Source: Candidatus Saccharimonadota bacterium (lineage in GTDB: Bacteria > Patescibacteriota > Saccharimonadia > Saccharimonadales > Saccharimonadaceae). From it: a stretch of DNA of 47,963 bases. Location: NCBI GenBank assembly GCA_017514125.1, contig JAFWKW010000011.1:1-47963 (forward strand), given 5' to 3'. Position 1 is the first letter of the stretch. Each line of letters starts with the position of its first letter. Of this stretch, positions 1-47,963 are shown piece by piece. Position numbers and translations under genes: made by a program. The notes beneath the pieces are model-generated. The model was not told the DNA's origin and made no database searches. It saw nothing but the letters and a program-made list of their open reading frames with translations.

Positions 1-1
1 A

Positions 2-193
2 TTGAACTGCTACCAAATCTATGAAGGAAGCACACTGCTCGGTGATTCTAATTTTAAGACTTGGTTTAGCGATGCTTCAATTGCTAAAAAATATATTACT
101 ACATCTTCCATACTGGGGGCTCCGGTAGAGAATGCGAAATGCTCCAATAATGTTTGTTCTCAAAGGTTCCAGAACGGTTCATTGACCAGATGA
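2..193 (+). CDS. C-terminal fragment of a protein with an LGFP-like repeat (partial at left edge)
   Basis: The reading frame is open at the left edge of the window and ends at TGA 191-193, so only the last 63 or so residues of a longer protein are visible. The final stretch (LGAP, then about 15 residues later QRFQNGSLTR) resembles an LGFP repeat, which is found in cell-wall or surface proteins of Gram-positive bacteria and CPR. This resemblance is short and tentative. The stop lies one base from the stop of the convergent PRPP synthetase gene, leaving no room for a terminator. The true start and main domain lie outside the window. Confidence 0.5.
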   Translation: MNCYQIYEGSTLLGDSNFKTWFSDASIAKKYITTSSILGAPVENAKCSNNVCSQRFQNGSLTR

Positions 194-194
194 T

Positions 195-1217
195 TTAGAA
201 AGTTTGGTTGAGATTAAAAATTGAATTAGCGATTTCTGGAGAACAGTCTACGATATGAATAAAGTCGTATTCTTGGTATGCTGGGGGGATATAGGATAAA
301 TTGGTTGTAAACAATGTTTCAAAAAGGGCTTGGTTCTTGGCGTCAATAAAACGTTCTAGGCCGTTGGTAAAAATGGAAAAGGTCGTCATTAGGTAAATTT
401 TGTTAGCCCCCAGTTTTTTTAATAATTTCATGGAACTTAGTAAAGAGTTGCCAGAGGCTATCATGTCGTCTACCAAGAGGATGTCGTATCCCGAAAGAGA
501 TTCGGGACCATTGAATTCATGATATTCGATTGGGTTTTGTCCGTCTTTAAGAATATTGTAATTGCGTCGTTTTTCGAAAAAACCGCTTTCGGTTGCATTG
601 AGAGCTTTTGCGGAGTAATCTGCACGTTTACTAGCACCAATGTCTGGGCTAACCACGAAAAGTTTGTCCCATTTTCTGGTAGAGGCAAATTCTTTTAAGA
701 GTTTGTCTATGGCTGTATGATTGTGAAAGCTCATACCAAAGGGAATTGCGTTTTCGACGGAAGCGTTGTGGACATCAATTGTGATAAGGTTCTTTACGCC
801 ATACCACTCGAGTTCTTTGAGCATCATGGCACAATCGAGGGATTCGGTAGTTTTGCGCTTGTCTTGTCTGCTTTGATAGAGCATCGGCATAACTACATTG
901 ATACGAGCCGCTTGACCGCCTAGGGCACTAATGGCGCGTTTTAGATCTTGGATATGTTCGTCGGGGCTCATATAATGCTTGGTGTTAACTAAATCATAAT
1001 GGGAACCGTAGTTGCCGGGATCGCATAATATATAAACGTCATATCCTGAAAGGTTTTCTTTGGTAATACATTTTCCTTCGCCGTTGTTGAAGCGGATAAA
1101 CTCTGTGTCGGCAATATAGTTTTGATTTTTTGAGTGAAAAAGTTTGTTTAGATATTGATTAACGTTCTGAGCGAGCTCTAGACTACTTGGAGTTGCGATT
1201 AGCTTTATTTGATGCAT
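195..1217 (-). CDS. prs: Ribose-phosphate pyrophosphokinase (PRPP synthetase), divergent
   Basis: The enzyme makes phosphoribosyl pyrophosphate from ribose 5-phosphate and ATP in the cytoplasm. It is 340 aa, slightly longer than the usual 310-320. Family landmarks in order are SRQDKR (116-121, canonical RQDR/K), DVHN (148-151, the D-x-H ATP/metal site), VVSPDIGASKRAD (188-200) and the PRPP loop LLVDDMIASGNSLL (247-260). Several family positions are altered, for example VHN for the usual LHA, so it belongs to a divergent branch. An AAGGAA ribosome site precedes ATG 1217. It is the last gene of a minus-strand operon with a HAD protein and a glycosyltransferase, 12 bases after the HAD stop. That context suggests PRPP feeds nucleotide salvage and possibly a pentose-containing glycan. 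Confidence 0.88.
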   Translation of the reverse strand: MHQIKLIATPSSLELAQNVNQYLNKLFHSKNQNYIADTEFIRFNNGEGKCITKENLSGYDVYILCDPGNYGSHYDLVNTKHYMSPDEHIQDLKRAISALGGQAARINVVMPMLYQSRQDKRKTTESLDCAMMLKELEWYGVKNLITIDVHNASVENAIPFGMSFHNHTAIDKLLKEFASTRKWDKLFVVSPDIGASKRADYSAKALNATESGFFEKRRNYNILKDGQNPIEYHEFNGPESLSGYDILLVDDMIASGNSLLSSMKLLKKLGANKIYLMTTFSIFTNGLERFIDAKNQALFETLFTTNLSYIPPAYQEYDFIHIVDCSPEIANSIFNLNQTF

Positions 1218-1229
1218 AGTAATTCCTTT

Positions 1230-3062
1230 CTAGTATTTACTTATAATCTTGAAGACGTTTTTGGTTTCGTCGGTTGTAAAATTATCTATAAAATCAAACA
1301 TATCTTTGATATTCTTAGTAATAATGTTTTGTTCGATACAATAAGTGTAAAAATAGAAGATAGCTTCAGTACTAATATTATATTCGGGAAATAAGAGTTT
1401 TTGTTTTTTTGTATCTTTGAAATATTGCTCGATACCTATTTTGATGCTGTTGATGGTGTCAGATTTTTTGGTGGTGAGGGTTTCGTCGTTGTAAATAGGA
1501 ATAGCCCTCCCTCCTTTTTTATGAAAGCCGAGAAGTTGTCCGTATGGAGCAGATAAGAAGAATTCGAGAACTAGTGAATACTCATAGAGTTTTTTGTAAG
1601 TAGGGTTTCTTCTGGTATTAAAGAGAAAATTTAACTGACTTTTGGGAGAGTATTCTTTGACATTATCGGAACTGGCTAGATAGATGCCGCAGAGATCTTT
1701 TTTCGACATTTTGGATAGTTCATATTGAATAGTGCCTGAATAGCCAAGATCGATAATCTTGGTGGATGGATTCAGAATGCCAACACTTTGTTTAATATAG
1801 AGAAGGTAATTGTCTCTGGCGGTTTTGGAATTTTTGATAACTTCTGGTGCGTATCTTTTGATAAGAGGTTTGACTTTTTCGTAATCATTAGGCAAGGAAA
1901 TATTAAAATCTTCAAAATCGGCGGAGATATTGAGAATTTGCTTGAGCCAATTTTTTGCGGAGCCATTATAGTCGTTATGGGTAGCGAGGGCTTCTATGTC
2001 TTTAACAGATGTTAAATTGGTAAAAATAGTCGCTTTTCTGCTGGCTAGGAAATAAAAATTTTTACGAGAGGAAAGGCTGTTTATTTCGGTATATTTTTTG
2101 TAAAGTTTTTGGAGATAATAGCCTTCTCTTGAAAGGAATAAGAGTTTGTCGGTTTTTTTAGTGTGATCTTCTAGAAAATTAAAAAACTCTTCAAATATGG
2201 GGCCGTAGAATAGATATCCGAGGGTGTTTAAATCATTGATTTCAGGAGAATTTGAAAAAGGGGAATTAAATAAATATTCGTTGATAATTGTTCCCCAGAA
2301 CAGAGAGTCGCTAGTGGATAAATTGTTTGAAATATAACTATTCAAGGCTGTTTTTTTGGCCAGAGTTTTGCCTGAATCTATTTGAATAGTGCTAATTCCA
2401 AAATCTTTAGGATAAAGAGCATCTGATAAAGAATTATCGCCTATGTGGAGGATTTTTTCGGTTTTGTAATCGTTTTTAACTATTTTCCAGATAGTTTTGG
2501 TGTCTTTACGAGCGTTTAGATGGTTTGACAGATAAAATTTGGAATACCCTTGGTAGCCACATTTTTTAAGCATCTTTTCAATGGTTGATTTTTTTAGATA
2601 CATATCGCTAACGAGAATGATCTTTTTGCCTTTTTCTTTTAGTTCATTCCAAATTTCTAAGGTTTCTTTTCGGGGAATGCAGAGTTCTAATTCGAGAGAC
2701 TCTTCGTATTTTTTAATATTAGAAATATTTTTGATGCCAAAATCGTTTTTTAGAACTTCGTAAATATCATCTATAGTAACATCTCGTCCGAGCTTTTCTC
2801 TGGCTACAGAATCAGCTTTGATACGATTTTCTTTGAAATTTTTGATTTTGAAATGTTCGTCTATAATAGAAAAAATATCTTCGGGAGAATAGATTTTACG
2901 AGTGATTAGGGTATCAAAAATGTCGAATGATATAATATCGGCTTCTTCGGCTTTTTTTGTAATAGTAGCTTTATCTACGACATTGATTGGCGTAGGGATA
3001 ATACTTCTAGTTTCTCCAAGTAAAATTTTTTTGACTCGGTGCTTAATTTTGGAAAGAATCAT
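1230..3062 (-). CDS. HAD-superfamily protein with large C-terminal domain (capsule-locus type)
   Basis: The protein is 610 aa. Residues about 40-225 form a HAD phosphatase-like domain. Motif I is FDIFDTLI (D47, D50), motif II is ILVSDMYL (S152), the motif III lysine is probably in RKDTK (185-189), and motif IV is HIGDNSLSD (206-214). All four motifs are present, so phosphatase activity is plausible. The remaining 350 residues contain LLFLSREGYYLQKLY near position 305, a motif I know from HAD-containing proteins of polysaccharide loci but whose reaction is unknown. Its ATG overlaps the stop of the upstream glycosyltransferase by four bases (ATGA), so the two are translationally coupled. The substrate is probably a phosphorylated sugar or glycan intermediate, but this is inference. 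Confidence 0.7.
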   Translation of the reverse strand: MILSKIKHRVKKILLGETRSIIPTPINVVDKATITKKAEEADIISFDIFDTLITRKIYSPEDIFSIIDEHFKIKNFKENRIKADSVAREKLGRDVTIDDIYEVLKNDFGIKNISNIKKYEESLELELCIPRKETLEIWNELKEKGKKIILVSDMYLKKSTIEKMLKKCGYQGYSKFYLSNHLNARKDTKTIWKIVKNDYKTEKILHIGDNSLSDALYPKDFGISTIQIDSGKTLAKKTALNSYISNNLSTSDSLFWGTIINEYLFNSPFSNSPEINDLNTLGYLFYGPIFEEFFNFLEDHTKKTDKLLFLSREGYYLQKLYKKYTEINSLSSRKNFYFLASRKATIFTNLTSVKDIEALATHNDYNGSAKNWLKQILNISADFEDFNISLPNDYEKVKPLIKRYAPEVIKNSKTARDNYLLYIKQSVGILNPSTKIIDLGYSGTIQYELSKMSKKDLCGIYLASSDNVKEYSPKSQLNFLFNTRRNPTYKKLYEYSLVLEFFLSAPYGQLLGFHKKGGRAIPIYNDETLTTKKSDTINSIKIGIEQYFKDTKKQKLLFPEYNISTEAIFYFYTYCIEQNIITKNIKDMFDFIDNFTTDETKNVFKIISKY

Positions 3063-5161
3063 ATGTTAAATATCCTTTTGACCAAATCTTTGTATTTAGT
3101 GGTGATGTTGCGTTTGGACTTAACTAGTAATTTGACAAAAGAATTGGTGGGGGCAATTGGGACTGGAGTGGGAGTGGTGGTGGTAAGGGCTATGTCGATG
3201 GCTTCTTGACTGGCTTTGATAGGAGGGGTTTGATAAAATTTTGGAGATTTAGTTAATTTGTCTGAATTTTTGTCGGCCATTATGTCGTCTACAATTTTTC
3301 CAAATTCGTCAAAACCTTTGTCGATTGGATAGTCAGCCATAAACTTGGCGCCAGCTAGGGACATTCGTCTTTGTTTGGTTCTGTCGTCTAAGATTTTGAT
3401 GATTGCTGTAGCAATAGCTTCTGGCGTTGGTTCTGCTAATGATATGCTGGAATCTGGCATGTCATAAAGGTTATTTTCTAGATACAGATCTACTACGGGA
3501 AGGCCGGCAGCCATCATCTCGAATGGAATTCTTGAAGGGTTAGATGAACTTAAACATAAACCTACGGTACATTTGTTGTATAATTCGTTGCATTCTTTTG
3601 GTGAAATAATCTTGAGGTTTTTCATATTTTTGGGGATGGGAACGGGGTTGATCTTGGATTCGGAGCCATACAGATATATTTTAGTGTCTGGGCGCATTTT
3701 TTGAACGATTTTTAATGCGGATATGCCGATTCCGGCACAACGACGGGGTTTTTCTGGTTGGAAGATAAAGCAAACGGCGTTTTCTTTTTCGACATCTTTG
3801 AGCGGTCTGTAGATTGAGGTGTTGGCACAAAAATTAAAATAGTGCATGTTCATGCCAAACTCACTATTTATTTTGTGGGTGAGCCAGCGTCCGATGCTGA
3901 TCCCTTCAAAGTTGTTGCGGTAGGTGTTTTCCATTTGTAGGTAAAGCCCTCCTCTTGGTTCAAACCAAGGCTCGAAATCCTGAATAAAATAGGCCTTGCG
4001 TGGAGCTTCTAAGTGATTAATATAGTCGGCTTGGAGGGAATATGTAGCAAAAATAAGATCGTAAGGCTGCCTTAAAGCGATGCCCATGAAAACCTGACAG
4101 AGGCATTTGCCGTAATAGCGTTCGATTTTGTTTGTCATGGAAGCGGAGGTGTTTTCGAAATCTTCTTCTATGTAAATATCGACCTGGTATCCTTTTTTGA
4201 CTAGGGAGTTAGCGTTTTCGATAATAGTGCGAATTCCTCCTGAGCCTTTAATGGGACTAGGGATGATCCAGGCGATACTTTTGGCGGTTTTTTGTCGGAG
4301 CAATTTGACGTCTTTTTCGCTCATCTGGTCTAGTAAACCTCCATAACGGAAAGATTGTCTATGAATTTCGTAGCTGTTTAGCGGCCATTCATCGCGAATG
4401 ATTTTTTGGATTTCTAGAACTTCGTTTACTTCGGTGAATTTTTTGACATCAGTACTAAGTGAGCCGGTATGTTTTCTAAAATAATTAAGGCTTTTTGAAC
4501 AGTAAGCGATTTTTCCGGTTTGTAAAAGTTTGGCGTAGAAAATCCAATCACCGCTGATCTGATACTTGAGGGATTCTTCTAGCAAAGTAGGGATTTTGGG
4601 ATTTTGTTTGAAAACTACGGCTGAAACATTGGGAATAGTGTTCATAATAGACAGGCCGGATTTGATTTCTTCCTCGCCGGTGATAGTGTAATCTTTATTC
4701 CAATGAGTATCGCTGGCGGCTAGCATCCAATCTTTGCAAGAAGTGGCGGTAATATTGCCGTTTTCATCGATTCTATTGCTATCACAATAGGAAATTACAA
4801 CGTCGGGATTGTTGAAACCACGCATGACATTTTCGAGAAAATAAGGAGAAGAGACATCGTCGGCTTCGGCAATCCAAATAAAATCTCCTTTGGCCTCTTC
4901 GAAACCTTTACGCCATTGTTTGAAGGGAGAACCAGAATTCTTTTTGTTTATAATTAGTCTCGCATTTAAGTTGGGATGTTCATCTAGGTATGTATTGATG
5001 ATGCTTACGCTATTGTCGGTAGATAAATCATCTAAGATGATAAGTTCATAAATGGGGTAAGTTTGGTTGATAATAGAATTTAGACGTTCGCCTAGGTATG
5101 GGCCGTAATTATAATTTGGCACGACAACAGATACTTTTTTTGTTACGTATTCCCTATTCAT
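3059..5161 (-). CDS. Two-domain glycosyltransferase (GT2 plus WsaF-like GT-B)
   Basis: This 700-aa fusion has two transferase domains. Residues about 8-250 are a GT-A family 2 domain: VSVVVPNYNYG, then LDDLSTDN and the DXD-type IAEADDVS (97-104). Residues about 290-640 are a GT-B domain starting SIAWIIPSPIKGSGG, similar to WsaF-type rhamnosyltransferases, with the nucleotide-sugar end at RIPFEMMAAGLPVVD. The C-terminal 50 residues are Pro/Thr-rich then basic. Such fusions add successive sugars to surface glycans. It is the first gene of the minus operon and is probably translated from a leaderless mRNA. The GT2 part resembles the gene at 12742-13596 (both share SVIVPNYNYxxYL and SYPIYELIILDD-type segments), so they are likely paralogues. 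Confidence 0.82.
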   Translation of the reverse strand: MNREYVTKKVSVVVPNYNYGPYLGERLNSIINQTYPIYELIILDDLSTDNSVSIINTYLDEHPNLNARLIINKKNSGSPFKQWRKGFEEAKGDFIWIAEADDVSSPYFLENVMRGFNNPDVVISYCDSNRIDENGNITATSCKDWMLAASDTHWNKDYTITGEEEIKSGLSIMNTIPNVSAVVFKQNPKIPTLLEESLKYQISGDWIFYAKLLQTGKIAYCSKSLNYFRKHTGSLSTDVKKFTEVNEVLEIQKIIRDEWPLNSYEIHRQSFRYGGLLDQMSEKDVKLLRQKTAKSIAWIIPSPIKGSGGIRTIIENANSLVKKGYQVDIYIEEDFENTSASMTNKIERYYGKCLCQVFMGIALRQPYDLIFATYSLQADYINHLEAPRKAYFIQDFEPWFEPRGGLYLQMENTYRNNFEGISIGRWLTHKINSEFGMNMHYFNFCANTSIYRPLKDVEKENAVCFIFQPEKPRRCAGIGISALKIVQKMRPDTKIYLYGSESKINPVPIPKNMKNLKIISPKECNELYNKCTVGLCLSSSNPSRIPFEMMAAGLPVVDLYLENNLYDMPDSSISLAEPTPEAIATAIIKILDDRTKQRRMSLAGAKFMADYPIDKGFDEFGKIVDDIMADKNSDKLTKSPKFYQTPPIKASQEAIDIALTTTTPTPVPIAPTNSFVKLLVKSKRNITTKYKDLVKRIFNI

Positions 5162-5169
5162 TGCAGTTA

Positions 5170-5175
5170 ATTATA
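5170..5175 (-). promoter_or_regulatory. -10 box of leaderless promoter for the 5161 operon
   Basis: Read on the minus strand this is TATAAT. Only 8 bases separate it from the ATG at 5161, so transcription would start at or next to the start codon. No Shine-Dalgarno sequence fits in the gap. Confidence 0.6.
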
Positions 5176-5190
5176 ACATAGGTTGTGTGA

Positions 5191-5196
5191 TATAAT
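5191..5196 (+). promoter_or_regulatory. -10 box for the FAD oxidoreductase operon
   Basis: TATAAT lies 20 bases before ATG 5217, with a GGAG ribosome site at 5207-5210. It is back to back with the leaderless promoter of the divergent operon; the two -10 boxes are 15 bases apart. No good -35 box is seen. Confidence 0.5.
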
Positions 5197-5216
5197 GGAA
5201 AAAAATGGAGATGTAG

Positions 5217-6776
5217 ATGAAGAAGAAAACCGTGGTTATTGTGGGTGCGGGCCCAGCAGGTTTGACTGCAGCATACGAACTTTTGGATAAATCAAAAGAT
5301 TTTGATGTGGTGGTTTTGGAAGAATCTGACAAGATTGGGGGGATTTCTCGGACGGTGAATTATAAAGGGAACCGGATGGACATGGGGGGACATAGGTTTT
5401 TCTCCAAAGTACCAGAAGTGAACAAATGGTGGGAAAAAATGATGCCAACCCAAGGATCTTTGCCGTATGACGATAAAGTCTTGGGGCGTAAATCTAATGT
5501 AAAGAAGGGTGGACCGGATCCAGAAAAAACCGACAGAGTGATGCTCAGGCGCAATCGTTTATCGAGAATCTTTTTTAACCAAAAATTCTTTGATTATCCA
5601 GTATCTTTGAAAGCCTCTACGATTAAAAATATGGGCGTGGGGACGACTTTTGTAGTGGGTTGTAGCTATATGAAGAGTGCCGTCCACAAAAAACCGGAAA
5701 AGTCTTTGGAGGATTTTTATATCAATCGATTTGGTAAGAAGCTTTATTCGATGTTTTTTGAAAATTATACCGAGAATTTGTGGGGGAGGCATCCGAGGGA
5801 CATTTCGCCTGAATGGGGCGCTCAGCGAGTGAAGGGACTATCGATTTCGGCAATATTGAAGGATATTTTTGGGAAGACTTTTAAAAAGAAGAATCGTAAA
5901 GTAGAAACATCTTTGATTGAAGAATTTGCTTATCCAAAACTTGGTCCAGGGCAACTTTGGGAACTTACCGCAAAAGAAGTGAAGAAAAAAGGTGGTGAAA
6001 TCATTATGGGGGCTAAGGTGATTGGCGTAAAAAAGAATGCTGAGGATGTGTTGACTGGTGTGGTGTATGAAAAAGATGGTAAGAAGGTGACGCTCAAAGG
6101 TGACTACGTGATTTCTTCTATGCCGATTAAAGATTTGGTGGCGGCAATGAATGATGTGCCCACTAAGTATGCGAAGATTGCGGCAGGGTTACCTTATAGA
6201 GATTATATGACGGTGGGGGTGCTTTCTCATAAGTTGGCGTTAAAGAATGAAACAGATATCAAAACAATTGGAAATATTGTGCCAGATAACTGGGTGTATG
6301 TACATGATAAGAGCGTACAAATGGGGAGATTCCAGATTTATAATAACTGGTCGCCATATCTTGTAAAAGATGTCGAAAATACGGTATGGGTAGGATTGGA
6401 ATACTTTTGTAATGAAGGGGATAAACTTTGGTCAATGACTGATGATGATTTTGCGAAGATGGCAATTGATGAAATGGTAAAAATAAATGTCTTGGATAAT
6501 AAGGATGAAGTAATGGACTATCATGTGGAACGTGTGAAAAAGGCTTATCCGGCGTATTTTGATACTTATGAAAAAATTGACGATCTCCGTGCTTATCTAG
6601 ATAAAATCCCAAATCTTTTCTGTGTAGGGAGAAATGGTCAGCATAGGTATAACAATTTGGATCACTCGATGTGTACTTCTTTTGAGACAGTAAAAAATAT
6701 TATGAATGGGGTGACCGATAAGTCGAATATTTGGGAGGTAAATACGGAGAAGGAATATCATGAAGAAGGTAAATAA
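5217..6776 (+). CDS. FAD-dependent oxidoreductase / UDP-galactopyranose mutase-like flavoprotein
   Basis: The 519-aa protein begins with a Rossmann dinucleotide-binding motif ([17 protein letters not shown]) and continues with an acidic residue of the FAD ribose site ([11 protein letters not shown]). The [11 protein letters not shown] segment is typical of the NAD(P)/FAD amine-oxidase-like proteins found in polysaccharide loci and distantly related to UDP-galactopyranose mutase. A C-terminal FAD-contact region ([19 protein letters not shown]) completes the fold. The reaction is not certain: ring contraction of a nucleotide sugar or oxidation of a lipid-linked sugar both fit. It begins the plus-strand glycan run and overlaps the next gene by 17 bases. 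Confidence 0.72.
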
Positions 6777-8424
6777 ACTTAAAAACATCAGAAAAAGAGT
6801 TTGGATTAAATACGTGGTGTCGGCTATACTTGGCCTGTGTTCTAGTGTAGCTTATGATTATATTGAAAAAGGTGATTGTCATATTTCTCCTCTAGTTTTC
6901 GTGAGGGCAGGGATTTTGTTTGGCTTGTATTTGGTTTTGTTCTATCTCGTGGAGGTTTTGTTGTCAAAAAAGGACGGCTCGAATAAATTTTTGAGGAACG
7001 GAAAAATTAAGTATTTATTTGGGAATAAAACTCCGTTTTGGAAACAGGCTCTGACTATTGCGGGGATTATTTTTGTAATGTGGTTACCATATTTTGCGGC
7101 TTCATATCCTGGTAATATGAGTAATGATACAACGGGTCAGTTGCCGATGTACTTTGCTATGTTTGACGATCAGAAGGAATATGAAATGCAGGACCAACAT
7201 CCAGTTTTCACGACGATGGTGTTTGGTTCGGTAGTCTATGTAGCGAACTTGATTTTTAACAATATGCATGCGGCTTTGGCGTTTTGTATTTTATTACAAA
7301 TGATGGTAACTGCGCTGGTGTTTGGTTTTGCAATTGTGTGGATGAAGAGAAGATGGAGGATTGCGACCTGGCTTTGTATTGGCATAATTGGATTTTTGAC
7401 GCTTTTTCCGTTGATGCCACTTATGGTGATTAGCCTGTCTAAGGATACCTTTTTTTCGTGGATTTATGTGTTATTTGTGATTGCTTTGTTTGAATTAGTG
7501 CGACAAGACTTTAGAATAATCAATAATAAAAAATATTTAGTAGGGCTAGTTTTGTTATGTCTTTTGATATGTTTGACTAAAAAATTGGGAGTATATATTG
7601 TATCGGGGACTTTGGTGCTATTTATATTATTTTGTAAGCAGCAGTGGAAAATACGACTAAAAATAGCAATACCGTTGGTGCTTTCGGCAGGATTAATGTT
7701 CATAATAATGCCAATAATTATTGCTAATACCGGAATTACTCCTACTCCTAAGAAAGAGATGTTTGGCTTGCCTTTTCAACAGACAGCGTTGACTTATATT
7801 AGGCATGGCGATAGTATGGCTGAAGATGAACTGACCCAGTTAGACAAATTGATGGATTTATCAACTTTGAAGGAGCGATATGTGCCGTATGTAGTAGATC
7901 CAGTGAAAGGACCAGTGAGCGATGATAATGATTTTGGTGCATATATTAAATTGTATATAAAGCAGTTTTTTAAATATCCGGATAGTTATATTGACGCTCT
8001 TGCTTTGCATGTGGCTGGAGTGTTTGTGCCGTATCAAATTTCTCCAATTTTTGATAACCATTGGCACACTTGGAACGGTGGCTATTTTGATGAGGATTTC
8101 TTTGATAAGCCAGATTTTAGTCGAGCACAATCTATTAAATTGCAAGAGTATTATGATTGGCTTACGGATACGCCGATTTTGAATTTGGGTGTGTTCTCGA
8201 TCACCTATGTGGTCTTTATTCCGGCTTGGTACCTTATTTGTTTAATAATGAGAGGGAAGAAAAAACGCGATTTGCTATTATTTGTACCGATATTAGCATC
8301 GTTGGTAGGATTAGCGTTGTCGGCTACAGTGTATGATGGAAATGAAGCAATGCGATACCTGATGCCTTTTGTATATAGTGCTCCTATACTGATAGCTTAC
8401 TCACAGTATTTACTCTATACATGA
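6760..8424 (+). CDS. DUF6020-like polytopic membrane protein
   Basis: This 554-aa protein has roughly ten to twelve hydrophobic segments. The extracellular loop after the third segment carries [18 protein letters not shown] followed by [13 protein letters not shown]. These are the landmarks I associate with the DUF6020 family and with the acidic loop of GT-C glycosyltransferases. A role in transferring sugars from a lipid carrier on the outer membrane face is therefore likely but inferred. Its start overlaps the flavoprotein gene by 17 bases, so it is cotranscribed. The charged N-terminus ([13 protein letters not shown]) supports an inside-positive orientation. Confidence 0.65.
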
Positions 8425-8430
8425 TATAAT
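8425..8430 (+). promoter_or_regulatory. -10 box of leaderless promoter for the 8437 gene
   Basis: TATAAT starts at the base after the upstream TGA stop (8422-8424) and ends 6 bases before ATG 8437. No ribosome site is present, so the mRNA should be leaderless. Confidence 0.6.
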
Positions 8431-8436
8431 ATTGGT

Positions 8437-10596
8437 ATGGGTTCAAAGAGTTTGATAAATAAAGCAAAACGGACTTTGGCGGAGGAGGGTGTTTCTTCTG
8501 TGGTTAAAAAAACTAAGAATTTTTTGGTTTATAGGGCGAAGACCGGTCTTAAAAAAGATGAGGTGAAAGATATTCTGTTTGTAAATGGCTGTACATTGCT
8601 TCATCCGGAGCGTTATCGGGTGGATCACCAAATGGAACAGTTGGAGGCTAATGGCCTTAGCGTGGATAAGGTTTTGTATACAGAGGTAAAGCCTGAAATG
8701 TTGAAATTTTTTAGAGCGGTAGTGATTTTTCGTTGTCCAATTACTCCTGAAGTGGAAAAATTGATTGAAGATGCTCATTATTTTAATAAAAGAGTGTTTT
8801 TTGATATAGATGATCTCGTGATTGATAAGAAATATACTGATACAATTGAGTATGTACAAAAAATGAGTGCGGCAGAAAAAGCAACTTATGATGATGGTGT
8901 GGCAAGGATGGGAAAGACTATGCAATTATGTGATTTTTGCATTACGACTACGCCGGCATTGGCAAGAGAACTAGAGAAATATGGCAAAGAAGTATATAAA
9001 AATAAAAATGTAGCGAATGAAGAGATGGTGAAATTATCGCTTAGGGCGACAAAGAATGTTAAAAAGGATGTCGGCATAATTCGGATTGGGTATTTGAGTG
9101 GAAGTATTACTCATAATCCAGATTTTGAGCTGATTAAGCCGGCATTGATTAAAATAATGGATGAATTTAAAAATGTACAGCTTGTCTTGATGGGGCATTT
9201 GGATTTGCCGAAAGACCTAGAAAGGTTTGGCAATAGAATTGTTAAACAACCGTTCGAGACTTGGGAAAAATTGCCGAGAGTAATTGCGGGGTTGGATATA
9301 AATTTGGCGCCAATTGAAGAATCGATTTTTAATGAAGCAAAATCTGAGAATAAATGGACAGAGGCGGCGCTTTGTAAGGTAGTGACGGTGGCTTCGGGTT
9401 TTGGGGCGTTTAAAGAGGTAATAGAGGACGGTAAGACTGGGGCACTTTGTGGAGATGGTGAAGAGTGGTACAAGAAACTAAAGCTGATGGTAGAGGATAA
9501 AAAATTGAGGGACGAAATTGCAGAGAATGCGTACAAAAAAGCTATGAAGGAATACGTGACAACTTATTCTGGGCGAGGGTTAGCTGAATTCATAAAGTCA
9601 AAGTTGGCTAGAAATATCGCTTTTGTCTTGCCGTCTACCAATGTGAGCGGTGGTGTAAATGTGGTGCTTAAACATGCAGAGATTTTGCGGAAAAATGGTT
9701 GTGATGTAATGATTATAAATATGGATAATAGCGATAAAGACATTATTAATGGAGATAGCAAAGTCAATGTAATAAGTATGGAAAAACATGATTTTGTATG
9801 TAGGTTTGATAGTATGGTAGCAACGTTATATACGACTTTGAAATACGTAAAAGAATATCCCGATGTAGATAAAAGATATTATTTGGTGCAGAATTTTGAA
9901 ACGGATTTTAACGAATATGGTTCTGTAACAAAGCGGGAAGCTAATGCTACATATACAGAGCCCAACATTGACTACATTACGATTTCTAAGTGGTGTAAGG
10001 AGTGGTTAGAGAAAGATTTTGGACAAAAAGTAAAGTATGCACCGAATGGATTGGATTTAAATAGATTTAGTTTTCATGTCAGAAAGTTTAGTGATGACAG
10101 AGTGAAAATTTTGATTGAAGGAAATTCTAATGACTATTATAAAAATGTAGATGAAAGCTTCAAAGTGGTAGAGAGATTGGATAAAGAAAAATATGAGATT
10201 ATATATTTATCTTATCAGGGAGAACCGAAGAAGTGGTATCGAGTGGATAAATTTTATCACAGGGTGTCATATGCGGAGGTGGGAAAAATTTATGGTCAAT
10301 GCGATATTTTGCTAAAAACTAGTATATTAGAGAGCTTCTCTTATCCGCCGCTTGAAATGATGGCGACGGGAGGATATGTAGTTGCGGTGCCAAATGAAGG
10401 CAACAGGGAATATTTGAAAGATGGGGAAAATTGCCTTTTTTATGAACAAGGAAATATTGATGAAGCAGTGAAGAAGATTGAGAGAATTGTTGAGGATGTA
10501 GAGTTGAGGAAAAAGCTGATAGAAAATGCTAAGAAGACGGTACAAGACCGGGATTTTGAGAAATTGGAAAAAGAAATTCTGGAGCTTTATCGGTGA
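8437..10596 (+). CDS. Double GT-B glycosyltransferase
   Basis: This 719-aa protein carries two GT-B (GT4-like) modules. Module 1 (about 45-390) has the segments ERYRVDHQM, FFDIDDLV, IRIGYLSGSITHN and NEAKSENKWTEAAL. Module 2 (about 395-719) starts with IAFVLPSTNVSGGVNVVLKHA and ends with a nucleotide-sugar site, SFSYPPLEMMATGGYVV, followed by NREYLKDGENCLFY. Module 1 is clearly paralogous to the whole next gene, so this is a gene fusion of two transferases that probably add consecutive sugars. The first 45 residues are basic and helical and may touch the membrane. The last codons overlap the next start as GTGA. Confidence 0.8.
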   Translation: MGSKSLINKAKRTLAEEGVSSVVKKTKNFLVYRAKTGLKKDEVKDILFVNGCTLLHPERYRVDHQMEQLEANGLSVDKVLYTEVKPEMLKFFRAVVIFRCPITPEVEKLIEDAHYFNKRVFFDIDDLVIDKKYTDTIEYVQKMSAAEKATYDDGVARMGKTMQLCDFCITTTPALARELEKYGKEVYKNKNVANEEMVKLSLRATKNVKKDVGIIRIGYLSGSITHNPDFELIKPALIKIMDEFKNVQLVLMGHLDLPKDLERFGNRIVKQPFETWEKLPRVIAGLDINLAPIEESIFNEAKSENKWTEAALCKVVTVASGFGAFKEVIEDGKTGALCGDGEEWYKKLKLMVEDKKLRDEIAENAYKKAMKEYVTTYSGRGLAEFIKSKLARNIAFVLPSTNVSGGVNVVLKHAEILRKNGCDVMIINMDNSDKDIINGDSKVNVISMEKHDFVCRFDSMVATLYTTLKYVKEYPDVDKRYYLVQNFETDFNEYGSVTKREANATYTEPNIDYITISKWCKEWLEKDFGQKVKYAPNGLDLNRFSFHVRKFSDDRVKILIEGNSNDYYKNVDESFKVVERLDKEKYEIIYLSYQGEPKKWYRVDKFYHRVSYAEVGKIYGQCDILLKTSILESFSYPPLEMMATGGYVVAVPNEGNREYLKDGENCLFYEQGNIDEAVKKIERIVEDVELRKKLIENAKKTVQDRDFEKLEKEILELYR

Positions 10597-11639
10597 AGAA
10601 GGTCCTATACGTAGTAGAAGATACTGATTCGGCGCAATTTCGGTATCGGGTAAAGAATATAGCGGAGGCCTTGAAAAGTTCGTTCGGGTGGAAGGTGGGT
10701 TGGGTGCTAAAATCTGAAATTGAAAAAGTGGAACTTTCTCAGGTGGATTTGGTGGTAATACTTAGGCAAACTGCTAAGGATAAAAAAATACTGGATTTTA
10801 TTGATTTGGTACACAGGAATAGGTTGAAAGTATTATTTGATCTTGACGATTTGATTTTCGATTACAGGGATTTGCCGATTTTGATGAGGGGTACTAATAG
10901 TAGAAATGCAGTTTATTGGATGGGGTATATATGGGGGATTAGAAGAATTGCTAAGAGAGTGGATGGGTTTATTACGACGAATGGTTTTTTGGCAAAAAAG
11001 CTAAAGAGAAGCTTCAAGAAGAAATGCGCGGTGATTCATAATTCTTTAAACAAGGAGCAGGTAGAGATTTCTGAGAAATGTTTGAGAGAAAAAACCCATG
11101 ATGGGTTTGTGATTGGGTATTTTTCTGGTTCTCCTACACATTCAAAAGATTTAAAAATGATAGAAAACCAATTAGTTAGCTTTTTGGATAGTCATAGGGA
11201 TGTGAGTTTTTTGTTAGTGGGATATATGGAGCTTTCGAAAACAATGCAGGAATTATTAAAAACCAAAAGAATGAGCCTTATGAAGCCGGTAGATTATTTG
11301 GAATTATTAAAAAAAGAGGCTGTGGTAGATATAAATATTGCGCCTTTGGTTGTTAATGAATTTACTAATTGTAAATCGGAATTGAAGTTCTTTGAAGCGG
11401 CGGTAGTGGAAACTACAACAATCGCTTCGCCGGTATATACATTTAAAAAAGCAATCCTTGATGGCAAGACGGGCTTTTTGGCAGAGCCTGGTGAATGGTA
11501 TGATAAGATGGAATATCTTTACAAAAACCCTTCAGAGAGTCGGAAGATTGCTAAGGCGGCTAGACAATATGTTTTAGAGAATTATTATGGCGAAAAATTT
11601 TTAAAAGAAGTTGAAAAAGCGTATGAGGTTTTAGTGTAA
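10593..11639 (+). CDS. Glycosyltransferase, GT4-like
   Basis: The 348-aa protein is a single GT-B module related to the first half of the preceding fusion. Matching landmarks are QFRYRVKNIAEAL, LFDLDDLIFD, IGYFSGSPTHSKDL and FTNCKSELKFFEAAV, with ILDGKTGFLAEPGEW near the nucleotide-sugar site. It starts with GTG, which overlaps the upstream TGA (GTGA), so translation is coupled. It should transfer a sugar to the growing glycan at the cytoplasmic face; donor and acceptor cannot be deduced. Confidence 0.8.
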   Translation: MKKVLYVVEDTDSAQFRYRVKNIAEALKSSFGWKVGWVLKSEIEKVELSQVDLVVILRQTAKDKKILDFIDLVHRNRLKVLFDLDDLIFDYRDLPILMRGTNSRNAVYWMGYIWGIRRIAKRVDGFITTNGFLAKKLKRSFKKKCAVIHNSLNKEQVEISEKCLREKTHDGFVIGYFSGSPTHSKDLKMIENQLVSFLDSHRDVSFLLVGYMELSKTMQELLKTKRMSLMKPVDYLELLKKEAVVDINIAPLVVNEFTNCKSELKFFEAAVVETTTIASPVYTFKKAILDGKTGFLAEPGEWYDKMEYLYKNPSESRKIAKAARQYVLENYYGEKFLKEVEKAYEVLV

Positions 11640-11652
11640 AAAAGTCTGGTAG

Positions 11653-11681
11653 TTTACTAGAAAACAAATAGTTGTTATAAT
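11653..11681 (+). promoter_or_regulatory. Sigma-70-type promoter for the epimerase gene
   Basis: TTTACT (11653-11658), 17-base spacer, TATAAT (11676-11681). It precedes an AGGAGG ribosome site at 11695-11700 and ATG 11705. Confidence 0.5.
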
Positions 11682-11704
11682 TTAAGGAAGACTTAGGAGG
11701 AAAA

Positions 11705-12742
11705 ATGAAAAAATATTTGATTACTGGTGGCGCAGGATTTTATGGGAGTATCTTGAAAGAGGTTCTTCTTAATGATGGTGATTTTGTAGTGAGCGTGGAT
11801 TTGGAGCCGGATGAATATGTGCACAAAAATTTTGTACCGATTAAAGGCGATATTAGAGACAAGAAATTGCTTAATAAGTTGAATGAAGAATATAAATTTG
11901 ATGCGATTTTCCATTGTGCGGCTTTGCTTGCGCATGAGGTGAAAGATAAGAATGAATTGTGGACTTCTAATGTGGATGGCACAGAGAATATGGCGAAATT
12001 TGCTATTAAAAATAAATGTAAAAAATTAATCTTTGTATCGTCTAATTGCTTGTGGGGAAAGAGTTTTAATTATCCAGTGACAGAAGAAGAGAAACCAGAT
12101 CCGGTAGAAATATATGGTAGGTCTAAATTGATGGGTGAGGAGATATTGTTTAAATACAAGGATAAGCTTAACTCGGTGATTTTTCGGAGTCCGACGATTA
12201 TTGATGAAGGAAGACTAGGGCTCCTTAGCCTTTTGTTTGAGTTTATCGATGATAATAAGAAAATTCCGATTGTAGGAAATGGTGAAAATAGATATCAATT
12301 TATTTATGCTAAAGATATGGTACAAGCAATGAAACAGGCTCTTAAGTATAATAAAACGGCTATTTTTAATATTGGTTCTGAAAACGTAAAGACGTTTAAC
12401 GAGGTTTATGAATATGTAATTAAAAAATCTGGTTCAAAATCTAGATTGTTCCATTTTCCAAAGGCTCCGATGATAGCAGCGATGAAAACTTGTTTTGCTT
12501 TGCATATTTCTCCGCTTGGACCATATCAGTATAAAATGATTTCCTCGAGTTTTATCTTTGATACTTCTAAGATTAAGAAGGAACTAAAGTTTACCCCTAC
12601 ACTCACAAATGAAGAGATGCTCTATAAAGCTTACATGTACTACCATAAAAATAGAAAAGAGATTGAGAATCGGGAAGATGTTTCGGCACATAAGAAGAAT
12701 GCCAAAATGGGTGTGATAAAACTGTTAAAATGGATGATGTGA
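11705..12742 (+). CDS. NAD-dependent epimerase/dehydratase (extended SDR)
   Basis: The 345-aa enzyme has the extended-SDR Rossmann motif ITGGAGFYGSIL (6-17), an acidic NAD-ribose residue (VDLEPDE), FHCAALLAH, SSNCLWG and the catalytic YGRSK (Y-x3-K). It would convert one nucleotide-activated sugar to another in the cytoplasm; the exact substrate is not evident. A strong AGGAGG site lies four bases before the ATG. The gene ends in TGATG, shared with the start of the next gene. FYG in place of the usual FIG in the glycine motif is a small oddity. Confidence 0.8.
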   Translation: MKKYLITGGAGFYGSILKEVLLNDGDFVVSVDLEPDEYVHKNFVPIKGDIRDKKLLNKLNEEYKFDAIFHCAALLAHEVKDKNELWTSNVDGTENMAKFAIKNKCKKLIFVSSNCLWGKSFNYPVTEEEKPDPVEIYGRSKLMGEEILFKYKDKLNSVIFRSPTIIDEGRLGLLSLLFEFIDDNKKIPIVGNGENRYQFIYAKDMVQAMKQALKYNKTAIFNIGSENVKTFNEVYEYVIKKSGSKSRLFHFPKAPMIAAMKTCFALHISPLGPYQYKMISSSFIFDTSKIKKELKFTPTLTNEEMLYKAYMYYHKNRKEIENREDVSAHKKNAKMGVIKLLKWMM

Positions 12743-13596
12743 TGAGTGATACCAAAAAAGTATCAGTGATTGTGCCGAATTACAACTATGCGAGGTATTT
12801 AAAGTGGCGGATTTTGTCGATTGTCAAACAGTCATATCCGATTTATGAACTGATTATTTTGGATGACAATTCGAAAGACGGTAGCAAGACGGTAATTAAG
12901 CAGATGGCAGCGGAGGCAAAACGAATTAATCCGGACATTAAGCTAAAATTGATTTGGAATAAAGAAAATTCGGGTAAAGCGATTTCGCAGTGGGTGCGTG
13001 GTGTGGAAGAGGCAACTGGTGATTATATTTGGATAGCGGAGGCGGATGATATAGCTAGGAAAGATTTTTTGAAAGAAGTGATGAGAGGATTTACTGAAGA
13101 TCCAGAGGTGGTTTTGGCTTATTCGGAATCGGCGATTATTAATAAATATGGGATTCCTATAATGCCGAATTTTCGGAGATCTAGAGATAAAGAGGGGACG
13201 GGGCATTTTGCCAAAAGTTATATTCGGCCAGGTAGGCAAGAAATTGAAGAAATTATGGCGATTAGATGTACGATACCGAATGTATCGGCGGTAGTATTTA
13301 AAAATACGCCAGAATTATTAAAATATTTGAAACAGGCGGAGAAACTTGAACAGGTGGGAGATTGGTATTTGTATGCTAGACTGCTTGAGAAAGGAAAGAT
13401 TTTTTATAATCAGAAATCGTTAAATTTTTTTCGGATACATAAGGGTAGTGCGACTAAGCGAGGGGAGGCACACGTGAGAGAAGTTGATGGGATGCATCGG
13501 TATTTTAAAAAACATTATGATTTGGATGCTACTGTAAAGAGTTGGATGGATGCGGAGCTTTTGAGAACTAAGCGCAAATATGGTATAATTAAGTAA
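12742..13596 (+). CDS. Glycosyltransferase family 2
   Basis: I place the start at ATG 12742, which overlaps the upstream stop as TGATG; an in-frame ATG at 12730 would add four residues. The 284-aa protein is a GT-A transferase: VSVIVPNYNYARYL, LDDNSKDGS and the DXD-type WIAEADDIA. The NVSAVVFKN and RIHKGSA segments match the first domain of the 700-aa fusion at 3059-5161, so the two are paralogues. It ends just before the rml genes, whose promoter is embedded in its last codons. It probably adds one sugar to the surface glycan. Confidence 0.83.
   Translation: MSDTKKVSVIVPNYNYARYLKWRILSIVKQSYPIYELIILDDNSKDGSKTVIKQMAAEAKRINPDIKLKLIWNKENSGKAISQWVRGVEEATGDYIWIAEADDIARKDFLKEVMRGFTEDPEVVLAYSESAIINKYGIPIMPNFRRSRDKEGTGHFAKSYIRPGRQEIEEIMAIRCTIPNVSAVVFKNTPELLKYLKQAEKLEQVGDWYLYARLLEKGKIFYNQKSLNFFRIHKGSATKRGEAHVREVDGMHRYFKKHYDLDATVKSWMDAELLRTKRKYGIIK
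13561..13589 (+). promoter_or_regulatory. Promoter of the rml operon
   Basis: TTGAGA (13561-13566), 17-base spacer, TATAAT (13584-13589) with an extended -10 TGG just upstream. It lies inside the last codons of the upstream glycosyltransferase. The leader is short, with a GGAG site before ATG 13615. Confidence 0.65.
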
Positions 13597-13614
13597 ATAA
13601 TCGGAGTTATTTTT

Positions 13615-14499
13615 ATGAAAGGAATTATTCTGGCTGGTGGGTCTGGTACCAGGCTTTATCCGTTAACGCTTGGTACGTCTAAGCAGATGTTACCAGTGTA
13701 TGATAAACCAATGATTTATTATCCTTTGACGACGTTGATGATTGCGGGGATTCGGGATATTTTGATTATTTCAACGCCGGATGATTTACCAAATTTTGAA
13801 AGACTTTTAGGTGATGGTTCGGCGATGGGGATTAATCTTTCTTATAAAGTACAGCCGTCTCCTGATGGATTGGCACAGGCGTTTATTTTAGGCTCTGAAT
13901 TTATTGGGGGAGAACCGTGTGCGATGATACTGGGTGATAATATATTCTATGGGTCTGGTTTTACGGCGACTCTTGAGGCGGCAGTAAAGAACGCGGAAAA
14001 CGGTAGAGCGACGGTGTTTGGTTACTATGTGAATGATCCGGAAAGATTTGGAGTAGTGGAGTTTGACGAGAATTGGCGAGCAATTTCGATTGAAGAAAAA
14101 CCGGTGGAGCCTAAGAGTAATTACGCGGTAACTGGTTTGTATTTTTATCCTGGCGATGTATCGGAACGAGCTAGCGTGGTAGTTCCGTCTGATAGAGGAG
14201 AGCTTGAAATTACTTCGCTTAATGAAATGTATCTTAATGATGGACTTCTTGACGTACAACTTTTGTCGCGGGGGTTTGCTTGGCTGGATACTGGCACGGT
14301 GGATTCGCTTTCTGATGCAGCGGATTTTGTAAGAGTAGTACAGAAGAGGCAGGGAATACAAATTGCGGCACCAGAAGAGGTAGCGTTTAGGCACGGTTGG
14401 ATTTCGGAAGAAAAACTTTTGGAAGCGGCGGAGAAATATAAAAAGACGGCTTATGGGCAACATCTTTTGAGGGTTGCGGAAAGGAAAATGTACGACTAA
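13615..14499 (+). CDS. rmlA: Glucose-1-phosphate thymidylyltransferase
   Basis: First step of dTDP-L-rhamnose synthesis: dTTP plus glucose 1-phosphate gives dTDP-glucose. The 294-aa length is normal. The nucleotide-binding signature [11 protein letters not shown] is at 8-18, [16 protein letters not shown] at 23-38 and the metal-binding GDNIFYG at 107-113. Landmarks of this family further on are EEKP and [13 protein letters not shown] site lies nine bases before the start. It begins a tight plus-strand operon rmlA-rmlC-rmlB-rmlD; its last base is shared with the rmlC start. Confidence 0.96.
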
Positions 14500-15053
14500 T
14501 GGGGAAGTTTAAATTTAATATGACGGACATTGAGGGGGTGTACGTGATTGAACCGACGGTATATGGTGACGAGCGGGGGTATTTTATGGAGACTTATTCG
14601 GCGGAAGAATTCAAAGAAGCGGGGCTTGACTATAATTTTGTACAGGATAACCAATCATCTTCTTCTAAAGGGGTACTTCGGGGACTTCATTTTCAAAAAG
14701 AGCATCCACAAGCGAAGTTAGTCAGAGTACTTAGTGGGGAGGTCTTTGATGTGGCGGTGGACCTTCGGGCGGGGTCTGATACTTATGGTAAATGGGTCGG
14801 GGTTTTGCTATCTGCTGATAATAAAAAGCAGTTGATGATACCACGAGGTTTTGCTCACGGGTTTTTGGTGGTGTCGGACACGGCAGAATTTGCGTATAAG
14901 TGCGATGACGTTTATCATCCTGAGGATGAGGGTGGGGTAATGTATGACTCTTGTGGTATCGAATGGCCGGAGATTGACGGTGAGGTGATTTTGTCGGAAA
15001 AGGACCAAAAACATCCGACGCTTGAGAATTTGGATTTTAAATTTAATTTATAA
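14499..15053 (+). CDS. rmlC: dTDP-4-dehydrorhamnose 3,5-epimerase
   Basis: Third step of dTDP-L-rhamnose synthesis: 3,5-epimerisation of the 4-keto-6-deoxy sugar. The 184-aa cupin has the family signatures DERGYFMETY (25-34), VLRGLHFQ (59-66, with catalytic His64) and IPRGFAHGFLV. It overlaps rmlA by one base (TAATG), so it is translationally coupled. Confidence 0.95.
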   Translation: MGKFKFNMTDIEGVYVIEPTVYGDERGYFMETYSAEEFKEAGLDYNFVQDNQSSSSKGVLRGLHFQKEHPQAKLVRVLSGEVFDVAVDLRAGSDTYGKWVGVLLSADNKKQLMIPRGFAHGFLVVSDTAEFAYKCDDVYHPEDEGGVMYDSCGIEWPEIDGEVILSEKDQKHPTLENLDFKFNL

Positions 15054-15065
15054 AAGGAGGTTTTG

Positions 15066-16103
15066 GTGGAAGACAAAAAAACTATCATTGTAACAGGTGG
15101 AGCTGGGTTTATTGGCTCTAACTTCGTATATTATATGCTGAAGAAGTATCCGTTCTATCGGATTGTGTGTCTAGATGCTTTGACTTATGCGGGTAATCTA
15201 TCTACGCATGAAAAAGCGATGAAAGATCATCCAGATAATTTTCGGTTTGTGAAGGGTGATATTCGCGATGCGGAACTTGTCGAAAATTTGTTTGTGGAGG
15301 AAAAGCCGGATATTGTGGTGAACTTTGCGGCGGAATCACATGTAGATAGGTCAATTCTCGATCCGCAGGCGTTCCTTGAAACCAACATTTTGGGCCCTCA
15401 AGTTTTGATGGATGCGTGTAGAAAACATGGGGTGAAACGCTATCATCAGGTTTCTACTGATGAAGTGTATGGGGATTTGCCGCTGGATCGCCCAGATTTA
15501 TTCTTTACTGAAGAGACTAATCTTCATGCTTCTTCGCCATATTCAGCATCGAAGGCTTCGGCAGATTTGGTGACTTTGGCGTACCATAGGACGTATGGGC
15601 TACCAGTATCGATTTCTAGATGTTCAAATAATTATGGACCATATCATTTCCCAGAAAAATTAATCCCTCTCATGATTATTAACGCGCTTAATGATAAGCC
15701 TTTGCCGGTGTATGGTGATGGGTTGAATGTACGTGATTGGCTATATGTAGAAGATCACTGTAAAGCGATTGATATGATCATTCACGCGGACTGTGTAGGC
15801 GAAGTCTTTAACGTAGGCGGGCATAATGAAAAGTCCAATATTGAGATTGTAAAATTGATTTTGAAGGAGCTGGGTAAGCCGGAATCTTTGATTACGTTTG
15901 TGGAAGATAGAAAAGGTCATGATAGAAGATATGCGATTGACCCAGCTAAAATCAAAAGGGAACTTGGTTGGGAACCGGAGACAAAGTTTGAAGATGGAAT
16001 TGTAAGAACTATTCAATGGTATCTAGATCACAAAGATTGGTGGGAAGAAATTATTTCTGGTGAGTATCAGAATTATTATGATAAGATGTACGGGGAGAAA
16101 TAA
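15066..16103 (+). CDS. rmlB: dTDP-glucose 4,6-dehydratase
   Basis: Second pathway step: dTDP-glucose to dTDP-4-keto-6-deoxyglucose. Counted from the TTG at 15063, the NAD motif TGGAGFIGSN is at 11-20, the STDEVYGDL active-site segment at 131-139 and YSASK (Y160, K164) completes the catalytic set. I prefer the GTG at 15066 as start because the GGAGG at 15056-15060 is five bases from it and only two from the in-frame TTG at 15063. It is followed directly by rmlD with no gap. Confidence 0.95.
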   Translation: MEDKKTIIVTGGAGFIGSNFVYYMLKKYPFYRIVCLDALTYAGNLSTHEKAMKDHPDNFRFVKGDIRDAELVENLFVEEKPDIVVNFAAESHVDRSILDPQAFLETNILGPQVLMDACRKHGVKRYHQVSTDEVYGDLPLDRPDLFFTEETNLHASSPYSASKASADLVTLAYHRTYGLPVSISRCSNNYGPYHFPEKLIPLMIINALNDKPLPVYGDGLNVRDWLYVEDHCKAIDMIIHADCVGEVFNVGGHNEKSNIEIVKLILKELGKPESLITFVEDRKGHDRRYAIDPAKIKRELGWEPETKFEDGIVRTIQWYLDHKDWWEEIISGEYQNYYDKMYGEK

Positions 16104-17000
16104 ATGAAAGTACTAGTAACTGGAACGAGTGGGCAGCTAGGCTTCGACGTAATGATGGAGCTTGAAAAACGTGGACACGTTGGGGTTGGTGCTGATAGAT
16201 CAGACTCGGATGCGGATTTTGAGCACGTAATATTAGATATCACAGATGCTAAGAAAGTTTCTGAGGTGGTTAATAAAGTTAAACCAGACGCGATTATCCA
16301 CTGTGCGGCATGGACGAATGTGGATGGTGCGGAAGACTCGGCTAACAGAGATATGGTGATGACAGTAAATGTAGAAGGAACGAAGAATTTGGCGGAAGCT
16401 GCTAAAGCGGTGGATGCGAAGTTTATGTATATTTCTACAGACTATGTGTTTGATGGACAGGGTGAAAAACCGTGGCAGCCAGATGATAAAAATTACGCAC
16501 CGCTGAATGTATATGGTGAGTCAAAACTAAAAGGAGAGCTGGAAGTTTCGAAAATCCTTGATAAATATTTTATTGTGAGAATTGCGTGGGTGTTTGGTAA
16601 AAATGGAAAAAACTTTATTAAGACGATGATAAAAGTAGGAGAGGGACGTGACACGGTGGAGGTAGTGTCTGATCAAATCGGCACGCCGACTTATACATAT
16701 GATCTCGCTCGACTTCTGGTTGATATGATTGAAACTGATAAATACGGCTATTATCATGCTACTAATGAAGGTGGATATATTTCTTGGGCAGATTTTGCCA
16801 AGGAAATTTATAAAGATGCGGGGATGAATGTGGAGGTTATTCCAGTAACTACCGAGCAGTATGAGGCTAAGGCTGGAAAGGCGGTAGCAAAAAGACCATT
16901 TAATTCTAGACTTGATAAAACTAAACTTGTGGAAGCTGGATTTGAACCTTTGCCCGATTGGCGAGATGCGGTGAAGAGATATATCTTAGAGCTTGTTTGA
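16104..17000 (+). CDS. rmlD: dTDP-4-dehydrorhamnose reductase
   Basis: Last pathway step: NAD(P)H-dependent reduction to dTDP-L-rhamnose. The 298-aa SDR has VTGTSGQLG (5-13), HCAAWTNVDGAE, STDYVFDG and YGESK (Y-x3-K). It starts at the base after the rmlB stop. Its 3' end overlaps the convergent glycosyltransferase gene by 15 bases. Confidence 0.95.
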   Translation: MKVLVTGTSGQLGFDVMMELEKRGHVGVGADRSDSDADFEHVILDITDAKKVSEVVNKVKPDAIIHCAAWTNVDGAEDSANRDMVMTVNVEGTKNLAEAAKAVDAKFMYISTDYVFDGQGEKPWQPDDKNYAPLNVYGESKLKGELEVSKILDKYFIVRIAWVFGKNGKNFIKTMIKVGEGRDTVEVVSDQIGTPTYTYDLARLLVDMIETDKYGYYHATNEGGYISWADFAKEIYKDAGMNVEVIPVTTEQYEAKAGKAVAKRPFNSRLDKTKLVEAGFEPLPDWRDAVKRYILELV

Positions 17001-17792
17001 TTTTTCGCTTTTTTGATAAAATTTGGTGAATGTTTTTGCGATGAGCTGTGGCCAAAATCGTTTGAAAATTTGATAATCTTCTTTGGTGCGGATACCTTGG
17101 TTTATGATGTCGGTAGTAGTGGATTTTTCGGATATACGATGACCCATAAGAGGTTCGGGAATGTATGTGAAAGCGCCTTTTTTGGTGCTTAGCTTTTCCC
17201 ATGCATGCCAATCGCAGTCACATTTGAACTCTGATTTGAAGATATCTTTGGGGCAGTTTTTGATGACAAAAGTAACAGCTGGACAACAAATAGGATTACC
17301 AAATCTAAGGATAGAGCGTTTAAAATAACGAGATTTGAGGGACTTTTTTATGCGAATAGGAGTAAGTAGTAAACGTTTTATTTTTAATAATGCGTTGGTA
17401 TAAATATATTTTTTGTTGCGAATCTCAAAATAATCTGTAAAAATAATTGAAGAATTGGGATGCTTTTTGTAAGTTTCGACTATTTTTTGAGAATAGTTTT
17501 TTTCGTAGGTGTCGTCTTGATGGGCTATAGTCACTAATGGGGTGTCTCCGGTATGAATAGCGAAGTCAAAATCGCCGCCGATATTAGTATGTTTGCCTTC
17601 GATAATTTTAAGGTTGTATGCTTTTGCTAAATTTGCGATATGAGTATTTTTGGTGGTAGTGGCAATGACTATTTTGCTATGGTAGGTTTGATTGGTAACG
17701 GATTTAATACACTCTTCTAAGAACGGGCTTTCTTGATAGGCTAAAATTACAAAAGTATGAAGAGAATCCGAACTAGCTTTTAGATTTGCCAT
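16986..17792 (-). CDS. Glycosyltransferase family 2
   Basis: The 268-aa protein has the GT-A features FVILAYQESPFLEECI, VTIAHQDDTY (the DXD-like element) and a later CDWHAWEKL segment typical of GT2 enzymes of glycan loci. It is the last gene of a minus-strand run and overlaps the DUF2304 gene by 20 bases. Its stop lies inside the convergent rmlD gene, so the two operons' transcripts would be complementary at their ends unless a terminator acts. Confidence 0.78.
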   Translation of the reverse strand: MANLKASSDSLHTFVILAYQESPFLEECIKSVTNQTYHSKIVIATTTKNTHIANLAKAYNLKIIEGKHTNIGGDFDFAIHTGDTPLVTIAHQDDTYEKNYSQKIVETYKKHPNSSIIFTDYFEIRNKKYIYTNALLKIKRLLLTPIRIKKSLKSRYFKRSILRFGNPICCPAVTFVIKNCPKDIFKSEFKCDCDWHAWEKLSTKKGAFTYIPEPLMGHRISEKSTTTDIINQGIRTKEDYQIFKRFWPQLIAKTFTKFYQKSEKSNKL

Positions 17793-18120
17793 TTTGACCC
17801 TTTTTTAGAATTGATATTTCTTGATTTAGCTTAGTAATTTCGTCTTGCTGTTTGCTGTTTGAAACAGTGAGAAAGAAACAGATGAGAATGAGTAGAGCGA
17901 TGATAACCAGAAAGATAAAGTTGGATAGAGTTTCGAATCCGAGCCAGTGAGCGAAAGACTGAAGCGGGTCGGGGAAGATGGCAATGATAATAAAAATAAT
18001 AGGGAGTAGTAGCCAGGCGATAGAATTTTTGATAGATAGTCTATTTTTGGCAATACTCGTAATGATAATAATAAATAATATAGTTGCAGCTATCGCCATT
18101 TCTATTTGTAGAGTGGTCAT
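17773..18120 (-). CDS. DUF2304 small membrane protein
   Basis: The 115-aa protein has three hydrophobic helices (about 6-26, 34-50, 66-88) and a charged coiled-coil tail. This size, layout and position next to a polyprenyl-phosphate-type GT2 match the DUF2304 family, which is often encoded beside lipid-linked sugar synthases. It overlaps the upstream GT2 as ATGA. Function is unproven; it may be an accessory subunit of the neighbouring transferase. Confidence 0.7.
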   Translation of the reverse strand: MTTLQIEMAIAATILFIIIITSIAKNRLSIKNSIAWLLLPIIFIIIAIFPDPLQSFAHWLGFETLSNFIFLVIIALLILICFFLTVSNSKQQDEITKLNQEISILKKGQNGKSKS

Positions 18121-18821
18121 TTTTTTCTCCTTAATTTAATTACGAAAATTGAAAGTAGTACATTGATGACGTAGTAAGCGCTTTTCCAGGAATGAATACT
18201 AGATTTACCAGCGGTACGTTCATGCATTTTGACAGGGACTTCTGTGACTTTATAGCCAAACTTGATAAGCTCATAATTTGAAATTGGTTCGGGATATTCT
18301 TTGGGATAATTTTCGGTAAAATATTTAATGACTTTTTTGTTGGCAGCACGAAAACCTGAGGTAGTATCGTAAACGCGATTTTTGGAGAAAAGGAAAATAA
18401 CGTTAGAGATTAGATGGATGCCAATTCTGCGCAAAAAAGATGATTTAAAGTTAGAAGAATTTTTCTTGATGAACCTAGAGCCAATAGTAAAATCTGCTTG
18501 ATTGTCTAGGATTGGCTGGATTAAATCTTTGATGGATTCGATATCATGCTGTCCGTCGGCGTCAAATTGAATAGCGATGTCATAATTGTTTTCTAGGGCG
18601 TATCGATAACCGGTCTGAACGGCGCCACCGATGCCTAGATTGAAGCAAAGGCTTACAAAATTATAGTTATTTTCTGATAGGATTTGTTCGGTTTTATCGG
18701 TAGATCCGTCATCTATTACGATATAATCGTAACCAGTTTTGGTTACTAGTTCTATGGTGTCTTTGATTGATTTTTCTTCGTTGAAGGCTGGGATTATCAG
18801 AATAATTTTGTTTGGTGTCAT
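18117..18821 (-). CDS. Polyprenyl-phosphate-sugar synthase-like GT2
   Basis: The 234-aa protein is a DPM1/GtrB-like GT2: LIIPAFNEEKSI, VIDDGSTDKT, QFDADGQHD (the DXD site) and IGSRF in family order. There is no long C-terminal membrane anchor; the last 20 residues are one amphipathic or membrane-edge helix. It likely makes an undecaprenyl-phosphate-linked sugar for use outside the cell by the nearby DUF2142 and DUF6020 membrane proteins. The promoter appears to be leaderless. Confidence 0.82.
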   Translation of the reverse strand: MTPNKIILIIPAFNEEKSIKDTIELVTKTGYDYIVIDDGSTDKTEQILSENNYNFVSLCFNLGIGGAVQTGYRYALENNYDIAIQFDADGQHDIESIKDLIQPILDNQADFTIGSRFIKKNSSNFKSSFLRRIGIHLISNVIFLFSKNRVYDTTSGFRAANKKVIKYFTENYPKEYPEPISNYELIKFGYKVTEVPVKMHERTAGKSSIHSWKSAYYVINVLLSIFVIKLRRKK

Positions 18822-18828
18822 TAGAATA

Positions 18829-18834
18829 ATTATA
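18829..18834 (-). promoter_or_regulatory. -10 box of leaderless promoter for the 18821 GT2
   Basis: TATAAT on the minus strand, 7 bases before the ATG at 18821, with no room for a ribosome site. Confidence 0.6.
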
Positions 18835-18841
18835 ACATTTT

Positions 18842-20386
18842 TTAGAGGTGAGTGATAGCTATTGTGGAGACGACATAGATACTCTCAAAGATGAAGAATG
18901 CATAGAAATAGTAGTTATTAGTAATTTCTGCTATAGGTTTTTTGATGATACTTTTATTTTTCGTAGTAGTTTTTTGAGCTGGTAGAAACCAGATTGGGAC
19001 AAGAAGCATAATAGGCAAAAAGTATCTGCCTTGAACTCCGTCAATAATAGTTTCGCCAGATTTTGTCCAGGTTACAAACATAGCGGTAAATATAGCAAGG
19101 CTTATAATGGCGAATAGAGAAATAGATAAGACTTTGAGGCTTTTTGGAATAATATATTTAGGGCGAGTTTTAACGCAAAGAATAATAAAAATGATTAGTG
19201 ACAAAAAGATATAGAATTTTGATGGTGTGACATTAAACCATTCTAGATAACCACCAAAGGCGCCAGAAAGATACATCATGGCATTGGCAGAGATAGAGCG
19301 CATAATAATAGAGAAATATTCGATTGGGCTATGAATAATTAGAGAGATTTGCCCAGAGGCGTCTGATACAGTAATAGTAGGTGGGGAAATAAAATACCAT
19401 ATTAAGTATGTTGCGATAACGATGGCTCCAGTACCAAAAATCCAGAAAAGTTTTCTTTTAATACCTTTGCCACCAAAAAGCTCTTTAGGGATACAAAATA
19501 GAATAAAGCATAGTGGTGCATAGACAATTTTACTAATGCTAATAAATAAACAAAGAGCAAGTATAATGAAAAAATGTTTTTTGGTGAACGCATCTTTGCG
19601 GTTGTAGATGGAATAAAGAACGAATGAGATTAACGCAATGGCAGAGACAAAGATTGGGGCATCAGCGGAGAGAGAAGCCATGGACTGCATTGAAATAGGA
19701 AGAAAGGCGATAAGAAAAATAAATTTTTTGAGAAAAGGAGAATATTTTATAGAAAAATAAAGAATGGCGACGCAGAAAAAGAGATTAAAAAATTTGGCAA
19801 GATAAGCAGAAACTAGGAAAGGAAGATGAAGGATTTTCCCAACGAACATACCGGTAACTTGAGGAGTGTAAGCGAGAGGGCTATAGCCATATGCAGAAGT
19901 AGAAATATAAATTTGCTCTTCGCTGCTTTGTGTGCCGAGACGGTTTATGATTTCTGAATATTTGACATTTTGATGCGCGAATTCGTCAACTATGCCAATA
20001 TTCTTTGGTAATATACTGCCAGCAGATGTATGATCTTCGTTAACGCTTGATACGAAATGCCCTTCGGTAATTTCGTAAATTCTGAAGAAATGTGACGCTT
20101 CGTCTGGTGCTCGTCCAACTGGTAAGGCTAGTACATAAATGCTGCCGATTATGAGGCTTAAAACTAAGAAGATTTTTTCAATTTTCCATTGATGATTTTT
20201 GGCGAAATACAATATATAACATAGGGCTGCTTCTGCTAACGTCGTTCCAACTAGTATTAGAACAAAGGATACATCGAAATTTAGGGAGTTAGATTTGAAA
20301 TTCCAAATTAAGAAAAAAATATTAAGGATAGTAAAACAAGAAAATAAAGCTAATTTTTTGGTTTTATTAGCTCCAGAGTTTTTCAT
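18842..20386 (-). CDS. DUF2142 polytopic membrane protein (GT-C-like)
   Basis: The 514-aa protein has about a dozen hydrophobic segments. After the third comes LALPVGRAPDEASHFFRIYE, whose PDExxHFxR core is the hallmark of DUF2142, a family similar to GT-C mannosyltransferases. It may transfer a lipid-linked sugar on the outer face of the membrane. Its start lies inside the end of the ABC ATPase gene (20-base overlap), so it is part of the export operon. Confidence 0.75.
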   Translation of the reverse strand: MKNSGANKTKKLALFSCFTILNIFFLIWNFKSNSLNFDVSFVLILVGTTLAEAALCYILYFAKNHQWKIEKIFLVLSLIIGSIYVLALPVGRAPDEASHFFRIYEITEGHFVSSVNEDHTSAGSILPKNIGIVDEFAHQNVKYSEIINRLGTQSSEEQIYISTSAYGYSPLAYTPQVTGMFVGKILHLPFLVSAYLAKFFNLFFCVAILYFSIKYSPFLKKFIFLIAFLPISMQSMASLSADAPIFVSAIALISFVLYSIYNRKDAFTKKHFFIILALCLFISISKIVYAPLCFILFCIPKELFGGKGIKRKLFWIFGTGAIVIATYLIWYFISPPTITVSDASGQISLIIHSPIEYFSIIMRSISANAMMYLSGAFGGYLEWFNVTPSKFYIFLSLIIFIILCVKTRPKYIIPKSLKVLSISLFAIISLAIFTAMFVTWTKSGETIIDGVQGRYFLPIMLLVPIWFLPAQKTTTKNKSIIKKPIAEITNNYYFYAFFIFESIYVVSTIAITHL

Positions 20387-21113
20387 AGGCCTCCGCGACT
20401 TTCTGGGGTTCGTCGTCTAATGCGATTTTGCCGTTTTCGATCAGGATAGCGCGAGAGCAGTATTTTTTGACGTTACCCATATCATGAGTAACCAAAATGA
20501 CTGTTTGGTGACCTTTAATAGTAGCAAAATAGTCGTTACACTTTTTCTGGAATTCGGCATCACCAACAGCTAGGACTTCATCAAGTAGTAGGATATCACC
20601 TTTGGCGCGGATGGCAATAGAAAATGCCAGACGAACTTGCATACCGGAGGAAAAGTTTTTGAGTTTTTGATCCATGAATGGGCGAAGTTCGGCAAAGTCT
20701 ACAATTTCGTCATACATGGCGTCCATTTCTTTGTTGGAAAAACCAAGAAGAGCTCCGTTTAAGTAGACATTTTCACGACCAGTAAGATCCATGTTAAAAC
20801 CAACACCAAGCTCAATAAACGGGATAAGAGTACCGTTTATTTCTAATTTGCCTTTTTCTGGGAAATAAATTTTGGCGAGGGTCTTAAGTAAGGTGGATTT
20901 GCCAGAGCCGTTGCGTCCAACAATACCGACGAATTCGTTTTTATAGATGTCAAAACTAATGCCATTTAGAACTTTTTGTTCTTTGTAGCCTTTAATACCT
21001 TTGAGGCGGTTGAAAATAGCTTGTTTTAGCCCCCAAGCACGTTCAGTAGGGAGTTTAAAGCTTTTATGAAGGTGTTTAACTGAAATGACAACGGGTTCAT
21101 TTTTTGTTTCCAT
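20367..21113 (-). CDS. Polysaccharide ABC exporter, ATP-binding subunit (Wzt/TagH-like)
   Basis: The 248-aa ATPase powers export of the glycan with the permease encoded just upstream. Walker A is GRNGSGKST (66-74), the signature is NFSSGMQV (153-160) and Walker B is DILLLDEVLAVGD (173-185). The N-terminal SFKLPTERAWGLKQAIFNRL layout is typical of the Wzt/TagH/RfbE branch. There is no C-terminal glycan-recognition domain, so it is the short form. Its ATG overlaps the permease stop (TGATG). Confidence 0.92.
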   Translation of the reverse strand: METKNEPVVISVKHLHKSFKLPTERAWGLKQAIFNRLKGIKGYKEQKVLNGISFDIYKNEFVGIVGRNGSGKSTLLKTLAKIYFPEKGKLEINGTLIPFIELGVGFNMDLTGRENVYLNGALLGFSNKEMDAMYDEIVDFAELRPFMDQKLKNFSSGMQVRLAFSIAIRAKGDILLLDEVLAVGDAEFQKKCNDYFATIKGHQTVILVTHDMGNVKKYCSRAILIENGKIALDDEPQKVAEAYEKLWS

Positions 21114-21931
21114 CAGATTTCCTCCGCGAATTTTTTAGATTTTTTACGGAAATACCAAGAGCCCCAAATTAACATAATGATAACTATGATGATAGGAATA
21201 AACTTCCAGAAAAAATTTTCTTCGCCGACATAGCTCCAAGTTGTAATAGTTTCTTTAGTAACGATGGTATAGCGAAGATCTTGAATAACTTGGGAGATAG
21301 GGTTGATTAAAATAATTTTGGCAGCGGTGGCGCTAGTTTGAGCAACCATAGCGATGGGATAGATAATGGGTATAGCATAGAAAAGTGCTTGGACTAATAC
21401 ATCCCAAATAGAAGTAATATCGCGATATTTGACGTTGATAGCGCCGAGTAAAAATGATATACCAAGAGAGAAAATATATAATTCGAATAAAAGTATTGGA
21501 ACGAGCAACCAAGTCCAAGAGGGGGTAACGCCGTCAATTAGAGCAAAGACAAAAACTACTACAAGGTTAATTAGGACATTGATAACAGCTGTGAGAGTAG
21601 CTGAAACTACTACAATGTATTTTGGAAAACAGATTTTGCGGATGAGATCACCGCGAGTAACGACCGCTTGAATGCCTTGGTTGGTACATTCAGTAAAGAA
21701 ACTCCAAAAGGTGGTGCCGACTAATAAATATACAGGATAGTGAGGGATATCGCCGCCAATTTTGAGAAGTTTAGCAAATACTACGTATAATATAGCAAAC
21801 ATCATAAGAGGACGGAGCAGTGCCCAAAGATAGCCTAAGACTGAACCTTGATAACGGAGCTTAAAATCTGTTTTGGTTAGCTCCTTTAAGAGAACGCGGT
21901 TGTTCTTGTACAGAAAATTAGGTATAGCCAT
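21113..21931 (-). CDS. Polysaccharide ABC exporter, permease subunit (Wzm/TagG-like, ABC-2 family)
   Basis: The 272-aa protein has six hydrophobic helices. The landmark LRYQGSVLGYLWALLRPL near residues 25-42 matches the amphipathic entry of ABC-2 exporters. It forms the membrane channel of the glycan exporter together with the next gene. The first gene of this operon appears to be expressed from a leaderless promoter at 21939-21944. Confidence 0.9.
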   Translation of the reverse strand: MAIPNFLYKNNRVLLKELTKTDFKLRYQGSVLGYLWALLRPLMMFAILYVVFAKLLKIGGDIPHYPVYLLVGTTFWSFFTECTNQGIQAVVTRGDLIRKICFPKYIVVVSATLTAVINVLINLVVVFVFALIDGVTPSWTWLLVPILLFELYIFSLGISFLLGAINVKYRDITSIWDVLVQALFYAIPIIYPIAMVAQTSATAAKIILINPISQVIQDLRYTIVTKETITTWSYVGEENFFWKFIPIIIVIIMLIWGSWYFRKKSKKFAEEI

Positions 21932-21938
21932 ATAGTAT

Positions 21939-21944
21939 ATTTTA
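21939..21944 (-). promoter_or_regulatory. -10 box of leaderless promoter for the ABC exporter operon
   Basis: TAAAAT on the minus strand, with TG three bases upstream, 7 bases before the ATG at 21931. Confidence 0.45.
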
Positions 21945-21949
21945 TCACA

Positions 21950-22951
21950 TTATTGATGGTTTCTTAAGAACGTGAGAGTGTCTTTCATGGCATCTTCGAC
22001 GGTGAGGTGGGTTTGCCAACCTAGTTCTTGCTTAACTTTTGATGGGTCGGCCCAGATTTCGGCGAGGTCGCCAGGGCGGCGAGGAGCGAACTTATGAGGT
22101 AAAGGACGGCCACTGATTTTTTCAAAAGTTTCGACCATTTCTAAGACAGAAGTAGGGGTGCCGGTGCCAAGGTTGTAGGCTTTGAAACCAGGAGTTTCTA
22201 GAGCTTTGAAAGCAGCGAGATGACCATTGGCTAAATCTACGACGTGAATGAAGTCGCGACGACAAGTACCGTCTGAAGTATCATAATCACTACCATAAAT
22301 GGATAGCTCTTCAAGCTCACCAGATGCGACTTTCATAATGTAAGGCATGAGGTTGTTGGGGATACCATTGGGATCTTCACCGAGGAGTCCAGAAGAGTGA
22401 TTACCAATAGGATTGAAATAGCGGAGCGCAATGGCGGAGAACTTCGGGTCGGAAGTGCAGATATCTTTTAAAATTTCTTCAATCATGTATTTGGTTTTAC
22501 CATAAGGGTTAGCGATGTTTTGGCCGGTAGGCATGGTTTCTGTGCGTTTAGCAACTTCGGAATCACCGTAAACAGTGGCAGAGGATGAAAAGATGATTTT
22601 TTTGACGTTGAATTCTTCCATGCATCGTAAAAGATTAATAGTGCCGGAGAGATTTTGCTGGTAGTACATAAGAGGTTTTTCGACAGATTCGGAAACGGAC
22701 TTGAGGCCAGCAAAATGAATCACTAAATCAAATTGGTGATCTTTGAAAATTTTTTCAATAGTGCCGAAATTAGTGAGATTTTCTTGATAAAAAATAGGGG
22801 ATTTTCCAGTGATTTTTTTGATACTATCTAAGACGGTGATTTTGCTATTAGCTAGATTGTCAACGATTATGACTTCGTGGCCTTCTTCAATTAATTTTAC
22901 TGCTACGTGAGAACCAATATAACCTGTACCGCCGGTGACTAGAATTTTCAT
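21950..22951 (-). CDS. galE: UDP-glucose 4-epimerase
   Basis: The 333-aa enzyme interconverts UDP-glucose and UDP-galactose. Landmarks: VTGGTGYIGSHVAV (4-17), VIHFAGLKSVSESV, SSSATVYG and YGKTK (Y-x3-K), followed by LRYFNPIG and RRDFIHVVDLA, all typical of GalE. It overlaps the upstream GtrA gene by four bases (ATGA). Its ribosome site AAAGGAGG is made of the last GtrA lysine/glutamate codons, so the two are coupled. Confidence 0.94.
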   Translation of the reverse strand: MKILVTGGTGYIGSHVAVKLIEEGHEVIIVDNLANSKITVLDSIKKITGKSPIFYQENLTNFGTIEKIFKDHQFDLVIHFAGLKSVSESVEKPLMYYQQNLSGTINLLRCMEEFNVKKIIFSSSATVYGDSEVAKRTETMPTGQNIANPYGKTKYMIEEILKDICTSDPKFSAIALRYFNPIGNHSSGLLGEDPNGIPNNLMPYIMKVASGELEELSIYGSDYDTSDGTCRRDFIHVVDLANGHLAAFKALETPGFKAYNLGTGTPTSVLEMVETFEKISGRPLPHKFAPRRPGDLAEIWADPSKVKQELGWQTHLTVEDAMKDTLTFLRNHQ

Positions 22952-23439
22952 TTTTCTTCCTCCTTTTTAGTTTTACCAAAGACAAAGCGATCGTAGAGCG
23001 TGAAATTTACAACCATTATAACGAAGCTGGTAAAAACGAAAGTGCCAGTAGATTGGACGAATTCGTAGGAAAAATCGATATGAATATTTTGAAAAATATT
23101 ATAAGCGAGCTCGTAGGCAGGAGTGAAGAGACTGAAAAGTTGGGTGAGCCCAGGGCCAATAGGGAAAGTTAGTAGCGCATTCCAAATAAAAAATTTATAT
23201 ACAGAACTTTTAGTGACGTTACGTTCTTTCCAGGTAATTTTGGAGTGAAGAATATAGGCCAAAATAGTAGTGACAAGGGTGGAAATAAGAGTAGAAACCC
23301 AGAGGAAGTCATTATTGTTGATAATTAAGTTGGCAAGGATAGTATAGAAAACGAAGTTAAATATGGCTAGGCTGATACCAACAATAAAATACCGAGTGGC
23401 ATGCCGAGGCTTTTTCTCTGGTTCCTCTGGTTTTTCCAT
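22948..23439 (-). CDS. GtrA family membrane protein
   Basis: The 163-aa protein has four hydrophobic helices: about 18-39, 44-62, 80-98 and 128-150. The start RHATRYFIVGISLAIFNFVF matches the GtrA family, whose members are thought to help flip undecaprenyl-phosphate-linked sugars. The tail is charged (KTKKEEEK). It begins a two-gene unit with galE from a leaderless promoter at 23446-23451. Confidence 0.85.
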   Translation of the reverse strand: MEKPEEPEKKPRHATRYFIVGISLAIFNFVFYTILANLIINNNDFLWVSTLISTLVTTILAYILHSKITWKERNVTKSSVYKFFIWNALLTFPIGPGLTQLFSLFTPAYELAYNIFQNIHIDFSYEFVQSTGTFVFTSFVIMVVNFTLYDRFVFGKTKKEEEK

Positions 23440-23445
23440 ATAGTC

Positions 23446-23451
23446 ATTATA
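23446..23451 (-). promoter_or_regulatory. -10 box of leaderless promoter for gtrA-galE
   Basis: TATAAT on the minus strand, 6 bases before the ATG at 23439. It lies back to back with the uvrA promoter, whose -35 starts 8 bases away. Confidence 0.6.
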
Positions 23452-23458
23452 CTACATC

Positions 23459-23487
23459 TGGACAAAAGCGCAAAAAGGGTGTATAAT
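23459..23487 (+). promoter_or_regulatory. Promoter of uvrA
   Basis: TGGACA (23459-23464), 17-base spacer, TATAAT (23482-23487). ATG 23498 follows after 10 bases, so the leader is very short and the AGGAAAG before the start may be only partly transcribed. Confidence 0.65.
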
Positions 23488-23497
23488 AGGAAAGTTT

Positions 23498-26404
23498 ATG
23501 GAAGATAATTTTATTAAAGTGCGGGGGGCGAGACAGAATAATTTACACGATCTCGATGTGGATATACCCAGGGATAAATTAGTGATTATGACGGGGTTAT
23601 CTGGGTCGGGGAAATCTTCGCTGGCTTTTGATACGATTTATGCGGAAGGGCAGAGACGATATGTGGAGTCTTTGTCATCTTACGCGAGAATGTTTCTGGG
23701 GGTAATGGACAAGCCGGAGGTGGATTCGATTACGGGGCTTAGCCCTGCGATTTCGATTGACCAAAAATCGACTTCGAGGAATCCGCGTTCGACGGTGGCG
23801 ACGGTGACGGAAGTATATGATTATCTGCGTCTTTTATTTGCGAGGGTAGGGGTGCCGCATTGTCCGATTTGTCATAAGCCGGTTTCTAGACGGACAAATG
23901 AGGATATTATTAACGAGGTAATGAAACTTCCACTGGGGGCTAAGCTGATGGTGCTTGCTCCGATTGTTTCGGCAAAGAAGGGTGAGTTTCTTCATATTCC
24001 AGAGCAATATACGGCTAAAGGATTTTCTAGGGTGCGAGTGGACGGGATTATTTATGCGCTAGACGAATTTCCGGAACTTAATAAAAATGAGCGACACGAT
24101 ATTGAAATTGTGGTGGATAGATTTGTGCTGTCGCCAGAGCTTCACTCTAGGATTAGTGGGTCGGTAGAGCAGGCGTTGGAGTTGGGGCAAGGGATTATAA
24201 AAGTGCTTAAAATTAACGACCGGACGACGGCAGTAGACGAAAAACGAGTGAATTTGGAGAACACGGAAGTGATTACTTATTCACAGAGATATGCGTGCCC
24301 GGACCATCCAGATGAGTTGATTCCAGAACTGACGCCGAGACTATTTTCTTTTAATGCGCCAGAAGGAGCTTGTCCGGATTGTACGGGGTTGGGATCTAAA
24401 ATGGAAGTGGATCCGGCGTTAGTTTTTAATAAGAATCTAACAATAGCGGAGGGGGGGATTAGGCCGTTTAACAGGGTACAACAAGAGTCTTGGTGGTTGA
24501 AAAGATTGATGGCAGTGGGGAAGAAGCATAATTTTGATGTACAGACGCCGATTGGAAATTTGTCGGAAGAGATACAGCATTTGATTCTCTATGGTACAGG
24601 GGAAGAAAAATATGAGATGAGGATTTCTGGTTCGGGTCGGTTTGCGGAGGGGACGATTTATGAGACGACTTATGAAGGGGTAATTCCGATGCTGGAGAGA
24701 CGGTATAATGATCCAAAAACTTCGGAGTTTACTAAGCATGATATTGAGAGATTTATGAGAGTGAGAGAGTGCCAGACTTGTCACGGGGCAAGATTGAAAC
24801 CGGCGGTCCTCGCGGTGACGGTACATGATCTAAATATTGTGGATATGTGCAATCTAGATGTAGATGCAACACTCGAAGTTCTTAACCAAGATCTGGAGTT
24901 TAGCCCAGAGGAAGAGATGATTGCGGCGCCGATTCTCAAAGAAATTCGTGAGAGAGTGAAATTTATGAAGGATGTGGGGCTAGGGTATTTGGAGTTAGGT
25001 CGCGCGGCAAATACTTTGTCTGGTGGGGAGGCGCAGAGGATTAGACTAGCCACGCAGATTGGTTCGGGGCTTCAGGGAGTGTTGTATGTGCTTGATGAGC
25101 CGTCGATTGGGCTACATCAGAGGGACAATGATAAATTGATAAACACTTTGAAGCATTTAAGGGATCTTAAAAATACGGTGCTAGTGGTAGAGCACGATGA
25201 AGATACAATGTGGGCTTCGGACTACATTATTGATATTGGACCGGGAGCCGGAGTGAATGGGGGACGGTTGGTGGCGTGTGGGACGCCAGAGGAAGTGGCA
25301 GAGAATCCGAATTCTATTACTGGACAATATTTGTCTGGTAAAAAGTCGATTCCAGTACCAAAGAAGCGCCGGAAGATTCGCTCAGGCTATGAATTAGTTG
25401 TAAAAGGGGCTCGTGAAAATAATCTCAAAAATATCGATGTGGCTTTTCCCCTTGGAGTGATGACGGTGGTGTCGGGTGTGTCTGGGTCGGGGAAATCTAC
25501 GCTAGTTAATAATATTCTTTCTAATGAACTGTTGGCGCGGCTTCATCGGGCGCAGACGGTGCCAGGATTACACGATAAGATTGAGGGAATTGAGAATATT
25601 AATAAAATTATTGTAATTGACCAGAGTCCGATTGGGCGGACACCTCGTTCTAATCCGGCTACTTACACAGGTGTGTTTAATGCGATTCGAGAACTCTTTG
25701 CACAGCAACCGGAGGCGGAAGTGCGGGGATATAAGGCTGGTAGATTTTCGTTTAATGTGAAGGGGGGTAGATGTGAGCATTGTCAGGGTGACGGGGTGAA
25801 TAAAATTGAGATGCATTTCTTGCCGGATGTGTATGTAACTTGTCCGGCGTGTCATGGGCGGCGGTATAATGCGGAAGCGCTTGAGGTAAAATACAAGGGT
25901 AAAGATATTTCGCAAGTTTTAGATATGACGATTGATGAGGCGGTGGAGTTCTTTGGCTCGATTCCGTCAATTGCTGCTAAGCTTCGCACGATTCAAGAAG
26001 TGGGGCTTGGATATATTAAACTTGGTCAGCCGGCGACGACTTTTTCTGGTGGGGAAGCGCAGAGGATTAAATTGGCGACGGAGCTCGCACGGCGCTCTAC
26101 TGGTAAAACTCTTTATATTTTAGATGAGCCGACAACGGGGCTTCATACGGATGACGTAAAGAGGCTACTTGAGATTTTGAATAAATTGGTAGATGGGGGA
26201 AATTCAATGATTATTATTGAACATAACTTACACGTGATTAAGTGTGCGGACTGGGTGATTGAGATGGGTCCAGAAGGAGGAATTAAGGGTGGAACTGTGT
26301 GTGATGAAGGTACGCCAGAAGAATTAGCTAAACGGGCTAAGACTCCAACTGGAGAGTACTTGGCTCAAACTCTTTTTGGAAAAAAGAGTTTGGTAGAAAA
26401 ATAA
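23498..26404 (+). CDS. uvrA: UvrABC excinuclease subunit A
   Basis: The damage-sensing ATPase of nucleotide excision repair. The 968-aa protein has the usual two ABC modules: Walker A GLSGSGKSS (33-41) and GVSGSGKST near 660, signatures LSGGEAQRI and FSGGEAQRI, and Walker B LYVLDEPSIGLH and LYILDEPTTGLH. Zinc ligands are visible as CPICHKP in the first insertion, CPDCTG before the mid region and CEHCQGDG/CPACHGRRYN in the C-terminal half. It appears intact. The next gene starts one base after its stop. Confidence 0.97.
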   Translation: MEDNFIKVRGARQNNLHDLDVDIPRDKLVIMTGLSGSGKSSLAFDTIYAEGQRRYVESLSSYARMFLGVMDKPEVDSITGLSPAISIDQKSTSRNPRSTVATVTEVYDYLRLLFARVGVPHCPICHKPVSRRTNEDIINEVMKLPLGAKLMVLAPIVSAKKGEFLHIPEQYTAKGFSRVRVDGIIYALDEFPELNKNERHDIEIVVDRFVLSPELHSRISGSVEQALELGQGIIKVLKINDRTTAVDEKRVNLENTEVITYSQRYACPDHPDELIPELTPRLFSFNAPEGACPDCTGLGSKMEVDPALVFNKNLTIAEGGIRPFNRVQQESWWLKRLMAVGKKHNFDVQTPIGNLSEEIQHLILYGTGEEKYEMRISGSGRFAEGTIYETTYEGVIPMLERRYNDPKTSEFTKHDIERFMRVRECQTCHGARLKPAVLAVTVHDLNIVDMCNLDVDATLEVLNQDLEFSPEEEMIAAPILKEIRERVKFMKDVGLGYLELGRAANTLSGGEAQRIRLATQIGSGLQGVLYVLDEPSIGLHQRDNDKLINTLKHLRDLKNTVLVVEHDEDTMWASDYIIDIGPGAGVNGGRLVACGTPEEVAENPNSITGQYLSGKKSIPVPKKRRKIRSGYELVVKGARENNLKNIDVAFPLGVMTVVSGVSGSGKSTLVNNILSNELLARLHRAQTVPGLHDKIEGIENINKIIVIDQSPIGRTPRSNPATYTGVFNAIRELFAQQPEAEVRGYKAGRFSFNVKGGRCEHCQGDGVNKIEMHFLPDVYVTCPACHGRRYNAEALEVKYKGKDISQVLDMTIDEAVEFFGSIPSIAAKLRTIQEVGLGYIKLGQPATTFSGGEAQRIKLATELARRSTGKTLYILDEPTTGLHTDDVKRLLEILNKLVDGGNSMIIIEHNLHVIKCADWVIEMGPEGGIKGGTVCDEGTPEELAKRAKTPTGEYLAQTLFGKKSLVEK

Positions 26405-26405
26405 T

Positions 26406-26972
26406 ATGGTATGGAGAAATGATCAGGTTTCGGAGGGGGAGACGAAATATATTTTAAATACTGCTAGGGATTGCCTAGGCGTTGTTGGGGATTTTGTGGA
26501 ATTGGGGTGTTATAAAGGTGATACCTCTATATTTTTGGCGGAGATTTTGAAAGGTTCAGATAAGAGGTTTTGGATTTATGATTCGTTTGAGGGGTTGCCG
26601 GAGAAATCTGAGAAGGACCTTTCGCCATTAGGTGAAAATTTTAAGAAGGGGGAGCTTCTGGTGTCCAAGAGAGAAGTAAAAGAGAGATTCTTAAGAGCGG
26701 GACTAAAGGTGCCGGTGATTAAGAAAGGGTGGTTTGCTGATTTTTCTGCTTCTGATTTGCCGGAGAAAATTGCTTTTTGCTTTTTAGACGGAGATTTTTA
26801 CGAATCGATTCGGGATGGGCTAAAATTAGTTGAAAATAAGATGAGTAAGGGCGGGGTTTTGATTGTTCACGACTATAATAATCCGGAGCTTCCGGGGGTA
26901 AAAAAGGCGGTGGATGAGTGGGTTGGCACTCGGGGGTTGAAAGTGCTAGAAACCTGTGCTATAATCTCCTAA
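26406..26972 (+). CDS. TylF/macrocin O-methyltransferase-like SAM-dependent methyltransferase
   Basis: The 188-aa protein has VVGDFVELGCYKGDTSIFLA (SAM site motif I), IYDSFEGLPEKSEKD, and FCFLDGDFYESIRDGLK plus IVHDYNNPELPGV. These match the TylF family, which methylates sugar hydroxyls. It may modify the surface glycan made by the genes upstream, although here it follows uvrA directly. The 3' end of its coding sequence contains the whole CIRCE operator and promoter of groESL. Confidence 0.78.
   Translation: MVWRNDQVSEGETKYILNTARDCLGVVGDFVELGCYKGDTSIFLAEILKGSDKRFWIYDSFEGLPEKSEKDLSPLGENFKKGELLVSKREVKERFLRAGLKVPVIKKGWFADFSASDLPEKIAFCFLDGDFYESIRDGLKLVENKMSKGGVLIVHDYNNPELPGVKKAVDEWVGTRGLKVLETCAIIS
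26923..26949 (+). promoter_or_regulatory. CIRCE operator (HrcA site) of groESL
   Basis: The palindrome is TTGGCACTC, nine bases, AAGTGCTAG. The CIRCE consensus is TTAGCACTC-N9-GAGTGCTAA, so 8 of 9 and 7 of 9 arm positions match. It overlaps the -35 box of the groES promoter, as expected for repression by HrcA. It lies entirely within the last codons of the methyltransferase gene. Confidence 0.9.
26937..26965 (+). promoter_or_regulatory. Promoter of groESL
   Basis: TTGAAA (26937-26942), 17-base spacer, TATAAT (26960-26965). The -35 lies in the spacer and right arm of CIRCE. Transcription should begin near 26972, just ahead of the AAGGAG site and ATG 26987. Confidence 0.88.
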
Positions 26973-26986
26973 AAGGAGTTAAAATT

Positions 26987-27241
26987 ATGGCACTAAAACC
27001 GTTAAAAGACAGAGTTGTGGCAATTGTAGAGAAGCCACTAGAAAAGACTAAGTCGGGGATTCTTCTAGGTGAAGCCAAAGAAAAACCAGCTTATGCCGTG
27101 GTAGAATCGGTAGGTTCGGAAGTGAAGGATGTGAAAAAAGGTGACAAGATTATTTACAAGGAATATTCTACGACTGAGCTAAAAATTGACGATAAAAATT
27201 ATATTATTTTGAAAGAGGAGGATGTCCTCGCGACATTATAA
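26987..27241 (+). CDS. groES: Co-chaperonin GroES
   Basis: GroES caps the GroEL ring. The start is ATG 26987 (MALKPLKDRV) after an AAGGAG site, giving 84 aa, about ten fewer than most GroES. The mobile loop region EKTKSGILLGEAKEKP and the C-terminal YIILKEEDVLA are present; upstream in-frame codons overlap the promoter and are not coding. groEL follows after nine bases with a GGAG site. Confidence 0.96.
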   Translation: MALKPLKDRVVAIVEKPLEKTKSGILLGEAKEKPAYAVVESVGSEVKDVKKGDKIIYKEYSTTELKIDDKNYIILKEEDVLATL

Positions 27242-27250
27242 GGAGTAAAT

Positions 27251-28861
27251 ATGGCAAAGAAAATTTATTATGAAGCAGAAGCGCGTGAAAAAGTACTATC
27301 TGGGGCGAAACAACTTTATGATGCTGTGAAAGTGACTTTTGGTCCAAAAGGCAAAAATGTCATTATTGAAAAAGATTATGGCGCACCGGTGATTACCCAT
27401 GATGGGGTAACGGTGGCTGAGGCAGTAGATCTTCCTTCTACTGAGGATACGATGGGGGAAGCAGTAGGCGCCAAGTTGATTAAGACGGCGGCGCAGAAGT
27501 TAAATAAGGTGGCTGGTGATGGTACTACTACTGTGACGGTTCTTACATATAATATATTGTCTGAAGCTAATAAATTGATTGCGGCAGGAGTGAATCCGAT
27601 GGAGCTTCGCCGGGGAATCGAAAAAGCTGGGGCAGAGATTGTAGCAGGGATTGAGAAAACTGCTGAGAAAATTGAGGGAAATTCTAAGAAAGTAGCAGAA
27701 GTAGCGACAATTTCGGCAGGAGATGCGGAAATCGGTGAGTTGATTGCGGAAGTGATTTCTAAGATTGGTAAAGATGGCATAGTGACGGTAGAAGCTGGTC
27801 AAGGGCTTGAAATGGAGCAGGAAATCGTGGAAGGATTTTCTTATGACAAGGGGTATGCTTCGGCCTTCTTTATCACGGACGTAAATCGTCAAGAGGCAGT
27901 GTTTGATAAGCCGTTGATTTTGGTGACTGATAAAAAGATTTCGGCAGCTAACGATATTTTGCCACTCCTTGAAAAGTGTGCGCAAGCGGGGAAGAAAGAT
28001 TTGGTAATTGTTGCTGAAGAGGTGGAGGGTGAGGCTTTGTCATTACTCGTTCTTAATAAGCTTAAAGGAGTATTTAACTCTTTGGTATTAAAAGCTCCAG
28101 CTTTTGGTGATAGAAGGAAAGAAGTGATGGAGGATATTGCTATCTTGACTGATGCAACGGTAGTGTCTGCTGATAAGGGGTTGAAACTTGAAGAGGCTGG
28201 GCTTGAGGTGCTTGGCTCTGCAAATAAAGTAATTGCAACGAAGGATGAAACTACGATTATTAAGGGTGCTGGGGCACGTAGTGAGGTAGAGGCGAGAATT
28301 GAGCTAATCAAAACTTTGGCTGAGCATGCAAAGTCTGATTATGAGAGAGAAGAATTTGAAAAACGGGCGGCAGCACTTCAGGGTAAGGTGGCAGTGATTA
28401 AAGTAGGTGGTGCGACAGAGACCGAAATTGATGAGAAGAAATTCCGAGTAGATGATGCGGTAGCGGCTACTAAAGCAGCACTTCTTGACGGCATTGTAAC
28501 TGGTGGCGGGGTAACCTTGGTGAATCTAGCTGGTTCTTTGGATGATTCTGATAATGGGGCTCGGATCGTAAAGAATGCACTAAAGGCTCCGTTTATTCAC
28601 ATTATGGAAAATGCAGGGTTAAATGCGCAGGCCTTACTTGCCTCGGTAGAGAATGGTAAGCCTGGATTTGGCGTAAACGTGATGGCGCCTGAGAAAGGAT
28701 TAGTGGACCTTAAGAAGGCTGGAGTGATTGATCCAGCTAAGGTAACAAAGGAAGCGGTAAAGAACGCTACTTCGATTGCGGCGACGGCGATTACGATGGG
28801 GGCGCTTATCTGTGAAATTCCGGAGGAAAAGTCAGCGGCAACTGCTCCTGAAATGTACTAG
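27251..28861 (+). CDS. groEL: Chaperonin GroEL
   Basis: The 536-aa ATP-driven folding chamber subunit. Landmarks are VKVTFGPKGKNVIIEKDYGAP, DGTTTVTVLT, the apical-domain YDKGYASAFFITD and the family signature AAxxGKVAVIKVGGAT near 370. The C-terminus ends EEKSAATAPEMY, lacking the Gly-Gly-Met repeats of many GroELs. It forms a bicistronic CIRCE-controlled unit with groES. A hairpin with a T tract 53 bases after the stop may end the transcript. Confidence 0.97.
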   Translation: MAKKIYYEAEAREKVLSGAKQLYDAVKVTFGPKGKNVIIEKDYGAPVITHDGVTVAEAVDLPSTEDTMGEAVGAKLIKTAAQKLNKVAGDGTTTVTVLTYNILSEANKLIAAGVNPMELRRGIEKAGAEIVAGIEKTAEKIEGNSKKVAEVATISAGDAEIGELIAEVISKIGKDGIVTVEAGQGLEMEQEIVEGFSYDKGYASAFFITDVNRQEAVFDKPLILVTDKKISAANDILPLLEKCAQAGKKDLVIVAEEVEGEALSLLVLNKLKGVFNSLVLKAPAFGDRRKEVMEDIAILTDATVVSADKGLKLEEAGLEVLGSANKVIATKDETTIIKGAGARSEVEARIELIKTLAEHAKSDYEREEFEKRAAALQGKVAVIKVGGATETEIDEKKFRVDDAVAATKAALLDGIVTGGGVTLVNLAGSLDDSDNGARIVKNALKAPFIHIMENAGLNAQALLASVENGKPGFGVNVMAPEKGLVDLKKAGVIDPAKVTKEAVKNATSIAATAITMGALICEIPEEKSAATAPEMY

Positions 28862-28895
28862 TTCTACTAATGACAAAAATGGTGGTGCGGGTGGG

Positions 28896-29375
28896 ATGAG
28901 AGATTGTCGTTACAAAAAGACCGAAGAAAAATTACTTTCGGTCTTTTTTGATGCGAGATATGATACGATGGAGCAAATTGCTAAAAGGGCAGGAGTGACA
29001 CGCTCTACAATCTATACACACCATCGTTCGGTAATGAAAATTTTACCGGATTGGGAAGCGTATATTTTGGAGGAATACCGATTGTTTCTTAGGCGGAGAG
29101 ATTATCTTGAGATGTTGGTTTTTATTTTGAATTATCAAAAATATTTTGAAGTGTTTTTAAAATTCGGTGATAGAGGGATAATAATGAAGATAATCTTTGA
29201 GGTGTTGGGGATTCAGGAACCTGAAAAAGTTTTGAAAATTATGGCTAGTGAGATTGCGGAAATAATTTTTGAGTGGGGTGAAAAAGGTTTTTCGAAAGAT
29301 GAAATCGAAATGGTGTTGGCTGATATTGTTTATATTTCTAATACAGCAAAAGAAAGGCTAAAACCAATAAAATAA
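28896..29375 (+). CDS. TetR-like transcriptional regulator
   Basis: I place the start at ATG 28896, giving 159 aa; upstream in-frame codons lie inside groEL and are shadows. The N-terminal helix-turn-helix fits the TetR pattern: KTEEKLLSVFFD, then TMEQIAKRAGVTRSTIYTHH. The rest is a helical ligand domain with no recognisable signature, shorter than the usual 190-200 aa. The ribosome site is weak. The coding sequence for residues 7-18 contains the putative groEL terminator. The target genes are unknown. Confidence 0.7.
   Translation: MRDCRYKKTEEKLLSVFFDARYDTMEQIAKRAGVTRSTIYTHHRSVMKILPDWEAYILEEYRLFLRRRDYLEMLVFILNYQKYFEVFLKFGDRGIIMKIIFEVLGIQEPEKVLKIMASEIAEIIFEWGEKGFSKDEIEMVLADIVYISNTAKERLKPIK
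28914..28949 (+). terminator. Rho-independent terminator after groEL, inside the regulator gene
   Basis: A 12-bp perfect stem, AAAAAGACCGAA (28914-28925) with TTCGGTCTTTTTT (28937-28949), encloses an 11-base loop. The arm ends in a run of six T. It lies within the first codons of the downstream TetR-like gene. Confidence 0.7.
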
Positions 29376-29392
29376 TGGTGTGTGAGAGATAA

Positions 29393-29428
29393 AAAAACTG
29401 CGTGAGGTGGGCACGCAGTTTTTGTTTT
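29393..29428. terminator. Bidirectional terminator
   Basis: Stem AAACTGCGTG (29395-29404) with CACGCAGTTT (29412-29421), a 7-base loop, an A run on the left and T runs on the right. It sits between the convergent TetR-like gene and the 29430-30014 gene and could serve both strands. Confidence 0.8.
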
Positions 29429-29429
29429 T

Positions 29430-30014
29430 TTACATACGATCAATAGAATCGATGATGTAGAGGAGGGCTTCAGCACGGTTTTGATCATCTTTGATGTCGG
29501 AAGCAGCGTGGTATGCTGATTCGATAACACTGGAATCGTGATAGTTGTCGATAACATCTTTATAGATGCCGAATTTTTGTTCGGCTGAGATGTCTAGCTT
29601 GTCTACGATTGGAGCTAGTTCGCGAAGAGCAGCTTCTTTGACTTGATCAATACCAAGGTTGCCTTCCATAAAAGGAGCTTTTGGTTCTGGCTCATCTTCG
29701 TGTGCGATAGGGGTTGGCTCGATTTCTTCAACCGGAGCAGAAACTGGCTCGGCTGGAGCAACTTCTTCTGGCACAGGCATTGGTGCTGGAGCTGGTGTTG
29801 GCCTTGGTGCTGCCTTTGGTGGCATAGCTGGACGTGGGGCAGCTGGCATTGGTGCGCGCGGTGGCATAGCTGGAGTCATACTAGCTGTTTCAAACGGCCC
29901 AACTGGTGCCGGTGCCGCTACTGGATCAGAAAATAGCGGATCGCTATTAGTTGATTTTGTGATATCATCGATTGCTTTTTGTAGATCGCTGTCTACGGTT
30001 GTATTTTGGTTCAT
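29430..30014 (-). CDS. Unknown protein with Pro/Ala-rich linker and conserved helical tail
   Basis: I do not recognise this 194-aa protein. Residues 1-30 are acidic, 36-110 are low complexity rich in Pro, Ala and Met, and 110-194 are predicted helical (ALRELAPIVDKLDISAEQKF and YHAASDIKDDQNRAEALLYI). There is no signal peptide or membrane segment. It has its own promoter (TATAAT at 30045-30050), an AAAGGTGGG ribosome site and a terminator, so it is a real monocistronic gene. The G/C-rich antisense frames over the repeats are shadows. Confidence 0.75.
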   Translation of the reverse strand: MNQNTTVDSDLQKAIDDITKSTNSDPLFSDPVAAPAPVGPFETASMTPAMPPRAPMPAAPRPAMPPKAAPRPTPAPAPMPVPEEVAPAEPVSAPVEEIEPTPIAHEDEPEPKAPFMEGNLGIDQVKEAALRELAPIVDKLDISAEQKFGIYKDVIDNYHDSSVIESAYHAASDIKDDQNRAEALLYIIDSIDRM

Positions 30015-30044
30015 TTGCCCACCTTTAATAAATTACTTATGTTT

Positions 30045-30050
30045 ATTATA
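30045..30050 (-). promoter_or_regulatory. -10 box for the 30014 gene
   Basis: TATAAT on the minus strand with TGC just upstream (extended -10). It lies 30 bases before the ATG, leaving a leader with an AAAGGTGGG ribosome site (30018-30026). Confidence 0.55.
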
Positions 30051-30062
30051 GCACACTTTTTT

Positions 30063-30527
30063 CTAAATGCGCAAGAAATTTACTAATTTATCTAAAATAT
30101 CGGATTTAACTTCTTCCATAGGGAGACGAGCGCCTAGAGCATCTACGATAGCTTCGCCGCTACCTTCTGGGAAATAAACTTTGACGTTGATGCCTAAGCG
30201 TTTTTTGGGAATTAGAACGGCGTAGTAATGAGAATCTTCTTGACTGATGCCAAAAGCGCGAAAGTTGGTAAAGGGGTGTTTGATTTTGCCTTCGGTGAGA
30301 CCTGTGGAATTTAGAGTGTAACGGATTTTGCGAGGGGGGCGAAGATTAAAAACTAAGATAGTAATAACACTTACGATGATAAGGGCGAGAAAAGTCCAAT
30401 CTTGTAGCCAGACGGCGAGAGCGCCGAGGCCACCAGCAACCAAGAAGAGTCCGATATACCAAATAGCATTGTGGGATTTGACGATGTATTCTTCGGCTTC
30501 CCAAGAGATTGGATTTGATTTGCTCAT
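30063..30527 (-). CDS. Small membrane protein with two helices and a soluble PH-like tail
   Basis: The 154-aa protein starts with an amphipathic segment (SWEAEEYIVKSHNAIWY), then two closely spaced hydrophobic helices (about 23-41 and 44-60). A basic turn (RPPRKIRYTLNSTGL) and a beta-rich soluble domain with SHYYAVLIPKKRL follow. This layout suggests a membrane-anchored PH-like domain facing the cytoplasm. Function unknown. It is probably translated from a leaderless mRNA. Confidence 0.7.
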   Translation of the reverse strand: MSKSNPISWEAEEYIVKSHNAIWYIGLFLVAGGLGALAVWLQDWTFLALIIVSVITILVFNLRPPRKIRYTLNSTGLTEGKIKHPFTNFRAFGISQEDSHYYAVLIPKKRLGINVKVYFPEGSGEAIVDALGARLPMEEVKSDILDKLVNFLRI

Positions 30528-30533
30528 GCTATA

Positions 30534-30539
30534 ATTATA
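30534..30539 (-). promoter_or_regulatory. -10 box of leaderless promoter for the 30527 gene
   Basis: TATAAT on the minus strand, 6 bases before the ATG at 30527, between that gene and the tRNA 3' end. Confidence 0.6.
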
Positions 30540-30549
30540 GCATAAAAAA

Positions 30550-30642
30550 TGGCGGAGGGTGGGAGATTCGAACTCCCGCTCCAGATCACTCCAGACTAAC
30601 GATTTAGCAAACCGTCCCCTTCAGCCACTTGGGTAACCCTCC
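30550..30642 (-). tRNA. tRNA-Ser (anticodon GCU), CCA encoded
   Basis: Read on the minus strand, the acceptor stem GGAGGGT pairs with ACCCTCC, followed by discriminator G and an encoded CCA. The anticodon stem ACGGT/ATCGT holds the loop TTGCTAA with anticodon GCT (complement of 30606-30608), which reads AGU/AGC serine codons. A long variable arm, as in all serine tRNAs, and a T arm GGGAG-TTCGAAT-CTCCC are present. Total 93 bases. A weak extended -10 (TGC-TAAAAT at 30652-30657 on the minus strand) precedes it. Confidence 0.95.
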
Positions 30643-30670
30643 GTTAGGATTATTTTAGCATATTTAATGG

Positions 30671-30676
30671 TATAAT
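30671..30676 (+). promoter_or_regulatory. -10 box of leaderless promoter for the 30683 gene
   Basis: TATAAT ending 6 bases before ATG 30683, no ribosome site. Confidence 0.6.
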
Positions 30677-30682
30677 TAAAGC

Positions 30683-32161
30683 ATGAATTGGATTCGGAGG
30701 TTTGGTTGGATAAAATATGTAATTGCGTTTTTGGTGCCGGTGTTGGTGGTGTTGAGCATCAACCAGCATTTGGATAATGATTCTTGGGATGTGTTGGCTC
30801 AAGGGCGATATATTGTAGAAAATGGAATTTACCACGAAGACGTGCTATCGATGCACGAGGGTTTACACACCGTAGTACAGAACTACGCTTTTTCGGTGGT
30901 TTTTTATTGGATTCATTTGGTGTTTGGAGCGTCGGGTATTTATATTGCGATGATACTGCTCTTTTTGGTATTGCTGTTTTTGCTGTATAAAGTCTGTATG
31001 TTGATTAGTGATAAAAATGTGAAGTTATCTTTGGTTCTGATGGCGGTTACGGGGAGTATATTGGCACTTGAGTTTGTGGTGACGAGGGCGCAAATGATAG
31101 ACTACGTGGTGTTTATGGCGCTGATTTACGTGATGGAACTATATATCAAAACAGGAAGAAACAAATATTTGTGGTGGATACCGGGGCTTTCTATCGTATT
31201 GGTCAATTTTCACGCGTCGGTGTGGTGGATAATTTTTGCGATTATAGGGACTTATATCATAGATGGGTTTAGGAGGCCTAAGAAGATCCTACAGGGGTAT
31301 AGGTTGAAACCGTTGATTTTGATATCTGTGATATCTGCTGTAGTGGGTTTGATTAATCCATACGGGGTAGAAATGGTTACTTCGATTTTTGCAGCTTATG
31401 GAGGGATGTCTAGTCTTGGGGTGGTGTCTGAACTAGCGTCGTTTAACCCGATGGCGGGCTATGGGATAATTTACTATTTGATGATAGTGATAGTGGTTGC
31501 CTTATATGCTTTTGCTAAGAGAAGGCCGCGAGTGAGATATCTGTTGCTGTTCTTTGGGTTTTTGTTTATGGGGCTTTCTAGCGTGAAGGGAATGAGTGAG
31601 TTTTTGCTCGTGATGTTTTTCCCGTTGGCGTATGTGTATAAAGATTTTAAGATACCAAAGCTATTTTATAATCAAAAGATAGGGAGAATCGTTACGGTTT
31701 GGGTGGGGGTGCTTGTGATGTGTATTTCGATAGTGATGGCGGTGAGGGCAACAATGATGGCAGAGGATAGGCCGAACCGAGCGATGGAAGAAGCGATGGA
31801 CGTAATCGATAATGAGGTGGGGGATAAAAACAAGAGGGAATTAAAGATATATGTAGGGTACAATCAGGGTGGGTATGTGGAATATAGAGGTTATCCAGCG
31901 TATTTGGATCCGAGAGGTGCGGAGTTTATGAAGTCTGTAAATGGAAAGGATGGAATTTTGGAGGAATGGATAGGGCTTGACACTGGAAAAACAAAAGTGG
32001 ATGAGTTTTTGGGAAAGTATGATTTTGATTTTTTGGTGATAGAAGAGTATTACGAGGAGGCTCTAGCTGACTTGAAGGATGAGCGGTATGAACTTATCTA
32101 TAGCGATGATGAGAATGAGACTAGAGTATATAAAAAAGTTGAAGCTCCCCAAAAAGTGTGA
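30683..32161 (+). CDS. Polytopic membrane protein, GT-C-like, function unknown
   Basis: The 492-aa protein has about ten hydrophobic helices followed by a soluble domain of 130 residues. The first external loop (NDSWDVLAQGRYIVENGIYH, then VVQNYAFSVVFYW) recalls GT-C glycosyltransferases, in which an acidic residue in this loop is catalytic. The C-terminal domain (YVGYNQGGYVEYRGYP and YDFDFLVIEEYYEE) has the look of the soluble tail of that fold. Substrate unknown. The gene ends at 32161, immediately before the -10 box of the first pilin gene. Confidence 0.7.
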   Translation: MNWIRRFGWIKYVIAFLVPVLVVLSINQHLDNDSWDVLAQGRYIVENGIYHEDVLSMHEGLHTVVQNYAFSVVFYWIHLVFGASGIYIAMILLFLVLLFLLYKVCMLISDKNVKLSLVLMAVTGSILALEFVVTRAQMIDYVVFMALIYVMELYIKTGRNKYLWWIPGLSIVLVNFHASVWWIIFAIIGTYIIDGFRRPKKILQGYRLKPLILISVISAVVGLINPYGVEMVTSIFAAYGGMSSLGVVSELASFNPMAGYGIIYYLMIVIVVALYAFAKRRPRVRYLLLFFGFLFMGLSSVKGMSEFLLVMFFPLAYVYKDFKIPKLFYNQKIGRIVTVWVGVLVMCISIVMAVRATMMAEDRPNRAMEEAMDVIDNEVGDKNKRELKIYVGYNQGGYVEYRGYPAYLDPRGAEFMKSVNGKDGILEEWIGLDTGKTKVDEFLGKYDFDFLVIEEYYEEALADLKDERYELIYSDDENETRVYKKVEAPQKV

Positions 32162-32167
32162 TATAAT
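32162..32167 (+). promoter_or_regulatory. -10 box of leaderless promoter for the 32175 pilin
   Basis: TATAAT starting right after the TGA of the upstream gene and ending 7 bases before ATG 32175. Confidence 0.55.
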
Positions 32168-32174
32168 ATGAGGT

Positions 32175-32564
32175 ATGAAAAAGTTACTGATTAGAGTAAT
32201 TCTTCCGCTAGTGATTTGTGGAGCTTTTATAGGTGTAAGTTTGGCCAACGCGACTGGGGCTTTTGCGACCACTCTTAGTGAGGGCGCGCAGGCGGCAAGG
32301 TGTGATGGTTGCCCAGAGGATTTGTTTGGTGATACGGGTGTCTTTAAACAGGTAACTAATATCGTGCTTTATATTGTGGGGGTGATTGCGGTGATTATGC
32401 TAATCATTGGTGGGATTAAGTATGTGGTGTCAGGCGGGGATGCGAAGAAGGTAACAGATGCAAAGAATACCGTGCTCTATGCGATTATTGGCTTGATTAT
32501 TTCTTTCTTGGCGTTTGCGATTGTGAATTTCGTCATAACCTCGTTACCTAGTACTAATCCTTAA
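32175..32564 (+). CDS. TrbC/VirB2-type pilin with signal peptide
   Basis: The 129-aa protein has a signal peptide (MKKLLIRVILPLVICGAF, cleavage likely after an Ala near residue 30) and a short exposed segment with two Cys (ARCDGCPED). Two membrane helices follow, joined by a cytoplasmic loop, VVSGGDAKKVTDAKNTVLY. The helix-loop-helix with G-x-x-Y, GDA-x-K and K-x-T-x-L is shared with six more genes at 33907-36516. It would be a major or minor subunit of the type IV secretion-like apparatus. Unlike the four short pilins it has a clear signal peptide and cysteines. Its 3' end overlaps the convergent comF by 11 bases. Confidence 0.82.
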   Translation: MKKLLIRVILPLVICGAFIGVSLANATGAFATTLSEGAQAARCDGCPEDLFGDTGVFKQVTNIVLYIVGVIAVIMLIIGGIKYVVSGGDAKKVTDAKNTVLYAIIGLIISFLAFAIVNFVITSLPSTNP

Positions 32565-33246
32565 TAGAGTAGGCTAGGAGAGCGATTTGAATGTTTTTGG
32601 CTCCGGCTTGCTGGAGCTTTTTGACGGCGGCTTTGATGGAGGCGCCGGTGGTCCAAATGTCGTCTAGGAGAATGTAAGTTTTTGCTGGGTCGATTTTGGC
32701 TTTGGGATTGATTTGGTAGGCGGAACTAGCTTGGGAAAGGCGCTTTTCGCGGTTGGAGCCTACTTGGGTGGTGTTTTTGTTTCTGATCAAGACTCTTTCT
32801 AGGGGGAGATGGCGGAGTTTGCTAAGACTTTTGGCGATGAGGTAGGTATGATCAAAACCGCGGCTACGGACGTGACGAGTGGAAGTGGGGAGGGGAACTA
32901 GAATAGAGCCCTTTGGTAAATCTTGGGGTAAACAGGTGCTTAGGAGCTCCGCTAGGGGCCTTCCAAGGGCGCGGATGGAATAATATTTGTAATCGTGAAT
33001 AAGTGGGCCGAGAAGGCCGTTGCGGTCTGAGATTACGTAGAGCGGTGGTAAATCAGAGCAGTTCTTACAGGTGCTGGATGATTTTTCTTTTTTGCAATTA
33101 GGACAGATATTTTTGTGGGCTTTTAAAATGTAATTTTTACAACGGTTACAAAGTGGTTCGCCTGTAAGTCCACAACCTCTACAGGAGTGGGGAACTAGTA
33201 GGTCCAAAAGCCCAGGAAATGTTGTATTTTTTACAATAAAAGACAT
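32554..33246 (-). CDS. comF: ComF family phosphoribosyltransferase-like protein
   Basis: The start at ATG 33246 gives 230 aa, the normal ComF size; upstream in-frame codons overlap the hsp20 promoter region. An N-terminal zinc-binding region has CRGCG, CNRC, CPNC and CKNC. The phosphoribosyltransferase fold ends with the PRPP loop YILLDDIWTTGAS, and PLPTSTRHVRSRGFDHT matches the ComF signature. In competent bacteria ComF acts in the cytoplasm during DNA uptake; here the role is inferred. It is convergent with the pilin gene and divergent from hsp20. Confidence 0.9.
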   Translation of the reverse strand: MSFIVKNTTFPGLLDLLVPHSCRGCGLTGEPLCNRCKNYILKAHKNICPNCKKEKSSSTCKNCSDLPPLYVISDRNGLLGPLIHDYKYYSIRALGRPLAELLSTCLPQDLPKGSILVPLPTSTRHVRSRGFDHTYLIAKSLSKLRHLPLERVLIRNKNTTQVGSNREKRLSQASSAYQINPKAKIDPAKTYILLDDIWTTGASIKAAVKKLQQAGAKNIQIALLAYSIKD

Positions 33247-33253
33247 ATTACTC

Positions 33254-33282
33254 TTGATTTTACTACGAAAGTGGTTTATAAT
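33254..33282 (+). promoter_or_regulatory. Promoter of hsp20
   Basis: TTGATT (33254-33259), 17-base spacer, TATAAT (33277-33282). No CIRCE palindrome is seen, unlike the groESL and dnaJ promoters. Confidence 0.65.
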
Positions 33283-33310
33283 AAAGCATAACAATATAAG
33301 TGGAGGAAAT

Positions 33311-33829
33311 ATGGCTCGTAACAACAATAGTCAAGATTTGTTAGACGACGACCTAGCTGCAGCTTTCCTGAATGAAGATGGAGGAGAAGCAGCGGCAGTG
33401 GCTCCAGTGGTGGCGGATGTCACGGAGGAACTAGTTCAAGAGGAAGAACCTGTTGAGCAAGTACCGGAAGATGATTGGGGGGGCGAGACCGACGATTTTC
33501 CTGGACAGCTAGCAGTAGATGTCTATGAAACGGCGGACAAATTAGTAGTAAAAGCAAGAACAGCAGGGATTTCGAAGTCTGATCTTGATGTCAGTGTGGC
33601 AGATAATATTTTGACGATATCTGGCATATTGTCTGGGGGCGAGGACGAGCAGACGACGAGATGGCATATTCAGGAATGCTATTGGGGCGAATTTTCTAGG
33701 ATGATTGCTCTACCGGTGCAGGTACGTGAAGACGAGAACAGTGTAAAGGCTGAGCTAAAAGACGGAGTTCTCACTATCACTTTTGAAAAAGAGCAGGTAG
33801 AAGCACCAAAGAGGATTATCGTTCAATAG
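33311..33829 (+). CDS. Small heat-shock protein Hsp20 (alpha-crystallin family)
   Basis: ATP-independent holdase. The start ATG 33311 has GGAGG four bases upstream; the 172-aa product has an acidic, disordered N-terminal half (residues 1-60). The alpha-crystallin domain is 65-165: LAVDVYETADKLVVKA, SDLDVSVADNILTISG and the family motif AELKDGVLTI. It ends RIIVQ, close to the IXI oligomerisation motif. It lies between comF and the pilin array and has its own promoter and terminator. Confidence 0.9.
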   Translation: MARNNNSQDLLDDDLAAAFLNEDGGEAAAVAPVVADVTEELVQEEEPVEQVPEDDWGGETDDFPGQLAVDVYETADKLVVKARTAGISKSDLDVSVADNILTISGILSGGEDEQTTRWHIQECYWGEFSRMIALPVQVREDENSVKAELKDGVLTITFEKEQVEAPKRIIVQ

Positions 33830-33865
33830 AGAGTGGGCGAAGAAAAAGGTTACATACATTAAATA

Positions 33866-33893
33866 AAAAATCGGGCTGATGAGCCCGATTTTT
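33866..33893. terminator. Bidirectional terminator between hsp20 and the pilin array
   Basis: A perfect 12-bp stem, AAAAATCGGGCT with AGCCCGATTTTT, encloses the 4-base loop GATG. A and T runs flank it, so it can end the hsp20 transcript and the convergent pilin operon. Confidence 0.9.
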
Positions 33894-33906
33894 ATGCGAA
33901 TGTTCT

Positions 33907-34203
33907 TTATGATTGTTTAAGAATGTTGCTAATAACGAAGTTAACAATGGCAAAAGCGAGTGCGCAAATGACTAAGCCGATGACGCCGTAGAGGATAGTT
34001 TTTTTGCCTTTTTCAACTTTGCTAGCGTCGCCAGTGGAGGTCATATAATTAATACCGCCGATGATGATTACAACTACACAGACTATGCCAAGGACGCCAA
34101 TGACGGCGTTGATAATGCTCGTGACATCACCTGTAAGGTTATTGTCGCTGCCTACAGTGTCTATTTTTTGACCAACTGCGAATTTTGTGAGTATACCATC
34201 CAT
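33907..34203 (-). CDS. Short pilin-like protein 1 of the array
   Basis: The 98-aa protein opens with MDGILTKFA, then has a short variable segment (VGQKIDTVGSDNNLTGD). Two hydrophobic helices follow, separated by YMTSTGDASKVEKGKKT. This is the TrbC/VirB2-like pilin fold. It lacks a cleavable signal peptide and has the shortest variable segment. The start lies in the pilin 2 stop region (GGGAGC site, two bases between the genes). The DNA at 34061-34117 is identical to part of pilin 3. Confidence 0.8.
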   Translation of the reverse strand: MDGILTKFAVGQKIDTVGSDNNLTGDVTSIINAVIGVLGIVCVVVIIIGGINYMTSTGDASKVEKGKKTILYGVIGLVICALAFAIVNFVISNILKQS

Positions 34204-34205
34204 TT

Positions 34206-34559
34206 TTAGCTCCCGCTACCAAGTATGTTGCTAATAACGAAGTTCACAATAGCAAAGGCAAGCACACAAACTACTAGACCAATCACGCCATAAAGGATGG
34301 TATCCTTAGCTTTCTTAACCTTGCCGGCATCACCAGAAGAAGTCATGTAATTAATACCACCGATAATAATTACGATCACACATACGATACCAAGTATACC
34401 GATAACAGCATTGATGATGCTTTGGATGTTGCCCCAGAGAGTGTTGTCGCCCTCTTTTACTGGTGCTTTGCCGTTTACGATGTTATCTGCTGTCGGTGAC
34501 CATACTTTATCTTTCAAGCTGTTGTTGTCAGCGGCGAATTTTGTAATGATATCGTACAT
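34206..34559 (-). CDS. Short pilin-like protein 2 of the array
   Basis: The 117-aa protein opens with MYDIITKFAADNN, has a variable N-terminal segment (KVWSPTADNIVNGKAPVKEG), then LWGNIQ. Two helices follow around YMTSSGDAGKVKKAKDT. An AAAGGA site precedes the start. Its last 131 bases before the end (34222-34352) are identical to the same part of pilin 4. Confidence 0.8.
   Translation of the reverse strand: MYDIITKFAADNNSLKDKVWSPTADNIVNGKAPVKEGDNTLWGNIQSIINAVIGILGIVCVIVIIIGGINYMTSSGDAGKVKKAKDTILYGVIGLVVCVLAFAIVNFVISNILGSGS
34222..34352. repeat. 131-bp tract identical to 34956-35086 (pilins 2 and 4)
   Basis: Direct reading of both copies gives no difference over 131 bases, covering the second membrane helix and the loop. 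Outside it, the two genes differ in the variable N-terminal part and at silent sites. The copies are in direct orientation, offset by 734 bases. Confidence 0.9.
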
Positions 34560-34571
34560 GTTATCCTTTCT

Positions 34572-34928
34572 TTAAGAAGTACTACCAAGTATATTATTAA
34601 TAACGAAGTTTACAATAGCAAAAGCAAGTACACAAACTACTAAGCCAATAACACCATAGAGGATAGTGTCTTTAGCTTTCTTAACTTTGCCGGCATCACC
34701 AGAAGAAGTCATGTAATTGATGCCACCAATGATGATTACAACTACACAGACTATGCCAAGGACGCCAATGACGGCGTTGATAATGTTTTTAATGTTGCCC
34801 CAAAGGTCACTGTTACCCTCATCTGGGAGGTCGTCAATTTTTGTATTTGCTGTATTTCCTCCTACTGCCCAGACTTTGTTTTTTAAGTTGCTGTTGGTAG
34901 CGGCAAATTTTGTAATGATATCGTACAT
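34572..34928 (-). CDS. Short pilin-like protein 3 of the array
   Basis: The 118-aa protein opens MYDIITKFAATNSNLKNKVW, has a variable segment (GGNTANTKIDDLPDEGNSD), LWGNIK, then two helices around YMTSSGDAGKVKKAKDT. The ribosome site is GAGGAAGGA. Its DNA is a mosaic: the loop and end resemble pilins 2 and 4, whereas 34729-34785 is identical to pilin 1. Confidence 0.8.
   Translation of the reverse strand: MYDIITKFAATNSNLKNKVWAVGGNTANTKIDDLPDEGNSDLWGNIKNIINAVIGVLGIVCVVVIIIGGINYMTSSGDAGKVKKAKDTILYGVIGLVVCVLAFAIVNFVINNILGSTS
34729..34785. repeat. 57-bp tract identical to 34061-34117 (pilins 3 and 1)
   Basis: The 57 bases encode the first membrane helix and are identical between the two genes, while both flanks differ. 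This breaks the otherwise closer similarity of pilin 3 to pilins 2 and 4. Confidence 0.9.
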
Positions 34929-34948
34929 TTTAAGTCCTTCCTCTATCT

Positions 34949-35299
34949 TTATCCGAGTATGTTGCTAATAACGAAGTTCACAATAGCAAAGGCAAGCACA
35001 CAAACTACTAGACCAATCACGCCATAAAGGATGGTATCCTTAGCTTTCTTAACCTTGCCGGCATCACCAGAAGAAGTCATGTAATTGATACCACCTATAA
35101 TAATTACGACTACGCATACGATACCAAGTATACCGATAACAGCATTGATGATGCTTTGGATGTTGCCCCAGAGAGTGTTTTCCTTGTCTCCTACGAGGGT
35201 TACGTTTGATCCTATATTTTGTTTGCTGCTGGTATTAGTAGTGGTGTTGGTAGTATTAGTAACAACCTCAGTAGCGAATTTTGTAATGATATCGTACAT
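34949..35299 (-). CDS. Short pilin-like protein 4 of the array
   Basis: The 116-aa protein opens MYDIITKFA and has a Thr/Asn-rich variable segment (TEVVTNTTNTTTNTSSKQNI). It then has LWGNIQ and two helices around YMTSSGDAGKVKKAKDT. The Thr/Asn run is unlike the other copies and might be exposed or glycosylated. AAAGGA lies eight bases before the start. A 67-base gap separates it from pilin 5 and may hold a weak promoter. Confidence 0.8.
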   Translation of the reverse strand: MYDIITKFATEVVTNTTNTTTNTSSKQNIGSNVTLVGDKENTLWGNIQSIINAVIGILGIVCVVVIIIGGINYMTSSGDAGKVKKAKDTILYGVIGLVVCVLAFAIVNFVISNILG

Positions 35300-35366
35300 T
35301 TGATTAATCCTTTATATTTAACTATATTTTACAACGTTTTTATTGAGAATACAATAGTTTTATTGC

Positions 35367-35762
35367 TTAAGATTGCTTAAGGATGCCTTTGAGGACGAAG
35401 TTGACGATGACGAAAGTAAGAGAAGCGATGATGAGGCCAATGACAGCCCAGAGGATGGTCTTTTTGGCTTTTTCGACTTTGCTAGCGTCGCCAGCGGAAG
35501 TCATATAGTTGACGCCGCCGACTACGATGAAAATGGCGGCGACGATGCCGAGGATACCGATGACGGCGTTGATTATCGTGGTGATGGCGCCGGATAACTC
35601 GACAGTGGAGTTACCGTCACAACCGTTGGCTCTTCGTTCGGCGACTTCAGTAATATAGTCGCAAACATTGCCTGAATAGGCGGAAACTGGCTTTAGAGTA
35701 AGGTCTCCAAGGCCAATGATAGCTAGGGCAAGAATAAGAATAACGGTGATTTTTTTAAGCAT
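35367..35762 (-). CDS. Pilin-like protein 5 with signal peptide
   Basis: The 131-aa protein has a signal peptide (MLKKITVILILALAIIGLGD), an exposed part with two Cys (CDYITEVAERRANGC) and the two-helix pilin core with YMTSAGDASKVEKAKKT. It resembles the pilin at 32175 in having a signal peptide and two cysteines. Its start overlaps the end of the double pilin gene by 8 bases, and its AAGGAG ribosome site lies in that gene's last codons. Confidence 0.82.
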   Translation of the reverse strand: MLKKITVILILALAIIGLGDLTLKPVSAYSGNVCDYITEVAERRANGCDGNSTVELSGAITTIINAVIGILGIVAAIFIVVGGVNYMTSAGDASKVEKAKKTILWAVIGLIIASLTFVIVNFVLKGILKQS

Positions 35763-36516
35763 TTATATTGATCTCCTTGTAATTATTAGCGATAACTGAG
35801 TTGTTTACATAAGAATTGGCGTCTCGGAGAGTGCTGGAGACGAAGCCGGTGATAATCTGAGCTAAGGCGAAGATGACGAGGCCGATGATGGCGTAAAGGA
35901 TGGTTTGCTTGGCTTTTTGGAGCTTGCTGGGATCGCCATTAGCAGTGATGTAGCCCCAGGCGCCGATTAAGACGAAAGCGGCAGAAACTACACCTACGAT
36001 ACCGCTGAGCCAATTGATGAGATTGGCGACGAGGTTATTCGGGCTGGCACATTCATTCCAGACGCAGTCTGCAAGAGCGACGTCGGTAGCGATGGCGATA
36101 CGGATGGCACTGAAGATTGTGTAAGCAGAAGTAACGATGGCGAGGCCAATGAAGGCGTGAACGAGGGTCTTTTTGCCATTGGCGGCTTTGCCAGGATCGC
36201 CGGCGGAAGTAATATAGAGGAAACCGCCATATATGACGTAGAACAAAACGAGATAAGAGGCAATAACACTAATATCGGTAAGAATATTAGTGGCAATAGT
36301 GGCGATAGATTTGACAAGAGTGTCTTCGCTGTCGATTGGGGGGACGTTACAATCCCACGATGTCATACCCAAGAAGTGGGGACAGCCAGAAGATCCATCA
36401 ATTCTTTTTTCTCCTTCTTCGGCAGAAACTGGAGTGAGCCCAGCGAAACTGACAGTAGCAGAAACGGTGGCAATAATTCCTAAGAATACCAGAAATTTTT
36501 TGAAAAAATTCTTCAT
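35755..36516 (-). CDS. Double pilin-like protein (two fused TrbC/VirB2-like modules)
   Basis: I set the start at ATG 36516 (MKNFFKKFL), giving 253 aa; six in-frame codons further upstream overlap the promoter. It has a signal peptide, an exposed part with two Cys (SSGCPHFLGMTSWDCNVPP), and a first module whose loop is LYITSAGDPGKAANGKKT. A Cys-containing linker (ADCVWNECASPNN) and a second module with the loop GYITANGDPSKLQKAKQT follow. The fusion means one polypeptide carries two pilin cores, so it may be a base or tip component. It is the first gene of the minus pilin operon. Confidence 0.8.
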   Translation of the reverse strand: MKNFFKKFLVFLGIIATVSATVSFAGLTPVSAEEGEKRIDGSSGCPHFLGMTSWDCNVPPIDSEDTLVKSIATIATNILTDISVIASYLVLFYVIYGGFLYITSAGDPGKAANGKKTLVHAFIGLAIVTSAYTIFSAIRIAIATDVALADCVWNECASPNNLVANLINWLSGIVGVVSAAFVLIGAWGYITANGDPSKLQKAKQTILYAIIGLVIFALAQIITGFVSSTLRDANSYVNNSVIANNYKEININA

Positions 36517-36524
36517 ATATCTAC

Positions 36525-36530
36525 ATAATA
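36525..36530 (-). promoter_or_regulatory. -10 box of leaderless promoter for the pilin operon
   Basis: TATTAT on the minus strand, 8 bases before ATG 36516, back to back with the VirB6-like promoter. Confidence 0.45.
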
Positions 36531-36573
36531 GCATAAACCTACAGAAAAGCCAATAAAATAAGAGGTTTTAACA

Positions 36574-36602
36574 TTGACAAAAACGCTTATGTGTGCTATA
36601 AT
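36574..36602 (+). promoter_or_regulatory. Consensus sigma-70 promoter of the VirB6-like gene
   Basis: TTGACA (36574-36579), 17-base spacer, TATAAT (36597-36602), with TGC directly before the -10. This is a perfect consensus match and one of the strongest promoters in the window. Confidence 0.85.
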
Positions 36603-36632
36603 TACGGGAAGCCTAATTGGAAGGCGATTTTT

Positions 36633-39600
36633 ATGATGATAGAAAGAAAGGACCTAAAAACAGGTATCAGAAGAAGGATTTTTGGGTGCTTTTTTGCTGT
36701 CATTTTGATGCTTGCTAGCCTCTTTGGAACTTTGCCTGGTACAGGGGCAGATGTATATGCGGAACCGGAGGAGGGGAGTTCTGAAACTAGTGGGGCGACT
36801 TGTCAAGATAGTTTGGGCTCTCTTGGTTGGTTGGTCTGTCCGACAACAGGTAAAATATCTGAGGCAGTGGATTTCTTGTACGATAAAATAGAAGATGTTT
36901 TGGTGATTAATCCGGTGGAGGCTGATGATGGCTCGCCGGTTTACGAGATTTGGAAGTATTTCCAAGGGGTGACTAATATAGTATTTATTATATTCTTGCT
37001 GGTGATTGTGTTTTCGCAGATTACGGGATGGGGAATTAATAACTATGGGGTAAAGAAAGCACTTCCGAAGTTGATTATCGCGGCGATTTTGGTGAATTTG
37101 TCGTTTTACATCTGTTCTCTAGCGGTGGATGTATCGAATATTTTTGGTGGTAGTATAAGGGGGTTACTTGAGTTGGTGGAATCGTCGGCGGGAGTGGGGA
37201 TGGAAGCTGGAACGGTGAGTGGGGCGAATGTAGCAGAGATGTATACGGCGCTGGCTAGTGGGACGGCTTTGACAGTTGGTGGTGCGGTAGTGGCCTTTGA
37301 GACTGGTGCGATTTGGATGATGATACCGATGGCATTAGGTGCTTTGGTGTCTGTAGTGATAGGCTTGATTACGATTGCGATGCGGCAGGCTGTGGTGACT
37401 CTTCTCATTATGGTGGCACCACTCGCAATGGTGGCGTATATTTTGCCGAATACGGAACAGTGGTTCAAAAAATGGAAACAGATGCTGTTTCAAATGTTAA
37501 TATTTTATCCGGCGTTTTCTTTGCTCTTTGGGGCGTCATCTCTTGCCGGATGGGCGATTATTGTATCGTCTAACAATGGGTTTGGGATATTGATTGGAAC
37601 GGCGGTACAGATATTCCCGCTATTCTTCTCTTGGAGTTTGATGAAAATGTCTGGGACAGTGCTTGGTACGATCAACTCTAAGCTTAACGCACTTACAAGC
37701 AAACCATTGGCTGGGGTTAATAGCTGGGCGGGGTCACATCGAGAGCTGTCTAGGCAAAAACATTTGGCTGCTAAGAATGCTTATACGCCATCTCTAAGAT
37801 TAATGCAGTTTATGTCTAATCGAAAGATTGCGCGAGACGAAGAGACTAAGGAGCATGCAGAGACGGTAAGAAATAGAGGTCTTGCTTATGCGGCGATGAG
37901 GAATTATAACCGTAACGGAACTCCGTCAAAAGATGGTGAAGAGGCGTATGAGGCACAAGCAAGAAATGCGGTCTATCAGAGGCAGATTCTTAGACATAAG
38001 AATAATATGAATAAAGGTATGGGACAGCTTAAAGCGCTTGATCAAAAGGGAGTTTCTGAGGCGCAGAAGGCTAGGTTGCTAGAACTTGATGCAGCTAATG
38101 TAGAAGCGTTTGATACGCTTAAGATGGAGCAGTCGCGTGGTGCTAAGATTGATTACGAGAACTCTAGAGGATATCATGATCGCATAACCAATGCAAGAGC
38201 TGCACAAATGGACTATGAGGCATTGCAAAATAATAATACAAAACATCAGTTCCATGAGGGCGTGTTAAATGATACAAACTTGAATAAATATAAGACCATG
38301 AGAAGGATTATGGAGGGTAATGATTTGGATACAGGATTTATCCTTGCGGATGCTGCTCATGCTCATAACGCACAGGCTCAGATTGTACGCGGCAAGTTTG
38401 GTGATGCGATTTCAATGATTGGTCCAACACAGGATGCAGTAAATATCTTGGATCAAATTACCAAAGCTGAGAACTCTAATGATTATATTGATTCAGCTAT
38501 TGCCGGTATGAAAGTTCTGATTGACCGTGGTGATACAGATCTTGCTAGAAAACAATTTGAGAATTTGGCTATGGACGGTAAAATAGAACTTGGAACAAAC
38601 TCTGCACGAGCGCTTTCAAACTTCTTTATGTTTGACGTAAAAGGTAAAGATCCATTCCTTAGAAGGTTTGGTAAATATATCAATCTTGAAACAGCAAAGA
38701 TGTTTAATGAAGCCGATCCAGGTGAGCGTCGTACTAGGAGAGATATTTCTTTGTATGAATATGTGAATGGCGAGTACTTTGTCCAGGATGATAACGGAAA
38801 TATAGTTTTTGGCCCAGATGGTAAGCCAGAAACAATAAAGACTAAGCGTAAAGCCGCAGTTCTATTAAAGGGTACTTCGTATAAAGATGCTGAGCGTACT
38901 GCTATACCAAATATGAACGAGATTATTAGAAATTATTCTTATACTCTTGATAGGGGAGGGAACAAAATATTTGATTATGAGAAGTTTAAGGAAAATCAAC
39001 AAGAGATTTGGGATGCAATTATGCCGAATATTATTGGCGACCAATTCTCATATTTGAGTGGTAGCGAACAGATTGTAGCACTTGGTAAGGGTCTTACTGG
39101 TATGGATGTGCAGAAGCACAAATTCGATTGGGAGGGCATTTTCGGCGAGGATATTGCTGGCTCACTTACGTCGGACCAGAAGAAAGATTATATAGATTTC
39201 TTAGTTCAACGTACGAAGAAATTCCTTGGTGGTCAAGTGCCGTCACAAATTGCAAAAACTAAGACAGATATACTAGAGGCGATTAGAAATCAGTATGCGT
39301 TTAAGGATGCTATAGAGGATGATCCTCAACTTCTTGAAGAGATGGCCAGAGATGAATTTAAGATGTCGGGAGAGGAATATGAGCAATTTGAAAATAGGTA
39401 TATAGATAAAATTAAGGATGAGCTTGTTGCCTCGTATAAAGAGGATGCACTTAAAGGCTTTGTAAAAATGCATCACAAAGGTTATCAAGGTGAGGCAAAG
39501 GATGGGCTTATCAAGTTGCTTAATCCAGATAAATTATATGAAGAATATTTTGGTAGCAGTAACAAACAAAATAATGACAGAAATCGGAATAAGCGTCGCT

Positions 39601-39902
39601 ATGATGATGACGATGATGACGATGATGGCATGCCAGTAGATATGTTTACCAGCGATGGTCCAATTTATACTGATACAAGAAACGATATTGAATCTATCTA
39701 TGGAACTTATAGAGATCATCTATCTAGAGATGTGAATGGTTTTTGGAATGAAATAAAAGATATGATTGTAAATGATCCAGATATGTTTGGTAGTGAGGTA
39801 ATTATAGAAAATATAGAAAAAAGTTTGCCGCAATATACGACTGTGACTGAACTTTATGTGGATGTGATAAACCGATTGTACGGTGGTTTTAATAACGATT
39901 AG
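36633..39902 (+). CDS. VirB6/TrbL-like type IV secretion membrane protein with long cytosolic tail
   Basis: The start is ATG 36633 (GGAAGG eight bases upstream); in-frame codons further up fall inside the promoter. The 1089-aa protein has a signal-like N-terminus (IFGCFFAVILMLASLFGTL), an exposed part with two Cys, and six or so membrane helices between about 110 and 355. This is the TrbL/VirB6 inner-membrane channel layout. The remaining 700 or so residues are hydrophilic, mostly helical, and end near a run of eight Asp (DDDDDDDD). Canonical VirB6 is about 300 aa, so the tail is a lineage-specific extension. The protein probably forms the inner-membrane channel for secretion or pilus assembly. 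Confidence 0.8.
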   Translation: MMIERKDLKTGIRRRIFGCFFAVILMLASLFGTLPGTGADVYAEPEEGSSETSGATCQDSLGSLGWLVCPTTGKISEAVDFLYDKIEDVLVINPVEADDGSPVYEIWKYFQGVTNIVFIIFLLVIVFSQITGWGINNYGVKKALPKLIIAAILVNLSFYICSLAVDVSNIFGGSIRGLLELVESSAGVGMEAGTVSGANVAEMYTALASGTALTVGGAVVAFETGAIWMMIPMALGALVSVVIGLITIAMRQAVVTLLIMVAPLAMVAYILPNTEQWFKKWKQMLFQMLIFYPAFSLLFGASSLAGWAIIVSSNNGFGILIGTAVQIFPLFFSWSLMKMSGTVLGTINSKLNALTSKPLAGVNSWAGSHRELSRQKHLAAKNAYTPSLRLMQFMSNRKIARDEETKEHAETVRNRGLAYAAMRNYNRNGTPSKDGEEAYEAQARNAVYQRQILRHKNNMNKGMGQLKALDQKGVSEAQKARLLELDAANVEAFDTLKMEQSRGAKIDYENSRGYHDRITNARAAQMDYEALQNNNTKHQFHEGVLNDTNLNKYKTMRRIMEGNDLDTGFILADAAHAHNAQAQIVRGKFGDAISMIGPTQDAVNILDQITKAENSNDYIDSAIAGMKVLIDRGDTDLARKQFENLAMDGKIELGTNSARALSNFFMFDVKGKDPFLRRFGKYINLETAKMFNEADPGERRTRRDISLYEYVNGEYFVQDDNGNIVFGPDGKPETIKTKRKAAVLLKGTSYKDAERTAIPNMNEIIRNYSYTLDRGGNKIFDYEKFKENQQEIWDAIMPNIIGDQFSYLSGSEQIVALGKGLTGMDVQKHKFDWEGIFGEDIAGSLTSDQKKDYIDFLVQRTKKFLGGQVPSQIAKTKTDILEAIRNQYAFKDAIEDDPQLLEEMARDEFKMSGEEYEQFENRYIDKIKDELVASYKEDALKGFVKMHHKGYQGEAKDGLIKLLNPDKLYEEYFGSSNKQNNDRNRNKRRYDDDDDDDDGMPVDMFTSDGPIYTDTRNDIESIYGTYRDHLSRDVNGFWNEIKDMIVNDPDMFGSEVIIENIEKSLPQYTTVTELYVDVINRLYGGFNND

Positions 39903-39929
39903 TTTTAGTACAGACAATAATGTGCTATT

Positions 39930-39958
39930 TTGACAAAATATCTATTATCTGATATAAT
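39930..39958 (+). promoter_or_regulatory. Consensus sigma-70 promoter of the 40019 gene
   Basis: TTGACA (39930-39935), 17-base spacer, TATAAT (39953-39958): a perfect consensus match. The predicted leader is about 55 bases and ends in a strong AAAAAGGAGG site. Confidence 0.85.
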
Positions 39959-40018
39959 AATAGTATAAGACTGGGTGAGCCGGCGGAGTTTTTGTAGATT
40001 AAAAAGGAGGTGAGCGAT

Positions 40019-40684
40019 GTGGATCGTGAAAAAATATTAGAAAGTTGTAAAAAGTTAGTTTTGAAATGTGGGTATAATAGGGGTCGTGAAACAGACTATT
40101 TTGATGACTTTAGTTGTGATTTTCATATTAAACACACAAGGTTTGATACTGTATCGCCAAAGAAAAGAGATAGCCTAGAAGTTTATCTTGGAGGTAGAGA
40201 AATTTACGATCATCTTGGAGTTGATGTACCTGGGATAGAACCACTCGAAACGGATTTGGATTGGCTAGATTTGGCTGATGAACTTTTCTTGTATGAAATT
40301 CATAAATATGCGTGTGATGAACCTTATATAGTAAATTCTAGCCTGATAGAGTTTTACAGGAGAAAAGCCAGTGATAATAGAAAATTTTTGGAAAAATATT
40401 TTAAAATAGGTATGGCTTTGGCTGAGCAGCAAGGGTCGGCTAAAATATATCCAAACAAATCGTCGAACATTTCTTTATTCAAAATAAAATTAGATATTGA
40501 CGATCATGAATTTTCTATAGGTTATCGTAATGGAATTGGCTGTAGTGGTGTGTCTATTCGTTGTGATGAGCATTTGGTGTTTTCGTGTTGTTGCTATGAT
40601 GAATATGGAGATGGCCACAATTACGAAGGGAGATATATAGATAGCGAATGGAAAAATTACTTAACCCACTATTCGCTCACTTGA
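40019..40684 (+). CDS. Unknown soluble protein within the secretion locus
   Basis: I set the start at GTG 40019, eight bases after AGGAGG (40005-40010); an in-frame GTG at 40010 overlaps that site. The 221-aa protein is not recognised. It is acidic, with no signal peptide or membrane helix, and has a Tyr/Asp-rich centre, a Cys cluster (VFSCCCYDEYGDG) and several aromatic residues near the end. It has a perfect promoter, a strong ribosome site and its own terminator, so it is expressed independently of its neighbours. It could be a cytosolic regulator, an effector or an immunity-type protein; none of these is shown. Confidence 0.7.
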   Translation: MDREKILESCKKLVLKCGYNRGRETDYFDDFSCDFHIKHTRFDTVSPKKRDSLEVYLGGREIYDHLGVDVPGIEPLETDLDWLDLADELFLYEIHKYACDEPYIVNSSLIEFYRRKASDNRKFLEKYFKIGMALAEQQGSAKIYPNKSSNISLFKIKLDIDDHEFSIGYRNGIGCSGVSIRCDEHLVFSCCCYDEYGDGHNYEGRYIDSEWKNYLTHYSLT

Positions 40685-40697
40685 TATTAAATTTTAG

Positions 40698-40726
40698 AAC
40701 CGCTGAGTTTTGGCTCGGCGGTTTTT
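40698..40726 (+). terminator. Terminator of the 40019 gene
   Basis: Stem AACCGCTGAG (40698-40707) with CTCGGCGGTT (40714 on), one G-U pair, a six-base loop and a T6 tail. Confidence 0.85.
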
Positions 40727-40755
40727 TATGGTTATGTTTAGTATGAGAATTGTGC

Positions 40756-40761
40756 TATAAT
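40756..40761 (+). promoter_or_regulatory. -10 box of leaderless promoter for the PrgI operon
   Basis: TATAAT with TGC just upstream (extended -10), ending 6 bases before ATG 40768. Confidence 0.6.
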
Positions 40762-40767
40762 ATATAT

Positions 40768-41916
40768 ATGGCGCAATATAAGGTGCCTCAGGATGTTGAG
40801 GCGGACGACAAATTGCTCGGGCCGTTTAGTTTTCGTCAGTTTGTATACTTGATGATAGCTGGGGGCTTGGTCGCTACGGCAGTGGGATTATTTCAACTCT
40901 TTCCGATTTTGGCGATTTTGCCAATTCCGTTTGCGGTGTTTTTCTTGGCGTTGGCTTTGCCACTTAAAAAAGATCAGCCAATGGAAACATATCTTGCTGC
41001 GGTGGTATCGTACCATTTGAAGCCTCACGCGAGGCATTGGATGCCGGGGCAAAAAGAGAATCCGATTATAATTACAGCGCCAAAGACTGTGGAGCCGAAA
41101 CGGGCGCGGGATATTACGGGTGAAGAAGCAACGCATCGGTTGTCTTTTCTTGCTGATATTGTAGATACAGAGGGTTATGCTATCAAAGGAGCGGGAGCAA
41201 GTCCGATGCGGGAAGATTTGATTGCAGAAGCAGAAGCTACGCCGGATATGTTTGAAACTTATCAATCCCAGGTGATTAACCGGGTGATTGACCAGGATAA
41301 AATGACGCGGCATCAGGCAGCGGTGAAAGAGATGCAAAATGTGATTGCGAAGAACACTGTAAAGGCGGTACCGGAGAATAATCCGAATAGAGTATGGGGT
41401 GAGAAAACTATTGAAAGACAAAAGATAACGAGGTCTGCGTCGCCTACAACCGAGCAGGTACCTCAAAGTGTTCCACAGGAAGTACCAGAAGCAGTAGCTG
41501 CGACACCGGCTGTAGCAGTGCAGCCTGAGCCAACAGTGGTTCCGGAAGTTTCACCTGCGCCTACTAATATGGTGAATTTGAGAAGTAACGCAGTTTTGAA
41601 ACCGGATGTGGATATTGATAATACGGACGTAGTGATTAGGCCAGAGATGGCGTCTGCGAATAGTACTAATAAAAAACTAAGGGTGCCCGGTGCAGAGAGA
41701 TTTGGGGTAGAAATGGACGCTCAGGCGGGGATTGCTAGCTCAGTGGCGGGTCTTGGGACGAAGCCGAGTTATACAAAAAAAGTCCCCACAAAACCAGTAA
41801 ACGATAGTATAATGGAATTAGCAAATAATTCTGATTTTTCCGTTGCGACCATCGCGAAAGAAGCTAATAGAATCAATAGAAAGGAAAACGGCGAGATATT
41901 TGTTTCGCTACATTAG
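40768..41916 (+). CDS. PrgI family type IV secretion protein
   Basis: The start is ATG 40768. Residues 1-100 match the PrgI family of Gram-positive conjugation systems: MAQYKVPQDVEADDKLLGPF, then two adjacent hydrophobic helices, then KDQPMETYLAAVVSYHLKP. PrgI proteins occupy the VirB3 position, anchoring VirB4 to the membrane. The other 280 residues of the 382-aa protein are Pro/Val/Ala-rich and charged, with no fold I recognise. It starts an operon with the TraC-like and VirB4 genes. Confidence 0.85.
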   Translation: MAQYKVPQDVEADDKLLGPFSFRQFVYLMIAGGLVATAVGLFQLFPILAILPIPFAVFFLALALPLKKDQPMETYLAAVVSYHLKPHARHWMPGQKENPIIITAPKTVEPKRARDITGEEATHRLSFLADIVDTEGYAIKGAGASPMREDLIAEAEATPDMFETYQSQVINRVIDQDKMTRHQAAVKEMQNVIAKNTVKAVPENNPNRVWGEKTIERQKITRSASPTTEQVPQSVPQEVPEAVAATPAVAVQPEPTVVPEVSPAPTNMVNLRSNAVLKPDVDIDNTDVVIRPEMASANSTNKKLRVPGAERFGVEMDAQAGIASSVAGLGTKPSYTKKVPTKPVNDSIMELANNSDFSVATIAKEANRINRKENGEIFVSLH

Positions 41917-41919
41917 AGT

Positions 41920-42816
41920 ATGAATCCACAACAGCAGATGCCACAACAGCAACCGATGATGCAGATGCCTGGTGGGCAGCCGATGCCGATACAACAGGCA
42001 CCTGGTGGACAGCAAATGACACAACAGCAGCCGATGCCGCAGCAACAATTGCCGCAGCAACAGCCTGGACAGCCGATGGTGCAAATGCCTAGTGCTCAGC
42101 CAGCGCCAATTTCGGTGTCTAAAGACAATCCTTCTTCGACTCAGGCGACTTTGATGATTTCGGAGCTTAGGGACAACATTGTGATTATGAAGGATGGGTC
42201 CTTTCGTGCGGTGGTAGCTTGTAAATCGATTAACTTTGATTTGATGAGCGATGTAGAAAGAGAGGCGGTGGAGTATTCGTATCAGAATTTTTTGAATTCA
42301 CTAGATTTTACTACGCAAATTATGGTGAGAAGTCAGAGAGTGGATATTGGGCCGTATCTTTCGCGTCTTACGGAAATTCGGCGAAATAACGACAATATGT
42401 TGCTCGGTGTATTGATGGATGACTACATCAACTTTATTGAGATTTTGTCACAAGAGGCTAATATTATGGATAAATCGTTCTTTATTGTGGTGCCGTATTA
42501 TAGCTCTCCGGATGAAGAAAAAAATCTTCAGCAAACGAAAAATTTCTTTAAGACTTTTTCGGGGGTGAAGGATTTGCCGATTACCAAGATTGATCGTCAG
42601 ACTTATGACAAGGCGATTACTGAGCTTACCAATAGAGTAGAAAGAGTGGTATCTGGGCTGTTTCAGATTGGGATTCATTCGGTGAGGTTAAATACAAGGG
42701 AACTTGCGCAACTTTATTATAACTTCAACAATCCAGATACGGCGGTGAGAGAGCCTTTGGTGGATTTCTCGGAAGTGGCGACGATGTATGTTAAAAAAGG
42801 AGAAAAGAATGGCTAG
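41920..42816 (+). CDS. TraC-like protein (VirB4 N-terminal-domain partner)
   Basis: The 298-aa protein begins with 60 residues of Gln/Pro/Met repeats (MQMPGGQPM and similar). A folded domain of about 230 residues follows (LRDNIVIMKDGSFRAVVACK onwards), resembling the N-terminal part of VirB4/TraC ATPases and containing no Walker motifs. It sits three bases after the PrgI gene and overlaps the VirB4 gene by 8 bases. The likely role is a structural partner of VirB4, as if the ATPase had been split into two genes. Confidence 0.75.
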   Translation: MNPQQQMPQQQPMMQMPGGQPMPIQQAPGGQQMTQQQPMPQQQLPQQQPGQPMVQMPSAQPAPISVSKDNPSSTQATLMISELRDNIVIMKDGSFRAVVACKSINFDLMSDVEREAVEYSYQNFLNSLDFTTQIMVRSQRVDIGPYLSRLTEIRRNNDNMLLGVLMDDYINFIEILSQEANIMDKSFFIVVPYYSSPDEEKNLQQTKNFFKTFSGVKDLPITKIDRQTYDKAITELTNRVERVVSGLFQIGIHSVRLNTRELAQLYYNFNNPDTAVREPLVDFSEVATMYVKKGEKNG

Positions 42817-44623
42817 GAAGAAGAAAAAAGGAAAGTTGTCTGCGGCGGAGATTGCGGCACAGGCTGAAGCATTGGAACTCGCAGAAATCCAAAAAGCCTT
42901 TGAACAAGGTACGAATACTCTACGCGATTTGATTTCGCCGTCGGCAATTGAGATTCATTCAGATTATTTTAGGCTGGGCACTAAGTATGGGCGGACGATT
43001 TATGTGTATGGTTATCCACGGACGCTTTTTACGGGGTGGATTTCGCCGATTATTAATATCGATGAAGTGATTGATGTATCGATGTACATTTATCCGGTAG
43101 AGTCAGCAGTGGTGATGAAAAATCTTCGAACTAAGGCGACGCAGCTTGAGGCATCGATGAACCTTAATACTGAGAAAGGTAAGATTAGGGATCCGGAGCT
43201 GGAGGCGGCGTTAGCTGATACTGAGGAATTACGTGATCAGTTACAGGTGGGGGCGGAGAGATTTTTCCGATTTGGGCTTTATGTGACGATTTGGGGTGAT
43301 TCATTAGAGGAACTGAAATTTGTTCAGCAGAAGATTGAAACGATTTTTGGACAACAGATGATTTTTTCTAAGGTGGCTAATTCGCAGCAGGAACAGGGGT
43401 TAAATTCTGCTATGCCACAGTGTACGGACCAGCTACAGATTCGACGGAATATGAATACTGGTGCTATCTCGACATCTTTCCCATTCACTTCGGCAGATCT
43501 TACGCAGGATAAGGGGATTTTGTATGGTATCAATATGCATAATAATGGCTTGGTGATTTTTGATAGATTTTCACTGGAAAATGCCAATATGGTGGTATTT
43601 GCGAAGTCTGGTGCTGGTAAATCGTTTACTGTGAAACTTGAGGCGCTTAGGTCGATGATGACGGGAGCAGAAGTGATTATCATCGACCCGGAGAACGAGT
43701 ATCAGAAACTTTCTGATGCGGTAGGCGGGTCTTATATTCGTTTGTCTCTCAACTCGGATGTGCGGGTGAACCCGTTTGATTTGCCAAAAATCGTGGATTC
43801 GGAGGATGCAAATGATGCGCTGAAGTCTAATCTAGTAACTCTGCACGGCCTGTTTAGGCTGATGCTTGGTGGGGTAGGGAATACTGGACAAGCGGCTTTG
43901 ACTCCGAATGAAGAAGCGGATCTTGATCAGGCTTTGATTGATACATATGCGCGGGCGGGGATTACTTCAGATCCTTTGACGCATCAATCGCCAGCGCCGA
44001 CGATTATAAATTTGTACGATACGTTGCTCCATATGGGTGGAAGTGGTCCGTCTTTGGCACAAAGACTTCGTAAATATACGACAGGGACTTTTGCGGGGAT
44101 TTTTTCGCAGCAGTCTAACATTGACATTAATAACCAGATGGTGGTGTTTAATATCCGTGATCTTGAGGATGAGTTGAGGCCGGTGGCGATGTATATTGTG
44201 CTTTCACATATTTGGAATATTGTGCGGGCAAATCAGAAGAAACGCTTGCTGGTGGTAGATGAGGCGTGGCAGTTGATGCAGTATGAAGATTCGGCGAATT
44301 TCTTGTTTTCTCTTGCGAAACGCGCACGTAAATATTATCTTGGTCTTACTACGATTACGCAGGACGTGGAAGATTTTATGGGTATGAAGATGGGACGGGC
44401 AATTGTGGCAAACTCGTCGATGCAGCTACTTTTGAAACAGTCGGCGTCGGCGGTAGATGTGCTGGCGGATGTATTTAAGCTTACCGAAGAAGAGAGAAGA
44501 AGGCTCGCAAACTTCCCGGTGGGACAAGGGCTATTCTTTGCCGGACAAAATCACGTACATATTCAGGTGATTGCGTCAGAAACCGAAGAACGGCTCATCA
44601 CTACTAACCCTAATCAAAAGTAA
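42809..44623 (+). CDS. virB4: VirB4-type secretion ATPase
   Basis: The start is ATG 42809 (MARKKKKGKL), with GGAG five bases upstream; an in-frame ATG at 42788 would add seven residues. The 604-aa ATPase has Walker A (AKSGAGKSF, 265-273) and Walker B (RLLVVDEAWQLM, about 479-490). The TTITQDVEDFMG segment that follows is typical of VirB4/TraE enzymes. The N-terminal 240 residues are the VirB4 docking domain. It powers assembly of the secretion channel and pilus on the cytoplasmic side. Confidence 0.93.
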   Translation: MARKKKKGKLSAAEIAAQAEALELAEIQKAFEQGTNTLRDLISPSAIEIHSDYFRLGTKYGRTIYVYGYPRTLFTGWISPIINIDEVIDVSMYIYPVESAVVMKNLRTKATQLEASMNLNTEKGKIRDPELEAALADTEELRDQLQVGAERFFRFGLYVTIWGDSLEELKFVQQKIETIFGQQMIFSKVANSQQEQGLNSAMPQCTDQLQIRRNMNTGAISTSFPFTSADLTQDKGILYGINMHNNGLVIFDRFSLENANMVVFAKSGAGKSFTVKLEALRSMMTGAEVIIIDPENEYQKLSDAVGGSYIRLSLNSDVRVNPFDLPKIVDSEDANDALKSNLVTLHGLFRLMLGGVGNTGQAALTPNEEADLDQALIDTYARAGITSDPLTHQSPAPTIINLYDTLLHMGGSGPSLAQRLRKYTTGTFAGIFSQQSNIDINNQMVVFNIRDLEDELRPVAMYIVLSHIWNIVRANQKKRLLVVDEAWQLMQYEDSANFLFSLAKRARKYYLGLTTITQDVEDFMGMKMGRAIVANSSMQLLLKQSASAVDVLADVFKLTEEERRRLANFPVGQGLFFAGQNHVHIQVIASETEERLITTNPNQK

Positions 44624-44633
44624 GAAAATATGT

Positions 44634-44639
44634 TATAAT
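44634..44639 (+). promoter_or_regulatory. -10 box of leaderless promoter for the hydrolase gene
   Basis: TATAAT ending 6 bases before ATG 44646, no ribosome site. Confidence 0.6.
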
Positions 44640-44645
44640 ATAGAT

Positions 44646-45905
44646 ATGAAACTGAAGGGTTTTTTGGTAGGTTTTATGGTGGTGTTTTTGACACTGCTAC
44701 CTTCGGGGGCTTTTGCGAAAAAACTGATTGATGAAGATTTGTTGTATTATTATGGGCTGAATGGGATTTATCATTATAATGGGGCGAAGGAGAAGTGTAC
44801 GGCGGAAGAAGGGGGAAATCAGAATTATGCGGGAGAGAGCGTATGGAGTGAGGCGGAACTTGAGGCAATTGGTGAAAATAAAGCGATTTACAAAGAAGCG
44901 GCGGATAAGTACGATTTTCCGTGGCAAGTTCTCGCTGTATTTCATAGTATGGAAACTGGTCTTAGACGCTATAACCCGGGGAATGGGCAGGGAGTTTATC
45001 AACTTTATTCGTATACAAACGGGGGGACTAATGAAAATGCGTTTACTCCTGGGCCGGTGGATGAGGCAGAGTTTAAAAGACAGACCATGATTGCGGCAGA
45101 AGTGATTAGTTCTTCGGTAGGAGATCTTAATGAATCAGACAATGTGAAGAAGCTATTTTTCAAGTTTAACGGGATGTCTTCGAAATATGTACAGAAGGCT
45201 TTGGAATTAGGGTTTTCAGAAGAGGAAGCTAAAAATGGGGAGGGGTCGCCTTATGTAATGAATCGGTATGATGCCAAGCGAGATCCGGGAAGTAGCGAGA
45301 TGGATGGCAATTGGCCGGGAAGGTACGTGAAAGATGGCGTGTATGATGCGGGGTCTACTTCTATGGTGTTTGGGGCGTTTGTAAAATATGAAGCTTTGGC
45401 TGGGAGTGTAAATTGTACGGATCACGGTGGTGATATAGTAGAAACGGCGCTTTTACTATCTTGGGATGGGCACGGACATAGCAAGGATGACCCAAAGCCG
45501 GAGTATGAAAAGGCGATGAAAGAGGTAGGGACGTATAGTAGTCCGTGTAGAAGTAGCGGAGATTGTGCGCCGAAGGGGGCATCTTGTGATGTTTTCGTAT
45601 CTACGGTGATGAGATATTCTGGTTCGGATCCGGATTTTCCAGTGTTTAGTCCGGCGGCACAAAAGAGTTATATGAAATCACATAGTGATAAATATGTAAA
45701 AATAGATGCTCACGATGTAAGTGATTTGCAGGCAGGTGATATTTTAGTGGCGGTAGATAATGGGAGACATATTTATTTGTATTTGGGTGATGGGATGCAG
45801 GCATCGGCGTCGTATAATGATCGGACGGGTGAACATTTTTCGGGAGTGTATTTGTCGGATAATGGGGGGTCGAGACATTATAGTGTATATAGGAGAACTA
45901 GTTAA
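44646..45905 (+). CDS. Secreted two-domain peptidoglycan hydrolase (lysozyme-like plus CHAP/NlpC-like)
   Basis: The start is ATG 44646, giving 419 aa. It has a signal peptide (LKGFLVGFMVVFLTLLPSGAFA, cleavage near residue 24). A lysozyme-like domain (75-250) has likely catalytic Glu103 in VFHSMETGL and the segment NPGNGQGVYQLYSY. A C-terminal cysteine-peptidase-like domain (295-419) has Cys314 in GASCDVFVST and His375 in NGRHIYLYLGDG, with LQAGDILVAV between. This matches VirB1-like lytic enzymes of Gram-positive conjugation systems, which open the wall for the secretion channel. It could also attack the wall of a partner or host cell. Confidence 0.85.
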   Translation: MKLKGFLVGFMVVFLTLLPSGAFAKKLIDEDLLYYYGLNGIYHYNGAKEKCTAEEGGNQNYAGESVWSEAELEAIGENKAIYKEAADKYDFPWQVLAVFHSMETGLRRYNPGNGQGVYQLYSYTNGGTNENAFTPGPVDEAEFKRQTMIAAEVISSSVGDLNESDNVKKLFFKFNGMSSKYVQKALELGFSEEEAKNGEGSPYVMNRYDAKRDPGSSEMDGNWPGRYVKDGVYDAGSTSMVFGAFVKYEALAGSVNCTDHGGDIVETALLLSWDGHGHSKDDPKPEYEKAMKEVGTYSSPCRSSGDCAPKGASCDVFVSTVMRYSGSDPDFPVFSPAAQKSYMKSHSDKYVKIDAHDVSDLQAGDILVAVDNGRHIYLYLGDGMQASASYNDRTGEHFSGVYLSDNGGSRHYSVYRRTS

Positions 45906-45916
45906 TTTGGAGCAGG

Positions 45917-45943
45917 TTGGCACTCTTGACTAACGAGTGCTAG
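45917..45943 (+). promoter_or_regulatory. CIRCE operator (HrcA site) of dnaJ
   Basis: TTGGCACTC, nine bases, GAGTGCTAG. Arm matches to the CIRCE consensus are 8 of 9 on each side. The left arm is the same as in the groESL site. Confidence 0.92.
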
Positions 45944-45954
45944 TGATATATAAT
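45926..45954 (+). promoter_or_regulatory. Promoter of dnaJ
   Basis: TTGACT (45926-45931), inside the CIRCE spacer, 17-base spacer, TATAAT (45949-45954). The -10 merges into a run of alternating A and T. ATG 45981 follows, with GGAAAG upstream. Confidence 0.85.
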
Positions 45955-45980
45955 ATATATATTATATATGGAAAGATACT

Positions 45981-46913
45981 ATGGCGGAAAAGCGTGATTA
46001 CTATGAAGTTTTAGGCGTATCCAAGAATGCGTCGGATGATGAAATAAAAAAGGCTTATCGGAAATTAGCAATTAAATACCACCCGGATAAAAATCCTGGT
46101 AACAAAGAAGCTGAGGCGAAGTTTAAGGAGATTAATGAGGCACATGATGTATTGTCTGACAAACAGAAACGAGCTAGGTATGATCAATTTGGCCACGCGG
46201 GGGTAGGAGGGGCTGGTTTTGGTGGGGCTGGCAATCCGTTTGGCGGTGGAAATCCATTTGGGAGAGCTGGTGGGTTTAATTATAATGGGCAGACCTTTAA
46301 TTTTGAGTTTGGTAATGGGGGAGTGTTTGACGATATTATTGGCAATATTTTTGGGTTTGGAGCTGCTGGCGCGAGAAGGCCGAGGAGAGGAGCGGATTAT
46401 CAGGTAGCGGTGACTTTGACTTTTGAGGAAGCGATTTTTGGTTGTACGAAGACGGTAGATAATAATGGTTCGGACCTTAAGGTGAAGATTCCGGCGGGGA
46501 TTGATGATGGGATGTCTATACGCCTTCGTGGTAAAGGTGGGCCGGCACCGGAAGGCGGTTCTGAGCCGGGAGACCTCTATGTGAGAGTGCGGGTGAAGCC
46601 ACATAAATCACTCACGCGTGAGGGTGCGATTATTTTGTCTGAGCATACAATTGATATGGTAGATGCGGCACTGGGTTGTGAAATTGAAGTTCTGACCGTG
46701 GATGGGCCGGTGATTATGAAAGTGCCAGCAGGGACGCAAAGTGGGACGCCGTTTAAGCTATCCGGACACGGTGTGCCGTTCCGTGCGGATGGCGATAGAG
46801 GACCGCATATTGTGACGGTTTTAGTAGAAACGCCGAAGAATTTGTCGCGGAAGCAGAAGGAACTTCTAGAAGAGTTTAAGAAGGCGAAGAAGAAGGGGAT
46901 TTTTGGAAGGTAG
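45981..46913 (+). CDS. dnaJ: DnaJ-type co-chaperone, class B (no zinc finger)
   Basis: The J domain (1-70, with HPD at 34-36) stimulates DnaK. The Gly/Phe-rich linker follows ([20 protein letters not shown]). The substrate-binding domains (about 135-300) contain [15 protein letters not shown] and [19 protein letters not shown]. At 310 aa and with no CxxCxGxG repeats, this is the DnaJ class B/CbpA form, not the full DnaJ of 370-380 aa. A CIRCE operator points to co-regulation with groESL by HrcA. Confidence 0.9.
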
Positions 46914-47008
46914 GGGGGAGATTTTATCCATCTTTCACGAACGGTTGATTTTTGTATTTTGTTCGCATCCATCCCTTGATACATTAGTGGATATAAAAAG
47001 ACTAGACT

Positions 47009-47848
47009 TTAGGAGGCCTGGATACAGCGGATGTAGTTCCCACGGTTGCGGTTGTAGTTGCCAGTATATAAGACACTGGTATTGTAGTAAAGACTATACC
47101 GTAGCGCACTATTGGATGTTGTGCTGCCCCACCAGTAACCAGCCGTAGACTCAGCATGCAGCGCACCACCGTGATAATTTCCACCTATGACTGGAGAAAA
47201 ATTAGGAACATAAATACTACTACCACCAGTCTCGTCGCCACTGCCTCCACTCAAACTATCTATTTGTGCCTTACTTGGCAATGTCCAGCCTTTGGGGTTT
47301 GTCACCATCTTTGCTGTCATATCCTGCATATAGGTTAAGTCTGATACATCCTTTTCCTCACTAACACAGCGGATGTATAGGCCAGCATTACGACCATTAC
47401 CCTCATTATCAGTAGATAAACTACCATTGTAATCCAGACGGTATCGCAACGCACTATTTGATGCAATATCAACCCACCAGAGCCCGTGTGTAGAATCAGC
47501 GCCCAAGCTGCTATTATAGTACATCCCACCTAGGACTGGAGAAAAAATATCAATATCTGTATTGTTGTCCGCTTGTTTTTTAGTAGGTAAAGTCCATCCC
47601 TTAGGGCAAATACTCTCTGTAGCCACAGCAATATTATCTGTACCAGTTATAGTTCCGGCAGAGGCTAGAGCATAATTATACCATACAGTATTACCACTAG
47701 TATAACTATTTGATCCACTATGAATACAAGTATTAGTATACCCATCTCCGTTACCAGTTTCGGTGCTAGTAGTATATTTCCCATAGCACTCACCCCCGCT
47801 GGTGCCGCGTTTCTCTATCTGTCCCAAAGGCTGGACATTGCCTGCCAA
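47009..47848 (-). CDS. Fib_succ_major-type surface protein, headless at the inversion junction
   Basis: The protein has two repeats of the Fibrobacter succinogenes major paralogous type. Repeat 1 runs about 15-165 with SICPKGWTLPTKK and LYIRCVSEE, and repeat 2 runs about 172-279 with YMQDMTAKMVTN, PKGWTLPSKAQ and NYIRCIQAS. There is no proper start: the frame opens only at a TTG, and its first 15 or so residues are antisense to the plus-strand copy next door. The coding context of this family normally has a signal peptide and an extra N-terminal domain, both missing here. In repeat 2 about 60 residues expected between MVTN and PKGW are absent. Members are thought to be exported surface proteins. 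It may be a silent cassette, a pseudogene or one state of an invertible gene. Confidence 0.6.
   Translation of the reverse strand: MAGNVQPLGQIEKRGTSGGECYGKYTTSTETGNGDGYTNTCIHSGSNSYTSGNTVWYNYALASAGTITGTDNIAVATESICPKGWTLPTKKQADNNTDIDIFSPVLGGMYYNSSLGADSTHGLWWVDIASNSALRYRLDYNGSLSTDNEGNGRNAGLYIRCVSEEKDVSDLTYMQDMTAKMVTNPKGWTLPSKAQIDSLSGGSGDETGGSSIYVPNFSPVIGGNYHGGALHAESTAGYWWGSTTSNSALRYSLYYNTSVLYTGNYNRNRGNYIRCIQAS
47277..47296. repeat. Left copy of 20-bp perfect inverted repeat (partner 47823-47842)
   Basis: The 20 bases encode PKGWTLP on the minus strand. The partner at 47823-47842 is identical in opposite orientation, in the same codon phase. Similarity continues outward, more loosely, for about 35 bases on both sides. 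The enclosed segment is 526 bases. Confidence 0.9.
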
Positions 47849-47963
47849 AACACAGATAGACAGTCTAAGTGGAGGATCTAGTAGTACTGCGTATGTAAAT
47901 AGCTTTTCCCCAGTCCTGGGCGGGGATTACATCAATGGTACGCTGAACAGTGAGTCTACCGTC
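47787..47963 (+). pseudogene. Plus-strand Fib_succ_major fragment, open at right edge
   Basis: On the plus strand, after TAG 47784-47786, an open frame runs to the window end without a credible start. From 47814 it reads SICPKGWTLPAKTQIDSLSG, then continues with FSPVLGGDYINGTLNSEST, the same family as the minus-strand gene. Residues before SIC are antisense to that gene. So it is a headless or partial copy whose continuation lies outside the window. Confidence 0.6.
47823..47842. repeat. Right copy of 20-bp perfect inverted repeat (partner 47277-47296)
   Basis: Encodes PKGWTLP on the plus strand; identical in inverted orientation to 47277-47296. Confidence 0.9.

Follow-up and report, generated by a model that had tools for sequence, protein, structure and literature searches.

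The stretch of DNA analysed here (the window; 47,963 nt) is one whole contig, C30, of a 636,638-base metagenome bin that is 78.5% complete. By DnaJ (81–83% identity), the nearest named relatives are bins of Saccharibacteria that came from the gut of sheep and goats. At its right end, the window carries dnaJ followed by an array of Fib_succ_major sequences (Table 1), and its last 141 bases are the first 141 of another contig of the bin, C28. The 41920–45905 region upstream of dnaJ, which includes a gene for a TraG/VirB4-like ATPase (42788–44623) and a gene with no Pfam match (44571–45905), may be a secretion locus that includes a cell-wall hydrolase. The order of genes in this region is kept in several relatives.

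Table 1. Features of the array at the right end of contig C30 and of the adjacent gene
Feature	Position	Strand	Description
dnaJ	45981..46913	+	Directly upstream of the array; Pfam DnaJ and DnaJ_C; synteny
END edge of H30	46967..47038	-	Conserved 3′ edge, RCIQAS*, terminator-like tail; 39 genome copies
Unit H30	47009..47296	-	C-terminal half of Fib_succ_major domain 2, PKGWTLP...RCIQAS*
H30 variable region	47024..47194	-	NNY hypervariable codons
S edge, left copy	47277..47296	-	Exact 20-base repeat
Unit K30	47297..47822	-	Variable C-terminal half of Fib_succ_major domain 1
LK edge of K30	47303..47370	-	VSEEKDVSDLTYMQDMTAK; LK element, 28 copies
K30 variable region	47371..47545	-	
B edge of K30	47782..47822	-	EKRGTSGGECYG; core element, 29 copies
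Unit H28, start	47823..47963	+	Truncated at the contig end; same sequence as C28:1-141 and as C26:1-141 in reverse complement
S edge, right copy	47823..47842	+	First base is the point where C30 and C26 converge into C28

The minus-strand gene in the array (47009–47848) was identified as Fib_succ_major (Pfam, 3.7e-10), and both reading frames at the contig end were as described in the original prediction, which had drawn attention to two inverted copies of a 20-base sequence around a 526-base segment. The two copies are exact reverse complements, with the match stopping at 20 bases in both directions, and both encode PKGWTLP. The wider arms of the repeat span 53 nt with an 81% match. As had also been predicted, the segment between the copies has no credible start codon in either orientation. 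Across 200 shuffles of the last 4 kb, exact inverted repeats reached at most 17 bases, versus the 20 observed, and the 17-base core of the repeat has 42 exact occurrences in the 637-kb genome; together, these rule out a chance origin. A reversed control pattern of this core gave 0–2 matches genome-wide, even with two mismatches allowed, and the core is absent from 99 further genomes of the genus. Alignment of 40 copies revealed 19 invariant positions, including synonymous sites, and the flanking sequences were unrelated and sometimes wholly different.

When this repeat and three more repeated elements detected by counting 20-mers were mapped, two repeated units were delimited. Unit H (approximately 330 bp) extends from S, the 20-base repeat that forms its 5′ edge, to END and encodes PKGWTLP...RCIQAS* followed by a terminator-like tail. 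Unit K (approximately 490 bp) extends from B to LK and encodes EKRGTSGGECYG...SDLTYMQDMTAK. The genome has at least 35 copies of H and 27 of K, mostly intergenic and headless, and these dispersed copies are in frame with near-identical DNA edges. No stop or frameshift interrupts the frame of any full-length K or H copy. K30 is in frame with H30 but lacks the fixed N-terminal half of domain 2, which is retained in some headless copies on five other contigs (C1, C12, C18, C21 and C33). H28 runs on into C28, where its stop lies at about position 273.

Across 32 H copies, the edge codons (PKGWTL and RCIQAS) are nearly all identical, and codon usage is mixed at the conserved residues of the interior. 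This fixation of synonymous sites at the edges, but not in the interior, led to the rejection of a reading of the units as plain Fib_succ_major gene fragments under protein selection alone. The unit junctions are ragged by a few bases in a locus-specific way and no terminal inverted repeats were seen at them, making a precise transposase unlikely, and a transposon-like unit with its own precise ends was also discarded. There was no match that would link the units to viral contigs or plasmids. Three mini-H units (C7:154, C21:391 and C23:27457) have the S edge joined almost directly to END and lack the variable region.

A headed, full-length copy of the kind sought in the original prediction was found once, as the sole such gene in the assembly, and runs from C29 into C20 across a 141-base overlap. 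The C29 frame begins with a membrane-anchor-like (signal/membrane) N-terminus, followed by a weak match to the Listeria-Bacteroides repeat, the first, fixed half of one Fib_succ_major domain and then K. On C20, it continues through K and then, for a second Fib_succ_major domain, through the fixed first half and H. K and H each reproduce one of the two variable halves of this surface protein. The variable C-terminal domain matches Fib_succ_major/Lcl_C (C-lectin-type) by sequence; the AlphaFold model of domain 2 (pLDDT 44) was too poor for use. A search of GTDB contigs with the head fragment on C29 gave no confirmed relative. The assembled part of the genome therefore contains one headed gene and many headless partial copies that share sequence at their edges, as is found for silent cassettes, and the silent cassettes that the original prediction offered as an alternative are what the genome shows, with headless copies dispersed throughout.

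The interiors of the units vary in a distinctive way. In the H copies, 15 hypervariable columns vary almost freely at the first two codon positions and nearly always have a pyrimidine at the third (NNY), with entropies of 1.76, 1.51 and 0.80 bits at positions 1, 2 and 3, respectively, and 94% Y at position 3. The other variable columns (1.15, 1.14 and 1.34 bits) do not have the NNY pattern. When 21 K and H copies were compared, they shared one common background and differed mainly at 'nn' dinucleotides. Most variable regions were independent of one another rather than mosaic. The NNY pattern would be the trace expected of adenine-directed mutagenesis of AAY codons by a DGR. DGRs are common in CPR bacteria (PMC8144416), and Fib_succ_major and DUF1566 are among the domains known to be targeted by DGRs (PMC4159848).

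An RT domain was found in 95 of 170 genomes of the genus, often several per genome, and 20 RT loci in sister species were sampled for template/variable pairs and targets. Most had such a pair, in which most or all mismatches fall at adenines of the template, and the targets at the sampled loci end in a Fib_succ_major-like domain. The hypervariable columns, with codon positions 1 and 2 randomised and a pyrimidine fixed at position 3, fall at the AAY codons of each of the three sister-species templates that are closest (Fisher p=3.1e-9, 1.5e-8 and 1.3e-7). The pattern is that of a DGR, and the variety of the copies was probably made by one. In this assembly, no reverse transcriptase was detected at E<=0.01 and no template copy was found; as the assembly is 78.5% complete, both may be missing from it or may have been lost. 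DGRs are very common across the genus (G001–G173), with inverted template/variable pairs near the RTs, and examples are L145, L147–L149, L151, L155, L157, L158 and L161–L164.

The original prediction proposed a shufflon-like switch, in which a recombinase would invert K between two S repeats and join it to either neighbouring H. Shufflons of the R64 type have exact inverted repeats of about 20 bases inside the coding frame of the ends of a surface protein, and the array shares with them the short exact inverted repeats in frame. Inversion of the 526-base segment in silico carried it in frame into the right-hand module as far as ...YVRCIQAS*, with C28 supplying the remainder of that module. At nine loci, K lies between two exact inverted S edges as on C30, and its orientation varies among loci; other K copies are flanked by END on both sides or adjoin unrelated DNA. 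In addition, C29 begins at GCCCCAAAGG, a sequence common to both kinds of K–H junction. The inverted repeats and the preservation of frame in both orientations thus stood, and a switchable surface protein is plausible, but no recombinase is adjacent to the array and no core was found in both orientations among the contigs of the assembly. The recombinase gene whose presence had been anticipated was sought genome-wide, and the assembly contains no serine recombinase and two tyrosine recombinases (on C4 and C35), which are closest to XerC/D/A models and well away from any array. Furthermore, K lacks a head whichever way it lies, the conserved edges number four, of which S is only one, and, unlike the R64 shufflon, the units have no constant N-terminal partner and occupy about 20 separate loci. 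A recombinase-driven inversion of K is therefore considered improbable.

Comparison with relatives shows that the array is an insertion. In five relatives, dnaJ is followed, in some cases after a small gene, by a gene for a protein of approximately 519 residues, which here lies within C28 (1385–3259). Spacing after dnaJ is short with no array in L198, L200 and L201, and L196 and L197 have a longer spacer but no such array. Because the sister species have dnaJ next to the gene that follows the array here, the C30–C28 order is, by synteny, the native gene order, and the H30-K30-H28-K28 array (approximately 2.1 kb) is an addition to it.

The native order also bears on whether the copies could have been created by assembly, if a single active DGR gene that differs from cell to cell had been split into separate copies and these joined wrongly. 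The bin derives from a metagenome and many of its contigs end in units, with overlaps of 141 bases, and some of the copies could for this reason come from other strains. However, arrays are found inside contigs between unique flanks (C4, C10, C14, C23, C32, C34 and C35), the ragged junctions differ by locus, and the C30/C28 array has native flanks on both sides. It is very improbable that the copies are an artefact of this kind, and a chimeric assembly, raised in the original prediction, is unlikely to be the main cause given the unique flanks and the native order in five relatives.

Both C30 and C26 run into C28, and they diverge exactly at the inner edge of S. As the C30–C28 order is native, the C26 link is a second arrangement, present within the population or differing between strains, whose breakpoint falls in S or H28. 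At the repeat itself, this convergence is the single real pointer to recombination. Exchange is further suggested by tracts shared between C27/C32, C4/C23 and C23/C33 whose ends fall within units, and by the final 141 bases that C18 and C31 have in common. RecA matches in the genome were weak or cut by a contig end. On C32, an H-K-H array (5958–7645) separates a ClpA/C-like ATPase gene from a large peptidase gene, and in the relatives in which both of these genes were found they do not adjoin each other. This is suggestive of a rearrangement breakpoint, judged without a control for gene-order turnover. At array loci, it is mostly the 3′ ends of the neighbouring genes that face the arrays (24 of 34 by manual count).

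The units could also be an inert by-product, that is, dead duplicates of a DGR target that were spread by chance recombination and have no role in switching. The copies are headless, their junctions are ragged, the variable region is gone in the mini-H units, and no RT is present. The longest tracts that the expressed copy shares with silent copies outside the edges were 22 bases for K and 36 bases for H, so that in this one snapshot of an incomplete genome no donor was seen for the present expressed variant. However, the full-length copies are all without a stop or frameshift, about 60 copies are kept in a reduced genome, and the edges stay identical as the interiors diverge. We consider an inert origin rather unlikely.

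The reading that we favour, and judge to be probable, is that the units form a dispersed, mostly silent archive of DGR-made variants that could be reused by recombination through their shared edges. The presence of about 60 headless variants suggests that the bacterium stores variants of its surface protein for possible reshuffling. The system would operate in two steps, with variants generated by DGR mutation, stored and then reused. DGR mutation would generate the variants of the surface protein, and the K and H copies would constitute the largely silent archive. Homologous recombination via the shared edges (B and LK for K, S and END for H) may then move variants between arrays, and the same recombination could probably carry archived variants into the expressed gene. 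More tentatively, DGR-made variants may be banked as dozens of cassettes and replayed into the one surface protein, with rearrangement of the chromosome as a side effect.

The proposed archive shares features with several known systems. It has the same target domain as the DGRs of Patescibacteria/CPR, with a C-terminal variable region and NNY at template AAY positions (PMC8144416, PMC4159848), and sister species hold complete DGRs. The assembly differs in having some 60 copies, almost all headless and extragenic, and neither an RT nor a template. In Treponema denticola, DGR targets that are remote or left over have been described (PMC4891356); there, variable regions likewise occur far from the RT and targets are present in genomes that lack one. 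However, the T. denticola targets are few and are whole genes, not dozens of half-gene cassettes with shared DNA edges. Gene conversion from silent cassettes is known for vlsE (PMC2632889, PMC11499132). Both vlsE of Borrelia and pilE/pilS of Neisseria likewise include one full-length gene and many promoterless, in-frame partial copies, with conserved edges around variable interiors. Unlike those, the copies described here carry a DGR signature and are scattered in both directions, and gene conversion among them is putative.

In the open-access literature, we found no published case of a DGR joined with a silent cassette archive, and none in Saccharibacteria. DGRs and antigenic variation by silent cassettes are each known separately. 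For Patescibacteriota, antigenic variation appears only as speculation in a 2024 paper (PMC11809585). Were the archive in use, it would illustrate how so small and host-dependent a bacterium preserves a memory of mutated binding proteins, perhaps to serve attachment to changing hosts. It would also offer a reason for the rearrangement and the poor assembly of such genomes.

Further repeats and related genes were noted. A terminator-like palindrome, AACAACAAAATAGATTTTTTAATAG, recurs with its partner near END or LK edges on C4, C7, C9, C14, C23, C26 and C34, and a second short repeat, AAGCCTAGGCGGTTTAGAATTAA, follows END on C23, C28, C35 and C36. Giant frames of 2,777 and 3,661 residues that match a Fib_succ_major-type domain were found in sister species (G132:C3, approximately 65300–72400, and G047:C1, near 252700), with a dozen matches in the G132 frame.
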